Source of the DNA: Kordiimonas laminariae
GTDB lineage: Bacteria; Pseudomonadota; Alphaproteobacteria; Sphingomonadales; Kordiimonadaceae
DNA: 64,000 nt
Direction: 5' to 3'
Assembly (NCBI RefSeq): GCF_023008165.1
Contig: NZ_JAKQZA010000004.1
Span: 248,001 to 312,000 of the forward strand
The number at the start of each line of letters is the position of its first letter. The stretch's first letter is position 1. Below, piece after piece: positions 1 through 64,000 of this stretch. The notes under the pieces were generated by a model. That model was not told where the DNA came from. It worked only from the letters and a program-made list of their open reading frames with translations, and did not search any database. A program made the translations under genes and the position numbers.

Positions 1-488
1 GTGGTGAAATTTGCATCAAATCCGTTACCAACGTGAAAGGTTATTGGAATAACCAGGAAGCCACAGACCGTGCATTCAAAGACGGTTGGATGCATACAGG
101 TGACGTTGGTTACATCGACGATGAAGGATATATTTTTATCGTTGACCGTATGAAAGATATCATCATCCGTGGTGGTGAAAATATTAGCTCCCTTGAAGTG
201 GAAGGTGTGTTGCATGCACATGCAAAAGTGGAAGACGTAATGGTCTTTTCGCTTCCTTGTCCGCACTTGGGTGAAATTGTGGGGGCTGCGATTGTGCCTG
301 GGGAAGCAGGTGTGAACGCGGCAGAAATTCTGAACGAAGCGAAAGCGCACCTTGCGGCCTTTAAGATTCCTGAAAAAGTATGGATCAGAGAAGAGCCAAT
401 GCCGCTTATCGCTTCCGGTAAAATTGATAGAAAAGCAGTGAAAGCCCATTACCAGGAAATGTGGCAAACTGAACAAGAGGGGAATTAA
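1..488 (+). CDS. Acyl-CoA synthetase (AMP-forming), C-terminal part
   Basis: 5'-truncated by the window edge; the reading frame is open from base 3. What remains is the C-terminal lid domain of the adenylate-forming (ANL) family. It opens with a GEI core motif, then GDVGYIDDEGY, then the hinge VDRMKDIIIRGGENI, and ends with the catalytic lysine in PLIASGKIDRKAV. These enzymes activate a carboxylic acid to its acyl-CoA with ATP. The stop lies 2 nt before the acyl-CoA dehydrogenase start, so it belongs to the downstream acyl-CoA operon. The substrate cannot be read from this fragment. Confidence 0.93.
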   Translation, partial: GEICIKSVTNVKGYWNNQEATDRAFKDGWMHTGDVGYIDDEGYIFIVDRMKDIIIRGGENISSLEVEGVLHAHAKVEDVMVFSLPCPHLGEIVGAAIVPGEAGVNAAEILNEAKAHLAAFKIPEKVWIREEPMPLIASGKIDRKAVKAHYQEMWQTEQEGN

Positions 489-490
489 GT

Positions 491-1723
491 ATGAATTTAG
501 GTCTTTCTCCACGCGCAACTGAGCTGCGCGATAAGGTCCGTAACTTTATCGAAACACATGTAGTGCCTGTTGAAGATGAATATCATCACGAAATTGGCAA
601 AGGCGGCAGCCGCTGGGAATTCACTCCGCGGATGACGGAAATCCTTGAAACACTGAAGGCACAAGCGAAAAAAGACGGTCTTTGGAACTTCTGGCTGACA
701 GATTCAGAAGAAGGTTACGGCCTTACAACTGTTGAATATGCTTATCTGGCCGAAGAAATGGGTCGTTCGCATATCGCTGCAGAAGCGTTTAACTGTAGCG
801 CGCCAGATACTGGTAACATGGAAGTAATTGAGCGGTACGGCACCGATGAGCATAAAGAAAAATGGCTGAAGCCGCTTCTTGAAGGTAAAATTCGTTCTGC
901 TTACCTGATGACAGAGCCTGATGTAGCATCTTCAGACGCTACAAATCTTGAAATGAGTGCAAAGCTTGATGGTGATCACTATGTGCTTAATGGCGAGAAA
1001 TATTGGGCTTCTGGCGCTGGCGACCCACGCTGTGCAGTTTATGTTGTAATGGTGAAAACGGGTGATGAAGATACACCTCGTAAGAACCGCCATAGCATGA
1101 TCTTTGTGGAGGCTGGTACGCCGGGTATTGAAATCCTGCGTCCAATGATGGTGTTTGGTCATGATGATGCACCGCACGGGCATATGCACATTCGTTTCAC
1201 TGATGTGAAAGTACCAAAAGAAAACCTCGTTCTTGGTGAAGGTCGTGGTTTTGAAGTATCCCAAGGCCGCTTGGGCCCAGGCCGTATTCACCACTGTATG
1301 CGTTCTATTGGTGCTGCTGAGCGTGCGCTTGATCTACTCTGTAAGCGCGCAACAACACGTGAAGCGTTTGGTCGCCCGCTTGCGAAACTTGGCGCTAACT
1401 ATGATATCATCGCGGAAGCACGTATCAGCATTGAGATGACCCGTCTGCTATGCCTGAAGGCTGCTTATATGATGGATACAATCGGCACGCAGGCTGCACA
1501 GCCTTATATCTCGCAGATCAAGGTGCAGGCACCTCGCATGGCGCTCGAAGTGATCGACGAGGCGATGCAAATGCATGGCGGCCGCGGTATTAGCCAGGAT
1601 TTCCCGCTTGCATCTATGTGGCACGGCCAGCGTACGCTTCGTTTCGCGGACGGGCCAGATGCCGTGCACCGGATGGTGATTGCGCGTACTGAGTTGAAGA
1701 AATACCGTTCGAACAGCGTGTAA
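491..1723 (+). CDS. Acyl-CoA dehydrogenase family protein
   Basis: A 410-aa FAD-dependent acyl-CoA dehydrogenase, which makes the alpha,beta double bond in beta-oxidation. Visible features are the FAD/substrate motif YLMTEPDVASSDATN, a KYWASGAGDPRC stretch, the REAFGRPL segment, the MHGGRGISQDFPLA motif and the C-terminal RFADGPDAVHRMVIAR typical of the longer FadE-like members. A strong ribosome site, AGAGGGG, precedes the ATG by about 8 nt. The gene starts just after the ligase and is followed 8 nt later by an SDR, so it is an operon member. Chain-length or substrate preference is not deducible. Confidence 0.95.
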   Translation: MNLGLSPRATELRDKVRNFIETHVVPVEDEYHHEIGKGGSRWEFTPRMTEILETLKAQAKKDGLWNFWLTDSEEGYGLTTVEYAYLAEEMGRSHIAAEAFNCSAPDTGNMEVIERYGTDEHKEKWLKPLLEGKIRSAYLMTEPDVASSDATNLEMSAKLDGDHYVLNGEKYWASGAGDPRCAVYVVMVKTGDEDTPRKNRHSMIFVEAGTPGIEILRPMMVFGHDDAPHGHMHIRFTDVKVPKENLVLGEGRGFEVSQGRLGPGRIHHCMRSIGAAERALDLLCKRATTREAFGRPLAKLGANYDIIAEARISIEMTRLLCLKAAYMMDTIGTQAAQPYISQIKVQAPRMALEVIDEAMQMHGGRGISQDFPLASMWHGQRTLRFADGPDAVHRMVIARTELKKYRSNSV

Positions 1724-1731
1724 GCCTGCCG

Positions 1732-2520
1732 ATGGATATTTCCAAACTTTATAATATTGAAGGTAAAGTCGCTCTCGTAACAGGGGGCGGCTCAGGTATC
1801 GGAGCGATGGCAACTGAGGCGCTCGTAAGAGCAGGCTGTAAGGTTTATATCGCTTCTCGCCGCCTTGATAGCTGCTTGGCGATTGCTGATGAACTGAATG
1901 CAATTGGTCCGGGGCGTGTGATTGCGCTCTCCGCTGATCTTTCAACAGGTGAGGGGACAGAAGAACTGGCAAACCACCTGAAGAGTGTGGAACCAGAACT
2001 GCATATCCTGCTGAATAATTCAGGTATGACATGGGGCGCTCCGTTTGAGGAGTTCCCACGCCAGAAATGGGATGATGTATTAAGGCTTAATGTAACGGCG
2101 GTTGCTGATCTTACGCGCTTATTGCATCCGATGCTGAAAAAAGCTGGTAAAGCAGATGATCCTGCGCGGGTTATTAACCTGGGTTCTGTTGCAGGGACAC
2201 GTACGGTTTCAAACATGGCTTATAGCTACGGTGCAAGTAAAGCGGCTGTACACCATATTACCAAGATTTTGTCTCACGAGCTGGCTGTAGACCACATAAC
2301 GGTGAACGCAATCGCGCCGGGACCTTTCCCGAGCCGGATGATGGCCCATATCACAGAGGATGAGAAGCGCAGGAAAGCAATGGAATCTGTTGTGCCGCTT
2401 AGAAGAGTTGGTACAGGTGAAGATATTGCAGGTGTTCTTCTGATGCTTACCTCACGAGCGGGCAGTTATATCACTGGTGGGATCATTCCTCTTGACGGAG
2501 GCATGTCTGCATTACCGTAG
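1732..2520 (+). CDS. SDR family oxidoreductase, RhlG-like
   Basis: A 262-aa classical short-chain dehydrogenase. The N-terminal TGGGSGIG binds NAD(P); NNSG follows near residue 95; the catalytic set is Ser152, Tyr166 and Lys170 (YGASK). The stretches LLNNSGMTWGAP, DPARVINLGSVAG and NAIAPGPFPSRM resemble from memory the RhlG/beta-ketoacyl reductase branch. A role reducing a 3-oxoacyl thioester fits the neighbouring acyl-CoA genes, but this is inference. It follows the dehydrogenase by 8 nt without a strong ribosome site, suggesting translational coupling. Confidence 0.9.
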   Translation: MDISKLYNIEGKVALVTGGGSGIGAMATEALVRAGCKVYIASRRLDSCLAIADELNAIGPGRVIALSADLSTGEGTEELANHLKSVEPELHILLNNSGMTWGAPFEEFPRQKWDDVLRLNVTAVADLTRLLHPMLKKAGKADDPARVINLGSVAGTRTVSNMAYSYGASKAAVHHITKILSHELAVDHITVNAIAPGPFPSRMMAHITEDEKRRKAMESVVPLRRVGTGEDIAGVLLMLTSRAGSYITGGIIPLDGGMSALP

Positions 2521-2606
2521 CGAATCGATCGAATCAATTTGATTCGTTTTAATTAAACGATTCGTAACAATGGCTTATAGAAGTTTCTTGAATCTATACT
2601 CGAATC
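2521..2606. promoter_or_regulatory. Cluster of six GANTC sites with nested palindromes
   Basis: The gap before the maoC-like gene holds GAATC or GATTC at 2522, 2531, 2541, 2559, 2590 and 2602. The second and third form a perfect 17-bp palindrome (2530-2546), and CGAATCG at 2521 is mirrored by CGATTCG at 2558. GANTC is the recognition site of the alphaproteobacterial CcrM adenine methyltransferase. The same symmetry could instead be a repressor operator. Seen directly: the sites and symmetry; inferred: function. Confidence 0.6.
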
Positions 2607-2625
2607 TGGGGATTTGGAGGGAATA

Positions 2626-3084
2626 ATGAGTAAAACTGTTTCAAAAGAAGAGCTTAAAGATTACATCGGCAAGGAAACCGGTGTGTCAGATTGGTTCCTG
2701 ATTGATCAGGACCGCATTAATAAGTTCGCTGATGTGACACTGGATCACCAATTCATTCATGTTGATCCGGAAGCGGCGGCCCAAACACCGTTTGGCACCA
2801 CAATCGCACACGGATTTCTAACACTTTCCATGCTTGCACACCTTGCGACAAGTTCAATGCTTAGCATTGAAGGGACAAAAATGGGCGTGAACTACGGCAC
2901 GGAAAAAGTACGCTTCCTTTCACCTGTGAAAGTAGATAGCGAAATCCGTGCTCGTGTGAAGCTTGTTGAAATAACAGAAAAGCCGGGTAACCGCCTGCTG
3001 CTGAAAAATGAAGTGACAGTAGAAATTAATGGTGAACAGCATCCAGCGCTTATCGCTGAGTGGTTGACCATGGTTTTTGTCTAA
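2626..3084 (+). CDS. MaoC family (hotdog) enoyl-CoA hydratase
   Basis: A 152-aa single hotdog-fold protein. The R-hydratase motif is present: Asp40 and His45 in TLDHQFIHVDPEAA, followed by FGTTIAHGFLTLS. These enzymes hydrate trans-2-enoyl-CoA to (R)-3-hydroxyacyl-CoA. The ATG at 2626 is chosen because GGAGGGA (2616-2622) lies just upstream; an upstream in-frame TTG would overlap this ribosome site. It follows a 105-bp regulatory gap and is followed 30 nt later by an SDR that could oxidise the (R)-hydroxyacyl product, a logical enzyme pair. Confidence 0.93.
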   Translation: MSKTVSKEELKDYIGKETGVSDWFLIDQDRINKFADVTLDHQFIHVDPEAAAQTPFGTTIAHGFLTLSMLAHLATSSMLSIEGTKMGVNYGTEKVRFLSPVKVDSEIRARVKLVEITEKPGNRLLLKNEVTVEINGEQHPALIAEWLTMVFV

Positions 3085-3114
3085 GAATTTATACCGATTG
3101 GTTGGAGAGATTTA

Positions 3115-4035
3115 ATGAGTATTCGTTTTGATGATCGGGTTGCGATTGTAACTGGTGCTGGTGGTGGCCTTGGTCGTTCACATGCTCTTGCGCTGGCTGC
3201 ACGCGGTGCCAAGGTTGTGGTGAATGATCTTGGTGGCGATGTAACTGGCGAAGGTGGCTCTTCCGCTGCAGCTGAAGCTGTTGTGCAGGAAATTATCGAT
3301 GCGGGCGGTGAAGCGATCGCACACGGCGCAAACGTGTGTGATGAAGCGCAAGTGGCAGACATGGTTCAGAAAACTATGGATAAATGGGGCCGCATTGACA
3401 TTCTCGTAAATAACGCTGGCGTATTGCGCGACAAAACGTTTGCGAAAATGACGCTGGATGATTTCAATTTCGTTATGCAAGTGCATGTGATGGGTTCTGT
3501 AACCTGTACCAAAGCGGTTTGGGAAATCATGCGCGAGCAGGGTTATGGCCGTATTGTGATGACGACCTCTTCATCTGGTCTGTACGGTAACTTCGGTCAG
3601 TCAAACTATGGTGCTGCAAAACTTGGTCTTGTTGGTTTCATGAATACTCTGTGCTTAGAAGGACAGAAGTATAACATTCATGTAAATAGCTTAGCGCCAA
3701 TGGCGGCAACCAGGATGACAGAAGGCCTTCTGCCGCAGGCTGCGCTTGATTTATCTACACCAGAATCTGTAACTGCGGGTCTTCTCACGCTTTGTGATGA
3801 TGAAGCGCCAAACCGTACGATTCTTTGTGCTGGTTCAGGTGGTTATGCAAAAGCTGTTATCTATGAAACAGACGGTGTTTACCTGAAACCAGAAGAGCAG
3901 ACACCAGAGAATGTGCGTGCTGCGATGGGCGATATCAATAATCCAGAAGGCCAACAGGAACTTATCCAGGGTGGCCAGCAATCCATGAAATTTATCGGCA
4001 AAGCGGCTCAGGCCCTTGGCGTGAAAATCAGTTAA
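3115..4035 (+). CDS. SDR family oxidoreductase, MFE-2-like 3-hydroxyacyl-CoA dehydrogenase
   Basis: A 306-aa short-chain dehydrogenase with [24 protein letters not shown] and catalytic Tyr165/Lys169 (YGAAK). The GGLGRSHAL motif, the [10 protein letters not shown] segment and a roughly 50-residue C-terminal extension after the Rossmann core resemble the dehydrogenase half of peroxisomal multifunctional enzyme 2, which acts on (R)-3-hydroxyacyl-CoA. That pairs well with the upstream MaoC hydratase. GGAGAGA precedes the ATG. The thiolase starts 11 nt after the stop. Substrate is unknown. Confidence 0.9.
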
Positions 4036-4046
4036 GGAGACCTCAG

Positions 4047-5228
4047 ATGCGTGAAGCAGTAATTGTATCAACCGCACGTACCCCAATTGGCCGTGCTTAC
4101 CGTGGTTCACTAAATGCCACTCTTGCGCCAACACTTGGCGCCCATGCCATTGAGCATGCAGTTAAGCGTGCTGGTATTGATGGTGGTGAAGTTGAAGATG
4201 TGATCATGGGCTGTGCGCTCACACAAGGCTCATCTGGCTCAAATATTGGCCGTTTGGCTGCAATGCGTGCAGGCCTACCGACAACAGTTTCCGGTATGAC
4301 ACTCGACCGTCAATGTTCATCAGGCATGATGGCGATCGCAACGGCTGCAAAGCAGGTGATGTATGATGGTATGGATGTTGCTGTTGGTGGTGGCCTTGAC
4401 AGCATTTCTGTGGTGCAAAATGAGCATATGAACCGTTTCCAGGCTGTTGATCCAAGTCTTACAGCAATGCATCCACATATGCACATGCCAATGCTTCAAA
4501 CAGCTGAAGTGGTGGCAGAGCGTTACGGTATTAGCCGTGAAGCAATGGATGAATATGGTCTTCAATCACAGCAGCGAACACATGCAGCGCAGCAAGCTGG
4601 TAAGTTTGATGATGAAATCGTACCGATTTCTTCGAAAATGGCCGTTGTGAATAAAGAAACCAAGGAAATGACATTCCATGATGTTACCCTTGAAAAAGAT
4701 GAAGGTAATCGCCCGGAAACAACAATCGAAGGACTTTCTGGCCTGAAAACTGTGATTGAAGGTGGTACTATCACGGCTGGTAACGCAAGCCAGCTTTCTG
4801 ATGGTTCATCAGCTGCTGTTGTGATGGACGCGAAAACAGCAGAGAAAAAAGGCCTTGATGCTCTTGGCTTCTACCGCGGTATCGCTGTAGCGGGTCTTGA
4901 GCCTGACGAGATGGGTATTGGACCGGTTTATGCTATTCCAAAGCTGCTTAAAAACCACGGTCTATCTATGGATGATATCGGCCTTTGGGAATTGAACGAA
5001 GCATTTGCTGTACAGGTTCTTTACTGCCGTGATAAACTTGGTATTCCTAATGAGCTACTCAACGTAAATGGTGGTGCAATTTCCATCGGTCACCCATACG
5101 GTATGTCTGGTGCACGCATGGTTGGTCATGCGCTGATCGAAGGTAAGCGTCGTGGTGCAAAATATGTTGTCTGCACAATGTGTGTAGGCGGCGGTATGGG
5201 CGCTGCTGGCCTCTTTGAGGTAGCATAA
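4047..5228 (+). CDS. Thiolase (acetyl-CoA acyltransferase)
   Basis: A 393-aa thiolase that cleaves 3-oxoacyl-CoA with CoA, or condenses two acyl-CoAs. The catalytic set is complete: Cys90 in [12 protein letters not shown], His349 in [16 protein letters not shown] and Cys379 in [10 protein letters not shown]. The NEAFA motif of thiolases is present (ELNEAFAVQ). AAGGAG precedes the ATG. It closes the run ligase, dehydrogenase, MaoC, SDR, thiolase, which makes a full beta-oxidation spiral by the (R)-hydroxyacyl route. A terminator-like hairpin follows. Confidence 0.96.
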
Positions 5229-5239
5229 GTTTTTATGGG

Positions 5240-5274
5240 GAAGGGCGGCTGTTGTCGCCCTTCTTGTATTTTTT
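5240..5274 (+). terminator. Rho-independent terminator after thiolase
   Basis: Perfect 8-bp stem GAAGGGCG/CGCCCTTC (5240-5247 with 5256-5263), an 8-nt loop and a T-rich tail ending in TTTTTT. It ends the first part of the acyl-CoA cluster or attenuates read-through into the next gene. Confidence 0.8.
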
Positions 5275-5289
5275 GAAGGGATTTAGGGC

Positions 5290-6264
5290 ATGAAAGCTGT
5301 TCTTTGTGAGGAACTTGGGCTTGCTGATAAGCTGGTAATTAAAGATGTGGCTGATCCGGCACCAGCGCCGGGCCATGTGGTTGTTGATGTAAAGGCTGCT
5401 GGCCTTAATTTCCCAGATACGCTGATTATTCAGGGTAAATATCAGCACCGTCCGGAAATGCCGTTTACACCAGGCGGTGAAGGCGCAGGCGTTGTATCTG
5501 CCATTGGTGAAGGTGTTTCGCACCTTAAGGAAGGCGATAAAGTTATCTTTATGTGCCAAACAGGGGCTTTTGCTGAAAAAGTAATGGTACCTGCAATTAC
5601 GGCCATTCCAATGCCTGACGGGCTTTCTTTTGAAATGGCGGCTGGTATTACGCTTACATACGGCACCAGTTATCATGCGCTCAAACAGCGTGCCCAGCTT
5701 CAAGAAGGTGAGACTGTTCTTGTACTTGGCGCAGCGGGCGGTGTTGGCATCGCGACTGTTGAGCTTGCAAAAGCCATGGGCGCAAAGGTAATTGCAGCAG
5801 CTAGTACTGATGAAAAGCTTCAGTTTTGTAAAGCATCTGGGGCTGATGAGTTGATCAACTATTCAACAGAAGACCTTCGTGACCGTATTAAAGAAATTAC
5901 AGAAGGTAAAGGTGTTGATGTAATTTATGATCCCGTTGGTGGTGATTATACTGAGACAGCTTTCCGATCAATGGCGCCAAATGGTCGCCATTTGGTGATT
6001 GGTTTTGCCGCGGGTGATATTCCGAAAGTGCCACTGAATTTATGCCTCCTGAAGCAGGCTTCGCTTGTGGGCGTATTCTGGGGTGCGTGGGCGCGCGCGA
6101 ATCCTTCTGACCAAATCCAGAACATGACTGAGATATTAGGCATGGTGGCAAGCGGTAAAGTACGCGCTTCTGTAAATGATGTCTTCCCGCTTGAAGAGGT
6201 GGAAAAGGCATACGCTTGCCTTACGGAACGCAGGGCTAAGGGTAAGGTTATCCTGACGCCATAA
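5290..6264 (+). CDS. NADPH:quinone oxidoreductase family (zinc-free MDR)
   Basis: A 324-aa medium-chain dehydrogenase/reductase. The N-terminal GroES-like domain carries GLNFPDTLIIQGKY and the glycine-rich FTPGGEGAGVV. The Rossmann domain has VLGAAGGVGIATVELAKAMGA near residues 140-160. Zinc-ligand cysteines are absent, as in the quinone oxidoreductase (QOR) subfamily, and the C-terminal half carries the VGVFWGAWARANP segment common in acyl-CoA-cluster members. It probably reduces an alpha,beta-unsaturated carbonyl or quinone with NADPH; the true substrate is unknown. Confidence 0.92.
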   Translation: MKAVLCEELGLADKLVIKDVADPAPAPGHVVVDVKAAGLNFPDTLIIQGKYQHRPEMPFTPGGEGAGVVSAIGEGVSHLKEGDKVIFMCQTGAFAEKVMVPAITAIPMPDGLSFEMAAGITLTYGTSYHALKQRAQLQEGETVLVLGAAGGVGIATVELAKAMGAKVIAAASTDEKLQFCKASGADELINYSTEDLRDRIKEITEGKGVDVIYDPVGGDYTETAFRSMAPNGRHLVIGFAAGDIPKVPLNLCLLKQASLVGVFWGAWARANPSDQIQNMTEILGMVASGKVRASVNDVFPLEEVEKAYACLTERRAKGKVILTP

Positions 6265-6349
6265 AAATTAATTTCAATTTCTGGACTCATTGGTCTTGAA
6301 ATTTGCCGAAGGGCGGATATTTTGTTTTTTCAACGATAGTGGGAAGCAT

Positions 6350-7417
6350 ATGAACGCCCTTCGCCTTATTGCAGGAAATACTGCAAAAAAACGCATTGAA
6401 GAACACGGCCTGACACCAGAATTGGTGCGTATGGTTGTGGGGGCTTCAGGTGGGCCAAAGTGGCTTGTGCTTCTCGGGCTTGATAAGTTTCTGTTCGGGA
6501 AATGGCTCGCAGGTTCTGATCACACAATTGATCTAGTTGGCTCCAGCATTGGCGCATGGCGAATGACGAATGCAGCGCATCCCGATGCAGGCCCTTTTAT
6601 TGAAAAATTCATATCCCAGTATTTCGAATTTCGATCAGAGCATGCCAAAACGCCTGAAGCGCTTACTCGGAGTTCTTACGAGTTTCTTGACCGCCTTTTC
6701 GAAGGCGGTGAGGCTGAAAAGATTACGGCGAATGCGAAGCGTAATTTGAATATTGTGACCGTGCGGTCACGGGGCATGCGCAGCGATAGTTCCAAATTCA
6801 AGGAAGGCGCTGCCATTCTTGCATCTGCGGGTGCTAATGCTGTGGATCGTGCCCATCTGGCGAAGTTTTTTGACCGTGTGGTTTTTCATTCAGGCGAAGG
6901 AGTGCCGTGCAGTAACGCATGGAATGACTTCCGCCGTAAGGATGTGACGCTAACACCTGATATTCTTGCCGATGTGCTGCTTGCGAGCGGTTCCATACCT
7001 TTTGTTGCAGACCCTATTGTTAATATCAAAGGGGCTCCGGAAGGTGTTTACCGTGATGGCGGTGTAATTGATTACCATTTTGATATACCATGGAAGCTGG
7101 ATGAGGGGATTGTTCTCTACCCACACTTTTATGGGCATATTATCCCTGGGTGGTTTGATAAAAGCCATAAAAAGCGCCGTGCAACGGGCGCAACCTGGGA
7201 TCAAACTTTACTATTGGCACCATCTGACGAATTTGTGCAGACGTTGCCGGGTGGAAAAATTCCGGATCGGAACAATTTCACAGATATGACCGATGATGAT
7301 CGACTGGCCTATTGGACGATTGTGATCAATGAAAGCGAACGATTAGCTGATGAATTTGCAGCGTGCCTCGATAACCCCGATATGCTTCTGGCGCGTATGG
7401 AGGCACCGCCGCAATAG
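6350..7417 (+). CDS. Patatin-like phospholipase family protein
   Basis: A 355-aa serine hydrolase of the patatin fold. The oxyanion-type motif GASGGPKW (residues 31-38), the nucleophile in GSSIG (Ser66), the LASGSIPFV segment and the DGG motif (Asp236, VYRDGGVIDYHFD) form the expected Ser-Asp dyad layout. It probably releases fatty acids from lipids or esters, feeding the acyl-CoA ligase just downstream (33 nt). I chose the ATG at 6350, preceded by GGGAAG, over a TTG 60 nt upstream because the family core begins directly after it. No signal peptide is visible, so it is likely cytoplasmic. Confidence 0.85.
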   Translation: MNALRLIAGNTAKKRIEEHGLTPELVRMVVGASGGPKWLVLLGLDKFLFGKWLAGSDHTIDLVGSSIGAWRMTNAAHPDAGPFIEKFISQYFEFRSEHAKTPEALTRSSYEFLDRLFEGGEAEKITANAKRNLNIVTVRSRGMRSDSSKFKEGAAILASAGANAVDRAHLAKFFDRVVFHSGEGVPCSNAWNDFRRKDVTLTPDILADVLLASGSIPFVADPIVNIKGAPEGVYRDGGVIDYHFDIPWKLDEGIVLYPHFYGHIIPGWFDKSHKKRRATGATWDQTLLLAPSDEFVQTLPGGKIPDRNNFTDMTDDDRLAYWTIVINESERLADEFAACLDNPDMLLARMEAPPQ

Positions 7418-7450
7418 CTTATTCGTTCGTGTTGGGAAGAAGGGAAGAAA

Positions 7451-9154
7451 ATGGGTGCACCATTTTTAAGTGACGTACCGTTTGATGAAACAGATATGCT
7501 GGCGAACCACATGGGGGATATGGTGAACCATGCGGTAGCCGAACATGGTGAAAAGCCATCGTTTAGCTGTATTTTGCCAACAGGCCATTATCAAACACTG
7601 AATTTTAAAGAGCTAGGCAGATATTCTGATGCCGTAGCTGCGTATCTGCGGGAAGAACTTGGCTTACGCCGTGGTGATGTGGTGGCGATCCAGTCCCCAA
7701 ACGCACTGGCATATCCTGTTCTGGCTTTTGGTGTGTTTAAAGCAGGCCTTACCATCACGAACGTGAACCCGCTTTATACGCCGGATGAAACCAATCACCA
7801 GCTTAGAGATAGCGGTGCGAAGGTTTGGTTTGTAATTGATGTATTTGGTGACCGCATTAAAGAATCTACCGAAGGCACTAATGTGGAACGCATTTATAAG
7901 CTCTCAGTGCTTGATTTCTTCCCGCCAGTTCAGAAAGCGCTGCTTGGTTTTGCTATGCGCTATGTGAAGAAGATTGTTCCAGCTTTCGAAGGTGATGCAG
8001 CAGGTACGATGGCGAGTGTTATTAAAACGGGGCTTAAGCACGTAGATGCTGGCGCTGATCTGGCCTATTACATGCGGAACCTAACGCTCGATGATGTGGC
8101 GATTTACCAATATACGGGGGGTACTACAGGGCGCAGTAAAGGGGCAGAGCTTACCCACAGAAATGTGGTTGGGAACATTTCACAGTCTAAAAAACGAGAT
8201 GATGCTCCGGAGCAGGATGAGAATGACTGCATGATGCTGTTGTTGCCGCTTTATCATGTATATGCTTTGGCAGTTGGTGCGCTGAACTGTATGTATTCAG
8301 GCACGCATGTAGCGCTTGTACCATCGCCTCGGCCGCTTTCGAACCTGAAGCCGGTTTTCGAGAAATTTAACATCACTATCCTGCCAGGGATTAATACCCT
8401 ATATATCGGTTTGATGCAGGAAGAGTGGTTTAAATCAAACCCGCCCAAGAACCTGCGCCTGTGTTTCTCTGGTGCCGCACCGTTACAGCCTGCTACAGCT
8501 GAAGCCTGGGAAGAAATGACAGGGGCCGCTATCTATGAAGGTTATGGCCTGACTGAAGGCACATGTGTTGTATCTTCCATGCCGTTCAATAAACCACCAA
8601 AGCGCGGTACATGCGGTATTCCTGTGCCAGGTACTGAAGTGCGTATTGTGAGCGATGTTGGGGAAACGCTCGGCCGTAATGAAGCGGGTGAGATTTGGGT
8701 AAAAGGCCCTCAGATCATGAAAGGTTACCTGAATAACGAACAAGCCACGACAGATACTATTGTAGATGGTTGGCTGCGCACAGGTGATGTGGGTATGATT
8801 GATGATGAGGGATATCTTTCCATCGTTGACCGTATCAAGGATATGGTGATTGTCTCCGGCTTTAACGTATATCCAGCGGATGTTGAGGACGTTCTGACCA
8901 ATTTTGATAAAGTTGGTGAGGCCGCAGTTGTTGGGGTGCCGGATGATGAAACTGGTGAACGTGTGGTTGCTTATATTGTGAAAGGTGATCCGTCACTTTC
9001 TGAAGAGGAAGTGCATGAACACTGCGCAGAACATTTGACTAATTACAAAAGACCCAAGACAATCAGGTTCATTGATGAACTTCCTAAATCTCCGATTGGG
9101 AAAGTTCTTCGTCGTGAACTGAGAGATGATGCGCGCGGTACAGCCGCAGAATAG
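7451..9154 (+). CDS. Long-chain fatty-acid-CoA ligase (FadD-like)
   Basis: A 567-aa adenylate-forming ligase of full family length. The P-loop-like motif YTGGTTGRSKGAELTHRN lies near residue 220, the YEGYGLTEGT motif near 360, GDVGMIDDEGYLSIVDRIKDMVIVSGFNVYP near 455, and the catalytic lysine in SPIGKVLRREL near the end. It forms acyl-CoA from free fatty acid, ATP and CoA. AAGGGAAG is the ribosome site. It lies between the patatin and an SDR, so liberated acids could be activated directly. It is the second ligase in the cluster. Confidence 0.95.
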   Translation: MGAPFLSDVPFDETDMLANHMGDMVNHAVAEHGEKPSFSCILPTGHYQTLNFKELGRYSDAVAAYLREELGLRRGDVVAIQSPNALAYPVLAFGVFKAGLTITNVNPLYTPDETNHQLRDSGAKVWFVIDVFGDRIKESTEGTNVERIYKLSVLDFFPPVQKALLGFAMRYVKKIVPAFEGDAAGTMASVIKTGLKHVDAGADLAYYMRNLTLDDVAIYQYTGGTTGRSKGAELTHRNVVGNISQSKKRDDAPEQDENDCMMLLLPLYHVYALAVGALNCMYSGTHVALVPSPRPLSNLKPVFEKFNITILPGINTLYIGLMQEEWFKSNPPKNLRLCFSGAAPLQPATAEAWEEMTGAAIYEGYGLTEGTCVVSSMPFNKPPKRGTCGIPVPGTEVRIVSDVGETLGRNEAGEIWVKGPQIMKGYLNNEQATTDTIVDGWLRTGDVGMIDDEGYLSIVDRIKDMVIVSGFNVYPADVEDVLTNFDKVGEAAVVGVPDDETGERVVAYIVKGDPSLSEEEVHEHCAEHLTNYKRPKTIRFIDELPKSPIGKVLRRELRDDARGTAAE

Positions 9155-9162
9155 GATACTTT

Positions 9163-9921
9163 ATGGATCTTGGGTTTAAGGGAAAGCGGGTTCTGGTAAC
9201 AGGCGGAACCCGTGGTATTGGTGCCGCAATCGTTGATGGTTTCTTAGCCGAAGGCGCCACTGTTGCCTTCTGTGCCAGAAATCAGGATGAAGTAACGGCA
9301 AGAGTATCTGATCTTAAATCCAAGGGCCATCAGGTTTTTGGTAGCGCCTGTGATGTCGCGGACCCACATGCTTACGTAAGCTGGATTAACACTGCTATCG
9401 CTGAACTAGGTGGCCTTGATGTATTTGTACCTAATGTAAGTGGTGGTGCGAACGCAGGCGAAGAAGGCTGGAAAGCAGCCTTTGATGTTGATCTTATGGC
9501 AACGGTACGCGGCTGTGAAGCTGTTGTACCTCACCTTGCTCAATCCCGTGGTGCTATTACCGTCATTGCCAGTATTGCTGGCCTTGAAGGCTCTGGCGGA
9601 GGTCCGTCACCCTATAATACAGTGAAAGCAGGGCTTATTACATACGCAAGCCAATTGGGTGAAATCGCTGCTCCGCATGGTGTGCGGGTGAATAGTGTAT
9701 CACCAGGCCCTGTGCATGTGGATGATGGTTTCTGGGGTAACGTTGAACGTTCTCAGCCCGATATGTATAAGGCCGTTGCAGCGCGACATCCGCAAGGCAG
9801 ATTAGCGACATGCGAGGAAGTGGCGAATGCTGTATTATTCCTTTCAAGTAGCAAAGCATCCTGGGTTACGAGAACCAATATGGTGGTCGACGGTGGCTTC
9901 ACAAACAGGGTGCAATTTTAA
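9163..9921 (+). CDS. SDR family oxidoreductase
   Basis: A 252-aa classical short-chain dehydrogenase with TGGTRGIG at residues 13-20 and catalytic Tyr151/Lys155 in SPYNTVKAG. The usual NNAG is replaced by PNVSGGA, a variant seen in some SDRs. The C-terminal VVDGGFTNRVQF is typical of the fold. It follows the FadD-like gene by 8 nt and is the last gene of the cluster. A 3-oxoacyl reductase or alcohol dehydrogenase role is plausible; the substrate cannot be assigned. Confidence 0.9.
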   Translation: MDLGFKGKRVLVTGGTRGIGAAIVDGFLAEGATVAFCARNQDEVTARVSDLKSKGHQVFGSACDVADPHAYVSWINTAIAELGGLDVFVPNVSGGANAGEEGWKAAFDVDLMATVRGCEAVVPHLAQSRGAITVIASIAGLEGSGGGPSPYNTVKAGLITYASQLGEIAAPHGVRVNSVSPGPVHVDDGFWGNVERSQPDMYKAVAARHPQGRLATCEEVANAVLFLSSSKASWVTRTNMVVDGGFTNRVQF

Positions 9922-10002
9922 AATACTGATTTGGTCAGACTTTATCTGTTCGTTAACATTTAAACCGTAGTCTCAAGCTGATTAATTTAATACTTGGGTG
10001 TT

Positions 10003-11751
10003 ATGAAACGAGTTTTACGAGCAATTCCTTGGGTCGCAGGGCTTTCGGGTGTATTGAGTGCTGCGCTCGCATTCTTTTTGGTTAGTGGAGAAATGTTGGG
10101 GTATTTGCCCGCTCTTGCCGCTGGCCTTGTTGGTAGTTTGTCTGGTGTTCTGGTGCAGATGGTGCTTGAACGCTTTACTGTGCGCCCTGAACGGGCTTTC
10201 CTTGATGCAATCGCTGCATATCTTGAGGGGGATTTTTCCCACGAAGCTTCCGAGGATTTAGAATTAGCCGATAGGCCCGACCTTCATGAAGCATTAAATG
10301 CAGTGAAAGAAGCCGCGGTACGCTCAAAGGCCCGGTTGATAGAATTTTCTGAAATCGAACAAAATCTTCAACAAGTAGTGCAGGATAAGCGCCGGAATGA
10401 AGCTGTTCTGAAAGAGCAGCGAGAAGCTTTTGCTAAACTTGCGAACGAGCTTTCAAAAGCTCGCGATGCTGCGGAAACAGCGAATATTGCTAAATCAGAA
10501 TTCCTAGCCACGATGAGCCATGAGATCAGAACACCGCTTAATGGTGTTATAGGCATGATCGACCTGCTATCGGATACAGGGCTTGATGAAAATCAGCGCT
10601 ATTTCGCGGAAACACTACAACAATCTGGCCAAAGCCTGCTGGCGGTAATTAATGATATCCTTGATATCTCTAAGCTTGAAGCGGGTAAGGTTGAACTGGA
10701 TTATCAAGGCACAAGGCTGGATTGGGTTATTGCTGATGCTGTGCAGTTCCTTGGTTCAAAGGCTCAGGAAAAAAGCCTCGACGTCATCTGGAATTTTTCC
10801 AATAAGATTCCCGAAGTTATTATTTCTGACCCAACGCGCCTCCGGCAAATTCTTTTTAACCTGCTTGGGAATGCCATTAAATTCACTGAAGTTGGGAAGG
10901 TCGAAATTAATGCTGAGCACGTAAATACTGTGCACGGCGAACATACTATCAAAGTTTCTGTAACAGATACCGGTATTGGTATTTCTGAAGAAGCGCAGAA
11001 GAAGCTGTTCCAGAAGTTTATGCAGGCAGATGCCTCAACAACACGCCGATTTGGTGGAACAGGTCTTGGTCTGGCGATCTGTAAACAATTGGTGACCTTG
11101 CTTGGCGGTGAAATTAACGTAGAGAGCAAGGAGCTCGCGGGCTCCACTTTCTGGTTTACCTTTAAGTGTAAGGCTGGCTCTGTCGATGATTTACCTGCTG
11201 ATAACGAACTCAATCAAGCTGTCACAATTTCAAGTGTTGCAATCAGCAAGAAACTTAAAATTCTCGTGGTTGATGATAATGTGATTAATCAGAAAATTCT
11301 TGCCAGTATGCTTGGAAAAATTGGTCACGATGTCATGGTAGTCTCTAATGGCGCAGAAGCATGTAGCGAAGCAGAAAACCAAGATTTTGATATGATCCTT
11401 ATGGATATTCATATGCCGGTTCTTGGCGGTATTGATGCCACCAAATGGATCCGTGCAATGGATGGTGATAAAGCTAAAATCCCGATTGTTGGCTGTACCG
11501 CAGATGCTTTCCCTGAGCAGTTAGAGAAATTTAAAGCGGCAGGAATGGAAGATGTTGTTACCAAGCCTGTGAATAAAGGGCGCCTGTTAACGGTGATGAA
11601 CACAGTGTTGGGCGAAGAGATCCATACATTTGCTTTGGAAAAAACTGAGAAACCAGTGGCTCCTAAACCAGTAAAAGAAATTAGCATCAAGGAAGAACTG
11701 ATAGAGAAGAAGGATGATCCTTTGTCTTCTCTATTGGAAGAATTAGGCTAA
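10003..11751 (+). CDS. Hybrid sensor histidine kinase/response regulator
   Basis: 582 aa. Two membrane segments (residues about 10-28 and 33-53) with almost no periplasmic loop are followed by a coiled coil (about 100-160). Then come HisKA with His173 ([13 protein letters not shown]), HATPase_c ([26 protein letters not shown]) and a receiver domain with phospho-acceptor Asp468 (ILMDIHMP) and a conserved KP pair. The missing periplasmic domain suggests it senses the membrane or an internal signal. No output domain or HPt is fused and no partner regulator is adjacent, so it is an orphan. The ATG at 10003 is used; a TTG 9 nt upstream is possible. Confidence 0.94.
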
Positions 11752-11754
11752 AAG

Positions 11755-11785
11755 AAAAGGCAGAGTTGATACTCTGCCTTTTTTA
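11755..11785. terminator. Terminator between convergent genes
   Basis: Stem AAGGCAGAGT/ACTCTGCCTT around a TGAT loop, followed by TTTTTATT on +. An A-run on the 5' side means it could work on both strands, serving the kinase and the convergent asparaginase-like gene. Confidence 0.88.
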
Positions 11786-11792
11786 TTCTGAA

Positions 11793-12794
11793 TTATTTTG
11801 AGCTATAAAGTACGGTCGTTGCTGGCTTGTTGCTGGCGACCACCCCTCTGTACATGCCTGCTGAATTAAAGGTGAGGGCATAATTGCCGTCCTTATCAAC
11901 GGCGATAATACCGCCATTGCCACCCATTTCTACCAGTTGCTTCATAACTACAGCGTCAGCGGCTTCCTTTAGGGATTTACCGCCATATTCCATCATCGCA
12001 CAGATGTTGCGAGCGACAGTTGCACGAATAAAATACTCACCGTGCCCTGTGCCTGATACGCCGCAGCTTTCATTGTTGGCGTATGTACCAGCGCCTATGA
12101 TTGGGCTATCGCCTACACGGCCATGGGATTTATTTGTCATGCCGCCAGTGGAAGTACCTGCGGCAATATTGCCGTGTTTATCAAGTGCAACAGCACCAAC
12201 TGTACCGAATTTGTAATCTACAGGATTATCAAGTTGTGCTTTTTCATTGGCTTTAGCGCGCAAAAGTTGCTGCCAGCGAACATCGGTGCGGAAATAACTA
12301 TCAGGTGCGCGCTCGATATCGTGTTTTTTTGCGAATTTTTCAGCGCCTTTTCCCTGCATCATCACATGAACGGATTTTTCCATAACCGCACGTGCGAGTG
12401 CGATAGGGTTCTTGATATTCCGGACACCAGATACAGCACCTGTATTCAAGGTTTTACCGTCCATAATGCTGCTATCGAGCTCATTTTTGCCATTTGCTGC
12501 AAACACAGCTCCTCGGCCCGCATTGAAGAGCGGAGAATTTTCCAGGATTTTGATCGTTGCGGTGATGGCATCCATTGAACTGCCACCATTTTTAAGGATG
12601 GCTTCACCGGCCAGAAGGGCTTCGTTAAGTTTAGCATGGATTTTCGCTTCACGTTCTTTAGTTAGGCGTTCTGGTGTAATGTTTCCAGCGCCTCCGTGGA
12701 TAACCATGATATATTCAGGGCGTTCAGCTTTTGCGAACCCCTCATAAGAAACAAACAAAAGTAATGCTACTATTGAAAATATTTTAACCCACAT
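11793..12794 (-). CDS. Isoaspartyl peptidase/L-asparaginase (Ntn hydrolase), exported
   Basis: 333 aa. Member of the plant-type asparaginase family that matures by self-cleavage. HGGAGNITPERL opens the alpha part, and the nucleophile Thr198 sits in FGTVGAVALDKHGN. TSTGGMTNKSHGRVGDSPIIGAGTYA and GTGHGEYFIR form the substrate pocket. It removes isoaspartyl residues from peptides or hydrolyses asparagine. The start is the ATG at 12794 with GGAGGG upstream; it yields a signal peptide (WVKIFSIVALLLFVSYEGFAKA), so the enzyme is probably periplasmic. Divergent from the DUF885 gene. Confidence 0.93.
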   Translation of the reverse strand: MWVKIFSIVALLLFVSYEGFAKAERPEYIMVIHGGAGNITPERLTKEREAKIHAKLNEALLAGEAILKNGGSSMDAITATIKILENSPLFNAGRGAVFAANGKNELDSSIMDGKTLNTGAVSGVRNIKNPIALARAVMEKSVHVMMQGKGAEKFAKKHDIERAPDSYFRTDVRWQQLLRAKANEKAQLDNPVDYKFGTVGAVALDKHGNIAAGTSTGGMTNKSHGRVGDSPIIGAGTYANNESCGVSGTGHGEYFIRATVARNICAMMEYGGKSLKEAADAVVMKQLVEMGGNGGIIAVDKDGNYALTFNSAGMYRGVVASNKPATTVLYSSK

Positions 12795-12880
12795 ACGTGT
12801 CCCTCCATTTGACAGCACCTTAATTGTCGAGCATCGTTTGAAAAAACACAATAGCTTTCAATAATGAGGGGGAACTCAGA

Positions 12881-14644
12881 ATGCGGGCACTTTTAAAAAC
12901 TGCGTTGCTGGCTGGCTGCGGTTTATTAAGCATGGGCATTTCTGCACAGGATGCGGAAAATGCGGCACTTCAAGCCATTATCAATAAAGAGCGTGAAATC
13001 CATTATGCGGAAAACCCGGGTACGGGCCCAAAGGATGCTCCGCGTAAATTAGCGTATGAAATGCGAGGTGAAAGTGAAGCCGACCAGCGGCGCAGAACCC
13101 AGGCATGGACCGCCCTTTTGGCTGAGTTAGATAAAATTGATCTGGGTACGCTGAATGAAGCTGACCGATTAAATGCAGAACTGATGCGGTATCACTTGAA
13201 CAGCTATTTGGTGTTTAACAAACATGATGCCTGGCGGATGCCGCTATATGCAGATAGTGGCTTTCATACTGCGCCTGCGCGAATGTACCGTAATATAAAC
13301 TTTAAATTGGTTGAAGATTATAACGCGTATCTTTCCCAGTTAGAGGATTTGCCAAACTATCTGGAAGAAAACCGCCAGAACCTTCAGAAAGGTTTGGATG
13401 AAAACTTTACCATGCCGCAGGTGGTGCTGGATGGTTTGTTGCCAACCTTTGATGCCCTCGTTGCTGATAATGCAGAGAGCAGCAGTTTTTATACACCTTT
13501 CAAGGAAATGTCCCGCGTATTAAATGAAGCAGAAAAAAACGAACTGAGGGCGAAAGCAAAGGACATTATCGAAAATAAGGTTATTGCTGCGTATAGGGAT
13601 CTCGCAAAATATATGCGTGAAGTTTATTACCCGAATGCGACAACAGAGATTGCAGCCAGTAAAAAAACGGGGGGCCGAGCTTACTATGAAGATATGGTGA
13701 AGTTTTATACCACCGTTGATATCTCGGCTGATGAAGTGCATGAACTGGGCCTTCGTGAAGTGGAGCGTATCCGTGCTGAGATGGAACAAATTATCAAAGA
13801 TGTGAAGTTTGAAGGCACGTTTGCTGAATTCCTTGAATTCCTGCGCACAGATCCGCAGTTCTATGTCAAAACACCAAAAGAGCTGTTAATGCATGCCAGC
13901 TATTATGCCAAAATTATTGATGGCCGAATGCCTGCATTCTTCAATAAGCAACCACGTCAGCCTTATGGTGTTGAAGCTGTTCCTGCGAGCTTGGCACCAA
14001 ACTATACAACAGGCCGCTATGTTGGAGCGGAACTTGATGCACCGCGCGGCGGATATTACTGGGTAAACACATATGCCCTTGATAAGCGCCCACTTTATAC
14101 CCTTGCTGCACTGACACTTCATGAGGGTGCACCAGGCCACCATACGCAAACAGCGCTATCGCTTGAACTCGAGAACGTACCTGAATTCCGCCTTGGCATG
14201 TATCCGCATGCATACGGTGAAGGTTGGGGGCTGTACTCAGAAAAGCTGGGTATTGAGATCGGGGTATATGAAACACCTTATGATCATTTTGGCCGCTTAA
14301 GTTATGAGATGTGGCGTGCTTGTCGCCTTGTTGTTGATACGGGCATGCATGCAAAAGGTTGGACACGGGCACAGGCTATTAAACTTCTGGAAGAAAATTC
14401 GGCGCTTTCGAAGCATAATATCCGTGCTGAAGTGGATCGCTATATTTCTTGGCCCGGTCAGGCACTTGCGTATAAAATGGGTGAGCTGAAAATCCTGGAA
14501 CTTCGCGCCCGCGCTACCAAAGCATTAGGTGATAAGTTCGATGTACGTGATTTCCATGATCAGGTAATGGCAGCTGGTGGTATTCCGCTATATCTGCTTG
14601 AAAGACGTATTGACCGCTGGATTGCAAAGGCAACAGCCGAGTAG
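12881..14644 (+). CDS. DUF885 family protein, exported, probable metallopeptidase-like
   Basis: 587 aa. The diagnostic DUF885 segment LHEGAPGHHTQ lies near residue 415, followed by YGEGWGLYSEKLG, which together could ligate zinc (HExxxHH type). An N-terminal export signal is present; cleavage after GISA is likely, although LLAGC could serve as a lipobox. The family is found in bacterial periplasms and often near peptidases. Biochemical function is poorly known, so peptidase activity is inference from the motif. Divergent from the isoaspartyl peptidase gene; the two may share peptide or amino-acid scavenging. Confidence 0.9.
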   Translation: MRALLKTALLAGCGLLSMGISAQDAENAALQAIINKEREIHYAENPGTGPKDAPRKLAYEMRGESEADQRRRTQAWTALLAELDKIDLGTLNEADRLNAELMRYHLNSYLVFNKHDAWRMPLYADSGFHTAPARMYRNINFKLVEDYNAYLSQLEDLPNYLEENRQNLQKGLDENFTMPQVVLDGLLPTFDALVADNAESSSFYTPFKEMSRVLNEAEKNELRAKAKDIIENKVIAAYRDLAKYMREVYYPNATTEIAASKKTGGRAYYEDMVKFYTTVDISADEVHELGLREVERIRAEMEQIIKDVKFEGTFAEFLEFLRTDPQFYVKTPKELLMHASYYAKIIDGRMPAFFNKQPRQPYGVEAVPASLAPNYTTGRYVGAELDAPRGGYYWVNTYALDKRPLYTLAALTLHEGAPGHHTQTALSLELENVPEFRLGMYPHAYGEGWGLYSEKLGIEIGVYETPYDHFGRLSYEMWRACRLVVDTGMHAKGWTRAQAIKLLEENSALSKHNIRAEVDRYISWPGQALAYKMGELKILELRARATKALGDKFDVRDFHDQVMAAGGIPLYLLERRIDRWIAKATAE

Positions 14645-14662
14645 CATATCGCTTATCGTTTG

Positions 14663-14688
14663 GAAAAGGTGGCATCAGCCGCCTTTTC
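14663..14688 (+). terminator. Probable terminator after DUF885 gene
   Basis: Stem GAAAAGGTGGC/GCCGCCTTTTC with an ATCA loop and one G-U pair. The T-run is inside the 3' arm instead of after it, so the signal is moderate. Confidence 0.6.
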
Positions 14689-14819
14689 GATTCTGAATAG
14701 ATTAATTTTCTGATTTGTTAGAAAAATATTTCCATATAACATTTTTATTAGTTGAATAATGCATTGAAAATATGAGAGGGGTGCCCACATAGAGTTTTTT
14801 TGTGACCCCGGAGATTTTT

Positions 14820-15818
14820 ATGTCTGACCAAACAAGTGCAATCGCTGCCATTGGTAATACCCCGCTTATCAAGCTCAAATATGCATCAGAGCTAACGGGT
14901 TGTACCATTCTTGGTAAGGCGGAGTATGCAAACCCTGGAGGTTCACTAAAAGATCGCCCTGCGCTGAATATTGTAGAGGAGGCCGAAAAAAAAGGCCTTC
15001 TAGAACCAGGTGGTTTGATCGTTGAAGGAACCGCCGGTAATACAGGAATTGGGCTTTCTGTAGTTGCAAATGCAAAAGGTTACAGAACCTTGATTGTGAT
15101 GCCTGAAACTCAGTCTCAGGAAAAGATCGATACCTTGCGTGTTATGGGAGCCGAGCTGAAACTTGTACCAGCTGCACCTTATTCAAATCCAAATAACTTC
15201 CAAAAAGTGGCGAAACGCCTCGCTGAAGAATTGGCTGGTTCTGAGCAGCACGGTGTTATCTGGGCAAACCAGTTTGACAATGTGGCAAACCGTGAAGCGC
15301 ATATTAAAACAACAGCTCGCGAAATCTGGGCACAGACTGATGGTAAGGTTGATGGTTTCATCACTGCTATTGGTTCTGGTGGTTCGCTTGCGGGTACAGG
15401 CATTGGCCTTAAGGAATTTAATAAAGATATTCAGATTGGCCTTGCTGACCCTATGGGGGCTGCGATGTATAGCTACTTTAAAACAGGTGAGTTGAAATCA
15501 GAAGGTAGCTCAATCACAGAAGGTATCGGGCAGGGCCGTATTACGGCTAATGTGGATGGAGCACCTGTTGATCATGCCTTCCAAATTCCTGATGATGAAG
15601 CCCTTCCCATTGCTTTTGATCTTTTGAAGAAGGAAGGCCTGTGTGTTGGATCATCGTCTGGCATCAATGTGGCTGGCGCTATTAAGCTCGCACGTGAGAT
15701 GGGCCCAGGTCATACGATTGTAACGCTTCTTTGTGATAGCGGCCTTCGATATCAGTCAAAAATGTTTAACCCTGAGTTCTTACGTAGTAAGAATTTGCCT
15801 GTTCCGGGATGGTTATAA
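14820..15818 (+). CDS. Cysteine synthase family (PLP beta-replacement)
   Basis: 332-aa fold-type II PLP enzyme. The Schiff-base Lys44 is in PGGSLKDRPA, the phosphate-binding loop is GTAGNTGIG, the substrate loop is VMPETQSQEK, and GSSSGINVAGA closes the PLP pocket. It resembles O-acetylserine sulfhydrylase/cystathionine beta-synthase-like enzymes. The reaction would be O-acetylserine plus sulfide to cysteine. The ATG at 14820 is chosen for CGGAG 6 nt upstream. It is apparently monocistronic. No cysE is adjacent, so physiological substrate is inferred. Confidence 0.9.
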   Translation: MSDQTSAIAAIGNTPLIKLKYASELTGCTILGKAEYANPGGSLKDRPALNIVEEAEKKGLLEPGGLIVEGTAGNTGIGLSVVANAKGYRTLIVMPETQSQEKIDTLRVMGAELKLVPAAPYSNPNNFQKVAKRLAEELAGSEQHGVIWANQFDNVANREAHIKTTAREIWAQTDGKVDGFITAIGSGGSLAGTGIGLKEFNKDIQIGLADPMGAAMYSYFKTGELKSEGSSITEGIGQGRITANVDGAPVDHAFQIPDDEALPIAFDLLKKEGLCVGSSSGINVAGAIKLAREMGPGHTIVTLLCDSGLRYQSKMFNPEFLRSKNLPVPGWL

Positions 15819-15913
15819 GTAAAATTTCCTATAACTAATTACAGATTTACATTTCATTTCCTTCGTGAATAGTTATTGTATAACGCTTTCATGTATTCAT
15901 TGAGGGAAATGAA

Positions 15914-16333
15914 ATGCAGCATTTATTTGACTTAGAGACTTATTCCAGTCGTCTGCGTTTAATCGGCTTTATCGCTATTGCTATCAGTATTGTTGCTTGG
16001 TGGAGTGATCTTTCAGGTGCTGTTTATGTGTGTCCATACTGCCGCACGCAGCGAACTGTTATTGGTCTTTTGGGAGTTTTGCTGATCATGCCGAACCCAC
16101 GGCACTGGATACTCAGATATATTGGTGCTGTTGTTGGTTTCCTGGGTGCAGTGGTTGCTTCTATGCAGCATTTTAACGGTTGGAAGAAGATATCCGCAGG
16201 AACGTTTGAGTTTAATGAACGTATTTATATCGATTCTTTTCTGCTGTCAGGGTGCGCACTTTTCATCATTACAGCGCTTGTTTGTCTGCTGTATTCAAAA
16301 GAGCCCGTTAAAACTGAAGAAACTGAAGACTAA
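15914..16333 (+). CDS. DsbB-like membrane protein with a single CxxC
   Basis: 139 aa with four predicted membrane helices (about 15-32, 48-58, 68-86, 106-125). After helix 1 comes Cys40-Pro-Tyr-Cys43-Arg-Thr-Gln-Arg, matching the CxxC-x-x-x-R region where DsbB binds quinone. The second loop, between helices 3 and 4, has no cysteine pair, unlike DsbB (C104/C130 in E. coli). It might oxidise or reduce a partner thiol protein directly, or be a remnant. No DsbA is nearby. The last 4 nt overlap the convergent Lrp-type gene. Confidence 0.7.
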   Translation: MQHLFDLETYSSRLRLIGFIAIAISIVAWWSDLSGAVYVCPYCRTQRTVIGLLGVLLIMPNPRHWILRYIGAVVGFLGAVVASMQHFNGWKKISAGTFEFNERIYIDSFLLSGCALFIITALVCLLYSKEPVKTEETED

Positions 16334-16797
16334 CTTTTCTGGAGCGGTAGCCTTGTGCGCTTAAGCACTGTGCGCAAGGCAAAGCTTGAATGAACCCGAG
16401 CAACACCGGGCAGACGAGTGAGAATATTGTGGACGCGCTCATAATCTGGCGCGTCTTTCACGACCACGCGGATCATATAGTCTACATCGCCGCCCATCAG
16501 GTAACATTCCATTACTTCTGGTACATCTTTTACAGCTTCTTCGAATGCATTTAGGCGCTCTTCCTGCTGTTTTTCCAGCGATACCCGAACAAATACAGTG
16601 CCAGGTAGGCCGATAGCCTTTGCATCCAGGTGTGCAGCATAGTGGGTTACTACACCTTTTTCGTGAAGGTTTTTAACGCGCCTCAAACAGGCGGATTCAG
16701 AAAGGCCAACAATTTCTGCCAACTCAACATTTGAGAGTTTTCCTTGCTTTTGGAGTGTGTCCAAAATCGCATGATCAATCTTATCTAGTTTTATCAT
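16330..16797 (-). CDS. Lrp/AsnC family transcriptional regulator
   Basis: About 155 aa. N-terminal winged helix-turn-helix (LSNVELAEIVGLSESACLRRVKNL) and a C-terminal RAM/ligand domain with GGDVDYMIRVVVKD and LPGVARVHSSFALRTV. The start at ATG 16797 (MIKLDKIDHAIL) fits family alignments; an ATG at 16824 would add nine residues, and neither has a clear ribosome site. It is divergent from alanine dehydrogenase, and the shared 165-bp gap holds phased TTGCA sites. By analogy with AldR-type pairs it probably controls ald in response to an amino acid. Confidence 0.93.
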   Translation of the reverse strand: MIKLDKIDHAILDTLQKQGKLSNVELAEIVGLSESACLRRVKNLHEKGVVTHYAAHLDAKAIGLPGTVFVRVSLEKQQEERLNAFEEAVKDVPEVMECYLMGGDVDYMIRVVVKDAPDYERVHNILTRLPGVARVHSSFALRTVLKRTRLPLQKS

Positions 16798-16807
16798 TGG
16801 TGAAATC

Positions 16808-16906
16808 TTGCATATAACTTTCATTTATTCGTAATATCTTGCAAAATTTTAATAAATTGTGATTGCCTTTGCAAGGACATTGCGAGGCTTTTTCTATAAG
16901 TTTGCA
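16808..16906. promoter_or_regulatory. Phased TTGCA repeats in the lrp/ald promoter
   Basis: TTGCAT at 16808, TTGCAA at 16839, TTGCAA at 16869 and TTGCAT at 16902 recur every 30-33 bp, about three helical turns, so they face the same side of the DNA. Lrp/AsnC proteins are known to wrap DNA on phased sites. Seen: the repeats and spacing. Inferred: they are the binding array of the adjacent regulator. Confidence 0.55.
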
Positions 16907-16962
16907 TCACGAATTCAAGCGGGAAGCTTAGTCAGTTAAATTGAGTAATTTGGAGGTGGGTA

Positions 16963-18081
16963 ATGCTAGTTGGCGTTCCTAAGGAAATTAAAAACCGTGA
17001 ATACCGTGTAGGTCTAACACCAGCATCTGTACGTGAACTTATTATGAACGGTCATGAAGTGATTGTTCAGCATAATGCAGGTTTTGAAATTGGCTTCAGT
17101 AACGAAATGTATGAAGCTGTTGGTGCAACAATCATCGAAACAGCGGCTGAAATTTTCGCAAAAGCTGACATGATTGTAAAAGTAAAAGAGCCACAGCCTG
17201 TTGAGTGCGAAATGCTTCGCCCAGGTCAGATTCTTTATACATACCTTCACCTGGCTCCAGACCCAGTTCAAACACAGGGCCTTATCAAATCAGGCGCTAT
17301 TGCTATCGCTTACGAAACTGTAACAGATGATTTCGGTGGTCTGCCACTGCTTGCGCCAATGTCAGAAGTTGCTGGCCGTATGTCTATTCAGGCTGGTGCA
17401 CATGCCCTTGAAATGAGCCAAGGTGGCCGTGGTATGCTTCTTGGTGGCGTGCCTGGCGTTGCTCCTGCAAAAGTTGCGATTATTGGTGGTGGCGTTGTTG
17501 GTACAAACGCCGCTCGCATGGCTGTTGGTATGGGTGCTGATGTAACTATCCTTGACCGTTCAATCCGTCGTATGCAGCAGCTTGATGATATCTTTAAAGG
17601 TTCTGTGAAAACTGTTTACTCAACACAGGATGCTGTTGAAGAGGCGGTTCTTACATCTGACCTTACAGTTGGTGCGGTTCTTATTCCGGGTGCCGCTGCA
17701 CCGAAGCTTGTGACACGCGAAATGATCTCTCGTATGCCTCGCGGTAGCGTGCTTGTTGATGTGGCGATTGACCAAGGTGGTTGTTTCGAAACATCAAAAG
17801 CCACAACACACGAAGAGCCAACATATAATGTTGACGGTGTGGTGCATTACTGTGTGGCTAACATGCCGGGCGGCGTGGCGCGTACATCTACGCTGGCACT
17901 TAATAACGCAACGCTTCCGCATGCGGTAGCAATCGCTAACAAAGGCTGGAAACAGGCGCTTAAAGACGACAAGCACCTTCTAGAAGGTCTAAATGTTTGT
18001 GAAGGTAAGATCACATATGAAGCTGTTGCTCGTGATCAGAACCTTGATTATGTGCCTGCACTAGAAGTTATTGGCGCGTAA
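16963..18081 (+). CDS. ald: Alanine dehydrogenase
   Basis: 372 aa, standard family length. Catalyses NAD-dependent oxidative deamination of L-alanine to pyruvate and ammonia, reversibly. The N-terminus [20 protein letters not shown] is diagnostic; catalytic Lys75 (VKVKEPQ) and His96 (YLHLAPD) are present; the NAD fold has [27 protein letters not shown] strong GGAGGTGG ribosome site precedes the ATG. Divergent from the Lrp-type gene, with which it shares a phased-repeat promoter. The asparaginase gene follows 24 nt later and may be cotranscribed. Confidence 0.98.
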
Positions 18082-18105
18082 CGGAAAATAAGCTACAAGG
18101 GCGGC

Positions 18106-19074
18106 ATGGAAAAGATGCCGCTCATACAAGTTTTCGCCCTTGGCGGAACAATTGCCATGACCCCGGGAACCGCCGGGGTTGTGCCTTCACTTGATGCAAA
18201 ATCCCTTGTGGATGCAGTGCCTTCTCTCACTGATATTGCAGAAATCCAAGCCGAAACCTTGGCTGCAGTTGGCAGTGCCAACCTGAGTTTTCAGCAGATA
18301 TATGATGTGTGCAGGCGCGCTGAGGCTGCTGACTGTAATGGTGTGGTTATTACGCAAGGTACAGATACGCTCGAAGAGACATCTTTCCTCGCAAGCCTTC
18401 TTTATAAAGGTGATAAACCGCTTATTTTCACAGGTGCCATGCGTACACCAAATCAGCCGGGCGCTGATGGACCCTCTAATCTCTATAATGCGGTGCTGGC
18501 GGCTGCCAGCGGTGAAGTGAACGGTGTTTCACTTTTGATGAACACGGAAATTCATGATCCTGCGCTTGTAGCAAAAGAACATACGGCAGAGGTTTCGGCT
18601 TTTGTTTCCCGCGGATTTGGCCCTGTAGCCCGCATAATTGAGGGCGAGGTTCGCACATTACGGGCGATTGAGCCAATCGCGGATATTGAATTTTGTGAAC
18701 CAGAATCAGTGGCGCTAGTGAGTGCTGCACTGGATTTGGAGCCTGTTTTTATAGAAAAGGCGCCTGATCTTGGTTTTAAGGGAATGGTAATTGAAGCTTT
18801 TGGGGCAGGGCATTTGCCTGAGGCTTGGGCTGATGCTGCGGCAGAATTGGCAAGCGAAATGCCGGTAGTGCTCTCGACACGGATCACTGAAGGACCTGTT
18901 CTTGAAAACTCATACGGTTATAAAGGCGCAGAAATCGATTTGCTTAACAGAGGGCTTTTGCCTTCTGGATACCTAAAAGGCCGTAAGGCCCGTATCCTTC
19001 TATCGTTGCTGCTTGCAGAAAATGCAGGAACAGCAAAAGCACGCTTTATTGAGGCGGTAAGGAAGCTTGGCTAA
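18106..19074 (+). CDS. L-asparaginase (type I/II fold)
   Basis: 322 aa. The first active-site threonine is Thr15 in FALGGTIAM, and the second motif VITQGTDTLEE carries Thr86 and Asp87. Hydrolyses asparagine to aspartate and ammonia. No signal peptide is visible, suggesting a cytoplasmic enzyme. It is 24 nt downstream of ald, consistent with an amino-acid deamination operon. Its fold is unrelated to the Ntn-type asparaginase at 11793-12794. The stop codon lies inside the terminator hairpin. Confidence 0.94.
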   Translation: MEKMPLIQVFALGGTIAMTPGTAGVVPSLDAKSLVDAVPSLTDIAEIQAETLAAVGSANLSFQQIYDVCRRAEAADCNGVVITQGTDTLEETSFLASLLYKGDKPLIFTGAMRTPNQPGADGPSNLYNAVLAAASGEVNGVSLLMNTEIHDPALVAKEHTAEVSAFVSRGFGPVARIIEGEVRTLRAIEPIADIEFCEPESVALVSAALDLEPVFIEKAPDLGFKGMVIEAFGAGHLPEAWADAAAELASEMPVVLSTRITEGPVLENSYGYKGAEIDLLNRGLLPSGYLKGRKARILLSLLLAENAGTAKARFIEAVRKLG

Positions 19075-19085
19075 GCTTCCTTTTT
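19061..19085 (+). terminator. Terminator overlapping the asparaginase stop codon
   Basis: Perfect 8-bp stem GGAAGCTT/AAGCTTCC, 4-nt loop, TTTTTC tail. The TAA stop (19072-19074) lies in the loop and 3' arm. Confidence 0.85.
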
Positions 19086-19538
19086 CTATGTTTTGAGCTG
19101 GATTGCTTCAAGTTTCATTAGGAGTGAATTTAAGGTGTTAAATTCATTATCCGATAGCTTTTCGATGATGTCCGCTTCGTAATTAAGGGCGATTGGAACA
19201 ACTTGCTTGTAAATCTCGATGCCCGAGTCTGAAAGCGTTAGCACCGAGCGGCGCTTATCTTCCGGTGAAAATTTACGTTCCAGGCGCCCTGCATCAATAA
19301 GTTTATTCACCGCCCTCGATACAGCTACTTTATCCATTGCAGTTCGGTCAGCAACCTGTCCGGCAGATAATTCAGGTTCTTCGCCGACAACAGCCATAAC
19401 GCGCCATTCTGGAAGGCTTAATTGGAAGCGTTCTTCATATTGAGCGGCAATTCCCTGGCTTATTCGGTTCGACAAAACCGACAAACGGTAAGGTAGAAAT
19501 TCGCCCAGATATAACGCACCATTTTGCTTTTTTTCCAT
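19086..19538 (-). CDS. MarR family transcriptional regulator
   Basis: 150 aa winged-helix repressor. Visible are the dimerisation helix LPYRLSVLSNRISQGIA, the recognition region LSAGQVADRTAMDKVAVSRAVNKLIDAGRLERK and the wing DKRRSVLTLSDSG. ATG 19538 is used because GAGG precedes it; a TTG 24 nt upstream is less likely. It faces the hppD operon and an inverted repeat lies between them, so it probably represses aromatic amino-acid catabolism until an intermediate binds, as known for HmgR/HpdR-type regulators. Confidence 0.93.
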   Translation of the reverse strand: MEKKQNGALYLGEFLPYRLSVLSNRISQGIAAQYEERFQLSLPEWRVMAVVGEEPELSAGQVADRTAMDKVAVSRAVNKLIDAGRLERKFSPEDKRRSVLTLSDSGIEIYKQVVPIALNYEADIIEKLSDNEFNTLNSLLMKLEAIQLKT

Positions 19539-19561
19539 TACGGCCTCATGCTGTTCTTGCA

Positions 19562-19583
19562 ATTAGTTTCGTTTGTAACTAAT
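19562..19583. promoter_or_regulatory. Probable MarR operator
   Basis: Inverted repeat ATTAGTT-N8-AACTAAT in the 125-bp gap between marR and hppD; extending inward, 8 of 9 positions per arm agree. Size and symmetry suit a MarR dimer, and the position would block both promoters. Confidence 0.65.
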
Positions 19584-19663
19584 ATGATCGCAACTTAATT
19601 CAAAGGTGTTTTTAACCAAACACCGAATCCCTTTCTACATGCCACTGGAGGAGTTGTGGAGTC

Positions 19664-20752
19664 ATGTCAGATCTTTTTGAAAATCCAATGGGCCTATGCG
19701 GATTTGAATTCGTAGAATTTACAGCACCAGAAAAGGGCATTATCGAGCCGCTTTTCGAAGCAATGGGCTTCACAAAGGTTGCGAACCACCGTTCGAAGGA
19801 TGCTTCACTTTGGCGTCAGGGCGGTATTAACTTTATCACAAACTATGAACCAAAGAGCCCTGCACACTATTATGCGGAAGAGCACGGTCCATCAGCGTGT
19901 GGTATGGCGTTCCGCGTTAAAGACGCACACTTTGCTTATAACAAACTTCTTGAACTTGGTGCTCAACCAGTTGAAGTGCCTACAGGGCCAATGGAGCTTC
20001 GTCTACCTGCGATTAAGGGTATTGGTGGTGCGCCACTTTATCTGGTTGATCGTTTTGAAGAAGGTCAGACAATTTATGATATCGATTTTGAGTGGATTGA
20101 AGGCGTTGACCGTAACCCGGTTGGTTGTGGCTTCAATGTAATTGACCACCTAACACATAATGTGTACCGCGGCCGTATGGCTTATTGGGCTGATTTCTAT
20201 GAGAAGCTGTTTAACTTCAAAGAAATCCGCTACTTCGATATTAAAGGCGAATATACAGGTCTTGTTTCCAAGGCGATGACAGCACCTGACGGTAAAATCC
20301 GTATTCCACTGAATGAAGAAGCAGCTGGTGGTAGCGGTCAGATCGAAGAATTCTTGATGGCATACAACGGTGAAGGCATTCAGCACATCGCATTCTCATG
20401 TGATAACCTGATTGAATGTTGGGACCGCCTGAAAGCTAACGGCGTTAAGTTTATGACAGCGCCTCCAACAACTTATTATGAGATGCTCGAAGAGCGCCTT
20501 CCTGGTCACGGTGAGCCAACAGATGAACTGCAGGCACGTGGTATCCTTCTTGATGGTACAACAGAAGGTGGTGAGCCTCGTCTACTCTTACAGATTTTCT
20601 CAGAAACAGTACTTGGCCCTGTATTCTTCGAGTTCATTCAACGTAAAGAAGATGATGGCTTCGGCGAAGGTAACTTTAAAGCGCTGTTCGAGTCTATCGA
20701 GCGCGATCAGATTGCGCGCGGTGTTCTAGATACAGGTAACGCTGCTGAGTAA
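19664..20752 (+). CDS. hppD: 4-hydroxyphenylpyruvate dioxygenase
   Basis: 362 aa, normal for the family. Converts 4-hydroxyphenylpyruvate plus O2 to homogentisate and CO2. The VOC-fold iron triad is visible as His162 (IDHLTHNV), His241 ([10 protein letters not shown]) and Glu323 (FFEFIQRK). The [18 protein letters not shown] loop and the C-terminal [18 protein letters not shown] are diagnostic. First gene of the aromatic amino-acid operon, facing marR. A GC-rich hairpin follows its stop, perhaps lowering downstream expression. Confidence 0.98.
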
Positions 20753-20760
20753 TTAGTTCA

Positions 20761-20787
20761 CCCCGGTGCTCAGGCGCCGGGGTTTCT
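20761..20787 (+). terminator. Intra-operon terminator/attenuator after hppD
   Basis: CCCCGGTGC/GCGCCGGGG stem (one G-U pair), TCAG loop, then TTTCTTGTTT. It lies between hppD and the VOC gene, so partial termination would make hppD the most expressed gene of the operon. Confidence 0.7.
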
Positions 20788-20806
20788 TGTTTGAAAGGGC
20801 CACAAA

Positions 20807-21355
20807 ATGAAACTGCAAGGTATTCACCACGTTGCTTACCGCTGTAAGGACGCAAAAGAGACAGTTGAATTTTACCAAAAGCATATGAATATGGATTTCC
20901 AGCTGGCGATTGCGGAGGACCATGTGCCTTCAACCGGCGCTTATGATCCATATATGCATTTGTTCCTTGATGCTGGTAACGGCAATGTACTTGCGTTCTT
21001 CGAGCTACCAGAACAGCCAGAGATGGGCCGTGACGGTAACACACCAGAATGGGTGCAGCATATTGCGTTCCAAGTAGAAGATATGGATGCGCTTCTTGCT
21101 GCTAAAGAAAGCCTTGAGGCAGCTGGCATAGATGTTTTGGGGCCTACGGACCATACGATTTTCAAATCTATTTACTTCTTCGATCCAAACGGCCACAGGC
21201 TGGAACTCGCAGCTAATACGGCAAAGCCGGGTATGCACAAAGAATTGAAACGAGTTGCACCCGAAATGCTGGAAGAATGGTCTAGAACTAAAAAAGCACC
21301 AAACCATGCCGATTGGGTTCATGGACGCGGTGAGTTCAAACCACACGAAGAATAA
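20807..21355 (+). CDS. VOC family (glyoxalase/dioxygenase superfamily) protein
   Basis: 182 aa. Two beta-alpha-beta-beta-beta modules with metal-ligand candidates in GIHHVAYRC, VLAFFELPE, VQHIAFQVED and GHRLELAAN, so the set looks intact. The family includes glyoxalases, epimerases and extradiol dioxygenases. It lies between hppD and a fumarylacetoacetase-family gene and so probably acts in tyrosine catabolism, but the step is unknown. It does not look like the cupin-type homogentisate dioxygenase. Confidence 0.85.
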   Translation: MKLQGIHHVAYRCKDAKETVEFYQKHMNMDFQLAIAEDHVPSTGAYDPYMHLFLDAGNGNVLAFFELPEQPEMGRDGNTPEWVQHIAFQVEDMDALLAAKESLEAAGIDVLGPTDHTIFKSIYFFDPNGHRLELAANTAKPGMHKELKRVAPEMLEEWSRTKKAPNHADWVHGRGEFKPHEE

Positions 21356-21391
21356 GCTGTTTGATAAAAAGAATTCTAAGGGAAGATACCA

Positions 21392-22399
21392 ATGAAATTA
21401 GCTTCACTTAATGAAGGCCGTGACGGCAAACTGGTTGTTGTATCCCGCGACCTGAAACGCATGACATCTGCGGCAGAGGTTGCGCCAACAATGCAGGCTG
21501 CGATTGATGATTGGGATGCGGTATTACCGCGTCTTCGTGGTTTATACGAAAGCCTGAATTCAGGTGCGATTGAAGGCGAATCATTCCGTGAGGAAGATTG
21601 TGCATCGCCACTGCCGCGCGCTTACCAGTGGGCTGATGGTTCCGCATATGTGAACCATGTTGAGCTTGTTCGCAAAGCACGCAATGCTGAAATGCCTGAA
21701 ACATTCTGGACAGACCCTCTGATGTATCAGGGTGGTTCAGATACATTCCTTGGCCCACGTGAAGATATCGTATTCCCAACTACAGATGGTTGGGGCGTTG
21801 ATTTTGAAGCAGAAATTGCTGTTATCACGAATGATGTATCGCTTGGCGTGAGCCATGAAGATGCAGGATCGCACATCAAGCTTTTGATGCTGGTGAATGA
21901 TGTATCCCTTCGTGGCCTTATTCCAGGTGAACTGGCAAAAGGTTTTGGTTTCTTCCAGTCAAAGCCATCAAGCGCTTTTAGTCCGGTGTGTATCACTCCG
22001 GATGAATTAGGCGATGCTTGGGTAGAGAACAAGGTACACCTGCCGCTTGTTTCTCACCTGAATGGCGACATGTTCGGTAAACCTGAAGCTGGTGTAGACA
22101 TGACATTCGATTTCGCGAAGCTTGTTTCACACGCTGCGAAAACGCGGCCTCTGGGTGCCGGTGCTGTTGTTGGTTCTGGTACAGTTTCCAACAAGCTTGA
22201 TGGCGGCCCAGGTAAACCAGTTTCAGAAGGTGGTGTTGGATATAGCTGTATTGCGGAAATCCGTATGATTGAGACAATCATGAACGGCTCACCAAGCACA
22301 AACTTTATGTCTTTCGGTGATAAAGTTCGCATCGAAATGTTCGATAAAGACGGCGCATCTATCTTTGGTGCTATTGAGCAAACTGTGGTGAAAGGCTAA
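21392..22399 (+). CDS. Fumarylacetoacetate hydrolase family protein
   Basis: 335 aa. The metal-binding core has VDFEAEIAVI, and the substrate segment includes VNDVSLRGLIPGELAKGFGFFQSKPSSAFSP; a GSGTVSNK-like glycine-rich stretch and GDKVRIEMFD complete the fold. In tyrosine breakdown this enzyme splits fumarylacetoacetate into fumarate and acetoacetate. GGGAAG ribosome site. It is 5 nt ahead of maiA, matching the two last steps of the pathway. Shorter than the roughly 420-aa eukaryotic FAH but normal for bacterial versions. Confidence 0.92.
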   Translation: MKLASLNEGRDGKLVVVSRDLKRMTSAAEVAPTMQAAIDDWDAVLPRLRGLYESLNSGAIEGESFREEDCASPLPRAYQWADGSAYVNHVELVRKARNAEMPETFWTDPLMYQGGSDTFLGPREDIVFPTTDGWGVDFEAEIAVITNDVSLGVSHEDAGSHIKLLMLVNDVSLRGLIPGELAKGFGFFQSKPSSAFSPVCITPDELGDAWVENKVHLPLVSHLNGDMFGKPEAGVDMTFDFAKLVSHAAKTRPLGAGAVVGSGTVSNKLDGGPGKPVSEGGVGYSCIAEIRMIETIMNGSPSTNFMSFGDKVRIEMFDKDGASIFGAIEQTVVKG

Positions 22400-22404
22400 G
22401 CCAC

Positions 22405-23055
22405 ATGCGCAAGCTATATGGATATTTCAGATCGTCTGCCGCTTACCGGGTTCGTATTGCGCTTAACCTTAAGGGGCTTGAGTATGAGCATGCGAGCATC
22501 AATCTCAAACCAGGTGTAAGTGAACACCAATCAGACGATTATAAAGCAATGAATCCGCAGGGGCGGGTGCCTTACTTTGTTGATGGTGAGATGGGGCTTT
22601 CCCAGTCACCAGCTATTCTGGAATATCTTGAGGAGGCATACGATAGTGTGCCTCTGCTGCCCGCGGACAAAGAAGGGCGTGCTCGCGTGCGCCAAATCGC
22701 CAGCCTGATTGGCTGTGATATTCATCCGCTCAATAACCTTTCTGTGCTGATGCGCATCAAGGGACAGTTGGGAGCCGATGAAGAAGCGGCGAATTTATGG
22801 TATCATCACTGGATCATTGAAGGCTTTACAGCGCTTGAAAAAATGCTTTCTGAGAGCGAGCAAACAGGCAAGTTCTGTTTTGGAGATACACCAACGCTCG
22901 CAGATGTGTATCTGATACCGCAAATCTGGAATGCACGCCGGTTTAATACCCCGCTTAAAGCATTCCCGACACTTACTCGTATTGAAGCAGCATGTAATGA
23001 ACTTAAAGCTTTCATTGATGCTGCACCAGAAAATCAACCGGACACACCGAAGTAA
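22405..23055 (+). CDS. maiA: Maleylacetoacetate isomerase (zeta-class GST)
   Basis: 216 aa. Glutathione-dependent cis-trans isomerase turning maleylacetoacetate into fumarylacetoacetate. The signature RSSAAYRVRIALNLKG carries the zeta-class Ser-Ser pair; NPQGRVPYF and SQSPAILEYLEE form the glutathione site; a helical C-terminal domain follows. Sits between the FAH-family gene and phhA in one operon. Confidence 0.96.
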   Translation: MRKLYGYFRSSAAYRVRIALNLKGLEYEHASINLKPGVSEHQSDDYKAMNPQGRVPYFVDGEMGLSQSPAILEYLEEAYDSVPLLPADKEGRARVRQIASLIGCDIHPLNNLSVLMRIKGQLGADEEAANLWYHHWIIEGFTALEKMLSESEQTGKFCFGDTPTLADVYLIPQIWNARRFNTPLKAFPTLTRIEAACNELKAFIDAAPENQPDTPK

Positions 23056-23075
23056 CAGTTAGACGGAGTGAAGAC

Positions 23076-23957
23076 ATGCTTATTAAAACAAGGCTAGGCC
23101 GTGAAGTTGAGGTTAACGAAGATTATACTGTTGATCAGAACTGGGAGCATTTCACCCCTGAAGAGCATGATAGGTGGGACCGTCTTTATGCGCGCCAGAA
23201 TGCGCTTCTTCCGGGCCGGGCGTGTAAGGAATTTATGGAAGGCATTGAAAAACTTGAGCTTTCCAAAAGCGGCATTCCAAACTTTGATGATCTTTCAGAC
23301 CGTCTTGAGAAGCTAACCGGTTGGCGTGTGGTTGCTGTGCCTGATTTGGTGCCGGATGAGGTTTTCTTTGATCATTTGGCAAACCGCCGTTTCCCGGCAG
23401 GTAATTTTATCCGCAGTGAAGAGCAGTTGGATTACTTGCAGGAACCAGATGTGTTCCATGATGTGTATGGTCACGTGCCGCTTCTAGCGAACCCAGTGTT
23501 TGCAGATTATATGGAAGCTTACGGTAAGGGCGGCCAACGTGCTATGGGGCAGGGTGTTCTTAAAAACCTCGCGCGCCTTTATTGGTACACTGTGGAATTT
23601 GGCCTTATCAAAACAGATGAAGGTATGCGCATTTATGGTGCAGGCATTCTCAGTTCCAAGTCCGAGAGTATCTATTGCCTTGAGGACGAGAGCCCGAACC
23701 GGATTATGTTTGACCTTAAGCGCCTTATGCAGACGGACTATATCATCGATGATTTCCAACAGACATATTGGGTGATCAACAGTTTTGAAGAACTGCTTGA
23801 ATCTACATATCAGGATTTTGGTCCGCTTTATGATGCGCTCATAAAAGAAGATAAAGTTTACAGCGTTGAAGAAATTGCAGCTAGCGATGATGTGCACCAT
23901 GAAGGCACACAGGCCTATGCCAAGGCCGGTGGCCGCCACGCTAAACAAGCTTCATAA
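23076..23957 (+). CDS. phhA: Phenylalanine 4-monooxygenase
   Basis: 293 aa, bacterial single-domain form without the eukaryotic ACT domain. Hydroxylates phenylalanine to tyrosine using tetrahydropterin and O2. The iron ligands are His128 and His133 (PDVFHDVYGHVPLL) and Glu174 (YWYTVEFGLI). GACGGAG ribosome site. Last gene of the operon, feeding tyrosine into the pathway; the pterin recycling enzyme (phhB) and an aromatic aminotransferase are not in the window. Confidence 0.98.
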   Translation: MLIKTRLGREVEVNEDYTVDQNWEHFTPEEHDRWDRLYARQNALLPGRACKEFMEGIEKLELSKSGIPNFDDLSDRLEKLTGWRVVAVPDLVPDEVFFDHLANRRFPAGNFIRSEEQLDYLQEPDVFHDVYGHVPLLANPVFADYMEAYGKGGQRAMGQGVLKNLARLYWYTVEFGLIKTDEGMRIYGAGILSSKSESIYCLEDESPNRIMFDLKRLMQTDYIIDDFQQTYWVINSFEELLESTYQDFGPLYDALIKEDKVYSVEEIAASDDVHHEGTQAYAKAGGRHAKQAS

Positions 23958-23989
23958 CACTAATAACAACAATAATATTGGGCTGGACT

Positions 23990-24017
23990 GGGCTGTCTCA
24001 TTGAGGCAGCCCTTTTT
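23990..24017 (+). terminator. Terminator of the Phe/Tyr operon
   Basis: GGGCTG/CAGCCC stem extended by CTC/GAG across one T-G pair, with an ATT loop, then TTTTT. Located 33 nt after the phhA stop. Confidence 0.88.
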
Positions 24018-24028
24018 CTGTTTCAAGA

Positions 24029-24385
24029 TTACTGCGCTGCTTTTTTCATCGCAAATAGTGCGGTTTTAATCTCTCGCGATTTATCTTCAAAAGGCCCTGT
24101 TTCCACATAATCTTGCGCGGCGCTCGTATCACCTTTCTTATGTAACATTAACGCCTGATAGGCTTCTTCGTGGAAGTCTGCGTGAATAGACTTTAGCTTT
24201 TTATATTCTTCAGTGTCGGAGAACTCGCTGCCCGGGCCATATATCCACTCGCCAACAATACATTTGTTGTCGGCACGTACACTTTCTGGCGCAGCTTCTT
24301 CTTCGCCAGCAATAATGCGTTTGAGACGCGCTTTTACGTTTGAATGAGCGACAAATCCTTTATCAAGTACTTCTTCTGTTTTCAT
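24029..24385 (-). CDS. Stand-alone CZB (chemoreceptor zinc-binding) domain protein
   Basis: 118 aa. Start at ATG 24385, with CTGGAG upstream. The CZB ligand set is complete: His14 (FVAHSNVKARL), Cys42 (NKCIVGEWIYGPG), His68 and His72 (SIHADFHEEAYQAL). In known proteins CZB domains bind zinc, sense zinc or hypochlorite, and control chemoreceptors or diguanylate cyclases. Here no output domain is fused. It is transcribed separately from its neighbours (terminators on both sides). A partner is not evident. Confidence 0.85.
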   Translation of the reverse strand: MKTEEVLDKGFVAHSNVKARLKRIIAGEEEAAPESVRADNKCIVGEWIYGPGSEFSDTEEYKKLKSIHADFHEEAYQALMLHKKGDTSAAQDYVETGPFEDKSREIKTALFAMKKAAQ

Positions 24386-24478
24386 GAGGGAACTCCAGTG
24401 GTGGGGTTTACGGTTCACTAGACACAACTCACAAAGAAGTTTAATTTGGATTGCTTAAAGAACTATGTATTTGCCAAC

Positions 24479-24506
24479 AAAAAAGCCCCCACCGAATGGT
24501 GAGGGC
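24479..24506 (-). terminator. Terminator of the leucine-dehydrogenase-type gene
   Basis: On the minus strand GCCCTCACC/GGTGGGGGC around an ATTC loop is followed by TTTTTTG. It lies 26 nt after the stop of the minus-strand gene. Confidence 0.88.
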
Positions 24507-24531
24507 TTCTTGAGTTTAAAGGAGTTGTTGC

Positions 24532-25656
24532 TTATTCAGCAGCAGCTGCCAATTTTTCTTCGTTAGCGCGGCGAATGATATCTTCAGCCATTTCGTTGGC
24601 GATGATACCAGTTGGACGTGCTTCAGCGTCACTTGCCTGGAAGATTTTTGTAAGTGTTTCGCCAATGCGAAGTACTTTTTCTTCACGAGCAGCTTCATCA
24701 AGCTTCTCTTTGTAAACTTCTGATTCAACAGAAATAATACCACCAGCGTTGATTACATAATCTGGTGCGTAAAGAATACCGCGCTTGCGCAGCTCTTCGT
24801 CTTCAACGCCTTCAGTTTCAAGCTGGTTGTTTGCAGCACCTGCAATGATTTTCGCTTTAATATCGTCGATTGTCTTAGGGTTCAAACCACCACCAAGAGC
24901 ACATGGTGCGAATACATCAACATCAAGGGCGTGGATACCGTCAGTACCAACAACAGTTACATCACCCATTGCCTTAACAGCTTCGATGTTTGCATCAACA
25001 ATATCTGTCACAGTAACTTTAGCGCCAGCTTTAAGAAGATGACCAACAAGATACTGACCAACGTGCCCAACACCCTGTACAGCAACGCTTACACCGTTAA
25101 GGCTATCTGTTCCAAGCTTGTGTTTAACAGCAGCCTGAATACCAGTGAATACACCAAGAGCAGTGTGCGGAGATGGATCACCAGTACCGAATTCACCACC
25201 GTCTAGACCACAAACGAAGTTTGTTGCTTCTGATGCAGCACCAAGCATATCAGTGTTTGTACCAACATCTTCCGCAGCATAGTAAGTACCGCCAAGGCGG
25301 TTCACCATACGGCCAAAAGCACGCATAAGGTCAGCTGTGCCAAGTTCTTTAGGGTTACCGATGATAACAGACTTACCACCGCCAAGGCGAAGGCCAGCCA
25401 TTGCATTTTTGAAAGACATACCGCGTGAAAGGCGAAGTACGTCATAAATTGCATCTTGTTCACCGCGTGCTTCCGCTACATCAATAGGAGCTACTTTGCG
25501 GTGTGCTGCAGCATAATCCCAAAAGCGTGTACCACCTGTTGCAGGGCCAAGCGCTGTTGAGTGAACTGCGATGATCGCGTTAAGGCCTGTTGCTTCGTCT
25601 GCACAGAAAACAACTTGTTCGTGGTTTTTAAAACTGCGCGAATCAAAAACGGGCAT
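24532..25656 (-). CDS. Leu/Phe/Val-type amino acid dehydrogenase
   Basis: 374 aa. NAD-dependent oxidative deamination of a branched or aromatic amino acid. The glutamate-dehydrogenase-superfamily features are PATGGTRFWDY, catalytic lysine in GLRLGGGKSVIIG, YYAAEDVGTN and the NAD motif VQGVGHVGQYLVGHLLKAGA. It is nearer leucine dehydrogenase in length and motifs, but phenylalanine or valine cannot be excluded. AGAGG precedes the ATG. It is downstream of the leucine-degradation operon though separated by its terminator, so 2-oxoisocaproate supply for that pathway is likely. Confidence 0.92.
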   Translation of the reverse strand: MPVFDSRSFKNHEQVVFCADEATGLNAIIAVHSTALGPATGGTRFWDYAAAHRKVAPIDVAEARGEQDAIYDVLRLSRGMSFKNAMAGLRLGGGKSVIIGNPKELGTADLMRAFGRMVNRLGGTYYAAEDVGTNTDMLGAASEATNFVCGLDGGEFGTGDPSPHTALGVFTGIQAAVKHKLGTDSLNGVSVAVQGVGHVGQYLVGHLLKAGAKVTVTDIVDANIEAVKAMGDVTVVGTDGIHALDVDVFAPCALGGGLNPKTIDDIKAKIIAGAANNQLETEGVEDEELRKRGILYAPDYVINAGGIISVESEVYKEKLDEAAREEKVLRIGETLTKIFQASDAEARPTGIIANEMAEDIIRRANEEKLAAAAE

Positions 25657-25908
25657 TACGATTATCCTCTTCCCAATAATATCCCGAGCAAATACTCGAT
25701 ACCAAAAGAAGCATAAGAACTCTTTATCATCTGGTCTGATGGGGCTTCTTTTATTCCTATGTTGCAGGCAAAGCTTTCTAACAAGAACCAGACTGAATGC
25801 TTTAACCTGAGTACGTGAGCTGCTTTTAGCCTCTCATGTATTGCGGGGGATTATGGCACCATTCACGCGAAATGAGCTTTCGAAGATTCAAAATTTAAGC
25901 AATGAAAT

Positions 25909-25953
25909 GATAGTTTTTATGTTCATTTTTGAAATATGTGAACAAAAACTATC
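25909..25953. repeat. Inverted repeat in the gap between ivd and leucine-dehydrogenase-type gene
   Basis: GATAGTTTTT (25909-25918) and AAAAACTATC (25944-25953) are a perfect 10-bp inverted repeat, continued inward by GTTCA/TGAAC across a 2-nt bulge, with a 13-nt loop. It lies about 250 bp upstream of the leucine-dehydrogenase-type start and just downstream of the ivd terminator. It could be an operator or an RNA structure. Nothing else is evident in the rest of this 381-bp gap. Confidence 0.5.
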
Positions 25954-25970
25954 TGTGCATAATCTACCGC

Positions 25971-26002
25971 AAAGAAAAAGCCAAGGCACAGAGCGCCTTG
26001 GC
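25971..26002 (-). terminator. Terminator of the liu operon
   Basis: GCCAAGGC/GCCTTGGC perfect 8-bp stem with a 7-nt loop, followed on the minus strand by TTTTTCTTT. It separates the leucine operon from the leucine-dehydrogenase-type gene. Confidence 0.88.
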
Positions 26003-26037
26003 GCGATTAGTTCAGGTTTACGTAGCGTAAACTTTAA

Positions 26038-27204
26038 TTATACTGTTTCGCCAAATAGTTCGCGGCCAATCAGCATACGGCGGATCTCATTAGTGCCGGC
26101 ACCAATTTCATAAAGTTTGGCATCGCGCCACAAACGCCCTGTGGAATATTCATTGATATAACCATTACCGCCAAGGGACTGGATCGCTTCACCAGCCATC
26201 TTTGTTGCATTCTCAGATGCGTAGAGAATACAAGCCGCAGCATCTTTACGGGTTGTTTCACCGCGGTCACATGCACTGGCTACAGCGTAAACATAAGCGC
26301 GAGCTGAACCCCATGCAGTATACATATCAGCGATTTTACCTTGCATAAGCTGGAAAGTGCCGATTGGTTTACCGAATTGCTGACGTTCATGCACATAAGG
26401 GATCACAGTATCAAGGCAAGCGCGCATAATGCCGAGAGGGCCGCCGGAAAGCACAACACGTTCGTAATCAAGGCCAGACATCAGGATTTTAACGCCGTCA
26501 CCTTCTTCACCAACACGGTTTTCAAACGGCACGAAGCAATCTTCAAATACAAGCTCACATGTGTTAGAGCCGCGCATACCAAGTTTATCCAGTTTCTGTG
26601 CAGTGCTGAAACCTTCCATACCTTTTTCAATCATGAAGGCTGTAATACCGCGAGAGCCTGCATCCGCATCGGTTTTTGCGTAAACCATCAAAACATCTGC
26701 ATCAGGACCGTTTGTGATCCACATTTTATTACCGTTCAGCACATAACCATCGTTTTTACGGTCTGCTTTCAGGCGCATGGACACAACATCTGAACCAGCG
26801 CCTGGTTCCGACATGGCAAGCGCACCAACATATTCACCGGAAATCAGCTTTGGCAGGTATTTGGCTTTCTGCTCTTCACTGGCATTTTTCGTAATTTGGT
26901 TAATACAAAGATTTGAATGCGCACCGTAGCTAAGGCCTACAGAAGCACTGGCACGGCTAATCTCTTCCATTGCGATCACATGTGCCAAATAGCCCATGTT
27001 TGTGCCGCCATATTCTTCGGGGGCTGTCATGCCGAGAAGACCAAGTTCACCCATTTTCTGCCAAAGATCAGCTGGAAAAACATTGGTTTCATCAATTTCA
27101 GCAGCACGCGGCGCAATTTCATCTGCTGCAAAACGTGCAACAGTTTCGCGAAGCATTTCCATTTCTTCGCCGTGGTTAAATTTAAGATGTGGAAACTCAA
27201 ACAT
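26038..27204 (-). CDS. ivd: Isovaleryl-CoA dehydrogenase
   Basis: 388 aa. Oxidises isovaleryl-CoA to 3-methylcrotonyl-CoA in leucine degradation, with FAD. The catalytic glutamate sits at the isovaleryl-specific position, Glu248 in [16 protein letters not shown], unlike other acyl-CoA dehydrogenases, where it is near the C-terminus. [22 protein letters not shown] and [12 protein letters not shown] are further family motifs. Follows the MCC alpha gene by 23 nt and is the last gene of the operon. Confidence 0.97.
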
Positions 27205-27227
27205 GAGACTATCCCTATGTGGTGTTT

Positions 27228-29234
27228 TTATTCGTCTGTTATTGTTAGAAGCACGGTGCCGTCTGTAACTTGATCACCAGCCTTCAGGCTGAGGCCAGAT
27301 ACAACGCCGTCTCTTGGGGCATTGATGGTCTGTTCCATTTTCATGGCTTCCATCACGAGAAGAGGTTGACCTTTTTCAACGGTTTCACCATCAGTAACTT
27401 TGATTTCAAGCATCTTACCAGGCATTGGCGCTACTATTGTGCCCGGTCCGTCTGCATCATCATCAGCACCGCCATCACGAGCGTGGCGAGCGATTTTGAT
27501 AGTGCTCGAACCTTTGATAAAGGTAACGGTAGCATCTGTTACCTCAGTGAACAGCTGTGTGCTAAGACCGTCCAATGTATAGAACAGCGTGCCTTCGTTT
27601 AATTCGAAGGAGGCTAGATCAAACTCCTGGCCAAGAACCGTAATGCTCAGGTTTGGCGCAGTGTGATTGATGGTAGCCGTCACCATTTCACCTTCTGCAT
27701 CATCGAACCAAAGCTCTTCTGTGCGCGGCATATTCAAGCGGAATGTATCACCCGATGCCCAAGGGTCATCCGCTGGCATACGGTTTTGGCGTGCAGCAAG
27801 AATAGCGGCAGTTGCCACCGCATAATCTTCAGCGGTAACTTCATAAGGTTTCAGCAGGGTATCCGCATATTCTTCAATGAAACCTGTGTGTACATCACCT
27901 GCCTTGAAATCCACGTGAGCTAAGCATTTACCAAGGAAATCACGGTTGGTTACAAGGCCTGTAACTGGTGTTTCAGCGACAAGACGCTCTAGTGCCTCAA
28001 TAGCCTCAAGACGGTTTTCACCCCATGCGATCAGCTTACCGATCATTGGGTCATAGTGAATGCTTACACTGTCACCGTCTTGTACGCCTGCATCAATGCG
28101 TGCGCCGAAGGCCGTTTCTGCGTACGGATCAAACATACCAACGCGTCCAATCGACGGCAGGAAGTCATTATATGGGTCTTCCGCATAAAGGCGTACTTCA
28201 ACAGCGTGACCATCGACAGCAAGGTCAATTTCATCCTGCGCTAGAGGTAGGGCTTGGCCTTCGGCAACCATGATCTGCCATTCAACAAGATCAAGGCCTG
28301 TGATCATTTCAGTCACCGGGTGCTCAACTTGCAGCCTTGTATTCATTTCCATGAAATAGAAGCTGTTTTCATCAAGCCCGTTTGAAACATCGGCGATAAA
28401 TTCAACGGTACCTGCACCTGTGTAATTGATGGCTTCAGCGGCTTTCACAGCTGCCTCGCCCATTTTCGCACGCATGCTGTCTGTCATGCCTGGGGCAGGG
28501 GCTTCTTCCACAACTTTCTGGTGGCGGCGCTGAAGGCTACAGTCACGTTCAAACAGGTGAACCGCATTGCCGTCAGCATCACCGAATACCTGCACTTCAA
28601 TGTGCCGTGGTTTTAGGATTAGTTTTTCAATAAGGAGCTTGCCGTTACCGAAAGAGTTCTCACCTTCGCGGCGCGCGGCTTCAATACCAGCTTCAATCTC
28701 ATCTGCGCCGTATACCATGCGCATTCCCTTACCGCCGCCGCCGGCAACAGCCTTGATAAGCACAGGGTAGCCAATGCGGTTGGCCTCAGCAGTTAGCGTT
28801 TCAAGGGATTGATCATCGCCGTGATAACCTGGCACCACCGGAACATCAGCATCTTCCATCAGTTTTTTGGCGGCACCCTTGAGCGCCATTGCGCGCATAG
28901 AAGCGGCAGAAGGACCAACGAAGATTATATCGTTCTTTTCGCAAGTTTCTGCGAACTCAGGGTTCTCTGATAAGAAACCATAGCCAGGATGTACGGCATC
29001 AGCGCCTGTGCGCTTGGCTGCTTCAATAATTTTATCTGCAATCAGATAGCTTTCGCTCGCGGCGGCTGGGCCGATAAATACAGCTTCATCAGCCATGTGG
29101 CGGTGCATTGCGTCTTTATCCGCTTCTGAGTAAACAGCAACAGTTTTAATGCCCATCTTTTGGCAGGTTGCCATCACACGGCAGGCAATTTCACCACGGT
29201 TTGCGATTAGCAATTTTGCAATTTTACGGCTCAT
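27228..29234 (-). CDS. liuD: Methylcrotonyl-CoA carboxylase, biotin-containing alpha subunit
   Basis: 668 aa. Domain order: biotin carboxylase (N-terminal [12 protein letters not shown], the ATP loop [26 protein letters not shown]), a middle BT domain, and the C-terminal biotinyl domain with the carrier lysine in VMEAMKMEQ. It carboxylates biotin for transfer to 3-methylcrotonyl-CoA. The ATG overlaps the stop of the upstream hydratase by 4 nt. Length matches MCC alpha. Propionyl- or acetyl-CoA carboxylase is less likely given the operon. Confidence 0.96.
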
Positions 29235-30037
29235 GCGTCTTCGCCCTTATCTTTAATCCAGCTTGGTTTACGTTTTTCAAGGAATGCGGAAAGGCCTTCT
29301 TTGCCTTCCTCGCTTGCGCGGCGGGCAGCTATACGCTCCGCAGTATTCGTACGCAGTTCCTCGGTAATTTCTTTGCCTTTTACAAAATTGATCAGGTCTT
29401 TCGCTTCCGCCTGAGCAGTAGGGGCGCCGCCAAGGATGTTTTTGACCAATACGTTTGCAAGGCTGAAAGCTTCCTGAAGGGAAGGCGCCAGTTCGTGAAC
29501 AAGACCAATTTCCTGCGCTTTCGCAGCGTCAAAGCGTTCAGCTGTAAGGAAGTAGCGGCGTGCGTGGCGTTCACCAATGGCTGCCACCACGTACGGTGAA
29601 ATGGTTGCGGGAGTTAGTCCTAAGCGTACTTCTGAAAGAGAAAATTTGGCGCTTTCAACAGCAATCGCCATGTCACAGCAGCTCACAAGCCCAACACCGC
29701 CACCAAATGTTGCACCGTTCACGATTGCAATAGTTGGTTTTGGGCAGTTATTCAGGGTTGCGAGCATGCCAGAAAGGTTCATCGCATCGCGCTGGTTTTG
29801 CTCTTCCGTATAAGAAGCTGCGGCTTTCATCCAGTTAAGGTCTGCGCCCGCAGAAAAGCTTTTACCGCCGCCTGTCAGGATAATCGCGCGTACATCAGGG
29901 TTTTCGCCGAGTGTTTTAAAAGCGTTATTTAGTTCCCAGATCAGATCATCATTAAAGGCATTGTGTACATCAGCTCGATTAAGGGTAACTGTTGCAACAC
30001 CATTATCTTCAATGGATGTAAGAAGTGTATCTACCAT
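29231..30037 (-). CDS. liuC: Methylglutaconyl-CoA hydratase (enoyl-CoA hydratase family)
   Basis: 268-aa crotonase-fold enzyme. The oxyanion segments are ILTGGGKSFSAGADLNWMK and NGATFGGGVGLVSCCDMAIA; the SLSEVRLGLTPATISPYVVAAIG stretch resembles 3-methylglutaconyl-CoA hydratases. Converts 3-methylglutaconyl-CoA to HMG-CoA. Lies between the two carboxylase subunit genes, 9 nt after liuB and overlapping liuD by 4 nt, which is the usual liu arrangement. Confidence 0.95.
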   Translation of the reverse strand: MVDTLLTSIEDNGVATVTLNRADVHNAFNDDLIWELNNAFKTLGENPDVRAIILTGGGKSFSAGADLNWMKAAASYTEEQNQRDAMNLSGMLATLNNCPKPTIAIVNGATFGGGVGLVSCCDMAIAVESAKFSLSEVRLGLTPATISPYVVAAIGERHARRYFLTAERFDAAKAQEIGLVHELAPSLQEAFSLANVLVKNILGGAPTAQAEAKDLINFVKGKEITEELRTNTAERIAARRASEEGKEGLSAFLEKRKPSWIKDKGEDA

Positions 30038-30046
30038 TATATCCCC

Positions 30047-31654
30047 CTACATTCTGAACACGCCGAACTTGGTCGGCTCAGCTGGGGCATTTTGCGTGGC
30101 AGATAGGGCCATACCGAGAACGCGGCGCGTATCAGCAGGATCAATCACACCGTCGTCCCATAGGCGGGCAGAAGCATAATACGGGTGACCTTGCTCTTCA
30201 TACATATCGCGGATTGGCGCTTTGAAGCCTTCTTCTTCATCTGCGGACCATTCCTGACCGCGAGCTTCCATGCCGTCACGTTTCACTGTTGCCAGTACGT
30301 TTGCTGCTTGTTCGCCGCCCATCACAGAAATACGGGCGTTTGGCCACATCCACATAAAGCGTGGTTGGTATGAACGGCCACACATGCCGTAGTTACCCGC
30401 ACCGAAGCTGCCGCCGATAAGGATTGTGAACTTTGGAACGTTTGCGCAAGCAACGGCAGTTACCATTTTGGCGCCATCACGGGCGATACCGCCATTTTCA
30501 TATTTCTGACCAACCATAAAACCGGTGATGTTCTGCAAGAATACAAGCGGGATACCGCGCTGCGCGCAAAGCTCTACAAAGTGAGCGCCTTTAAGTGCGC
30601 TTTCAGAAAAGAGCACGCCATTATTTGCAACGATACCTACCGGATAACCGTGGATGTGCGCGAAGCCGCAAACAAGCGTTTCACCGTATAACTTTTTAAA
30701 TTCGTTGAATTCACTGCCGTCTACGATACGAGCGATAATTTCGCGTACATCATATGGCTGGCGTGTGTCTTTTGGTACAACACCGTAAATTTCTTCTGGT
30801 GCATAAAGCGGCTCAACAGTATCGCGGCGCTCAAGCGGTTCAGGCTTTTTATGGTTCAAATCAGCTACAATCTGACGTGCGATTGACAGTGCATGATAAT
30901 CATCTTTTGCCAAATGATCCACAACACCAGATGTGCGGGCGTGCACGTCACCACCACCAAGGTCTTCAGCACTAACAACTTCACCGGTTGCAGCTTTCAC
31001 GAGAGGAGGGCCGCCAAGGAAAATCGTGCCTTGGTTCTGCACGATAATACTTTCATCGGCCATCGCAGGTACATAAGCACCGCCCGCAGTACAGCTGCCC
31101 ATAACCACCGCGATTTGCGGGATACCCATCGCAGACATATTGGCTTGGTTATAGAAGATACGACCAAAATGATCACGGTCTGGGAACACTTCATCCTGAT
31201 TAGGGAGGTTCGCGCCGCCACTATCCACCAGATAAATACATGGAAGGCGGTTTTCTTTGGCGATTTCCTGCGCGCGAAGGTGCTTCTTTACTGTGAGCGG
31301 ATAGTAAGTGCCGCCCTTAACAGTGGCATCATTACATACGATCATACATTCAACGCCGGAAACACGACCAATGCCGGCGATCACACCAGCTGCTGCGATA
31401 TCAGCATCATACATGCCGTAGGCTGCAAGCTGGGATAGCTCTAGGAAAGATGTGCCGGGATCAAGAAGCGTATTTACGCGATCTCTTGGCAATAGCTTAC
31501 CGCGCGCTAAGTGCTTTTCACGGGCACGTTCGGGTCCGCCGAGGGCAATTTTCTCACATTTTTCGCGAAGGTCATCCACCTGCGCCTGCATGTGCGCAGC
31601 GTTTTCCGCAAAAGTTTCGCTTCCTACCACTATAGTGGAATGAAGAATGGTCAT
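30047..31654 (-). CDS. liuB: Methylcrotonyl-CoA carboxylase beta subunit
   Basis: 535-aa carboxyltransferase. It transfers the carboxyl group from biotin to 3-methylcrotonyl-CoA. Typical features are [65 protein letters not shown], and the C-terminal [20 protein letters not shown]. First gene of the minus-strand leucine operon, divergent from the LysR gene. Confidence 0.97.
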
Positions 31655-31715
31655 ATTCGGTTACTCCCAGCCTACGGATGTTGGCTCCACCGGGTTTATC
31701 AATTGGATTGGTGGC

Positions 31716-31746
31716 ATTTTACCTTTACGCGTGGTATTGGTAAAAT
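31716..31746. promoter_or_regulatory. Probable LysR binding site in the lysR/liu gap
   Basis: ATTTTACC (31716-31723) and GGTAAAAT (31739-31746) form a perfect 8-bp inverted repeat with a 15-bp centre, in the 125-bp gap between the divergent genes and only 33 nt before the lysR start. LysR proteins bind such interrupted palindromes. Assignment is inferred from position. Confidence 0.5.
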
Positions 31747-31779
31747 TGATGTTGAAAATGTAATTGATAGATTTTGTCT

Positions 31780-32655
31780 ATGATGGATTTGTATTTACTT
31801 CGGTACTTCTTAGCGGTGGTTGAAACTGGCAGCTTTACGCGTGCTGCCGACCGGGTTTTCGTTACGCAACCAACACTTTCTGCGGGTATTAAAAAGCTTG
31901 AAGGGCAGGTGGGGCATGTGTTGTTTGAACGTTCAAACAGGCGTGTTTTTCTAACCGATGCGGGTACGCGTTTTTTGCCTCGTGCTAAAGCGATTTTGCA
32001 CGAATGTAATATGGCTATGCAGGTTCTGGAGGAAGCTGAAACAGCACCAGTACTTAGATTAGGTGTCTTAATTACCTTATCCAATAGAGCAGTAGGGACG
32101 CTTCTTACCGGCTTTAGAAAGGTCATGCCCCATGTGGCTATTGAGCTTACGGATGGTACTGAGCAGGAATTAGCAAATAGGCTTGATGATAGAAGCCTTG
32201 ACTATGCGCTTTCGCTGCATCGAGGTGAGAATGAGGAGAAGGCAATTCCGCTGAAAACTGAAGAATACCGTTTTGTCTTACCGCCTGATCATAAACTCGC
32301 TGGTAAAGCTGTAATCTCAGCAGAAGATTTAGCGGAAGATTATATGATTGTGCGGAGCCGCTGCGAAGTTCTTTCGGAAACCAGCAGATATTTTACTGAC
32401 CGTAATGTAAGGCCAAGGCTTGTGTACCGAACGCCGAATGACAGCCGCGCACTTGCAATGGCTGCAGCGGGAATTGGCGGTACAGTAGTTCCTGAAAGCC
32501 TTGTTGATGAAAGGGTTCATGCCTGTAAATTAAAGGGCTTTGATTACACACGGAGGCTTGCACTCTTCAAGCCTTCCTACAAGCTGCCTACGGGGTTTGA
32601 GACTGTGGGAGCGGCTTTTGAAGACTTTATCGCAAATAATTGGGGTAATTCATAA
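31780..32655 (+). CDS. LysR family transcriptional regulator
   Basis: About 291 aa. N-terminal helix-turn-helix (LRYFLAVVETGSFTRAADRVFVTQPTLSAGIKKLE, then LFERSNRRVFLTDAG) and a C-terminal inducer-binding domain with LRLGVLITLSNRA. Two ATGs (31780, 31783) are in frame; neither has a good ribosome site. Divergent from the leucine operon, which it probably controls. Known liu regulators are usually MerR (LiuR) or TetR (LiuQ) proteins, so a LysR here is uncommon. Confidence 0.92.
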   Translation: MMDLYLLRYFLAVVETGSFTRAADRVFVTQPTLSAGIKKLEGQVGHVLFERSNRRVFLTDAGTRFLPRAKAILHECNMAMQVLEEAETAPVLRLGVLITLSNRAVGTLLTGFRKVMPHVAIELTDGTEQELANRLDDRSLDYALSLHRGENEEKAIPLKTEEYRFVLPPDHKLAGKAVISAEDLAEDYMIVRSRCEVLSETSRYFTDRNVRPRLVYRTPNDSRALAMAAAGIGGTVVPESLVDERVHACKLKGFDYTRRLALFKPSYKLPTGFETVGAAFEDFIANNWGNS

Positions 32656-32774
32656 AATTACCGAAGGGCCGGTAGCTTCATATTCGTATCTGATAGTTAC
32701 AGTTTAATAATCGATTTATACTTATTCGAGTATTCTTGGGTCTCACAGACCTTTGATAACCGTGTTAGAGTATC

Positions 32775-32794
32775 TTGGGGTACAAGTGCCCCAA
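32775..32794. promoter_or_regulatory. 20-bp palindrome before the RND pump genes
   Basis: TTGGGG and CCCCAA arms (32775-32780, 32789-32794) continue inward as TAC/GTG with one G-T mismatch, leaving AA at the centre. It ends 22 bp before the GTG start. Candidate operator for a regulator of the efflux genes, or a 5' UTR hairpin. Confidence 0.45.
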
Positions 32795-32816
32795 ATTTAA
32801 AAACAAGGATATTGTC

Positions 32817-33878
32817 GTGCAAAGCGGACGTATAATTTTGGGGGCTGTACTTGCCGGGTTAGTTGGTTTTGGAGGTTGGCTATATATAGCTGAGCCTGAG
32901 GCACAAGGTGGTCGCCGTGGAGGCCGGGTGGTTTCTGTTGTTGCTGACCCAGTGGCAACACGTAGTTTTTCCGATATTGTTGAGGCTATCGGAACTGCAA
33001 ATGCGCGTGAAAGCGTAATGCTGACATCGCGGGTTTCTGACACGGTTAAAACGGTACATTTTGAAGATGGCCAAGTGGTGCAAAAGGGTGATCTACTTGT
33101 AACCCTTGAGGATCGAGAAGAAAAAGCGAATGTAAGGGAAGCTAAAGCGAACCTTGAAGAAGCTGAAAGCCAATATGCACGTATTGAGGATTTGGTTACA
33201 CGAGGTAACGCCTCTACATCGAACAGAGATGCACAGAAACGCAGGGTGGATGAAGCCCATTTCAGGCTTGATGCTGCAAAAGCTCGCCTTGCCGACCGCC
33301 GTATTGTAGCGCCGTTTGATGGTGTTCTGGGATTGCGACAAATCAGTGAAGGGTCGCTTTTGTCCGCGAATACAGTGATCACATCTATTGATGCAATCGA
33401 CACGGTTTATGTAGATTTTAGTGTGCCTGAGCGTTTTATCGCAACGCTTGATGAAGGCCAGATAGTTGATGCCAAGGTTTCCGCATATCCTGATCGTACT
33501 TTCAGTGGAACCGTAAAAACGGTTTCCAGCCGTGTTGACCCAGTAACACGTTCTGTTCTTGTGCGTGCAGAGGTGGAAAATGCAGATCATGCCCTAAGGC
33601 CGGGTTTGTTGATGCGGGTTCAGGTTGTTAGCCGTACGTGGGATGCCTTCTCGGTTGCTGAGCAAGCTGTAGTGCCGACTGGCGGTAAGAATTATGTCTT
33701 TATCCTGAACGGAGATGAAGCAGAACGGCGTGAGGTAACGCTTGGTATTCGCCGCCCGGGTTATGTGGAAGTACTTTCTGGCCTTGATGGCAGTGAAAAA
33801 GTAGTTACCGAAGGTACAATGCGCTTAGGCAGACAAGGTACTAAAGTGAAAGAACTTGTTCGGGAAGGGGCGGAATAA
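32817..33878 (+). CDS. RND efflux periplasmic adaptor subunit (membrane fusion protein)
   Basis: 353 aa. An N-terminal membrane anchor (GRIILGAVLAGLVGFGGWLYIA) is followed by a barrel-sandwich lipoyl domain (VHFEDGQVVQKGDLLVTLEDREEKA), a short alpha-hairpin (about 100-150), a beta-barrel (SAYPDRTFSGTVKTVSSRVDPVTRSVLVRAEV) and a membrane-proximal domain. It links the inner-membrane pump to an outer-membrane channel. GTG 32817 is chosen because AAGGA lies 7 nt upstream; a TTG at 32775 would be inside the palindrome. It overlaps the pump gene by 1 nt (TAATG). Confidence 0.93.
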   Translation: MQSGRIILGAVLAGLVGFGGWLYIAEPEAQGGRRGGRVVSVVADPVATRSFSDIVEAIGTANARESVMLTSRVSDTVKTVHFEDGQVVQKGDLLVTLEDREEKANVREAKANLEEAESQYARIEDLVTRGNASTSNRDAQKRRVDEAHFRLDAAKARLADRRIVAPFDGVLGLRQISEGSLLSANTVITSIDAIDTVYVDFSVPERFIATLDEGQIVDAKVSAYPDRTFSGTVKTVSSRVDPVTRSVLVRAEVENADHALRPGLLMRVQVVSRTWDAFSVAEQAVVPTGGKNYVFILNGDEAERREVTLGIRRPGYVEVLSGLDGSEKVVTEGTMRLGRQGTKVKELVREGAE

Positions 33879-36800
33879 TGATCCTTTCTGATGTATCCGT
33901 AAAACGCCCGGTATTTGCCGCGGTAATTAGCATGATGCTGGTTGCTTTTGGATTGGTATCTTTTCAGGATATTGCTGTTCGCGAACTTCCTGATATCGAT
34001 CCCCCGATTGTGGGTATTCGCACTAACTATGGCGGTGCTAACGCGAATGTAGTGGAAACCAGAGTTACCCAGATTATTGAAAATGCTATTGCTGGTGTGG
34101 AAGGCATTAAAACCATTGAATCCACAAGCCGGGATGGTCGCTCTGATGTAACAATTGAATTTGAACTAAGCCGAGATATCGATTCTGCAGCCAATGATGT
34201 GCGGGACCGTGTAAGCCGAATTCTTAATAACTTACCGGAAGAAGTTGACCCGCCAGAAGTTTCTAAGGCCGATGGCGATACACGGCCTATCCTGTATTTC
34301 AATGTAACAAGTCCAGTAATGGATATTCTTCAGCTAACGGATTATGCGGAGCGCAATATTGTTGACCGCCTTTCTGTTGTTGATGGTGTAGCACAGGTAA
34401 GAGTTCTCGGGCAGAAACGGTATGCAATCCGTGTACACCTTGATCGTCAGGCGATGGCGGCGCGGGGTGTGACTGTAACAGATGTAGAATCTGCGCTTCG
34501 TTCTGAGAATATTGAGCTTCCTGCCGGACGCGTTGAATCAATTGAACGCGATACAATTGTGCGTTTGAACCGTGAGTATGCAGATCCACGTGATTTCGAA
34601 ACGATGGTTATCCGCGAAAATGCCCAAGGCGAATTTGTTCGCATGGGCGATATCGCTACTGTAGAGCTGGGAGCAGAGCGTGATGAGCGCCTGTTCCGCG
34701 GTAACGGCGAGAGCATGATCGGCCTTGGAGTTGTAAAGCAATCTAAGGGTAATACTGTTGCTGTGGCTGAGGCTGCTAAGGCTGAAGTTGAGAAGATCAA
34801 GCAGACACTGCCTGAAAGCATGAACTTGTTTGTAGCGTATGACAGCTCAGTTTTCATCGATAAAGCTATTGAAGAGGTGTATTTCACGCTTGGCGTGGCA
34901 ATGGCTCTGGTGGTCTTGGTGCTTTACCTGTTCCTGGGGAATGTGAAGACTGTTCTAGTGCCAGCAATCACAGTGCCAATCTGTATTATCGCTAGCTTCT
35001 GGATTTTGAGCCTGACGGGCGTAAGTATCAACCTTATTACGCTTCTCGCCTTGGTGATGGCTATCGGCCTTGTGGTAGATGATGCCATTGTGGTTCTTGA
35101 AAACATTTATCGCCGTGTAGAAGAGGGTGAGCCGGGCCTTGTTGCCGCTTATCGAGGTGCTCGTCAGGTTGGATTTGCGGTTATCGCGACAACGCTTGTG
35201 TTAATTGGCGTGTTCGTACCAATTGCTTTCTTACCAGGAAATATTGGTCGTTTGTTCGGAGAACTGGCGATTACTATGTCCGCAGCGGTGGCATTCTCAA
35301 GTCTTGTAGCGTTAACGCTGAGCCCAATGCTGTGTTCAAAGCTTGTGCGTCGTAGAAATAAAAAGCCAGCCTTTGCAAAGAAACTTGATCAGATATTTGA
35401 GCGACTACAGAATGCTTATGGTCGTTTCCTTGAAGTGTGTCTGCACAATAAAACACTGGTTATTTTATCGTTCCTTGTATGTATTGCTTTGATCGGCGGT
35501 GTGTTCCAGCGAGTGCCTAGCGAGCTTGCGCCACCTGAGGACCGTGGTGTGGTGTTCATGCCTGTAAGAGGCCCAGAGGGTGCCAGCTATGAATATATGG
35601 CGCAGCAGGCGGAACATATTGAAGAGCAGGTAATGCCGCTTGTAAATGGCCCCGAGGTTGAACGCTATATTCTTCGGATTGATGGCGGAAACGGTTTTGG
35701 TATTCTCTTTATGAAGCCATGGGATGAACGTGAGCGTTCTACACACGAAATTGCTGCAGAACTACGCCAGAAATTCAATGCGAATGTTCCGGGTGCTATG
35801 GTTATTCCTATTACTCGTAGTGGCCTAGGTGGGGGCGGAGGTTCTTCCGAGTTTCAGCTGGTTGTTGGCGCTGCGACTTATGACGATCTTGGTCGTTACC
35901 GTGAGATTCTTCTGGAAGAATTCGGTAAGTATGAAGGCCTTCAGAATGTAGATATTGATTATATCGAAACGCAGCCGCAGTTTAAGGTGAGAATTGACCG
36001 CGAACGTGCTGCTGATCTTGGAGTTTCAGTGCAGTCGATTGGCCGCACATTGGAAACTATGATGGGTGGCCGCCGTGTAACTACCTATGTGCAGGACGGT
36101 GAAGAATATGATGTGATCCTTCAGGCAAAGGAAAGTGATCGCAGGCAGCCGCTTGATATGGAAAATATCCACGTGGCATCAGGCCGTGGTGGTTCGCTTA
36201 TCCCGCTCAATAACCTCGTAATCATTGAAGAAGTTTCAGGTGCGGGGTCGCTTCGTCGATTTAACCGTATTCGTGCACTCACAGTTTCTGCGAACGTAGC
36301 TGATGGCTATACGCTTGCTGAAGTGCTTAAAGAAGGTGAGCAGATTGTTATTGATAATCTGCCTGATGTAGCGGCAATTGATTACAAAGGTGCATCTCGC
36401 GAATATCAAGAGGCTGGTAGTGATATCTATTTCATCTTTGCGCTTGCTCTTGTGGTTGTGTTCCTAGTGCTTGCAGCTCAGTTTGAAAGCTTTATTCACC
36501 CGATGGTTATTATGCTCACTGTACCTCTGGCAATCCTTGGCGGTTTGCTTGGGCTCTGGGTAGCGGATAGCACACTCAATATCTATAGCCAGATTGGTTT
36601 GATCTTATTGATTGGACTGGCGGCGAAAAACGGTATTTTGATTGTGGAATTCGCGAACCAGCTTAGGGATGAAGGGCAGGAGATCAGAGATGCTCTCTTG
36701 AATGCTTCTAAAACTCGTTTACGCCCAATTATGATGACAGGTCTTTCAACTGCGATGGGGGCTGTACCGCTTATGCTTGCTTCTGGTGCTGGGGCAGGTA

Positions 36801-36979
36801 GCCGTATTACTATTGGTGTAACGGTGTTTAGTGGTGTGATTGTAGCAACATTCTTCACGCTGTTCATTGTACCAGTATTCTACGATGTCATGGCGAAATA
36901 CACCAAATCACCGGGCTTCATTGCAGCGCAGCTCAGAAAATTTGAGCGAGATGAAGCCGCAGGAAAGCCTGCAGAATAA
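33878..36979 (+). CDS. RND family efflux transporter permease
   Basis: 1033 aa, full HAE1-type length. Twelve membrane helices with the two large periplasmic loops are expected. Helix 1 region VSVKRPVFAAVISMMLVAFG, the proton-relay helix 4 segment ALVMAIGLVVDDAIVVLENIYRRVEEG with the conserved Asp pair, and GLAAKNGILIVEFA in the second half are visible. Drives proton-coupled export of drugs, lipids or metabolites; substrates are not readable. The pump forms a two-gene unit with the adaptor. No outer-membrane factor gene is adjacent, so a TolC elsewhere is expected. Confidence 0.97.
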   Translation: MILSDVSVKRPVFAAVISMMLVAFGLVSFQDIAVRELPDIDPPIVGIRTNYGGANANVVETRVTQIIENAIAGVEGIKTIESTSRDGRSDVTIEFELSRDIDSAANDVRDRVSRILNNLPEEVDPPEVSKADGDTRPILYFNVTSPVMDILQLTDYAERNIVDRLSVVDGVAQVRVLGQKRYAIRVHLDRQAMAARGVTVTDVESALRSENIELPAGRVESIERDTIVRLNREYADPRDFETMVIRENAQGEFVRMGDIATVELGAERDERLFRGNGESMIGLGVVKQSKGNTVAVAEAAKAEVEKIKQTLPESMNLFVAYDSSVFIDKAIEEVYFTLGVAMALVVLVLYLFLGNVKTVLVPAITVPICIIASFWILSLTGVSINLITLLALVMAIGLVVDDAIVVLENIYRRVEEGEPGLVAAYRGARQVGFAVIATTLVLIGVFVPIAFLPGNIGRLFGELAITMSAAVAFSSLVALTLSPMLCSKLVRRRNKKPAFAKKLDQIFERLQNAYGRFLEVCLHNKTLVILSFLVCIALIGGVFQRVPSELAPPEDRGVVFMPVRGPEGASYEYMAQQAEHIEEQVMPLVNGPEVERYILRIDGGNGFGILFMKPWDERERSTHEIAAELRQKFNANVPGAMVIPITRSGLGGGGGSSEFQLVVGAATYDDLGRYREILLEEFGKYEGLQNVDIDYIETQPQFKVRIDRERAADLGVSVQSIGRTLETMMGGRRVTTYVQDGEEYDVILQAKESDRRQPLDMENIHVASGRGGSLIPLNNLVIIEEVSGAGSLRRFNRIRALTVSANVADGYTLAEVLKEGEQIVIDNLPDVAAIDYKGASREYQEAGSDIYFIFALALVVVFLVLAAQFESFIHPMVIMLTVPLAILGGLLGLWVADSTLNIYSQIGLILLIGLAAKNGILIVEFANQLRDEGQEIRDALLNASKTRLRPIMMTGLSTAMGAVPLMLASGAGAGSRITIGVTVFSGVIVATFFTLFIVPVFYDVMAKYTKSPGFIAAQLRKFERDEAAGKPAE

Positions 36980-37019
36980 AAGAAAAGGTCGGAGAGAAGT
37001 CTCCGGCCTTTTCTTTTTT
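36980..37019. terminator. Bidirectional terminator, RND pump / ilvA
   Basis: Stem AGAAAAGG-CGGAGA against TCTCCG-CCTTTTCT with a GAAG loop and T-runs on either side on the respective strands. It lies between the convergent pump gene and threonine ammonia-lyase gene. Confidence 0.9.
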
Positions 37020-37034
37020 GGAATTTTATTATTC

Positions 37035-38255
37035 TTAAACGGTCTTTGCGGCGTCTACCTTGAAACCAGCTTCTTCAAGCGCTGTTACTAACTGGTCAGC
37101 GTGGGCGCGGTCCTTAGTTTCAACAACTAGTTCCATCTCTGTCAGCTTGAGGGATACCGCGCCAAACTCGCGCTGATGGCGTACTTCCTGAACATTTGCA
37201 CCCACTTCGGCAACTACTTCGGTTACTTTCGCAAGCATACCGGGCTGGTCCATCATCGTAATGCGCAGACGAGACAAGCGGCCATCACGGGCCATACCGC
37301 GCATAATGGCGGTTGCTAGCAGACGGCTATCGATATTACCACCTGTAAGAACCATGCCAATTTTTTGGCCTTTAAAACGGCCTGGATACTGAAGAAGTGC
37401 TGCCAGGCTGATAGCACCAGCGCCTTCAACGACCACTTTCTCAATTTCCATCATCATTACGATGGCTGCTTCAATACGGTTCTCTGGTACGATCAGAATT
37501 TCATCAACCAGTTCGCTTGCCACTTTACGAGTGTTCATACCTGGGTTTTTAACCGCAATGCCTTCTGCAATCGTAATATTGCTGCCGCCGAGAGAGACAC
37601 CTTCAACGGTTTCTTTCATGGCTGGGAACGCCTCAGTTTGAACACCAACAATGCGAATGTTGGGGTTAATGTGCTTTGCAATTGTGGCAATACCGGAAAT
37701 CAAACCACCACCACCAATTGGAACAATGAGGGTATCAAGATCTGGTATATCTTCTAGCATTTCCAGGCCAACAGTACCTTGGCCAGCCATCACTTCAGGG
37801 TCATCGAACGGATGGACGAATGTGAGGCCTTCTTTTTCAGCTAAGTCGTAAGCAGACTGCGTTGCTTGTTCAAATGTCTTTCCTGTGAGAACTACACGAG
37901 CACCAAGTTCCTCTGTGCGCTTAACTTTGTTAAACGGTGTACCTTCAGGCATTACGATAGTGGCAGGAATGCCGAGACGGCTTGCATGGTAGCTGAGACC
38001 TTGCGCATGATTGCCCGCCGATGCAGCAATAACGCCCTTAGCGTTCTCATCAAGGGAGAGAAGGCGATTTAGCGCGCCGCGTTCCTTGTAGGCTGCTGTA
38101 AACTGGAAGATTTCAAATTTCAGATAACATTCTGTACTGGTGATGTCCGACAAAGTACGAGACATGCTTGTGGGTGTGCGATTAACAGCGCCTTTAATGG
38201 CTTTTGCTGCATCGAGAACATCTTGTGGTGTGATTGCTAGTTCTTGAGTGCCCAT
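37035..38255 (-). CDS. ilvA: Threonine ammonia-lyase with one C-terminal ACT domain
   Basis: 406 aa. PLP fold-type II enzyme: Schiff-base Lys57 in TAAYKERGAL (usual motif TGSFKxRGA), SAGNHAQGLSYHA and VPIGGGGLISGI. It deaminates threonine to 2-oxobutyrate. A single ACT domain (about 325-405, LRITMMDQPGMLAKVTEVVAEVGANV) suggests amino-acid feedback, and the length fits the catabolic/short biosynthetic type rather than the 500-aa two-ACT IlvA. It is 75 nt downstream of the alpha/beta hydrolase gene on the same strand. Symbol given for the reaction; tdcB-like is equally possible. Confidence 0.93.
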   Translation of the reverse strand: MGTQELAITPQDVLDAAKAIKGAVNRTPTSMSRTLSDITSTECYLKFEIFQFTAAYKERGALNRLLSLDENAKGVIAASAGNHAQGLSYHASRLGIPATIVMPEGTPFNKVKRTEELGARVVLTGKTFEQATQSAYDLAEKEGLTFVHPFDDPEVMAGQGTVGLEMLEDIPDLDTLIVPIGGGGLISGIATIAKHINPNIRIVGVQTEAFPAMKETVEGVSLGGSNITIAEGIAVKNPGMNTRKVASELVDEILIVPENRIEAAIVMMMEIEKVVVEGAGAISLAALLQYPGRFKGQKIGMVLTGGNIDSRLLATAIMRGMARDGRLSRLRITMMDQPGMLAKVTEVVAEVGANVQEVRHQREFGAVSLKLTEMELVVETKDRAHADQLVTALEEAGFKVDAAKTV

Positions 38256-38330
38256 TGCCTGTCTCCATAAACAAATACGGTCTGCAGCAATGCCACAGAC
38301 CGTATGTAATTGTCTAGAGAAACAAAGTGA

Positions 38331-39188
38331 CTAGCTGATAGACGCAAGAAGCTTATCTATGGCTGTTGTACACTCCTGTTCCGTAAGGAAAGGTACGTGT
38401 CCTACGCCGGGGACTGTAACTGGTGTTAAGTCTGGGTGCACATCGGCCATCTTCATCAATGTTTCGTGAGAGAGGATATCTGAAACCTCTCCGCGCACCA
38501 CAACCATTGGAAAGCCTTTAGTCGCTTCAAAAACTGGCCAGAGATCTGGAGCAGATTGGTCGCTTTGGCCTTCAAAATTGTTTCTGATCGCGGGATCATA
38601 TTGAACCGTCGGAATGCCGTCTACTTCGGTATAAAGTTTTTTGGCGAATGCGAGCCATTCTGCATCAGTGAAATCAGGATAAACGCCTGTATTGGCCAGC
38701 TTGGTAGCCTTAATCACTTCATCCCAAGTTTGGGGTGGTGTGCCTTTACCCACATAGGACATGATGCGCTCAATGCCTTTGGGGTCAACTTCCGGACCAA
38801 TATCATTGATAATAGCTGCTTTGAAAATTCCCGGGAACATAGCGCTCATCATGATGGTCATTAAACCACCAAGGGAGGTGCCAAGAGCGACCACTTGATC
38901 AAGTCCTAGGTGCTCAATAAGAGCTTTCATATCTTCAACATATATATCGGGGCGATACCTGCTTGGATCGTGGTCCCAATCTGAAAGGCCGCGCCCACGT
39001 TGCTCGACACATATCACTCGATATTTCGAAGACAGATGTTCGGCAATGCCTGCAAAATCTTTTGAATTGCGGGTAAGACCTGGCATGCATAGCACGGTTA
39101 GAGCGCCTTCTGGTGCATTATTATAATCTCGGTAATGCTGTTTCAGTCCGTCTGGGTTCGTGAAATACTCACTAGTATACTTAGTCAA
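38331..39188 (-). CDS. Alpha/beta hydrolase
   Basis: 285 aa. Nucleophile elbow GTSLGG (VVALGTSLGGLMTIMMSAMFP), oxyanion region MPGLTRNSKDF, and the catalytic histidine in PGVGHVPFL. Probably hydrolyses an ester or thioester, cytoplasmic. No ATG is available near the N-terminus; the TTG at 39188 is favoured because GGGGGA lies 7 nt upstream, and it overlaps the 3' end of the acyl-CoA ligase gene by 8 nt, implying translational coupling. Part of the TonB receptor/ligase/hydrolase unit. Confidence 0.9.
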   Translation of the reverse strand: MTKYTSEYFTNPDGLKQHYRDYNNAPEGALTVLCMPGLTRNSKDFAGIAEHLSSKYRVICVEQRGRGLSDWDHDPSRYRPDIYVEDMKALIEHLGLDQVVALGTSLGGLMTIMMSAMFPGIFKAAIINDIGPEVDPKGIERIMSYVGKGTPPQTWDEVIKATKLANTGVYPDFTDAEWLAFAKKLYTEVDGIPTVQYDPAIRNNFEGQSDQSAPDLWPVFEATKGFPMVVVRGEVSDILSHETLMKMADVHPDLTPVTVPGVGHVPFLTEQECTTAIDKLLASIS

Positions 39189-40731
39189 ACTCAAGTCCCC
39201 CAAATGTTATGCGCAGCTCGCGCTTCAAGATTTTGCCGTTCGGGTTGCGGGGCAGGGCTTCTGTATATACTACACCTGCAATCCGTTGTTGTTTGCCGAG
39301 CCGTTCATTGGCCCAGTTTTTTAAAGCGTGTTCGTCAGTTTTGGCGCCAGGCTCCTTCACCACAACTGCTAAAGGTGTTTCCCCCCAGCGAGAGCTTTTT
39401 GCGCCAATTACAGCAACATCATTCACGTCAGGGCTGGTTATAAGCATTGCTTCGATATCCTGTGGGTAAATGTTTTGCCCGCCCGACAGGATCATATCTT
39501 TCTTACGGTCTACAATGTAAAGATAGCCTTCTTCGTCTAACTGTCCAATATCACCTGTTCTTATCCAGGCATTGTCGTTTTCATCCAGCCATGTTGCTTC
39601 CCTGGTTGCGTCTTCCCTGTTTAAATAACCAGGCATAACAATTCGGCCGTTTGCAACGATTTCGCCAGAGGAACCAATGGGCACTTCTTTATCGTCATCA
39701 CCGATGATACGGATATCAGTACCCAGAAGCGGTTTGCCTACAGATGACATGCGGCCTTCTGCTTCCTCGGGTTCAAGTGTGGTGATAATACCTTCTGTAA
39801 GGCCGAAAAGTTCAATGATAACTGGGCCAAAACGTTGATAAAGGTTAGCTTTCAAATCAGCATGTAATGGTGATCCGCAGCTCATTACCGCTTTTAGGGA
39901 CGAGATGTCATATTTCTCTTGTTCCGGGTCTTCCATTAAGCGCTGATACTGGATTGGCACCATAGAAAAGTTGGTTATTTTCTCGTTCTGAATAGTTTCC
40001 AGTGTAAGCCTTGTATCAAATGTTTCATGCACATAGAGAGTGCCACCAGCAAGTAAGGTAGCAAGAAAGCCCACCCAACTGATATTTGAATATAGACCAA
40101 TGTTAAAGAGTGTACGGGCGTTGCCGTCATAACGGAGGGCAATACTCATATCATATGCCCAGTCTCTGCGGCCCCGATGGGTGTGCAATATCCCCTTCGG
40201 CATACCAGTTGTGCCAGAACTGTATATTACGTTGAGCGGGTCATCGTCTTGAATGTTTGTTGTTGGTTTATGGTCTGGCGCTTCTCTTTTAAAGGTTTCG
40301 AAGGCATCGCCCTCTGATCGGTCGCCTGCGATAATGTGAAGGGTGCCAGGATGTTGGTTTACATAGTTTGTGAGCCGTTCGGCTTGGTCTGTTGTTGTGA
40401 TAATGGCCTTAACTTTAGCATCTGTCATCATAGCCGTAACAGCTTCGTCAGTGACGGAGAGATTTACAGGAACGCTGCAAGCGCCGGATTTCATCACGCC
40501 GATAATTGCTTCAACCATCTGTCGGCCATTTTTCATTACAATGCCAACCATGTTACCTCGCCCGATACCCTTTTGATTAAGCGCATTAGCCAACTGGTTG
40601 GTGGCGGCGTCTAATTCCTTCCAAGAAAGCATATCTTTGCCGGAAATTAACGCGGTTTTATTGCCTTTCCACTTGCCGTGAAGTGAGAGGATTTCCGGGA
40701 GTAAAGGTGCCGATGTGTTGAAAGGGCTCAC
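39181..40731 (-). CDS. AMP-forming acyl-CoA ligase
   Basis: 516 aa. Core motifs are IYSSGTTGMPKGILHTHRG, IELFGLTEGI, RTGDIGQLDEEGYLYIVDRKKDMILSGGQNIYP and the catalytic lysine in NPNGKILKREL. It activates a carboxylic acid to a CoA ester. GTG 40731 is chosen because GGA lies 7 nt upstream; the longer reading starts inside a TTATTTTTATTATT tract. Sits 75 nt after the TonB receptor gene and overlaps the hydrolase. Substrate probably the compound imported by the receptor, but this is inference. Confidence 0.93.
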   Translation of the reverse strand: MSPFNTSAPLLPEILSLHGKWKGNKTALISGKDMLSWKELDAATNQLANALNQKGIGRGNMVGIVMKNGRQMVEAIIGVMKSGACSVPVNLSVTDEAVTAMMTDAKVKAIITTTDQAERLTNYVNQHPGTLHIIAGDRSEGDAFETFKREAPDHKPTTNIQDDDPLNVIYSSGTTGMPKGILHTHRGRRDWAYDMSIALRYDGNARTLFNIGLYSNISWVGFLATLLAGGTLYVHETFDTRLTLETIQNEKITNFSMVPIQYQRLMEDPEQEKYDISSLKAVMSCGSPLHADLKANLYQRFGPVIIELFGLTEGIITTLEPEEAEGRMSSVGKPLLGTDIRIIGDDDKEVPIGSSGEIVANGRIVMPGYLNREDATREATWLDENDNAWIRTGDIGQLDEEGYLYIVDRKKDMILSGGQNIYPQDIEAMLITSPDVNDVAVIGAKSSRWGETPLAVVVKEPGAKTDEHALKNWANERLGKQQRIAGVVYTEALPRNPNGKILKRELRITFGGLEFD

Positions 40732-40776
40732 GTGATCATCCAATAATAAAAATAACAAAAAGAATGATAATAGGGA

Positions 40777-40797
40777 GGGGCCGGCGGAACCGACCCC
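40777..40797 (-). repeat. GC-rich hairpin between TonB receptor and ligase genes
   Basis: On the minus strand GGGGTCGG/CCGGCCCC (one G-U) with a TTCCG loop. No T-run follows directly, so termination is doubtful; it may stabilise the receptor mRNA or reduce downstream expression. Confidence 0.5.
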
Positions 40798-40806
40798 ATG
40801 GGAGGT

Positions 40807-43170
40807 TTAGAATTTCACGCCAAATGTCGCTGTAACAGTGCGTGGCGGGCCGTAGAACGCAGAAGCAATGCCTTCTAAGCCCAATGTAGATGCTGTGCCG
40901 TCGGCATTCGCGAAGTTGTAACCCGCAACAATATATTCTTTGTCAGTCAGGTTCTTACCGTGCAGGCCAATGCTGTATTTGCCGTCCTCAGATGTCCAGA
41001 CGATACTTGCATCGAACAATGAATACGCTGGCTGATCAAGGAAGGCATTTGGAACCTCAAACTGGTGTGTACGGCTTTTATAGGACCATGCACCTGAGAA
41101 AGAGATTTCGCCGTCAGAGTTCAGTAGTTCCAGCGGACGATTGTAAGTTAGGCGTAGGTTAGTGGAGAGGTCAGGCGTGTTTTGTACCACTCGCTCATTC
41201 GCCACATCTTGAATTGTTGTCACGCCGCCTTCTGTCACAGCTGTAAGGAACTCATCATACTGAGCATCTACCCAACCGAGGGAGAAAGTAGCAACAAGGC
41301 TATCGCCATCAACACCCATATCTGTGCCGAGAATTGCATTACCTTCAAGTTCAATACCTGTGATGCTTGCTTTACCAGCGTTTGTTGTCACGCCTGCGAA
41401 GCTATCGTTGATACCGTCACCATTTGTATCCACACCAACAGAGCCCGGGATTTGAACATCTGTGTAATCGCTGTAGAAGAAGGCTAGGTTTGTTTGTACA
41501 CGGCCATCAGCCCAGTTTGATTTCAGACCTACTTCATAAGTAGTGATATTTTCTGGATCAAACTGCATGAAGTCAAAGATTTCGGCCTCAGAAACTGTAC
41601 CATCATTATTCAGGTCAGGCGCAGCTGTTGTTGCACCGCGTGGGTCAAACCCACCACCTTTGAAGCCTTGGCTAAAGGAGATGTAAGCCGTTTGATCATC
41701 GTTTGGCTGCCATGAAAGGCTTACACGTGGTGTGAAGTCCTTAAACGTTTGTGAGCCATTGAAATCTGATGTTGTAGCGATAAGCGTTGCATCACCACCA
41801 AATGTATCAGAAAAACCGCCAATAAAGGTACGGCGCAGCACATTAGATGTACGTTTGTCGCTTGTATAGCGGCCACCCACGCTTAGTTCTAAGCCAGTAT
41901 CCATGCCAAAATGTTTTGCCAGATCAAAGGTGAAATCACCAAAGATAGACCATGATTTCGTACCTACATCACCGAAAGTGTTTGCGTTCAAACCAGGCAG
42001 GCCAATGGCTGCACCTGTTTGTGCAAGAAGTACATCAAATTCGTTGGAAGCATTGGCATCTAGGTAATAAAAACCAAGGAGACCACTTATAGTCTCACCA
42101 TTATAAAGAAGTTGCAGTTCTTCACTGAACTGATCGTTCTCATAAATTACTGGTACATCAACATCAGCTACAGGTAGACTATCGAAATCAATAGCTTGGA
42201 AGCTTTCGTCTTCACGGTATGCAAGAATGTTTTTAATGGTCCAGTTTTCGTTGATTTCATACTCTACGAGCATGGAGCCGCCATATTGTTCTGCTTCATT
42301 ACGAGCATCAAGGCCCGCGCGTGTATCAAACACATCATCTAGAACTGGTGCGCCGCTAAATAGGCCAGGAATCAAACGGTGACCTGATTTCGGATTACTC
42401 TTATCTTTCAGGTAATCTGCTGTAAAGCGGATGAAGAGAGCATCTGATGGTAAGATTTCGCTGCTTGCTCGGAACGCCAGAATATCTTTGTCATAATGCT
42501 CTGCGCCAGTTTCGATATTTTCACCGTATCCGTTACGCTGTAGGTATGCGCCAGAAGCACTAAAGCGAACAGTATCAGAAACTGGTAATTCAGCGGAAGC
42601 TACGATCTCGTGTTGACCAAAAGTACCGCCTGCCAAGTTAAGCTTGAGGGATGGTTCATCACCAATGCGCTTGGTTACATATTTGATTGCGCCCCCGATA
42701 GTGTTACGTCCGTATAGTGTACCTTGCGGACCACGAAGTACCTCAATACGCTCAACATCATATACATCAAGTACACCACCTTGTGGGCGGTTCAGATAGA
42801 CATCATCAAGATAAATACCAACACCAGCTTCAAAACCGGCGACAGGGTCCTGTTGACCTACGCCGCGAATAAAGGCTGTAATTGTTGTATTGGTCCCGCG
42901 AGAAACCTCAAGCGTTGTATTTGGAATACTTTGGGCAAGATAGGTGATGTCCGGCGCACCCAGCTTTGCGAGTTGCTCGCCTGATAAGGCAGTTACTGCG
43001 ACAGGTACATCTTGTAACGATTCAGAACGGCGACGAGCCGTTACTTGAATTTCTTCCAGTTGCACATCATTGGAGCCGCTGTCTTGTGCGGAAACGGCGG
43101 GGGTTAGCGTTAATCCTGATAGGCAGGTACTCGCCATCATTACTGCCAAAGCAGTTTTATTCGTTCTCAT
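40807..43170 (-). CDS. TonB-dependent receptor
   Basis: 787 aa. Signal peptide ending at AVSAQ, then a TonB-box/plug region (LEEIQVTARRRSESLQDVPVAVTALSGEQL), plug motifs GVGIYLDDVYLNRPQGG and VLRGPQGTLYGRNTIGGAI, and a 22-strand barrel ending in the aromatic terminal strand VTATFGVKF. It transports an unknown large or scarce nutrient across the outer membrane. The plug resembles receptors often linked to sterol or aromatic catabolism in sphingomonad-like organisms. Divergent from a TetR gene with operator-like palindromes between them. Confidence 0.96.
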   Translation of the reverse strand: MRTNKTALAVMMASTCLSGLTLTPAVSAQDSGSNDVQLEEIQVTARRRSESLQDVPVAVTALSGEQLAKLGAPDITYLAQSIPNTTLEVSRGTNTTITAFIRGVGQQDPVAGFEAGVGIYLDDVYLNRPQGGVLDVYDVERIEVLRGPQGTLYGRNTIGGAIKYVTKRIGDEPSLKLNLAGGTFGQHEIVASAELPVSDTVRFSASGAYLQRNGYGENIETGAEHYDKDILAFRASSEILPSDALFIRFTADYLKDKSNPKSGHRLIPGLFSGAPVLDDVFDTRAGLDARNEAEQYGGSMLVEYEINENWTIKNILAYREDESFQAIDFDSLPVADVDVPVIYENDQFSEELQLLYNGETISGLLGFYYLDANASNEFDVLLAQTGAAIGLPGLNANTFGDVGTKSWSIFGDFTFDLAKHFGMDTGLELSVGGRYTSDKRTSNVLRRTFIGGFSDTFGGDATLIATTSDFNGSQTFKDFTPRVSLSWQPNDDQTAYISFSQGFKGGGFDPRGATTAAPDLNNDGTVSEAEIFDFMQFDPENITTYEVGLKSNWADGRVQTNLAFFYSDYTDVQIPGSVGVDTNGDGINDSFAGVTTNAGKASITGIELEGNAILGTDMGVDGDSLVATFSLGWVDAQYDEFLTAVTEGGVTTIQDVANERVVQNTPDLSTNLRLTYNRPLELLNSDGEISFSGAWSYKSRTHQFEVPNAFLDQPAYSLFDASIVWTSEDGKYSIGLHGKNLTDKEYIVAGYNFANADGTASTLGLEGIASAFYGPPRTVTATFGVKF

Positions 43171-43215
43171 TTCATCCCTCCCCAGGAACGTTCAAGTTAT
43201 GTCAGCTTGATTAAA

Positions 43216-43260
43216 TTCAACGTTTGTTGAAATGTCAACAAAAATTCAACGATCATTGAA
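43216..43260. promoter_or_regulatory. Operator-like palindromes in the tonB receptor/tetR gap
   Basis: TTCAAC-GTTT-GTTGAA (43216-43231) is a perfect palindrome and TTCAAC-GATC-ATTGAA (43245-43260) nearly so, their centres 29 bp apart. A third, overlapping symmetric element, TGTTGA-AATG-TCAACA, spans 43225-43240. Position between divergent genes and arm length suit TetR dimers. Confidence 0.68.
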
Positions 43261-43333
43261 AAAATATGTGGTTTTCGTTTTCAATAAAGTAATGTTACAA
43301 AACTACTGAAGTGATTTGAGCGGAGGCTAGTAC

Positions 43334-43990
43334 GTGACAAAAGCACCGGAGAAAAACCGAATTAGAAGAAAAGATCGTATTCTCAATGCGGCTGAGGCTT
43401 TGTTTGCCAAACACGGTTTTGAAGGCGTTTCTATGCGGATGGTTGCTGATTCCGCTGAGGTTGATCTCGCCCTCGCTAGCTATCATTTTGGCAGTAAACG
43501 CGGTTTGTTTGATGCGGTTCTTTTGCGCCGTGCAGAAGTTCTGAATGATCTGCGTTTAGCAGCACTTGAAAAATGTCAGGCTGAAGCTGGTGGGAATGGG
43601 CCGAGCGTTGAGGCCATTATTGATGCATTTCTGCATCCTCTTTTGGGGGAGGGGTTGCAGGCTGATGAAGGTTGGCTTCATTATTTTGAACTCATTGCAC
43701 AAGTGAACAGCTCCTACGAATGGGGTGGGCAATTGATGACTAAATATTTTGACCCACTCGTGCGCAAGTTTATGGAAGCTCTTAAGGCAGCTTTGCCTGA
43801 TGCTGAGCCGCAAGATTTTTACTGGTGCTATCACTTCCTTTCAGGGGCTCTCACTCTTACAATGGCACATACAGGTCGTATTGATCAGCTTTCCGATGGG
43901 GCCGTGAAATCGGAAGATATGGTGGGTGCGTATGAGCGTATGGTGCCTTTTATGGCCGCAGGTTTTAAAAAAATGTGTGAAAAAGGATAG
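43334..43990 (+). CDS. TetR/AcrR family transcriptional regulator
   Basis: 218 aa. N-terminal helix-turn-helix (RILNAAEALFAKHGFEGVSMRMVADSAEVDLALASYHFGSKRGLFDAVLLRR) and a helical ligand domain with a long insert typical of the CerR-like C-terminal type (DUF1956 region). GTG start at 43334 with CGGAGG 7 nt upstream. Divergent from the TonB receptor operon, which it most likely represses by binding the palindromes in the gap; the ligand might be the acyl-CoA made by the ligase. Confidence 0.93.
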   Translation: MTKAPEKNRIRRKDRILNAAEALFAKHGFEGVSMRMVADSAEVDLALASYHFGSKRGLFDAVLLRRAEVLNDLRLAALEKCQAEAGGNGPSVEAIIDAFLHPLLGEGLQADEGWLHYFELIAQVNSSYEWGGQLMTKYFDPLVRKFMEALKAALPDAEPQDFYWCYHFLSGALTLTMAHTGRIDQLSDGAVKSEDMVGAYERMVPFMAAGFKKMCEKG

Positions 43991-44080
43991 ATCACGCATT
44001 ATTGTGCCTTTCGGGTCTATGACACATGATAAATACACATAGAAAATAACAACATTTGGGTTAGTACACAGGGGGAGTTT

Positions 44081-46279
44081 ATGAAAACGATCTTAGCTGC
44101 CGCCCTTCTTGCAGCAAGCATGCCTGCAGTGGCGGAAGAATTTACAATTGATCGTCTCGTTGCGGGGCCGTCTATCAATGGCTCTAGTATGCGCGGCCTT
44201 CAAATGTCGCCTGACGGCAAGCGTATTACATTCTTGCGAGGTAAAGAAAGCAACCGTAATCAACTTGATTTATGGGAGTTTGATACAAAAAGCGGTAAGG
44301 CGAAGCTGCTGATTGATTCAAACGTTCTTCTGGGCGGAAAAAAAGAAGAGCTATCTGAAGAAGAAAAAGCACGCCGTGAACGTCAGCGTATTGGTGGCAT
44401 TTCTGGTATTACTCGGTATTTCTGGAGTAAAGACAGTAAATCTCTGATGTTCCCTGTGGGCGGTGATGTTTATGTACTACCGTTGGGCGGTAAGGTTAAA
44501 CGCCTTACAGATACACCGGAATTTGAAACGGATATCCGTTTCAGCCCTAAAAGCACTTATGTTTCTTTTGTTCGTAACCGTGAAGTTTACATTGTTAACG
44601 TTAAAACCGGTGAAGAGACCAAGCTTACATCAGGTTCGACTGATACAATTGCTAATGGTATGGCTGAATTTGTCGCTCAGGAAGAACTGGGCCGCTTTAC
44701 GGGATACTGGTGGTCTCCGGACGAAACCAAAGTTGCATTTGAGCAATTTGATGAAAGCGATGTAATTATTAAGGATCGTTACGAAGTAAAAGGTGACGGT
44801 TCGGTAACGTCTATCAAACAGCGCTATCCTGAAGCAGGTACTACGAACGTTACATACAAACTCGGTGTTGTTTCTGTTGCGGATAAATCGGTTGATTGGA
44901 TTGATGCAGGGGGAGATCAGGATACGTATCTTGGCCGTGTGAACTGGACACCAGATAGTCAAACGGTGATTTACCAGCGCCTCAATCGTCCGCAGACACA
45001 GCTTGATATGGTGCTAGCTGCAGCTGATGGTTCCAGCCAGCGTACGCTGCTTACGGAACAATCAGATATCTGGGTAAACCTGCATAATATTCTGCGTTTC
45101 ACCAACGATGGCAATAATATGTTGTGGGCTAGCGAGCGCACTGGTTTTCGCCATCTTTACAATGTGAATATGGAAACAGGTGAAGCAACACCAATTACTT
45201 CTGGTGACTGGGTTGTGAGCAGCGTGAACCGTGTGGACGAAGAAAATGGTACTATTTACTTCTCTGGTTTTAAAGATAGCCCGATTGAAAGCCACCTTTA
45301 TTCTGTTCCAATGGCAGGTGGTGATATTACCCGGATTACCAAAGAAGAGGGATGGCACGGTGCGCGTGTTGGTGATGGTTTCTTCATTGATAACTTCTCA
45401 AGCCCGACCCAACCTCCGCAGATTGTCGTAAAAGATCTGAAAGATGGTGCAGTTCGTTTCGCGATCAACGAGAATAAGCTGGATGATAGCCACCCATACG
45501 GTAAGTATATAGACGGTGCGGCAAAACAAAGTTTTGGTACGATTAAAGCGAGTGACGGTAGCGACCTTTATTATCGCCTATACCTGCCACCAAGCATGGA
45601 AGAGGGTAAAAAGTACCCGGCTATTATGGCGCCCTATGGTGGCCCGCACGGTCAGAGCGTACGGAAGACATGGAGTGTGAACTTCAATGAAATCCTTGCA
45701 CGTAAAGGCTTTGTTGTAATGGTTCTTGATAATCGAGGCATGTGGAACCGAGGTATTGAGTTTGAAGGCCATATTAAAAATGCTATGGGCACGGTTGAGG
45801 TTGAAGATCAGGTTACTGGTGCTAACTACCTAAAAACACTTGATTTTATCGATGGTGATAAAATTGGTATGTGGGGTTGGTCTTATGGTGGTTACATGAC
45901 CATCATCAACATGTTCAAAGCCCCAGACGTGTTCAAGGCAGGTGTTTCAGTTGCTCCGGTTACGGATTGGCGCCTTTATGATACAGCTTATACAGAGCGC
46001 TATCTGAGCCATCCGAATGATCCAGGTAATGTGTATGAAAACTCATCTGTGTTTAAATATGCAGATAACTTCAAGGGTGACTTGCTGCTAATCCACGGTA
46101 TGGCGGACGATAATGTGTTCTTCGATAACGCCGTTAAGCTTATGGCGACATTGCAGAAAGAAGGAAAGCCATTTGAGTTGATGACATATCCTGGCAAGAA
46201 GCACGGTATTCGTGGTGAAAACACCCGTAAGCACCTATGGAAATTGGCGCTAGATTTCTTTGAACGTAAGCTTAAATAA
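44081..46279 (+). CDS. S9 family peptidase, dipeptidyl-peptidase IV-like
   Basis: 732 aa. Signal peptide (MKTILAAALLAASMPAVA), an N-terminal eight-blade propeller, then an alpha/beta hydrolase domain. Catalytic triad Ser601 (GWSYGGYM), Asp676 (GMADDNVF) and His708 (KKHGIRG), with the spacings of DPP4. The DPP4-specific double-glutamate motif is present in EFVAQEELGRFTGYWWSPD. Probably removes Xaa-Pro dipeptides in the periplasm. A strong terminator follows. Monocistronic. Confidence 0.95.
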   Translation: MKTILAAALLAASMPAVAEEFTIDRLVAGPSINGSSMRGLQMSPDGKRITFLRGKESNRNQLDLWEFDTKSGKAKLLIDSNVLLGGKKEELSEEEKARRERQRIGGISGITRYFWSKDSKSLMFPVGGDVYVLPLGGKVKRLTDTPEFETDIRFSPKSTYVSFVRNREVYIVNVKTGEETKLTSGSTDTIANGMAEFVAQEELGRFTGYWWSPDETKVAFEQFDESDVIIKDRYEVKGDGSVTSIKQRYPEAGTTNVTYKLGVVSVADKSVDWIDAGGDQDTYLGRVNWTPDSQTVIYQRLNRPQTQLDMVLAAADGSSQRTLLTEQSDIWVNLHNILRFTNDGNNMLWASERTGFRHLYNVNMETGEATPITSGDWVVSSVNRVDEENGTIYFSGFKDSPIESHLYSVPMAGGDITRITKEEGWHGARVGDGFFIDNFSSPTQPPQIVVKDLKDGAVRFAINENKLDDSHPYGKYIDGAAKQSFGTIKASDGSDLYYRLYLPPSMEEGKKYPAIMAPYGGPHGQSVRKTWSVNFNEILARKGFVVMVLDNRGMWNRGIEFEGHIKNAMGTVEVEDQVTGANYLKTLDFIDGDKIGMWGWSYGGYMTIINMFKAPDVFKAGVSVAPVTDWRLYDTAYTERYLSHPNDPGNVYENSSVFKYADNFKGDLLLIHGMADDNVFFDNAVKLMATLQKEGKPFELMTYPGKKHGIRGENTRKHLWKLALDFFERKLK

Positions 46280-46308
46280 GAAATTAGAGCTGAATAAAAT
46301 CTGAAAAA

Positions 46309-46333
46309 GGGGCAGTTTTCTGCCCTTTTTTTT
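46309..46333 (+). terminator. Terminator of the S9 peptidase gene
   Basis: GGGCAG/CTGCCC stem, TTTT loop, eight-T tail. It ends the upstream transcript well before the small RNA candidate. Confidence 0.92.
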
Positions 46334-46429
46334 ATATGAAAAATCAATGAGATAAACGTTTCTAATGTAACTTTAACAGAATCTTGCTTGATTTATTTAA
46401 TTACTGGACTAGATAGTCTATTAAGTCAT

Positions 46430-46590
46430 CGGCGTGACTGTTCTGAGTTATAATCAAACAGAGGGACGTCGAAACAGCCTGTTATCAGGAGGGTATATCT
46501 TCCTTCCTCCCTGATTAGACTTCTGATAATGGGCACCTGGCTGAAGCCGAAGGGGATGTCTGGATTCTCCCCTTCGGCTTTTCTTTATGT
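46430..46590 (+). ncRNA. Candidate small RNA with its own terminator
   Basis: The 258-bp gap after the peptidase terminator ends in a second strong + strand terminator: 13-bp stem AAGCCGAAGGGGA/TCCCCTTCGGCTT (46544-46556, 46568-46580) and a T-rich tail. No coding frame lies between the two terminators, and the T-run is only on +, so it cannot serve the minus-strand hydrolase. Another hairpin, ATCAGG-AGG/CCT-CCTGAT, with a CU-rich loop (CTTCCTT) spans 46484-46515. GACTA-GA-TAGTC (46407-46418) lies where a promoter would be. The 5' end is uncertain. I do not recognise the RNA family. Confidence 0.6.
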
Positions 46591-46591
46591 T

Positions 46592-47464
46592 TTATGCAGC
46601 TAAAGTGCGGTCATACACGGGTTTGATAGAATCTAAAATCGTACGTACCGTGCCTTTAAACTGTTCTACATGGAACATATGATCAGCATTTGGCAGCGAA
46701 ATAAAACGCCCATTTGCAAAATTATCGGCAATCTTCATATTTGCTTCGACAGGTAGAAAATGATCATGCTCGCCTGTGAAGACAGTGACATCCATATCAT
46801 TTGGCATTTTGCTCAAATCAGTATCAGCATGATCCAGAATACGCTTGGTATTATGCTTGAACTGTTCTTTGATGCCGCAATTGGCGTTTAAGAGGGCGTG
46901 ACGTAACTTATCTGCGGTTAAGCGCGCCAATCTATTAGTTTCTCTTAACGCTGGATTGGTCATCAGATCGGTAAAGCTCTCGGCAAACTCTTCTGTTTTG
47001 TCCCACTCCAGTAAGAACAATAGGTGGTTGAATGCATATTCAAGCCTGTCGGGCATTTTATCCATTGCGGAACCAAGAACTAGGTGTTCAATGTTGTTAT
47101 ACATCTGAGCATAGCGCATTGCGATAATGCTACCGTAACTGCAGCCCAGCATGTTGACGCGTTCAGCAACACCTAATTCACAGAGGCCGTGATGAATGGC
47201 TTGGCAGATGAATTCAAAGTCATACTCATGTGGCAATACACCAGTTTCGCCATTGCCTGGCGTATCGACAGTAATTACCCAAGTTTCCTGACTAAACGCA
47301 TTGCTCAATTTTTCAACGGCTGTGATGTTTTGGAAGGCACCGCCAATGAATACAAGCGGTAATGTGGTAGAATTAGGCGCATATTCTTTCATATGTACAG
47401 GGAAACCTTGATAGGAAAACCGGTGGAACGTTCCTTCCGGGGAAATCTTTGTAGCATAAGTCAT
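46592..47464 (-). CDS. Alpha/beta hydrolase (RhlA/HAA-synthase-like outline)
   Basis: 290 aa. Nucleophile in LGCSYGSIIAMRYAQ, an acidic residue in FTGEHDHFLPVE and the histidine in LPNADHMFHVEQF. The N-terminal FIGGAFQNITAVEKL region and overall layout recall RhlA-like hydroxyacyl transferases, but the resemblance is from memory and weak; a plain esterase or thioesterase is equally possible. Well-isolated gene with GAGAG before the ATG. Its 3' end abuts the small RNA terminator. Confidence 0.85.
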   Translation of the reverse strand: MTYATKISPEGTFHRFSYQGFPVHMKEYAPNSTTLPLVFIGGAFQNITAVEKLSNAFSQETWVITVDTPGNGETGVLPHEYDFEFICQAIHHGLCELGVAERVNMLGCSYGSIIAMRYAQMYNNIEHLVLGSAMDKMPDRLEYAFNHLLFLLEWDKTEEFAESFTDLMTNPALRETNRLARLTADKLRHALLNANCGIKEQFKHNTKRILDHADTDLSKMPNDMDVTVFTGEHDHFLPVEANMKIADNFANGRFISLPNADHMFHVEQFKGTVRTILDSIKPVYDRTLAA

Positions 47465-47838
47465 TTGGCACTCTCTTTCTCAGCAGAATGTGCCGTGTCA
47501 TACGCTCACTAAAAAAACCAACATCAACTCAACAAAGCGTAGACAAGGCAATTTTTTCAGTTACACGGGTGATTTTCTCACCACGTATGCCTCTATAAGC
47601 AAAGCATGTGCCAGTCAAGGTGGTTAATTACAGCTATAAAGTTTAATTTTCGTGAAAAAATGGCAATAAAATTCAGATATTCTAAATTTTGTGAATGGTT
47701 GAGAGATTCTTTTTAACTTTAGAGTAGTTATGAGCCACAGGAATTTGAGAAAACTACGCGGTTTTTCATCCAGAAATGCTGAATTTCCGTACCTATTAGT
47801 GAATTTTAGAGGTGTCTATGATTTTCGGTGGGAAAAAT
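47465..47838. other. 374-bp AT-rich divergent gap
   Basis: Between the minus-strand hydrolase and the plus-strand MipA gene. AT-rich and presumably carrying both promoters. I see no convincing -35/-10 pair, no strong hairpin and no credible gene; a short open frame here runs into the MipA gene in another frame. Confidence 0.5.
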
Positions 47839-48600
47839 ATGAAACATTTATTCATAGTAAAATTGTCGCTCGCACTTATTCTTGTAGCTTCCTCAGGAGG
47901 CGTGATGGGGCAGGAAGGCGGTGAGCGTTGGCAAGTGGGGGCAGTAGGGCTTTTGTACGACAGCCCTTTTGAACTTGAGGATACCCAGTTACGCCTGTTT
48001 CCCAGCATCAGTTACCAAAGCAGCAGCCTTTATCTACAAGGGTTGGAAGCTGGGTATCATTTGTTAACTCCCAATTATCGAAATAACCTGCAGTTATCAG
48101 CTGATATATTTGTTGCTGCGCGAGGTGTGGCTGGGCAGTCTCGTAGCGCCTTTGCCCTTGATGCAGGCCTCAGGGCTCGTTTGGGAGGTAGACTGGGGTT
48201 TGTTGAAGCTGAATTCAGGCAGGATATAACAGGCCAGTATAACGGGCAGGAAGTTTCTCTAGGATATGGGTATCGTTTTGTTTTGGGTGAGCTCGCATTT
48301 ATTCCAAGTGTTCGTGCATCATGGAATAGTCAGAAATTAGGCAATTTTTCCTACGGTGTAACAGCCGAGCAAAGGGAGCGTATGCGCGAAAACGGAGAAC
48401 TGCTTCTCCCGCTCTTTCGTGTTGAAGAGAGCTTTATCAATTATTCGGTGAACATATTCACGACGTATCAGATAACAGATCGTATCAGATTTATTGGTTT
48501 TGGAAGTGCTGTGCTTTTAGCAGATACCGTTACCGATAACCCGGGCATTACGGATGATTATGAGATAAGCGCAGGTTTTGGGGTTTCCTACAGTTTTTAA
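47839..48600 (+). CDS. MipA/OmpV family outer-membrane protein
   Basis: 253 aa. Signal peptide (KHLFIVKLSLALILVASSGGVMGQ), then the OmpV-like N-terminus RWQVGAVGLLYDSPFE and a beta-barrel of alternating aromatic/polar strands ending in SAGFGVSYSF with a terminal Phe. The family acts as outer-membrane barrel proteins or MltA-interacting scaffolds. The ATG at 47839 is used since GGTGGG lies upstream and it begins the signal peptide. No lytic transglycosylase is adjacent. Confidence 0.88.
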   Translation: MKHLFIVKLSLALILVASSGGVMGQEGGERWQVGAVGLLYDSPFELEDTQLRLFPSISYQSSSLYLQGLEAGYHLLTPNYRNNLQLSADIFVAARGVAGQSRSAFALDAGLRARLGGRLGFVEAEFRQDITGQYNGQEVSLGYGYRFVLGELAFIPSVRASWNSQKLGNFSYGVTAEQRERMRENGELLLPLFRVEESFINYSVNIFTTYQITDRIRFIGFGSAVLLADTVTDNPGITDDYEISAGFGVSYSF

Positions 48601-48814
48601 ATACGATGTGATCTAGTTGTATCCTGTCGCCGTATTCTAAATATCACTGATGAAAATCACAGAAAGTGGGCCCATTAGTGAAGATGTCAGACATTCTAAA
48701 ATAGATTTGCCGCTCTCTTATGGTGCGGCGGACAACGCTTAATCTGCGGTCGATATGTTTGGCATCTTTTCGCACATACCTGATCCGCAGCCAATTAATC
48801 AGAGGATAGGTATA

Positions 48815-49309
48815 ATGATTAAATCTTTTGGAACTATGATAATAGCAGCTTCGCTTGTTATGGCAGGCAGTACGGTAACGCTTGCTGGCGAGCATAAGCC
48901 TAACAAAGATATTGTTGAAATTGCTGCAAGTAATAACTCGTTTACGACGCTGGTTGCTGCAGTTAAGGCTGCAGGCTTAGTAGAAATCCTGCAAAGCAGT
49001 GGCCCCTTTACGGTTTTTGCCCCAACAGACGAAGCTTTTGCCAAGTTACCAGCGGGTACAGTAGAAAATCTCTTAAAGCCTGAAAACCGCGAGCAACTAG
49101 TTGCAGTACTTACATATCATGTGGTGCCGGGTAAGGTGCTTGCGAAAGATGTTGTTGGTTTGAAAGCCGCGAAAACAGTGCAGGGACAGGATTTGAAAGT
49201 TACGGTTTCAGATATGGGTGTGATGATCGATAATGCCCGGGTAGTCGCGACAGATATAAAAGCGGAAAATGGCGTAATTCATGTAATCGATAGTGTGATT
49301 TTGCCGTAA
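48815..49309 (+). CDS. Fasciclin (FAS1) domain secreted protein
   Basis: 164 aa. Signal peptide ([23 protein letters not shown]) then one FAS1 domain with the H1 motif [40 protein letters not shown] and the H2 motif [12 protein letters not shown]. Such proteins are periplasmic or surface adhesion-like. Start chosen at ATG 48815 with AGAGGATAGG upstream. Isolated gene with a weak terminator. Confidence 0.95.
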
Positions 49310-49319
49310 ATTAAGTGCT

Positions 49320-49348
49320 GGTGGTGGTCTTGTGGCCGCCATCATTTT
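49320..49348 (+). terminator. Probable terminator of the fasciclin gene
   Basis: 10-bp stem GGTGGTGGTC/GGCCGCCATC with three G-U pairs, TTGT loop, then ATTTTC. Works on + only. Confidence 0.55.
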
Positions 49349-49352
49349 CGAA

Positions 49353-49946
49353 TTATTCCACCATAAACAGTAGATCATGCTTTCTAAGCAGTTTCGCGAG
49401 TTCTTCCTCGTTTTCTACAACCTCTCTATAAATCCATGTGTACCAAGTTTTGCCAAGGAGAACTCTTCTGGCTTCATCTATTCCGAACAGAGAAGCGGAT
49501 GCATAGTATTCTTGCAGGCCTACAATAAGATGTACATAGGTGCTGTAATCGTCACGTGCACCGCCACGCCTGCCACTTGGTACTTTCGGATATAAAGTCT
49601 TCAAATCTTTAATAGCCGCATTCACTTGTGGTTCAAAAGCGATACCGAACCAGTGTAACTGCTCGTGAATGAAGGTTGAGAGCGCTGAAGCATCGTCTTC
49701 AATAAAATAATCATTCAGTGTCAGTATTGGATGACTGTGCGGAGCGTCATCTTGGTCTATCTTAATTGAGTAGGTGAAAACGAAAGGACTTACATCATAG
49801 GTATCAAGGAGCCGTTTCAATTGTTTTTCAGCTGCCTTTTCCCGGGGAGAGTTATTAGCAAGCCGGATATCAAAGTCAGATGAAGAGGCGAAGGCGGAAA
49901 GGCTCAACACAAAAATGAGAGAAATTGTAAGAAGAATTCGAGACAC
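49353..49946 (-). CDS. Exported protein with an HExxH motif, uncharacterised
   Basis: 197 aa. Signal peptide (SRILLTISLIFVLSLSAFAS) and a zinc-peptidase-like His94-Glu-Gln-Leu-His98 (STFIHEQLHWF). A glutamate or histidine further on (LQEYYAS, Glu146; THVHLIV region, His139) could complete the metal site. I do not recognise the family. Metallopeptidase activity is inference from the motif. Isolated minus-strand gene with a long structured leader region upstream. Confidence 0.75.
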   Translation of the reverse strand: MSRILLTISLIFVLSLSAFASSSDFDIRLANNSPREKAAEKQLKRLLDTYDVSPFVFTYSIKIDQDDAPHSHPILTLNDYFIEDDASALSTFIHEQLHWFGIAFEPQVNAAIKDLKTLYPKVPSGRRGGARDDYSTYVHLIVGLQEYYASASLFGIDEARRVLLGKTWYTWIYREVVENEEELAKLLRKHDLLFMVE

Positions 49947-50041
49947 AGCATAACCTGATTAAAAAGGTAACGATTTAGCAACCAGAGAAGCCTATACTGG
50001 TGATACAGGGCACGCTAATAAAGATATCGTGTTAAAGGGGT

Positions 50042-50120
50042 GAATGGCCCCCAGGCTGTTGATGAAAAGGGGGCCATTCGTTCCGCACTTAAGGCTGTTG
50101 ATACCATCGGGTTAAGTGCG
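50042..50120. repeat. Two adjacent hairpins sharing an AGGCTGTTGAT loop element
   Basis: Hairpin 1 is a perfect 11-bp stem GAATGGCCCCC/GGGGGCCATTC (50042-50052, 50069-50079). Hairpin 2 is a perfect 9-bp stem CGCACTTAA/TTAAGTGCG (50084-50092, 50112-50120). AGGCTGTTGAT occurs at 50053 at the start of the first loop and again at 50092 across the stem-loop edge of the second. The element lies in the 382-bp gap between the HExxH gene (minus) and a lipocalin-like gene (plus). No T-run follows. The rest of the gap has a TTTAAAT direct repeat near 50176 and nothing else I can assign. Confidence 0.6.
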
Positions 50121-50328
50121 AAATTCTATGTTCGAAACAAATATACTTACTTCATGGCATAGAAAATATATCCTTTAAATCAATTTAAATAGATTTCAGT
50201 AATCGCCTTACTCGATAAGTATTGCTCTGCTCCATCACGTTCGAGAGAGCGGATAAGCTCGCTGTTGTAGCCTTTTCAAGAAGGTTTATGTTGGCGAAGA
50301 TCTAATATTCGCTTGAGGTATGTATCCC

Positions 50329-50853
50329 ATGTTTCCCAATGCTGTAAAATCTGCTTGTCTTACTGCCACCTTTTTATTCACCGCTGCCATTGAAGCGCAG
50401 GATACAAAAACACCTGAGCAAACCGCGATTGAGAAACTTGAGTTCCTTGTGGGCGAGTGGGAGGGGCCAGGTATTTCTTACCGGCAAGACGGTACAGAAA
50501 GCCAGTACCACGATAAAGAAAGCGTGTGGTTTGATGTGCAGAAGAGCCTGCTTATCATTCAGGCACGGGGATTTCGGGGGGGCAGACAAACATACGGTCT
50601 TCATACCGTTATCAACTACGATGTTGAAACAGGGCACTATTGGTATAATCCATACACCGCAAAGGGCGTAAGCAGGCCGTTTAAATGCGTGCTGGAGGCG
50701 CAAGAATTCAAATGCAATGTGGAAGATGGTTCATACCGCCTCACATTCCGCCGCACTGCAGATGGATCATGGAACGAGTTCGGTGAACGCAAAACAGAGG
50801 CTGGCTGGCAAAAGAACTTCGAGACTATCCTGAAAGCGGTACCTTCAAAATAG
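50329..50853 (+). CDS. Exported lipocalin-like/DUF1579-type protein
   Basis: 174 aa. Signal peptide (FPNAVKSACLTATFLFTAAIEAQ), then IEKLEFLVGEWEGPG, the FLVGxWxGxG opening seen in small beta-barrel proteins of the DUF1579/lipocalin-like groups, and an antiparallel barrel through VINYDVETGHYWYNPYT and WQKNFETILKAV. Function unknown. The ATG at 50329 is preferred, with GAGG 10 nt upstream; one at 50320 would be too close. Confidence 0.78.
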   Translation: MFPNAVKSACLTATFLFTAAIEAQDTKTPEQTAIEKLEFLVGEWEGPGISYRQDGTESQYHDKESVWFDVQKSLLIIQARGFRGGRQTYGLHTVINYDVETGHYWYNPYTAKGVSRPFKCVLEAQEFKCNVEDGSYRLTFRRTADGSWNEFGERKTEAGWQKNFETILKAVPSK

Positions 50854-50923
50854 AATAAATCCCTTCCATCTTTCTCAAAAGTCGCTATTTTGCGCGGGAA
50901 TTTGATTTGGTTGGAAGAGTTTC

Positions 50924-52507
50924 ATGGCTTTAGAGCAGGAAATTGATAAACGTCGCACCTTTGCGATTATCTCGCACCCGGATGCGGGTAAAACCACACT
51001 GACAGAGAAACTACTTCTCTTTGGTGGTGCTATTCAGATGGCAGGTGAGGTAAAAGCTAAGGGTGAGCGCCGTCGTGCCCGCTCTGACTGGATGAAGGTG
51101 GAGCAGGAACGTGGTATCTCGGTTGCGTCCTCTGTGATGACCTTTGATTTTGAAGGCAATACCTTCAATCTGCTCGATACGCCAGGTCACGAAGATTTCT
51201 CTGAAGATACATACCGTACGCTTTCTGCTGTTGATAGTGCTGTGATGGTACTTGATGCCGCAAAAGGTATTGAGCGGCAGACCCGCAAACTCTTTGAGGT
51301 ATGTCGTCTGCGTGATATGCCTATCACAACCTTTATCAACAAGCTTGACCGTGAAGCCAAAGACCCGTTTGAGCTACTTGATGAAGTGGAACAGACACTT
51401 GCGCTTGATGTAACACCAGCGAGTTGGCCAATTGGTATGGGCCGCGATTTCAAAGGCTGTTATGACTTGATCCATGATCAGCTTATTCTGTTTGATCGTG
51501 GTAAGGGAGATAGTCTTTCAGAAGGCATTAAATGCGAAGGCCTTGATGACCCGAAGCTTGATGAACTATTGCCGGATTATGCTGTTGAGAAGCTCCGTGA
51601 AGATGTTGAAATGGTCCGGGAACTTTGCCCAGCATTCGATCTCGAACAATATCTGGACGGCACACTAACACCTGTTTTCTTTGGTTCTGCCATCAATAAT
51701 TTTGGTGTGCAGGAACTGCTGCAAGGTGTTGGTAGCTTTGCGCCTAAACCACGCCTTGGTAAGGCCATGGAACGGGAAGTAGAGCCACTTGAAAACAAGG
51801 TTTCAGCTTTCGTTTTCAAAATTCAGGCGAACATGGACCCGAAACACCGTGACCGTATCGCGTTTGTGCGTATTGTATCGGGCCGGTTCAAAAAAGGCAT
51901 CAAGCTGAAGCATATCCGCAGCGGTAAAACTATGGCTGTGCATAATGCGCAGCTGTTCCTTGCTCAGGACCGCGAGATTGCGGAAGAAGCGTTCGCTGGA
52001 GATATTATAGGTATCCCAAACCACGGTAACCTCCGCATTGGTGATACGCTCACTGAAGGTGAAACACTTCGCTTTACTGGCGTACCATCCTTCGCACCGG
52101 AAATTCTCCAGAAGGTACGCTCCGAAGATCCAATGAAAGCAAAACACCTTGGCCGCGCGCTTGAACAGCTTGCGGAAGAGGGCGCTGCTCGGGTGTTTAA
52201 GCCGTATCTTGGTAGTGACTGGGTAGTTGGTGTTGTTGGAGCGCTGCAGTTTGACGTTCTAGCTGACCGCATCCGTACGGAATACCAGGTTCCTGTGATT
52301 TTTGAGCCGACAACGCTTCTCACTGCGGAGTGGGTTGAAGGGGATCACCGTGAGGTGAAACAGTTCTCGGACGGGAACCGTGCTTCCATGGCGGAAGATC
52401 ATACTGGCTCACCAGTTTATCTGGCGCGGAACAACTGGCACCTTGATAAAGCGAAGGAAGACTTCCCAAGTCTTAAGTTCCTCCGCACCAAGGAAGAAGT
52501 CGCATAG
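50924..52507 (+). CDS. prfC: Peptide chain release factor 3
   Basis: 527 aa, standard length. GTPase that recycles RF1/RF2 from the ribosome. P-loop SHPDAGKTTLTEKLL, switch segment RGISVASSVM, DTPGHEDFSEDTY, and NKLDREAKD are all present, with the RF3-specific MGRDFKGCYDL and RHIRSGKTMAV-like segments in the C-terminal domains. Housekeeping gene, monocistronic with its own terminator. Confidence 0.98.
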   Translation: MALEQEIDKRRTFAIISHPDAGKTTLTEKLLLFGGAIQMAGEVKAKGERRRARSDWMKVEQERGISVASSVMTFDFEGNTFNLLDTPGHEDFSEDTYRTLSAVDSAVMVLDAAKGIERQTRKLFEVCRLRDMPITTFINKLDREAKDPFELLDEVEQTLALDVTPASWPIGMGRDFKGCYDLIHDQLILFDRGKGDSLSEGIKCEGLDDPKLDELLPDYAVEKLREDVEMVRELCPAFDLEQYLDGTLTPVFFGSAINNFGVQELLQGVGSFAPKPRLGKAMEREVEPLENKVSAFVFKIQANMDPKHRDRIAFVRIVSGRFKKGIKLKHIRSGKTMAVHNAQLFLAQDREIAEEAFAGDIIGIPNHGNLRIGDTLTEGETLRFTGVPSFAPEILQKVRSEDPMKAKHLGRALEQLAEEGAARVFKPYLGSDWVVGVVGALQFDVLADRIRTEYQVPVIFEPTTLLTAEWVEGDHREVKQFSDGNRASMAEDHTGSPVYLARNNWHLDKAKEDFPSLKFLRTKEEVA

Positions 52508-52536
52508 AAATTTTCATTAGTTGTTTTATGAATTCA

Positions 52537-52570
52537 AGCCAGCATCTGCATCGAGATGCTGGCTTTTTAT
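52537..52570 (+). terminator. Terminator of prfC
   Basis: Perfect 11-bp stem AGCCAGCATCT/AGATGCTGGCT, 6-nt loop, TTTTTATTT tail. Confidence 0.92.
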
Positions 52571-52799
52571 TTGTGCTTGCACAGTACGAGACGCAGGATC
52601 GCATATTTTATTTGCTGAAGACGATCAAATGTAGAAGGGGAGCATTATCGGTGTCGTTCAAGGGAGCAAAGATGTGAAGGTCACGTTCCTGTGATGCTTG
52701 TATAGCCTTTTATCATTGCCGATAAAATGCCGCATTTTCTATTCAGTGTTGGTTTCGTTGAGTGTATTTTGATTTCTAAAAGTTGCGATGGTGGGGCGT

Positions 52800-54485
52800 A
52801 TGACTGATATTTTAGGTACTGAGAACGACGATACTATAATTGGTACTGGCGGCAATGATGTTATTCGGGGCTTGGGCGGGAACGATTCTATCCTTGGCGG
52901 AGCAGGTAATGACACTTTGATTGGCGGCCTTGGAGCAGATGTGCTCGATGGTGGCGAGGGCATTGATACGATTGATTATAGTGCTTCATCTGCCGGGTTT
53001 CTCATGACCTCTTTGGGGGTCGTTGTGGGATTCCCAAATCCTCTTGCAGGTTCTGGAGCTTTTGATGTCCTCAGCAATTTTGAAAATGTAATAGGTTCCG
53101 TTTTTGCCGATGAGATATTTGGCAATGAAGCTGACAATATTCTGGACGGAAATGGTGGTAACGATTTTCTGCAAGGGTTTGAAGGGGATGATACTCTAAT
53201 CGGTGCAGAAGGTACCAGTTCTGCCGCTCTGTATTTCTCGTCTGACGAAGCTGTTTCAATCAACCTTGCTACAGGCGAAAACCCATCGGGTGGGCATGCT
53301 GAAGGAGATGTGTTGATTAACATAAGGCAACTGTTTGGCTCGCAGTTTAATGACCAATTAGTAGGCCTTGCAAATCAATCTACCACACTTGATGGCTTTA
53401 CTGGCAACGACTCTCTTATAGGCGGAACAGCTGGAGATAGGATTTCTGGCGGTAGTGGGAATGATACAATTGATGGTGACGGTGGCGCTGACAATATCAG
53501 GGGCGAAAATGGTAATGATTTTATCGAAGCGGGAGGGGGTAATGATTTTATCTCGGGTGGCAACGGGGATGATATAGCTTTCGGCGGCGCAGGCGATGAT
53601 GAAATCTTCGCGGGTTCAGGCGACGAAGGAAATGATTTGTTTGTTGGCGGCCTTGGAGATGATGTCCTTGGCGGCGGTGCAGGCAATGACACAATTGTTG
53701 GTGGTGTTAGCAACGTATCGGGTGTGAACAGCATTAATGCCAACGCGGGCAGTAACACCTTGTTTGGTGGCGCTGGTACAGATGTATTAATCGTCGGCGG
53801 GTTTGATGATCAGAACCTGGACGGTCGCTTCCAAAGCGGGGAGCAGATAACCTCTAGTACGACTGGTAACATTGCTTATGCAGGAGCTGATAATGATACG
53901 ATATACGGTGCTGCGGGCTCAGATGTTTTAGGTGGTGGTGACGGTGCTGATTATATTGAAGCAGGCGATGGTAATGATACGCTCTTTGGTGGACGTGAGA
54001 GCAACGGCGAAGCTTTGATACTAAATGATCAGCTAAACGGAGGCGCTGGCAACGATGTTATTTTTGCTGGCGCTGGTATAGACTCCCTGATGGGGGGAGA
54101 TGGCGCTGATAGTTTATTTGGCGGGGCCGGTAACGATACCATTAAAGGCGGCACTGGCGATGACAGTATTTTTGGAGGGGCTAGTCAGGATCGTCTGACT
54201 GGCGATGAGGGAGCGGATACTTTCTTCTTTGCTGGCCAACACGGAAGTGATCAGATTGAAGATTTCGATGTGGATGAAGATATCCTGTTCCTTGCTAATA
54301 CAGTGAATGATTTAAGCCAAATTGATAATGTACGTACTTTTGTCTTCGATGCTGTTTTAATGCCTAATGATGGTAGTGAAGACATATCTGGGGTGAGCAT
54401 TGATACCGGGGGTGGAGATATTTTTATTGTTGGTCTTACGCTTCAGGATTTTCTGGATGGTAATGTAAATTGGGTGCTTAGTTAA
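52800..54485 (+). CDS. RTX calcium-binding repeat protein, probably type I secreted
   Basis: 561 aa. Nonapeptide repeats of the GGxGxDxUx type cover residues about 15-60, 110-130, 195-305 and 360-470, forming calcium-bound parallel beta-rolls. A non-repeat insert with a FDVLSNFENVIGS segment follows the first block. The C-terminus (DTFFFAGQHGSDQIEDFDVDEDILFLANTV and terminal NWVLS) is the usual type I secretion signal region. No secretion ATPase or adaptor is near. ATG 52800 is used, with GGTGGGG upstream. It shares its C-terminal half with the next gene. Confidence 0.9.
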   Translation: MTDILGTENDDTIIGTGGNDVIRGLGGNDSILGGAGNDTLIGGLGADVLDGGEGIDTIDYSASSAGFLMTSLGVVVGFPNPLAGSGAFDVLSNFENVIGSVFADEIFGNEADNILDGNGGNDFLQGFEGDDTLIGAEGTSSAALYFSSDEAVSINLATGENPSGGHAEGDVLINIRQLFGSQFNDQLVGLANQSTTLDGFTGNDSLIGGTAGDRISGGSGNDTIDGDGGADNIRGENGNDFIEAGGGNDFISGGNGDDIAFGGAGDDEIFAGSGDEGNDLFVGGLGDDVLGGGAGNDTIVGGVSNVSGVNSINANAGSNTLFGGAGTDVLIVGGFDDQNLDGRFQSGEQITSSTTGNIAYAGADNDTIYGAAGSDVLGGGDGADYIEAGDGNDTLFGGRESNGEALILNDQLNGGAGNDVIFAGAGIDSLMGGDGADSLFGGAGNDTIKGGTGDDSIFGGASQDRLTGDEGADTFFFAGQHGSDQIEDFDVDEDILFLANTVNDLSQIDNVRTFVFDAVLMPNDGSEDISGVSIDTGGGDIFIVGLTLQDFLDGNVNWVLS

Positions 54486-54739
54486 ACCGCAGTGTGTCAG
54501 AGAATTAGACGTCATCCCTATATCCATATAAAACACTTATCAGACTGGTAGCCTATTGTTCCTGGTTGCTGGTTTTGATGCGCTCAGAGCTTAAAAAACT
54601 GGATATGTTTCATATGGTTGCCGTTATTGGGTTCAAAGTTTTTTAGACCTTTAGGTTTCATTTTTCTATTGAAGGGGACGTTCTAATTTATTACTCGTTG
54701 GAGGATATTGTTTAAGGCTTAACATGATTGGGGGACGCC

Positions 54740-57025
54740 ATGCCGACTGGCACAATTCATGGATCTATCAATGGCAACGATATCGAGCATCTTTTCACTG
54801 TGTTGGTTACAGAAAATGATGATGGGAACACATTAGATTTACCATTTTCTACTATTCATCAAATTACTCCTTTTGTAGTAAATGGCGATACCTATTTGGC
54901 TATTACGTCTCCTGAAAACAGGGGAGACACTTCGATCTTTAGATATAATACCGATAATTCGATCGGCTTTATTACTGATTTGAGTGAAATACCAAACTCT
55001 CTAGATGATGAACCAACTGCTGCTGAAGTTGTAGTTGTTAATGGTGAGCAAATTCTGTTGGTTTCAGATCGTGACGAAAGAGGTGTGCTTTCGTACCGAA
55101 TTAATAATGATGGAACTTTGGAGGTTGCTGGTGCCGTAACTGACAATGGCCGCACAACCGCCAGACTGGGAGCGGGGGAAGCTGTAACCACAGCCGAAGT
55201 TGATGGACAGACCTTTGCTTTTTCCGTGCGTCCGTTTGTAAACGGCGTAAGTAGCTTTTTGGTAAATCCCGATGGTAGTTTATCAGCTGCGGATGTACAG
55301 TTTAATAGTGGTAACGCAGCAGAGGTTGTTATTACTGACCTTACGGTAGCTCAAACTGCCGGGGGATCATATGTCATAACAACTAATCAGTTAGAAGATA
55401 CTTTATCTGTTTATTCCGTAGCTTCAAATGGTGCGCTAACTCAAATTGATGTTGTAACAGCTAGTGTCTCTCCCTCTCTTGATGCCCCTGTTGTGATTGA
55501 AACTATATATATAGGTAATACACCTTACATTTATGTCGCTAGCGGCTTTGGGGATGCAATTGAAGTTTTTAGCATGAGTGGCACAGGCCGATTGACGCAT
55601 CTTCAATCAATTACAAAGACGGCAGACATTGCTCTTGATCAACCACTTAGTTTAGTTCCCGCGATTTTAGATGGTCAGCAATATATTTTTGTCTCATCAG
55701 AGTTGAGCGACGGCGTAAGTGCTTTTGCTGTTGGTTCAGATGGACGTTTAACGCACGAGGAGAGTTTCTTCGATGATGCCACAATCGCTCTTGATGGCGT
55801 AACTGCAATTTCCGTATTTGGCGTAGGCCCTAATAATGAGGCAATCCTTGCAGCGGCAGGGGATAACGACAATGGCATTAGTTTCTTTAGCCTCAACGCT
55901 ACTTTCTCTGAGCCGACGGCTTCGCGTTTTAATGGCGCGTCTAACACCGATGAAATTACAGTCTTTAGAGGTGATGGCACGGACGATTTGGTGAATGCCG
56001 ATGGCGGTATTGATCGAGTGATCGGTGGAACTGGCGATGACAGCTTGAGTGGCGGCTATGGGGATGATTTTCTATCGGGCGGCACAGGTAATGACATTGT
56101 TCTTGGTGGTGAGGGGTTTGATCAAATATTTGCAGGTCCCGGCGACACTGGGGATGACATTTTTATTGGTGGCAGTGGACAGGACACCGTTGGCGGTGGA
56201 GCGGGTAACGACTTTATTGTCGGTGACTTTTTTCTGTCAGGTTCATTTGGCTCCCTAGATGTTGATGGGACAAGTAATGCCAATGGCTTTGATCATGATG
56301 ACGTACTCTATGGCGGGGCGGGGAATGATGTGATTATCGCTGGTACCTTCGAGGATGCTGGTGGCAACAATAGATTTGATTCAATAGATGAAGTTGGGCA
56401 GGGTTTTTCCGACAATGTTGCTTATGCCGGTTCTGGTAATGATACGGTGGTGGGGGAATGGACCGATATTCTCGGCGGCGGTGCCGGCAGCGATTTGATT
56501 TATGGCCTCAATGGTAGCGATACTATTTATGGTGGCCGTGAAAATGGTGTGGAGTTCGTTACGAACGATACACTAATTGGTGGTGCCGGTAATGATCTTA
56601 TATTTGCAGGTGAATCAAACGATTCAGTTGATGGTGGCGCCGACCATGATCAGCTTTTTGGGGGCTCCGGTAATGATACGATTGATGCTGGTAGCGGAGA
56701 TGACAGTATATATGGTGGCGCTGGTAACGATATTCTATTGGGAGGACAGGGCGCTGATACCTTCTATTTCTCCAATGCCCACGGCAATGATGAAATTCTC
56801 GATTTTAGTATAAGCGATGATACCTTGTTTTTGGCTAATACTGTTACAGATCTGAGTTTGATTGCTAATGTTGCTGACTTTATCTCCAATGAAACAAGGA
56901 CGGATGTGACATCGGGCACAGATGTGAACGGTGTTGTCATTGATACAGGTGGCGGAGAGATATTTATTCGTGGTCTGACATTAGCAGATTTCGAGAATAG
57001 CTCCGTTAATATAGTGTTGAGCTAA
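54740..57025 (+). CDS. RTX protein with N-terminal beta-propeller-like domain
   Basis: 761 aa. Residues about 20-390 are blade-like repeats: phrases such as VNGEQILLVSDRDERGVLSYRINNDGTL, QDTLSVYSVASNGAL-type and YIYVASGFGDAIEVFSMSGTGRL recur about every 45-50 residues and resemble a lactonase/WD-like propeller. From about 405 the RTX nonapeptide repeats begin, and the C-terminal 120 residues (DTFYFSNAHGNDEILDF, IDTGGGEIFIRGLTLADF) match the neighbouring RTX protein closely. Probably a secreted enzyme or adhesin. ATG 54740 follows GGGGGAC. Confidence 0.88.
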   Translation: MPTGTIHGSINGNDIEHLFTVLVTENDDGNTLDLPFSTIHQITPFVVNGDTYLAITSPENRGDTSIFRYNTDNSIGFITDLSEIPNSLDDEPTAAEVVVVNGEQILLVSDRDERGVLSYRINNDGTLEVAGAVTDNGRTTARLGAGEAVTTAEVDGQTFAFSVRPFVNGVSSFLVNPDGSLSAADVQFNSGNAAEVVITDLTVAQTAGGSYVITTNQLEDTLSVYSVASNGALTQIDVVTASVSPSLDAPVVIETIYIGNTPYIYVASGFGDAIEVFSMSGTGRLTHLQSITKTADIALDQPLSLVPAILDGQQYIFVSSELSDGVSAFAVGSDGRLTHEESFFDDATIALDGVTAISVFGVGPNNEAILAAAGDNDNGISFFSLNATFSEPTASRFNGASNTDEITVFRGDGTDDLVNADGGIDRVIGGTGDDSLSGGYGDDFLSGGTGNDIVLGGEGFDQIFAGPGDTGDDIFIGGSGQDTVGGGAGNDFIVGDFFLSGSFGSLDVDGTSNANGFDHDDVLYGGAGNDVIIAGTFEDAGGNNRFDSIDEVGQGFSDNVAYAGSGNDTVVGEWTDILGGGAGSDLIYGLNGSDTIYGGRENGVEFVTNDTLIGGAGNDLIFAGESNDSVDGGADHDQLFGGSGNDTIDAGSGDDSIYGGAGNDILLGGQGADTFYFSNAHGNDEILDFSISDDTLFLANTVTDLSLIANVADFISNETRTDVTSGTDVNGVVIDTGGGEIFIRGLTLADFENSSVNIVLS

Positions 57026-57029
57026 ACCT

Positions 57030-57641
57030 TCAGCTTCGTGTTGCTATGGCAATACCTGCTGCTGTTAACATGCCGCCAGTAATTCGGTTAAACCAGCGCC
57101 TAGCACGGGGCTGGTTTAACTTTGTCCGTAGTTTAGCTGCGCTGACAATGTAAAAGCCTATAACTCCATATATAACCAGAACAGTGAGAACCATAACCAG
57201 CAGTATATCAGCGCTTGTTGCGGCTTTGAGGTCAAGGAAAGTTGGCAAAAATGCCAGATAGAAAACGATGACCTTTGGGTTGCTGATGCTTATCGTAAAG
57301 CCTGTTATCAGTGTGCGGCCAGTTTTAGCTTTTACCTGTTCTAAATCAGCAGCTTCTGTTGAGCTTGTGAAAGCTTGATAGGCCATCCAGAGAAGATAAG
57401 CTGCACCAAGGTATTTGATGACGATAAAAACAAACTCGAGCTCTGAGGCGATGTAGCCTAGCCCGTAAAATGCGCCGAGAAGATATGTAAGATCACCAAA
57501 GGTGATACCTGTTAGAAGAGCAAAAGCAGACCTTGATCCTTTTGAAATTGCCTGCGCAATAACCGCGAAGTTTCCCGGGCCGGGAGAGGCTGCGAATACG
57601 ATCATGGCAACGATAAATGCTAGGCTGGATTCAAACGTCAT
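57030..57641 (-). CDS. LysE family exporter
   Basis: 203 aa with six predicted helices. The LysE/RhtB opening ASPGPGNFAVIAQAISKGSRSAF and SISNPKVIVFYLAFLPTF are diagnostic. Exports amino acids or homoserine lactones. Ends 4 nt from the convergent RTX gene and is divergent from the VOC gene. Substrate unknown. Confidence 0.94.
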   Translation of the reverse strand: MTFESSLAFIVAMIVFAASPGPGNFAVIAQAISKGSRSAFALLTGITFGDLTYLLGAFYGLGYIASELEFVFIVIKYLGAAYLLWMAYQAFTSSTEAADLEQVKAKTGRTLITGFTISISNPKVIVFYLAFLPTFLDLKAATSADILLVMVLTVLVIYGVIGFYIVSAAKLRTKLNQPRARRWFNRITGGMLTAAGIAIATRS

Positions 57642-57727
57642 AAAGCACCTTTACAGATAAAATCGCATCTCCCGTAGCAGAAAACAGGTAATTCCGCTAG
57701 ATTGCCTTTAGGGAAGAGGAGACACAA

Positions 57728-58111
57728 ATGGGTGAAACAGGAAAAATTACCGGCCTTGGTGGTATATTCGTTAAATGCCGGGATGTGGATGCACTTGTTA
57801 AGTGGTACCGAGAAGTGTTGGAATTTCCGTTTGATGGATATGGTTCTAATTTTCTGGCTGATGATAACAAGGGCGGTTATAGCGTTTGGGGGCCTTTCAA
57901 GCAGGAAACCGACTATTTTAAACCGTCTGAAAAAGAATTCATGATTAACCTGCGTGTGGATGATCTGGATGCTTTTCTGTCGAAGTTGAAAACCAAAGGA
58001 GTTGAACTGGTTGGGGAGCCTGAAAACCATGATTATGGTAAATTTGCATGGATTGTTGACCCAGAAGGCACGAAAATAGAACTTTGGGAACAGGTTGGTG
58101 ACGCGCCTTAA
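57728..58111 (+). CDS. VOC family protein (glyoxalase-like)
   Basis: 127 aa. Single VOC unit with GGIFVKCRDVDALVKWYREVLEF and WIVDPEGTKIELWEQ; the C-terminal metal-ligand glutamate is present. AAGAGGAG ribosome site. Could be a glyoxalase, fosfomycin-type resistance relative or an antibiotic-binding protein; function not assignable. Followed 21 nt later by the propeller gene, probably cotranscribed. Confidence 0.88.
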   Translation: MGETGKITGLGGIFVKCRDVDALVKWYREVLEFPFDGYGSNFLADDNKGGYSVWGPFKQETDYFKPSEKEFMINLRVDDLDAFLSKLKTKGVELVGEPENHDYGKFAWIVDPEGTKIELWEQVGDAP

Positions 58112-58132
58112 CATTAATTAAAGGGGGATGTT

Positions 58133-59194
58133 ATGAAGGCAAAATGGATTGGATATGGTTTAGGGGCCGCACTTGGCGTGTTTCTGGTATGGCCTTCAAA
58201 TATTGATGCTGTTTCTTACGAGCCGCCAGTGGATAAAGGCTTTACTGGGGATTTTTCCTTTAATGATGATCTGCACAGTGCAGAAGTGCTTTCTCTTCAG
58301 GATGGACATGGCCCAGAAGATGTTGCGGTAGATGCTGAAGGGCGTATCTATGGCGGGCTTCATGATGGGCGGGTTATTCGTCTTTCGTCAGATGGTAAAA
58401 ATCAGGAAACATTCGCAACTATTGAAGGTGGTAGGCCGCTTGGTCTTCATTTTGATAATGCAGGTAACCTTATTGTAGCAGATGCGTGGAAGGGGCTGCT
58501 GTCTTTCTCTCCAAGCGGTGAAATGACAGTTCTTTCAACGGAGCATGATGGCAGGCCATTTGAGTTTGCTGATGATCTTGATATCGCGAGTGATGGTAAG
58601 ATTTATTTCTCGGACGCAAGTGATAAATATAATCAGCCTGACTACCGCCTTGATTTGTTGGAAGCGCGCGGACATGGCAGATTACTTTCCTATGACCCTG
58701 CGACGGGTGAAACGAGCCTGCTCCTAGATGGGCTTTATTTCGCTAATGGTATTGCACTTTCAAAGAATGAGGATTTCGTGCTCGTGAATGAAACTGGCCG
58801 GTACCGCATTACGCGCTATTGGCTGAAAGGGGAAAAGGCAGGCGCAAGCGATATCTTTATCGATAATTTGCCAGGTTTCCCTGATGGTGTTTCTGCGAAC
58901 AGAAATGGTATCTTCTGGCTTGCTATCCCAAGCCCTAGAAACCCCGCTATGGATAGTGCTCATCCAACACCGTGGCTAAAGGGGCTCATATCGAAATTAC
59001 CAACTTTTATGCAGCCGTCCGCTATTAAGCAAGGCACGGTTATCGGTGTTAATGAACGGGGTGAAGTTGTTCGTACCCTTCATGACCGTGATGGCGATAA
59101 GGTGTTTATGATTACATCCGCGGAGCAGGTGGGCGATCAGCTCTACTTAGGCAGTCTTGAAGCCCCGCAGATTGTGCGTTTTAAGCTTAGGTAA
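58133..59194 (+). CDS. Strictosidine synthase/SMP-30-like six-blade propeller
   Basis: 353 aa. N-terminal hydrophobic anchor (KWIGYGLGAALGVFLVW), then blade motifs GPEDVAVDAEGRIYGGLHDGRVIRL, GRPLGLHFDNAGNLIVADAWKGLL, FADDLDIASDGKIYFSDAS and FPDGVSANRNGIFWLAIPSP. Resembles the strictosidine synthase-like/adipocyte membrane protein group, which holds calcium and hydrolyses lactones or esters. Natural substrate unknown. Its last 8 nt overlap the convergent GPP34 gene. Confidence 0.9.
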   Translation: MKAKWIGYGLGAALGVFLVWPSNIDAVSYEPPVDKGFTGDFSFNDDLHSAEVLSLQDGHGPEDVAVDAEGRIYGGLHDGRVIRLSSDGKNQETFATIEGGRPLGLHFDNAGNLIVADAWKGLLSFSPSGEMTVLSTEHDGRPFEFADDLDIASDGKIYFSDASDKYNQPDYRLDLLEARGHGRLLSYDPATGETSLLLDGLYFANGIALSKNEDFVLVNETGRYRITRYWLKGEKAGASDIFIDNLPGFPDGVSANRNGIFWLAIPSPRNPAMDSAHPTPWLKGLISKLPTFMQPSAIKQGTVIGVNERGEVVRTLHDRDGDKVFMITSAEQVGDQLYLGSLEAPQIVRFKLR

Positions 59195-59885
59195 TAACTG
59201 TTGTCACCATGATGGGAACCATGGTGGCAACCATAATAGCGGTTTGTGCAGCTTCCGCGGCTTTCTGAGCTGCTTCACTAACAAGATTACCTTCGGTAAT
59301 TTCCTTCATCCGGTGGCGACGTTCTTTCAGAGCCTTGCCTTCAAACGGAATTTTCAGAAGTTCTGATTTTCTAAGAAGTGACAGAAGTACCAATGTACGT
59401 TCATCAATTTCTCGGGTTTCTGTGAAAATAGCTTTTTCAAGCCGGGCAACCAAATCTTGTTCTGGTCTCGGGTTCAGTTCTGGGTAATAGGTTTTATCAA
59501 AGAAGAAAAAGGCTTTCCCTTCAACGGCTTTAAGGATGCCTCGCCCACACAGGCCCTCTGCAATACGTTCTCGTAAGTTTTTGATTGCTGCAAATTTTGA
59601 AAGCCAGTGGTTGGCTCCTCGATCTTTCTTGTCTTCGTTTACAAGGTTGAGGGCCGTATTAAGTAGCTCATTTTCGGTTTGTTCGTTTGAAAGCAATTTC
59701 ACTGTGAAATTGTCGTCTTTTTGAACTTCGATCCGACCAAGCATGATCAGTTCGGCCATAACGGCAGAGGCAACGTGGCTTCCGTAAATATAGGCAGCGT
59801 TTGTCTCTAGCTTTCCATCCTCCTCACGGAGTGAAAGCAGCATAATTTCTTCATGGAAATAGAGATTATCTTTTTGATTTGTCAT
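59187..59885 (-). CDS. GPP34 (GOLPH3/Vps74-like) family protein
   Basis: 232 aa. The opening LYFHEEIMLLSLREEDGKL, the helix ASAVMAELIMLGRIEV and the long helical body with LVARLEKAIFTETREIDERTLVLLSLLRKSELL match the GPP34 fold, which in yeast and animals binds PI4P at the Golgi. The C-terminus is a hydrophobic tail (TAIMVATMVPIMVTTVIT), possibly a membrane anchor. It follows fliP by 55 nt on the same strand, with its own GAGGGAGA ribosome site, so it may be read with the flagellar genes. Function in bacteria is not established. Confidence 0.78.
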   Translation of the reverse strand: MTNQKDNLYFHEEIMLLSLREEDGKLETNAAYIYGSHVASAVMAELIMLGRIEVQKDDNFTVKLLSNEQTENELLNTALNLVNEDKKDRGANHWLSKFAAIKNLRERIAEGLCGRGILKAVEGKAFFFFDKTYYPELNPRPEQDLVARLEKAIFTETREIDERTLVLLSLLRKSELLKIPFEGKALKERRHRMKEITEGNLVSEAAQKAAEAAQTAIMVATMVPIMVTTVIT

Positions 59886-59940
59886 CTAATTTCTCCCTCG
59901 CAATAGAATATATTGGAATAAAGGGAGATAATTCAAGATT

Positions 59941-60762
59941 TTACCCGCCCACTCCGGGTGGCGGTGCCTGACCAAAACTTTGAACCAGCGAACCTGCTAC
60001 CAAATTCCAACCATCCACCAAAACAAAGAAAATTAGCTTGAATGGGGTGGCAATCATAACCGGGGGTAACATCATCATACCCATAGACATCAGGATGGAA
60101 GCAACCACCATATCAATCACTACAAATGGTATATAAAGAAGAAATCCAATTTCAAAGGCACGCCTAATCTCACTAATCATGAAAGCTGGTACCAGTGTCG
60201 TCATAGGAACTGTATCTGGTGTGGTGGTAGAAATGTTTTCGCCCGATAAATCCACAAATAAAGCAAGGTCTTTCTCGCGCACTTGAGAAAGCATAAAGTT
60301 TCTAAGGGGTACGGAGGCGCGGTTATAGGCCTCAACCTCATCAATTTCTTCGTTCACTAGCGGTTCAATACCAAGGGTATAAACCTCGGTGAGGGTTGGG
60401 GCCATTACATAGCCGGTTAGGAACAGAGCAAGTGAGATGATCACCATGTTAGGCGGTGTTTGCTGGGTTCCCATCGCGCTTCTGAGAAGAGAAAATACAA
60501 TCACCATACGAGTGAAGCTGGTCATCATGATCAAAATACTTGGTGCTAAGCTAAGCACCGTAAGCAAAAGGATCATTTGAACCACGCGGCCACTTAACGT
60601 GCCACTTTCACCAAGGTTGATATTTATGCCTGGTGTTTCCTGTGCCAGCGCATCGGGGGCAAACATAAAAGAGCCTGCCACCAAAAGTGGTAGGAAAAAG
60701 AAAAAGGATTTTAGGATCAAACCCTTATGAAATTTAAGAGAGTTTATCTTCAGGTGTTTCAT
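59941..60762 (-). CDS. fliP: Flagellar biosynthesis protein FliP
   Basis: 273 aa from ATG 60762. Core export-gate subunit. After a long leader ([22 protein letters not shown]) come the FliP motifs [108 protein letters not shown]. The ATG lies within the fliO gene (29-nt overlap). A TTG 9 nt upstream is the alternative. Start is not fixed by a strong ribosome site. Confidence 0.95.
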
Positions 60763-61045
60763 CTTTTTCAACTAACTCTTTAAAGGCAACATCTGCTTCT
60801 GAAATAGTTTGTGTTCCGCCTGGGTTTGTAGCGATTAAATATTCTTTGTTTTTCCACCGGACAACAACCAGGCGATTTCGGCCATCAAGAAGCTTGCTTT
60901 CAAGGACTTCCAGTTGTTTCTCGCCGCCTTTAATGCGAGGCTGGCCGGGAAGTAGGCCAAGGCGCTTAACCGCCCATGACATGCCCACCATTAATGCAAG
61001 TACAAACAGCAAAGCTGCAAAAGCGACGAGAGTATCTCCAATCAT
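60734..61045 (-). CDS. fliO: Flagellar biosynthetic protein FliO
   Basis: 103 aa. One N-terminal membrane helix ([31 protein letters not shown]) and a small cytoplasmic domain with [26 protein letters not shown], matching the short FliO family. Helps assemble FliP in the export gate. Overlaps the upstream FlhB-domain gene by 4 nt (ATGA) and fliP downstream. Confidence 0.9.
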
Positions 61046-61368
61046 GCTTTTTGGTGCCCTTCTTGCTGTCTGGTTTGTTCTTGTTGGCGTTTCATTTTTT
61101 CATTCTCGGCATATACACGCTCTAAAATGATTGAAACAGTATTTAATGCTTCGAGAGGAACAGGGCAATCAACATCTAGTGCGCTCAAAAGTTCGGTAAG
61201 ATCTTTATCCTGGCGAACCTTGACATCTTTAGCGAAGGCAATTTCCAGAAGTCTGTCAGCCAATACACCTTCTGCTTTGGCTGTGATAACCGGAGCCAAG
61301 GCTTCGGAATGCTGTTTGACAGCAACAACTTTCGTTAGGTCTTTTTCTTGATCGTTTTCTGAATTCAT
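61042..61368 (-). CDS. FlhB C-terminal-domain-like protein (EscU/YscU type, FhlB-like)
   Basis: 108 aa, soluble. KVVAVKQHSEALAPVITAKAEGVLADRLLEIAFAKDVKVRQDKDLTELLSALDVDCPVPLEALNTVSIILERVY corresponds to the cytoplasmic domain of the export-switch proteins FlhB/EscU, without the membrane part and without the NPTH autocleavage motif. Stand-alone versions (FhlB) exist in some bacteria and can substitute for the FlhB C-terminus. First gene of the fliO-fliP unit. Full-length flhB is also present at the end of the window. Confidence 0.85.
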   Translation of the reverse strand: MNSENDQEKDLTKVVAVKQHSEALAPVITAKAEGVLADRLLEIAFAKDVKVRQDKDLTELLSALDVDCPVPLEALNTVSIILERVYAENEKMKRQQEQTRQQEGHQKA

Positions 61369-61515
61369 AAAGCCATTGAGCGCTAATAGTGAATAAATTG
61401 CAAGGGCTTGATGAAGGTAGCTAGTTTTTTTCCAGTGTTTGGAACTTGTTAACTGGCTTTATGGCATGTTAGTGTAATGTAAATCTGTATATCTGCGTAA
61501 AATTGCGGGGCAAAG

Positions 61516-61941
61516 ATGGATATAAATTCCTTACCACTCATGGCAGCGCTTAAGAAGCGTATGGCTTGGCTTAATCAAAATCAGGCTGTGCTTAGTGAAA
61601 ATGTGTCCAACGCAGATACCCCAGGCTATAAAGCTAAGCAATTGGCTAAGCAGGATTTTTCTCAGTTGGTTGATAATCTTTCTGGTGGGAATCAAGCAAA
61701 ACCATCTATGAAGATGCGTACGAACCACGAACGCCATATCACAGCTGATGGTGGCGTTGCCGGGAAGAACTTCAGTGTGGAAAAAAACGACGAAGGGGAA
61801 GAATCACTCGTTGGAAACAATGTGGTTCTCGAAGAAGAAATGTTAAAGGTGGCTGATAACCAGATGCAATATGGCATGGTTGTGAACCTTTATAAAAAGA
61901 ATGTAGGGCTGTTGAAAACGGCTCTTGGCAAGCGGCAATAA
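61516..61941 (+). CDS. flgB: Flagellar basal-body rod protein FlgB
   Basis: 141 aa. Rod-protein signature ENVSNADTPGYKAKQLAKQDF and C-terminal helix EEMLKVADNQMQYGMVVNLYKKNVGLLKTAL. Forms the proximal rod with FlgC and FliE. First gene of the plus-strand flagellar unit, facing the fliO unit across a 147-bp gap. I found no clear sigma-54, sigma-28 or CtrA site there. Confidence 0.95.
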   Translation: MDINSLPLMAALKKRMAWLNQNQAVLSENVSNADTPGYKAKQLAKQDFSQLVDNLSGGNQAKPSMKMRTNHERHITADGGVAGKNFSVEKNDEGEESLVGNNVVLEEEMLKVADNQMQYGMVVNLYKKNVGLLKTALGKRQ

Positions 61942-61980
61942 GCTAGAACGCTTAACACCGTTTCTAAGTTGAGGTTTTAA

Positions 61981-62388
61981 ATGGATCTTCAAAAGGCAAT
62001 GATGGCATCAGCTGCTGGTTTGCGGGCGCAAACGGTACGGATGCGAGTGATCTCTGAAAACATTGCTAACCAGAATTCTGTTGCATCAGACCCTGGTGCG
62101 GACCCTTATCGCAGAAAGATTGTTACTTTCAGTAGCGAGTTGGACCGGGCTAACGGTGTAACGCTCGTTCAAGCTGACGGTATTGACTATGATCAGGCAG
62201 AGTTCGGTAAGAAATATGATCCGGGTAATCCAGCGGCAGATGCTTCTGGTTATATTAAAACATCAAATGTAAATGGTTTGATTGAGTTGATGGATATGAG
62301 GCAGGCGCAGCGTACATATCAGTCAAACCTGAATGCTCTGGAAGCGAGCCGCCGCATGGCAACAATGACCCTTGAATTACTTCGATAA
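61981..62388 (+). CDS. flgC: Flagellar basal-body rod protein FlgC
   Basis: 135 aa. Typical MRVISENIANQNSVASDPGADPYRRKIVTF near the start, YIKTSNVNGLIELMDMRQAQRTYQSNLNALEASRRM at the end, the standard rod N- and C-terminal helices. Between flgB and fliE, the conserved rod gene order. Confidence 0.96.
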   Translation: MDLQKAMMASAAGLRAQTVRMRVISENIANQNSVASDPGADPYRRKIVTFSSELDRANGVTLVQADGIDYDQAEFGKKYDPGNPAADASGYIKTSNVNGLIELMDMRQAQRTYQSNLNALEASRRMATMTLELLR

Positions 62389-62402
62389 TTGGGAGAGGTT
62401 AG

Positions 62403-62726
62403 ATGAATATTAAACAGCTAGACGCTCTCAGCGCTTATTCTCAAGCTTCGAAACAGCTCCAAAATGGTATTGGTGCCCGTGAAGGGCAAGATGGTGTAAG
62501 CTCTGGTGGGTCTGCCTTTTCTGGTTTGATCGATGATGCTTTGGGGGATGTGAAAGCAGCAACCGCCAATACTGAGGTAACAGCGGCTAAAGCTCTCGTT
62601 GATGAAGCTGATATGGTTGATGTCGCTACAGCCGTTTCCAATGCGGAACTGGTTGTTGAAACTGTTGTAACAGTGCGTGATAAGGTAATTTCCGCCTATA
62701 ACGACATTATCAAGATGCCAATCTAA
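62403..62726 (+). CDS. fliE: Flagellar hook-basal body complex protein FliE
   Basis: 107 aa. C-terminal FSGLIDDALGDVKAATANT and DVATAVSNAELVVETVVTVRDKVISAYNDIIKMPI match FliE. It joins the MS ring to the rod. Gap of 14 nt from flgC. Confidence 0.94.
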   Translation: MNIKQLDALSAYSQASKQLQNGIGAREGQDGVSSGGSAFSGLIDDALGDVKAATANTEVTAAKALVDEADMVDVATAVSNAELVVETVVTVRDKVISAYNDIIKMPI

Positions 62727-62745
62727 TCAGATCGTTGGGGGTTCT

Positions 62746-63009
62746 ATGACCGACCTTGAGGTAATGGATGTTGCGCGTGACGCACTCACCACATTATTGT
62801 ATGTTGTTACGCCAATTTTGGCGGTTGGACTGATTGTAGGTTTGGCTATTGCATTCTTTCAATCGCTAACTCAACTTCAGGAAATGACATTAACCTTTGT
62901 TCCTAAAATCATAGCTGTTTTTGGGGCGATTTTGATTCTGATGCCGTATATGGGTCGGCTTATGGGCGATTTCATGATGCGTATTGCTGAACGTATCGTA
63001 GGCGGCTAG
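62746..63009 (+). CDS. fliQ: Flagellar export protein FliQ
   Basis: 87 aa with two helices. VMDVARDALTTLLYVVTPILAVGLIVGLAIAFFQSLTQLQEMTLTFVPKI is diagnostic for FliQ, an export-gate subunit with FliP and FliR. Precedes fliR by 4 nt. Confidence 0.96.
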   Translation: MTDLEVMDVARDALTTLLYVVTPILAVGLIVGLAIAFFQSLTQLQEMTLTFVPKIIAVFGAILILMPYMGRLMGDFMMRIAERIVGG

Positions 63010-63013
63010 CGCC

Positions 63014-63772
63014 GTGCTTGGTGACGTTCTCCCTCAGGAAGCATTCGGCTTTATCCTTATTTCAATGCGGCTCGCCGCTATTTTTCTTGTTATACCGGTT
63101 TTGGGTGATCGTAGTATTCCCAGACGTGTACGTGCCGGTTTTGCTATCCTCCTGACGCTTGTTATATATCCAAGTGTTCAAGCAGGTATTCCTGCTCTTC
63201 CTGATAGTATTGTAACTTTGACCGTGATGGCCGCCCGTGAACTGTTGATTGGCTCTATGATTGGTATGGCGATGCGTTTCCTGATGTCTGCAACCCATGT
63301 CGCAGGATCTGTAATTGCATTTCAAACTGGCTTGGCGGCTGCTCAATCCTTTGATCCTGCACAGGGAACGCAGAGCGTTATTGTTGCAGCTTTTATGAAT
63401 TTAGTCGCTGTTACGCTGATTTTGGTAACGGATCTGCACCATATGATGATTATGGCTATTGTTTATAGTTATACGAATTTCCCAATTGGTGAAGCGATTC
63501 CTTATGCAGACTTTGCTACAGCGGCAACGCAGTCTGTTTCCAGTAGTTTTGCCCTCGGTTTTCAGATGGCGGCGCCTTTCATTGTATATGCGATGGTTTT
63601 CAATATCAGTTTGGGGTTGATTTCCCGCATGATTCCAGGTTTTCAGGTGTTTTTTGTAGGTCTTCCTCTCAATCTGGCGATGGGTTTTTTGTTGATGGCT
63701 CTTTTGCTTGGCGCACTGATGTCTCTGTTTCTTGGTAGATTTGAAGAGCTGCTCTTGGGGATGCTTGGGTAA
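63014..63772 (+). CDS. fliR: Flagellar export protein FliR
   Basis: 252 aa with about six helices. GFILISMRLAAIFLVIPVLGDRSIPRRVRAGFAILLTL and SRMIPGFQVFFVGLPLNLAMGFLLMALLLG match FliR. GTG start at 63014, close to fliQ, with GGCGG upstream. Its stop overlaps the flhB start by 1 nt (TAATG). Confidence 0.95.
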   Translation: MLGDVLPQEAFGFILISMRLAAIFLVIPVLGDRSIPRRVRAGFAILLTLVIYPSVQAGIPALPDSIVTLTVMAARELLIGSMIGMAMRFLMSATHVAGSVIAFQTGLAAAQSFDPAQGTQSVIVAAFMNLVAVTLILVTDLHHMMIMAIVYSYTNFPIGEAIPYADFATAATQSVSSSFALGFQMAAPFIVYAMVFNISLGLISRMIPGFQVFFVGLPLNLAMGFLLMALLLGALMSLFLGRFEELLLGMLG

Positions 63773-64000
63773 TGTCTGAAGAAGATGACAGCCAGAAAAC
63801 TGAAGAGCCAACCGCCAAGCGTCTGCGTGAAGCGGAAGAAAAGGGTGAAGTAGCTCAGAGCCAAGAGTTGAAGACTTGGCTTATGCTTCTTGTTGCCGCA
63901 GGAGTTTTAGCTGGGTTTGGCGACAGCTTTGCTAGTGGCGTGATGGCACCCCTTCAAGGATTTTTAAGTCAAAGCCATTCTTTGAGTTCGGCCGAAGTGG
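63772..64000 (+). CDS. flhB: Flagellar export switch protein FlhB, N-terminal fragment
   Basis: Cut by the window end after 76 residues. Begins with the family phrase DSQKTEEPTAKRLREAEEKGEVAQSQELKTW and the first membrane helix (LMLLVAAGVLAGFGDSF). It is the substrate-specificity switch of flagellar export and normally carries a C-terminal autocleaving domain beyond this window. The export-gate order fliQ, fliR, flhB is standard. Confidence 0.95.
   Translation, partial: MSEEDDSQKTEEPTAKRLREAEEKGEVAQSQELKTWLMLLVAAGVLAGFGDSFASGVMAPLQGFLSQSHSLSSAEV

What the first reader, a model, noticed from the sequence alone, without database searches (positions are those of the whole stretch)
59187..61368. 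GPP34 (GOLPH3-type) gene placed directly behind fliP
A bacterial member of the eukaryotic Golgi PI4P-binding family sits 55 nt after fliP on the same strand, with a strong ribosome site and a hydrophobic C-terminal tail. I know of GPP34 mainly from actinobacteria among bacteria; a place in a flagellar export operon of a Gram-negative suggests a role in membrane recruitment or flagellar assembly. Co-transcription is inferred.
Basis: partly seen in the sequence, partly recalled or inferred. Interest (0 to 1): 0.72.

Follow-up and report, generated by a model that had tools for sequence, protein, structure and literature searches.

The report
Golgi-type GPP34 gene behind fliP
A real bacterial relative of the Golgi protein GOLPH3 sits right behind a flagellar gene, but it looks like an occasional passenger gene at that spot rather than a part of the flagellum.

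Summary
In detail: 59187-59885 (-) encodes a 232-aa GPP34 protein (PF05719, 3.1e-40) 55 nt behind fliP, with a GOLPH3-like predicted fold. It belongs to a 12-row GPP34 clade (99/99) with a hydrophobic C-terminal tail, seen also in two other families of the class and in an Acidobacteriota MAG. In the window's family all 4 GPP34 genomes (two genera, one GPP34 clade) carry it at the same junction, but 23 of 27 fliP-bearing genomes lack it, one of the four copies has an in-frame stop, and other species have other genes there. In 385 class genomes, 9 of 29 GPP34 carriers have flagellar rod genes against 223 of 356 non-carriers. The PI4P pocket is not kept; the membrane hairpin is. The gene is under selection in the window's genome and its sister (dN/dS 0.03). 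Best reading: an accessory, membrane-inserted GPP34 adaptor that rides on the fliO-fliP transcript and is not a flagellar part. Side finding: STAS-GPP34 gene pairs in 9 of 29 other loci of the class.

The parts
59187..59885 (-). GPP34 (PF05719) protein, 232 aa
   Evidence: Pfam 3.1e-40; AlphaFold model pLDDT 81, pTM 0.80; Foldseek best hits GOLPH3/Vps74; dN/dS 0.032 against G013
59190..59252 (-). uncharged hydrophobic C-terminal tail, residues 212-232
   Evidence: hydropathy 1.53-2.47 in 12 of 12 tail-clade rows, at most 1.31 in 23 of the 28 other tree rows; the 5 fused rows cannot be compared
59487..59525 (-). predicted beta-hairpin (residues 121-133) with FFFF tip, counterpart of the GOLPH3 190-201 hairpin
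   Evidence: strands 121-125 and 129-133 in the model; alignment to GOLPH3; hairpin role from passages of PMC13408441
59893..59899 (-). Shine-Dalgarno-like GAGGGAG, 7 nt before ATG
   Evidence: read from sequence; purine-rich counterparts in G027 and G020
59907..59936 (-). promoter-like TTGAAT-N18-TATATT in the gap, uncertain
   Evidence: 21% of shuffles do as well
59941..60771 (-). fliP (TTG start as listed; an ATG lies 9 nt further in)
   Evidence: Pfam 3.8e-81, TIGR01103 5e-88
60734..61045 (-). fliO
   Evidence: PF04347 6.3e-9; TIGR03500 3.1e-13, just below its cut-off
61042..61368 (-). FlhB C-terminal-domain-like small protein
   Evidence: PF01312 1e-5; TIGR00789 flhB_rel 2e-10, below its cut-off
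58133..59194 (+). convergent strictosidine-synthase-like gene, the usual neighbour of fliP in this family
   Evidence: PF03088 3.4e-28; next gene behind fliP in 15 of 27 loci

Best explanation
The gene is an accessory GPP34 of a tail-bearing bacterial clade. It most likely entered the 3' end of the flhB'-fliO-fliP gene run once in this bacterial family and was then lost in most lineages. It is probably translated from read-through of the fliO-fliP message, with its own good ribosome site. The protein folds like GOLPH3 and lies on the inner face of the cytoplasmic membrane, held by the hydrophobic FFFF hairpin and by the uncharged C-terminal tail rather than by PI4P. There it probably acts as an adaptor that holds other membrane or envelope proteins by their short cytoplasmic tails, in the way GOLPH3 holds glycosyltransferases. 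Shown: family, predicted fold, position, tail as a clade trait, loss of pocket residues in the alignment, purifying selection between two genomes. Inferred: membrane insertion, adaptor action, read-through, single entry. Its clients are unknown; it is not a flagellar component.
For: GPP34 by HMM and by fold (E 2.5e-11, TM 0.77 to 9qpq_B). Of the four PI4P residues named in PMC13408441 (W81, R90, R171, R174) the window has N29, A39, K102, R105 by the phmmer alignment. No row of 27 bacterial sequences has W at the first or R at the second column. The tail is in 12 of 12 tail-clade rows and in none of 23 comparable others. Not flagellar: of 27 fliP-bearing genomes of the family 4 have GPP34 and 23 do not, among them G009, G004 and G008, which group with G000/G013 (91/88). 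The G020 copy has an in-frame TGA while its fliP frame is open and 6 rod-gene matches are present. The G805 and Acidobacteriota relatives, seen on both sides, are not beside flagellar genes. G009 has a 2OG-Fe(II) oxygenase about 26 nt behind fliP on the same strand. Class-wide, 9 of 29 GPP34 carriers have rod genes against 223 of 356 non-carriers, Fisher p 0.0013, not corrected for kinship.
Against: The fliP-GPP34 order is kept in two genera although the proteins are only 36-39% identical, which could mean selection to stay together. All 11 tail-clade genomes examined have flagellar rod genes (10, the 11.6-Mb Acidobacteriota assembly), though in f8, where the family's 32 held genomes were searched, 28 do anyway. 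In G828 and G830 the contig ends within about 350 nt upstream of GPP34, so their upstream neighbour is unseen. The in-frame stop of G020 could be a sequencing error. The AlphaFold tail is of low confidence (residues 220-232 under 50), so membrane insertion of the tail is not shown. The W81 and R90 columns lie near an alignment gap. No transcript or protein data were available.
Confidence: 0.72

Rival explanations
1. It is a lineage-specific flagellar helper: a membrane adaptor made with FliO and FliP that helps to place or stabilise the export gate.
For: Position 55 nt behind fliP on the same strand; order kept in two genera, the four proteins one clade; flagellar rod genes in all 11 tail-clade genomes examined; dN/dS like that of fliP.
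Against: Absent in 23 of 27 fliP-bearing relatives; interrupted in G020; tail-clade relatives with both sides seen are not next to flagellar genes; unrelated genes take the same place; carriers class-wide have flagella less often.
Confidence: 0.1
2. It is a neutral passenger on its way out, with no lasting role.
For: Patchy presence; in-frame stop in G020; about 50% identity between the G020 and G027 copies while the flanking proteins keep 79-93%.
Against: Between G000 and G013, 19 nucleotide but only 2 amino-acid differences, dN/dS 0.032.
Confidence: 0.13
3. It is a true PI4P effector like GOLPH3, with a bacterial phosphoinositide as ligand.
For: Same predicted fold and hairpin; K102 and R105 at the places of R171 and R174.
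Against: W81 and R90, the latter needed for Golgi localisation (PMC13408441 passages), are N29 and A39; R174 is also lost in G027 and the f8 proteins.
Confidence: 0.04

Closest known systems
GOLPH3 / Vps74 (PDB 3kn1, 9qpq, 2zih)
   Same: Pfam family, fold (Foldseek TM 0.68-0.77 over the query for the best seven of eight chains), hydrophobic beta-hairpin with FFFF in place of FLLF
   Different: Lacks W81 and R90 of the PI4P pocket, has no N-terminal COPI-binding region, has an uncharged C-terminal tail; bacterial
SCO4440 of Streptomyces coelicolor (GOLPH3-like, PMC12402492, passages read)
   Same: Bacterial GPP34 protein; there coupled with a D-Ala-D-Ala carboxypeptidase gene and linked to peptidoglycan changes
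   Different: Different neighbours; not compared by sequence here
Canonical GPP34 of the same class (L005-L033)
   Same: Pfam family, hairpin and a common YP motif
   Different: Other C-terminal end; 18-27% identical to the window protein in the 16 rows; a STAS gene beside GPP34 in 9 of 29 loci, none at the window
Tail-clade GPP34 of family f8 (G805, G828, G830) and Acidobacteriota MAG JASJCB010000141 (L082)
   Same: Same clade (99/99), same kind of tail, 34-41% identical
   Different: Where both sides are seen (G805, L082) not next to fliP: beside a gene with a weak cytochrome c' match below the cut-off, or as a tandem pair beside an RND-type pump (the latter name recalled, not searched)

Membership tests
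GPP34 (PF05719) | Match above the curated cut-off over the full model | tested here: met
   138.8 bits against 29.1, model 3-200 of 201
GPP34 (PF05719) | GOLPH3/Vps74 fold | tested here: met
   Foldseek E 2.5e-11 to 3.2e-7 for eight GOLPH3/Vps74 chains, next hit 0.5; a prediction, not a solved structure
GOLPH3/Vps74 PI4P effectors | PI4P pocket W81, R90, R171, R174 | tested here: not met
   N29, A39, K102, R105 by the alignment; columns of 27 rows
GOLPH3/Vps74 PI4P effectors | Hydrophobic beta-hairpin 190-201 | tested here: met
   FFFF at 126-129 against FLLF, predicted strands 121-125 and 129-133
GOLPH3/Vps74 PI4P effectors | Flexible N-terminal COPI-binding region, residues 1-58 | tested here: not met
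   Window residue 6 aligns with GOLPH3 residue 58; region as described in PMC12494035 passages
GOLPH3/Vps74 PI4P effectors | PI4P binding and acidic client-binding face | not testable with these tools
   Needs lipid and tail binding assays; surface charge was not computed
Flagellar export apparatus or helper | Occurs with flagella and fliP across relatives | tested here: not met
   4 of 27 fliP-bearing family genomes; 9 of 29 carriers with rod genes against 223 of 356 non-carriers in the class
Flagellar export apparatus or helper | Conserved place next to flagellar genes | tested here: inconclusive
   4 of 4 within the family, one clade. Of 26 other GPP34 neighbourhoods none was recognised as flagellar: 23 by BLAST against one 20-kb stretch of the window's genome with mechanical gene calls, 3 by reading ORFs, two of these cut off upstream
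Flagellar export apparatus or helper | Motility phenotype | not testable with these tools
   Needs a deletion strain

The most novel reading that the evidence does not exclude
The tail-clade GPP34 has been taken into the flagellar export operon of one bacterial family as a membrane-inserted chaperone or adaptor for FliO/FliP, a bacterial use of the GOLPH3 fold in building a membrane machine.
Probability: 0.08. Interest if true: 0.7.

Novelty: new member of a known kind. Interest (0 to 1): 0.27.

Why it matters
Bacterial GPP34 proteins have almost no described function; the one study my searches turned up (PMC12402492, passages read) ties a Streptomyces one to peptidoglycan and says such proteins had not been described in prokaryotes. 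This case separates two things that the place behind fliP invites one to merge: a shared transcript and a shared function. It also shows a clade of bacterial GPP34 without the PI4P pocket but with the hairpin and a hydrophobic tail, which makes a PI4P-independent membrane use of the fold directly testable. If the side finding holds, GPP34 in other bacteria of this class may be under partner-switch (STAS/SpoIIE) control.

Tried and rejected
Phage and plasmid origin: tblastn of the protein against 50,697 phage and 72,556 plasmid records gave no match, and a viral-contig scan with two short peptide patterns gave none. Recent transfer judged by base composition: GC 43.3% and GC3 39.5% lie within the range of the neighbours, so no sign of it. 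A recent swap of the whole fliP region between the two genera: identities G000-G027 (FliP 76%, strictosidine-like 71%) are no higher than G000-G008 for FliP (77%) and about the same as G000-G003 for the other (71%), so no sign of it; an old gain with losses and an old transfer cannot be told apart (fewest changes 2). Own promoter: TTGAA-type sites in three gaps, reached by 21%, 35% and 4% of shuffles; left open. Literature: searches for GPP34 with bacteria, GOLPH3 with bacterial terms, GOLPH3/Vps74 with bacteria, 'GPP34 family phosphoprotein', fliP with GOLPH3, PF05719 with flagellar, GPP34 with STAS domain, and GOLPH3/STAS/SpoIIE showed no paper on a flagellar or a STAS link in the listed rows; the first is swamped by an insecticidal protein of the same name, and in the fliP search the term also matches 'flip' and 'flippase'.

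Rows dropped or altered: L032 (partial match) was left out of the GPP34 tree; G020 went in with X at its stop; fliO was left out of the species tree; alignment A2 and the fold used 27 of the 40 tree rows (left out: the broken one, five fused ones and seven others). The genome-contig scan used two narrow peptide patterns and found one locus, so named relatives are under-sampled. Gene calls in GC-rich loci are mechanical and partly wrong; there three neighbour ORFs (two in L075, one in L076) matched two long proteins of the 20-kb stretch that I did not identify. Of the 48 neighbour genes picked, 35 were scanned together (which names counts, not loci); some others were scanned singly, not all.
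Full report
What is there. On the minus strand four genes run FlhB-like (61368-61042), fliO (61045-60734), fliP (60771-59941) and a GPP34 gene (59885-59187); they end tail to tail with a strictosidine-synthase-like gene on the plus strand (58133-59194), with 8 nt of overlap. The GPP34 protein matches PF05719 at 138.8 bits (cut-off 29.1), finds human GOLPH3 and yeast Vps74 by phmmer, and its AlphaFold model (27 sequences, pLDDT 81.3, pTM 0.80) has GOLPH3/Vps74 as its only PDB neighbours at E below 0.001: eight chains at 3.2e-7 or better, next hit 0.5.

Host. The 12 rows listed of 441 plasmid records that match FliP are Methylobacterium, Azospirillum, Acetobacter and Erythrobacter, alphaproteobacteria from recall, so I take the class to be Alphaproteobacteria; this is an inference.

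How often the pair occurs. In the family (29 genomes held and searched) fliP is found in 27; the two without are 76% and 80% complete. GPP34 is present in four genomes of two genera, each time directly behind fliP and before the strictosidine-like gene. The other 23 have no GPP34 there: the strictosidine-like gene follows fliP directly in 15, and in 8 another ORF comes first. These are VOC-like in G005, G011 and G024 (BLAST to the window's VOC gene); an OmdA/DUF1801 gene in G001; a release-factor-like ORF in G008 (name recalled); unnamed ORFs in G016 and G017; and in G009 a 2OG-Fe(II) oxygenase on the same strand as fliP, 26 nt behind it if the first internal ATG is its start. The place behind fliP thus takes in different genes. 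G009, G004 and G008 group with the two window-type genomes in a four-gene tree (91/88) and lack GPP34.

Origin. In a tree of 40 GPP34 rows the four fliP-linked proteins form one clade (98/84), inside a 12-row clade (99/99) with three genomes of family f8 of the same order, three of family f153 of the class and the tandem pair of an Acidobacteriota MAG (loci). A single arrival at fliP in this family is the simplest reading, followed by losses or an old transfer; the species tree needs at least two changes and cannot choose. The G805 (f8) and Acidobacteriota copies, seen on both sides, are not beside fliP; for G828 and G830 the contig ends close upstream. Of 23 other GPP34 neighbourhoods compared by BLAST with a 20-kb flagellar stretch of the window's genome, three neighbour ORFs (in L075 and L076) matched two long proteins there whose nature I did not determine, and the rest matched nothing of it; one of the three ORFs has response-regulator and SpoIIE domains. 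That 20-kb stretch does not hold all flagellar genes.

Selection and decay. Between the window's genome and G013 the GPP34 gene has 19 nucleotide but 2 amino-acid differences, dN/dS 0.032, like fliP at 0.029, so it is kept for something. In G020 the frame has an in-frame TGA that leaves 104 and 131 aa, while fliP is open and six flagellar-rod matches exist. The G020 and G027 copies are about 50% identical while five flanking proteins keep 79-93%.

Flagella and GPP34 across the class. Of the same 385 genomes, 29 have GPP34 and 232 have flagellar rod genes. Of the 29 carriers 9 have rod genes, against 223 of 356 non-carriers; Fisher p 0.0013, without correction for kinship. Telling against my reading: all 11 tail-clade genomes examined have rod genes (10; the Acidobacteriota assembly, 11.6 Mb and perhaps mixed). 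In f8, however, 28 of 32 genomes have them anyway and in the window's family 27 of 29 have fliP, so this says little.

Anatomy. PMC13408441 (passages read) names W81, R90, R171 and R174 as PI4P residues, a hydrophobic hairpin at 190-201 that inserts into the bilayer, and acidic residues that hold basic tails of client enzymes. PMC12494035 (passages) agrees on hairpin and acidic face, PMC8421267 (passages) on the acidic patch. By the alignment the window has N29, A39, K102 and R105 in place of the four residues, and FFFF in place of FLLF at the hairpin tip. In 27 bacterial rows none has W at the first or R at the second column; these columns lie near a gap, so the mapping is less sure than for the other two. 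The tail clade has an uncharged end of 16-23 residues with a 19-residue hydropathy of 1.53-2.47 in 12 of 12 rows; 23 of the 28 other rows reach at most 1.31, and 5 are fused to further domains and cannot be compared. I infer a protein held on the inner membrane by hairpin and tail. The model is of low confidence at the very end (residues 220-232 below 50), so tail insertion is a hypothesis.

Transcription. There is no terminator-like site between fliP and GPP34 on this strand. A TTGAA-type promoter-like pair occurs in the gaps of G000, G027 and G020, but 21%, 35% and 4% of shuffled gaps do as well. Read-through from fliP is likely but unproven.

Verdict. A genuine GPP34 protein, new as a member and well placed, whose position behind fliP is shared by four related genomes and is not a mark of flagellar function. 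The best analogy for how it works is GOLPH3 as a membrane adaptor, without PI4P. Among bacteria, SCO4440 of Streptomyces changes peptidoglycan composition and lies beside a carboxypeptidase gene (PMC12402492 passages); in one f153 genome a tail-clade GPP34 lies beside an L,D-transpeptidase gene. These two hints make an envelope enzyme the most likely kind of client, at low confidence.

Noticed in passing
L005, L006, L007, L012, L018, L021, L025, L026, L033: In GPP34 loci of the class outside the window's family a STAS (anti-anti-sigma-like) open frame lies next to GPP34 on the same strand, within about 60 nt, in 9 of 29 loci from six families (local profile; eight confirmed by Pfam, L006 by the profile alone). 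One neighbour is a response regulator with a SpoIIE phosphatase (L018 197-1360 -). No tail-clade locus searched showed it. This suggests GPP34 under partner-switch control; no paper seen in two searches.
   Followed up: partly
L022 1444-3402 (+): A single 653-aa open frame joins GPP34 to an MFS transporter (PF05719 1.3e-38, PF07690 2.4e-34).
   Followed up: no
L024, L028, L029, L030, L032: GPP34 fused to a C-terminal stretch of about 200 residues that begins WEWRAFW; no Pfam match beyond GPP34 at E 0.01 in the two scanned, L024 and L030. Possibly an undescribed domain.
   Followed up: partly
L097 7022-7699 (+): An L,D-transpeptidase (YkuD_2, 4.1e-48) directly behind a tail-clade GPP34 in family f153; L099 has an ORF of like size at the same place, not scanned.
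   Followed up: partly
L082 5023-6693 (+): Two tandem tail-clade GPP34 genes, 68% identical, in an Acidobacteriota MAG.
   Followed up: partly
window 52788-57025: Two adjacent large open frames (565 and 765 aa) rich in GGxGxD-like repeats, of the calcium-binding kind by eye; not searched.
   Followed up: no
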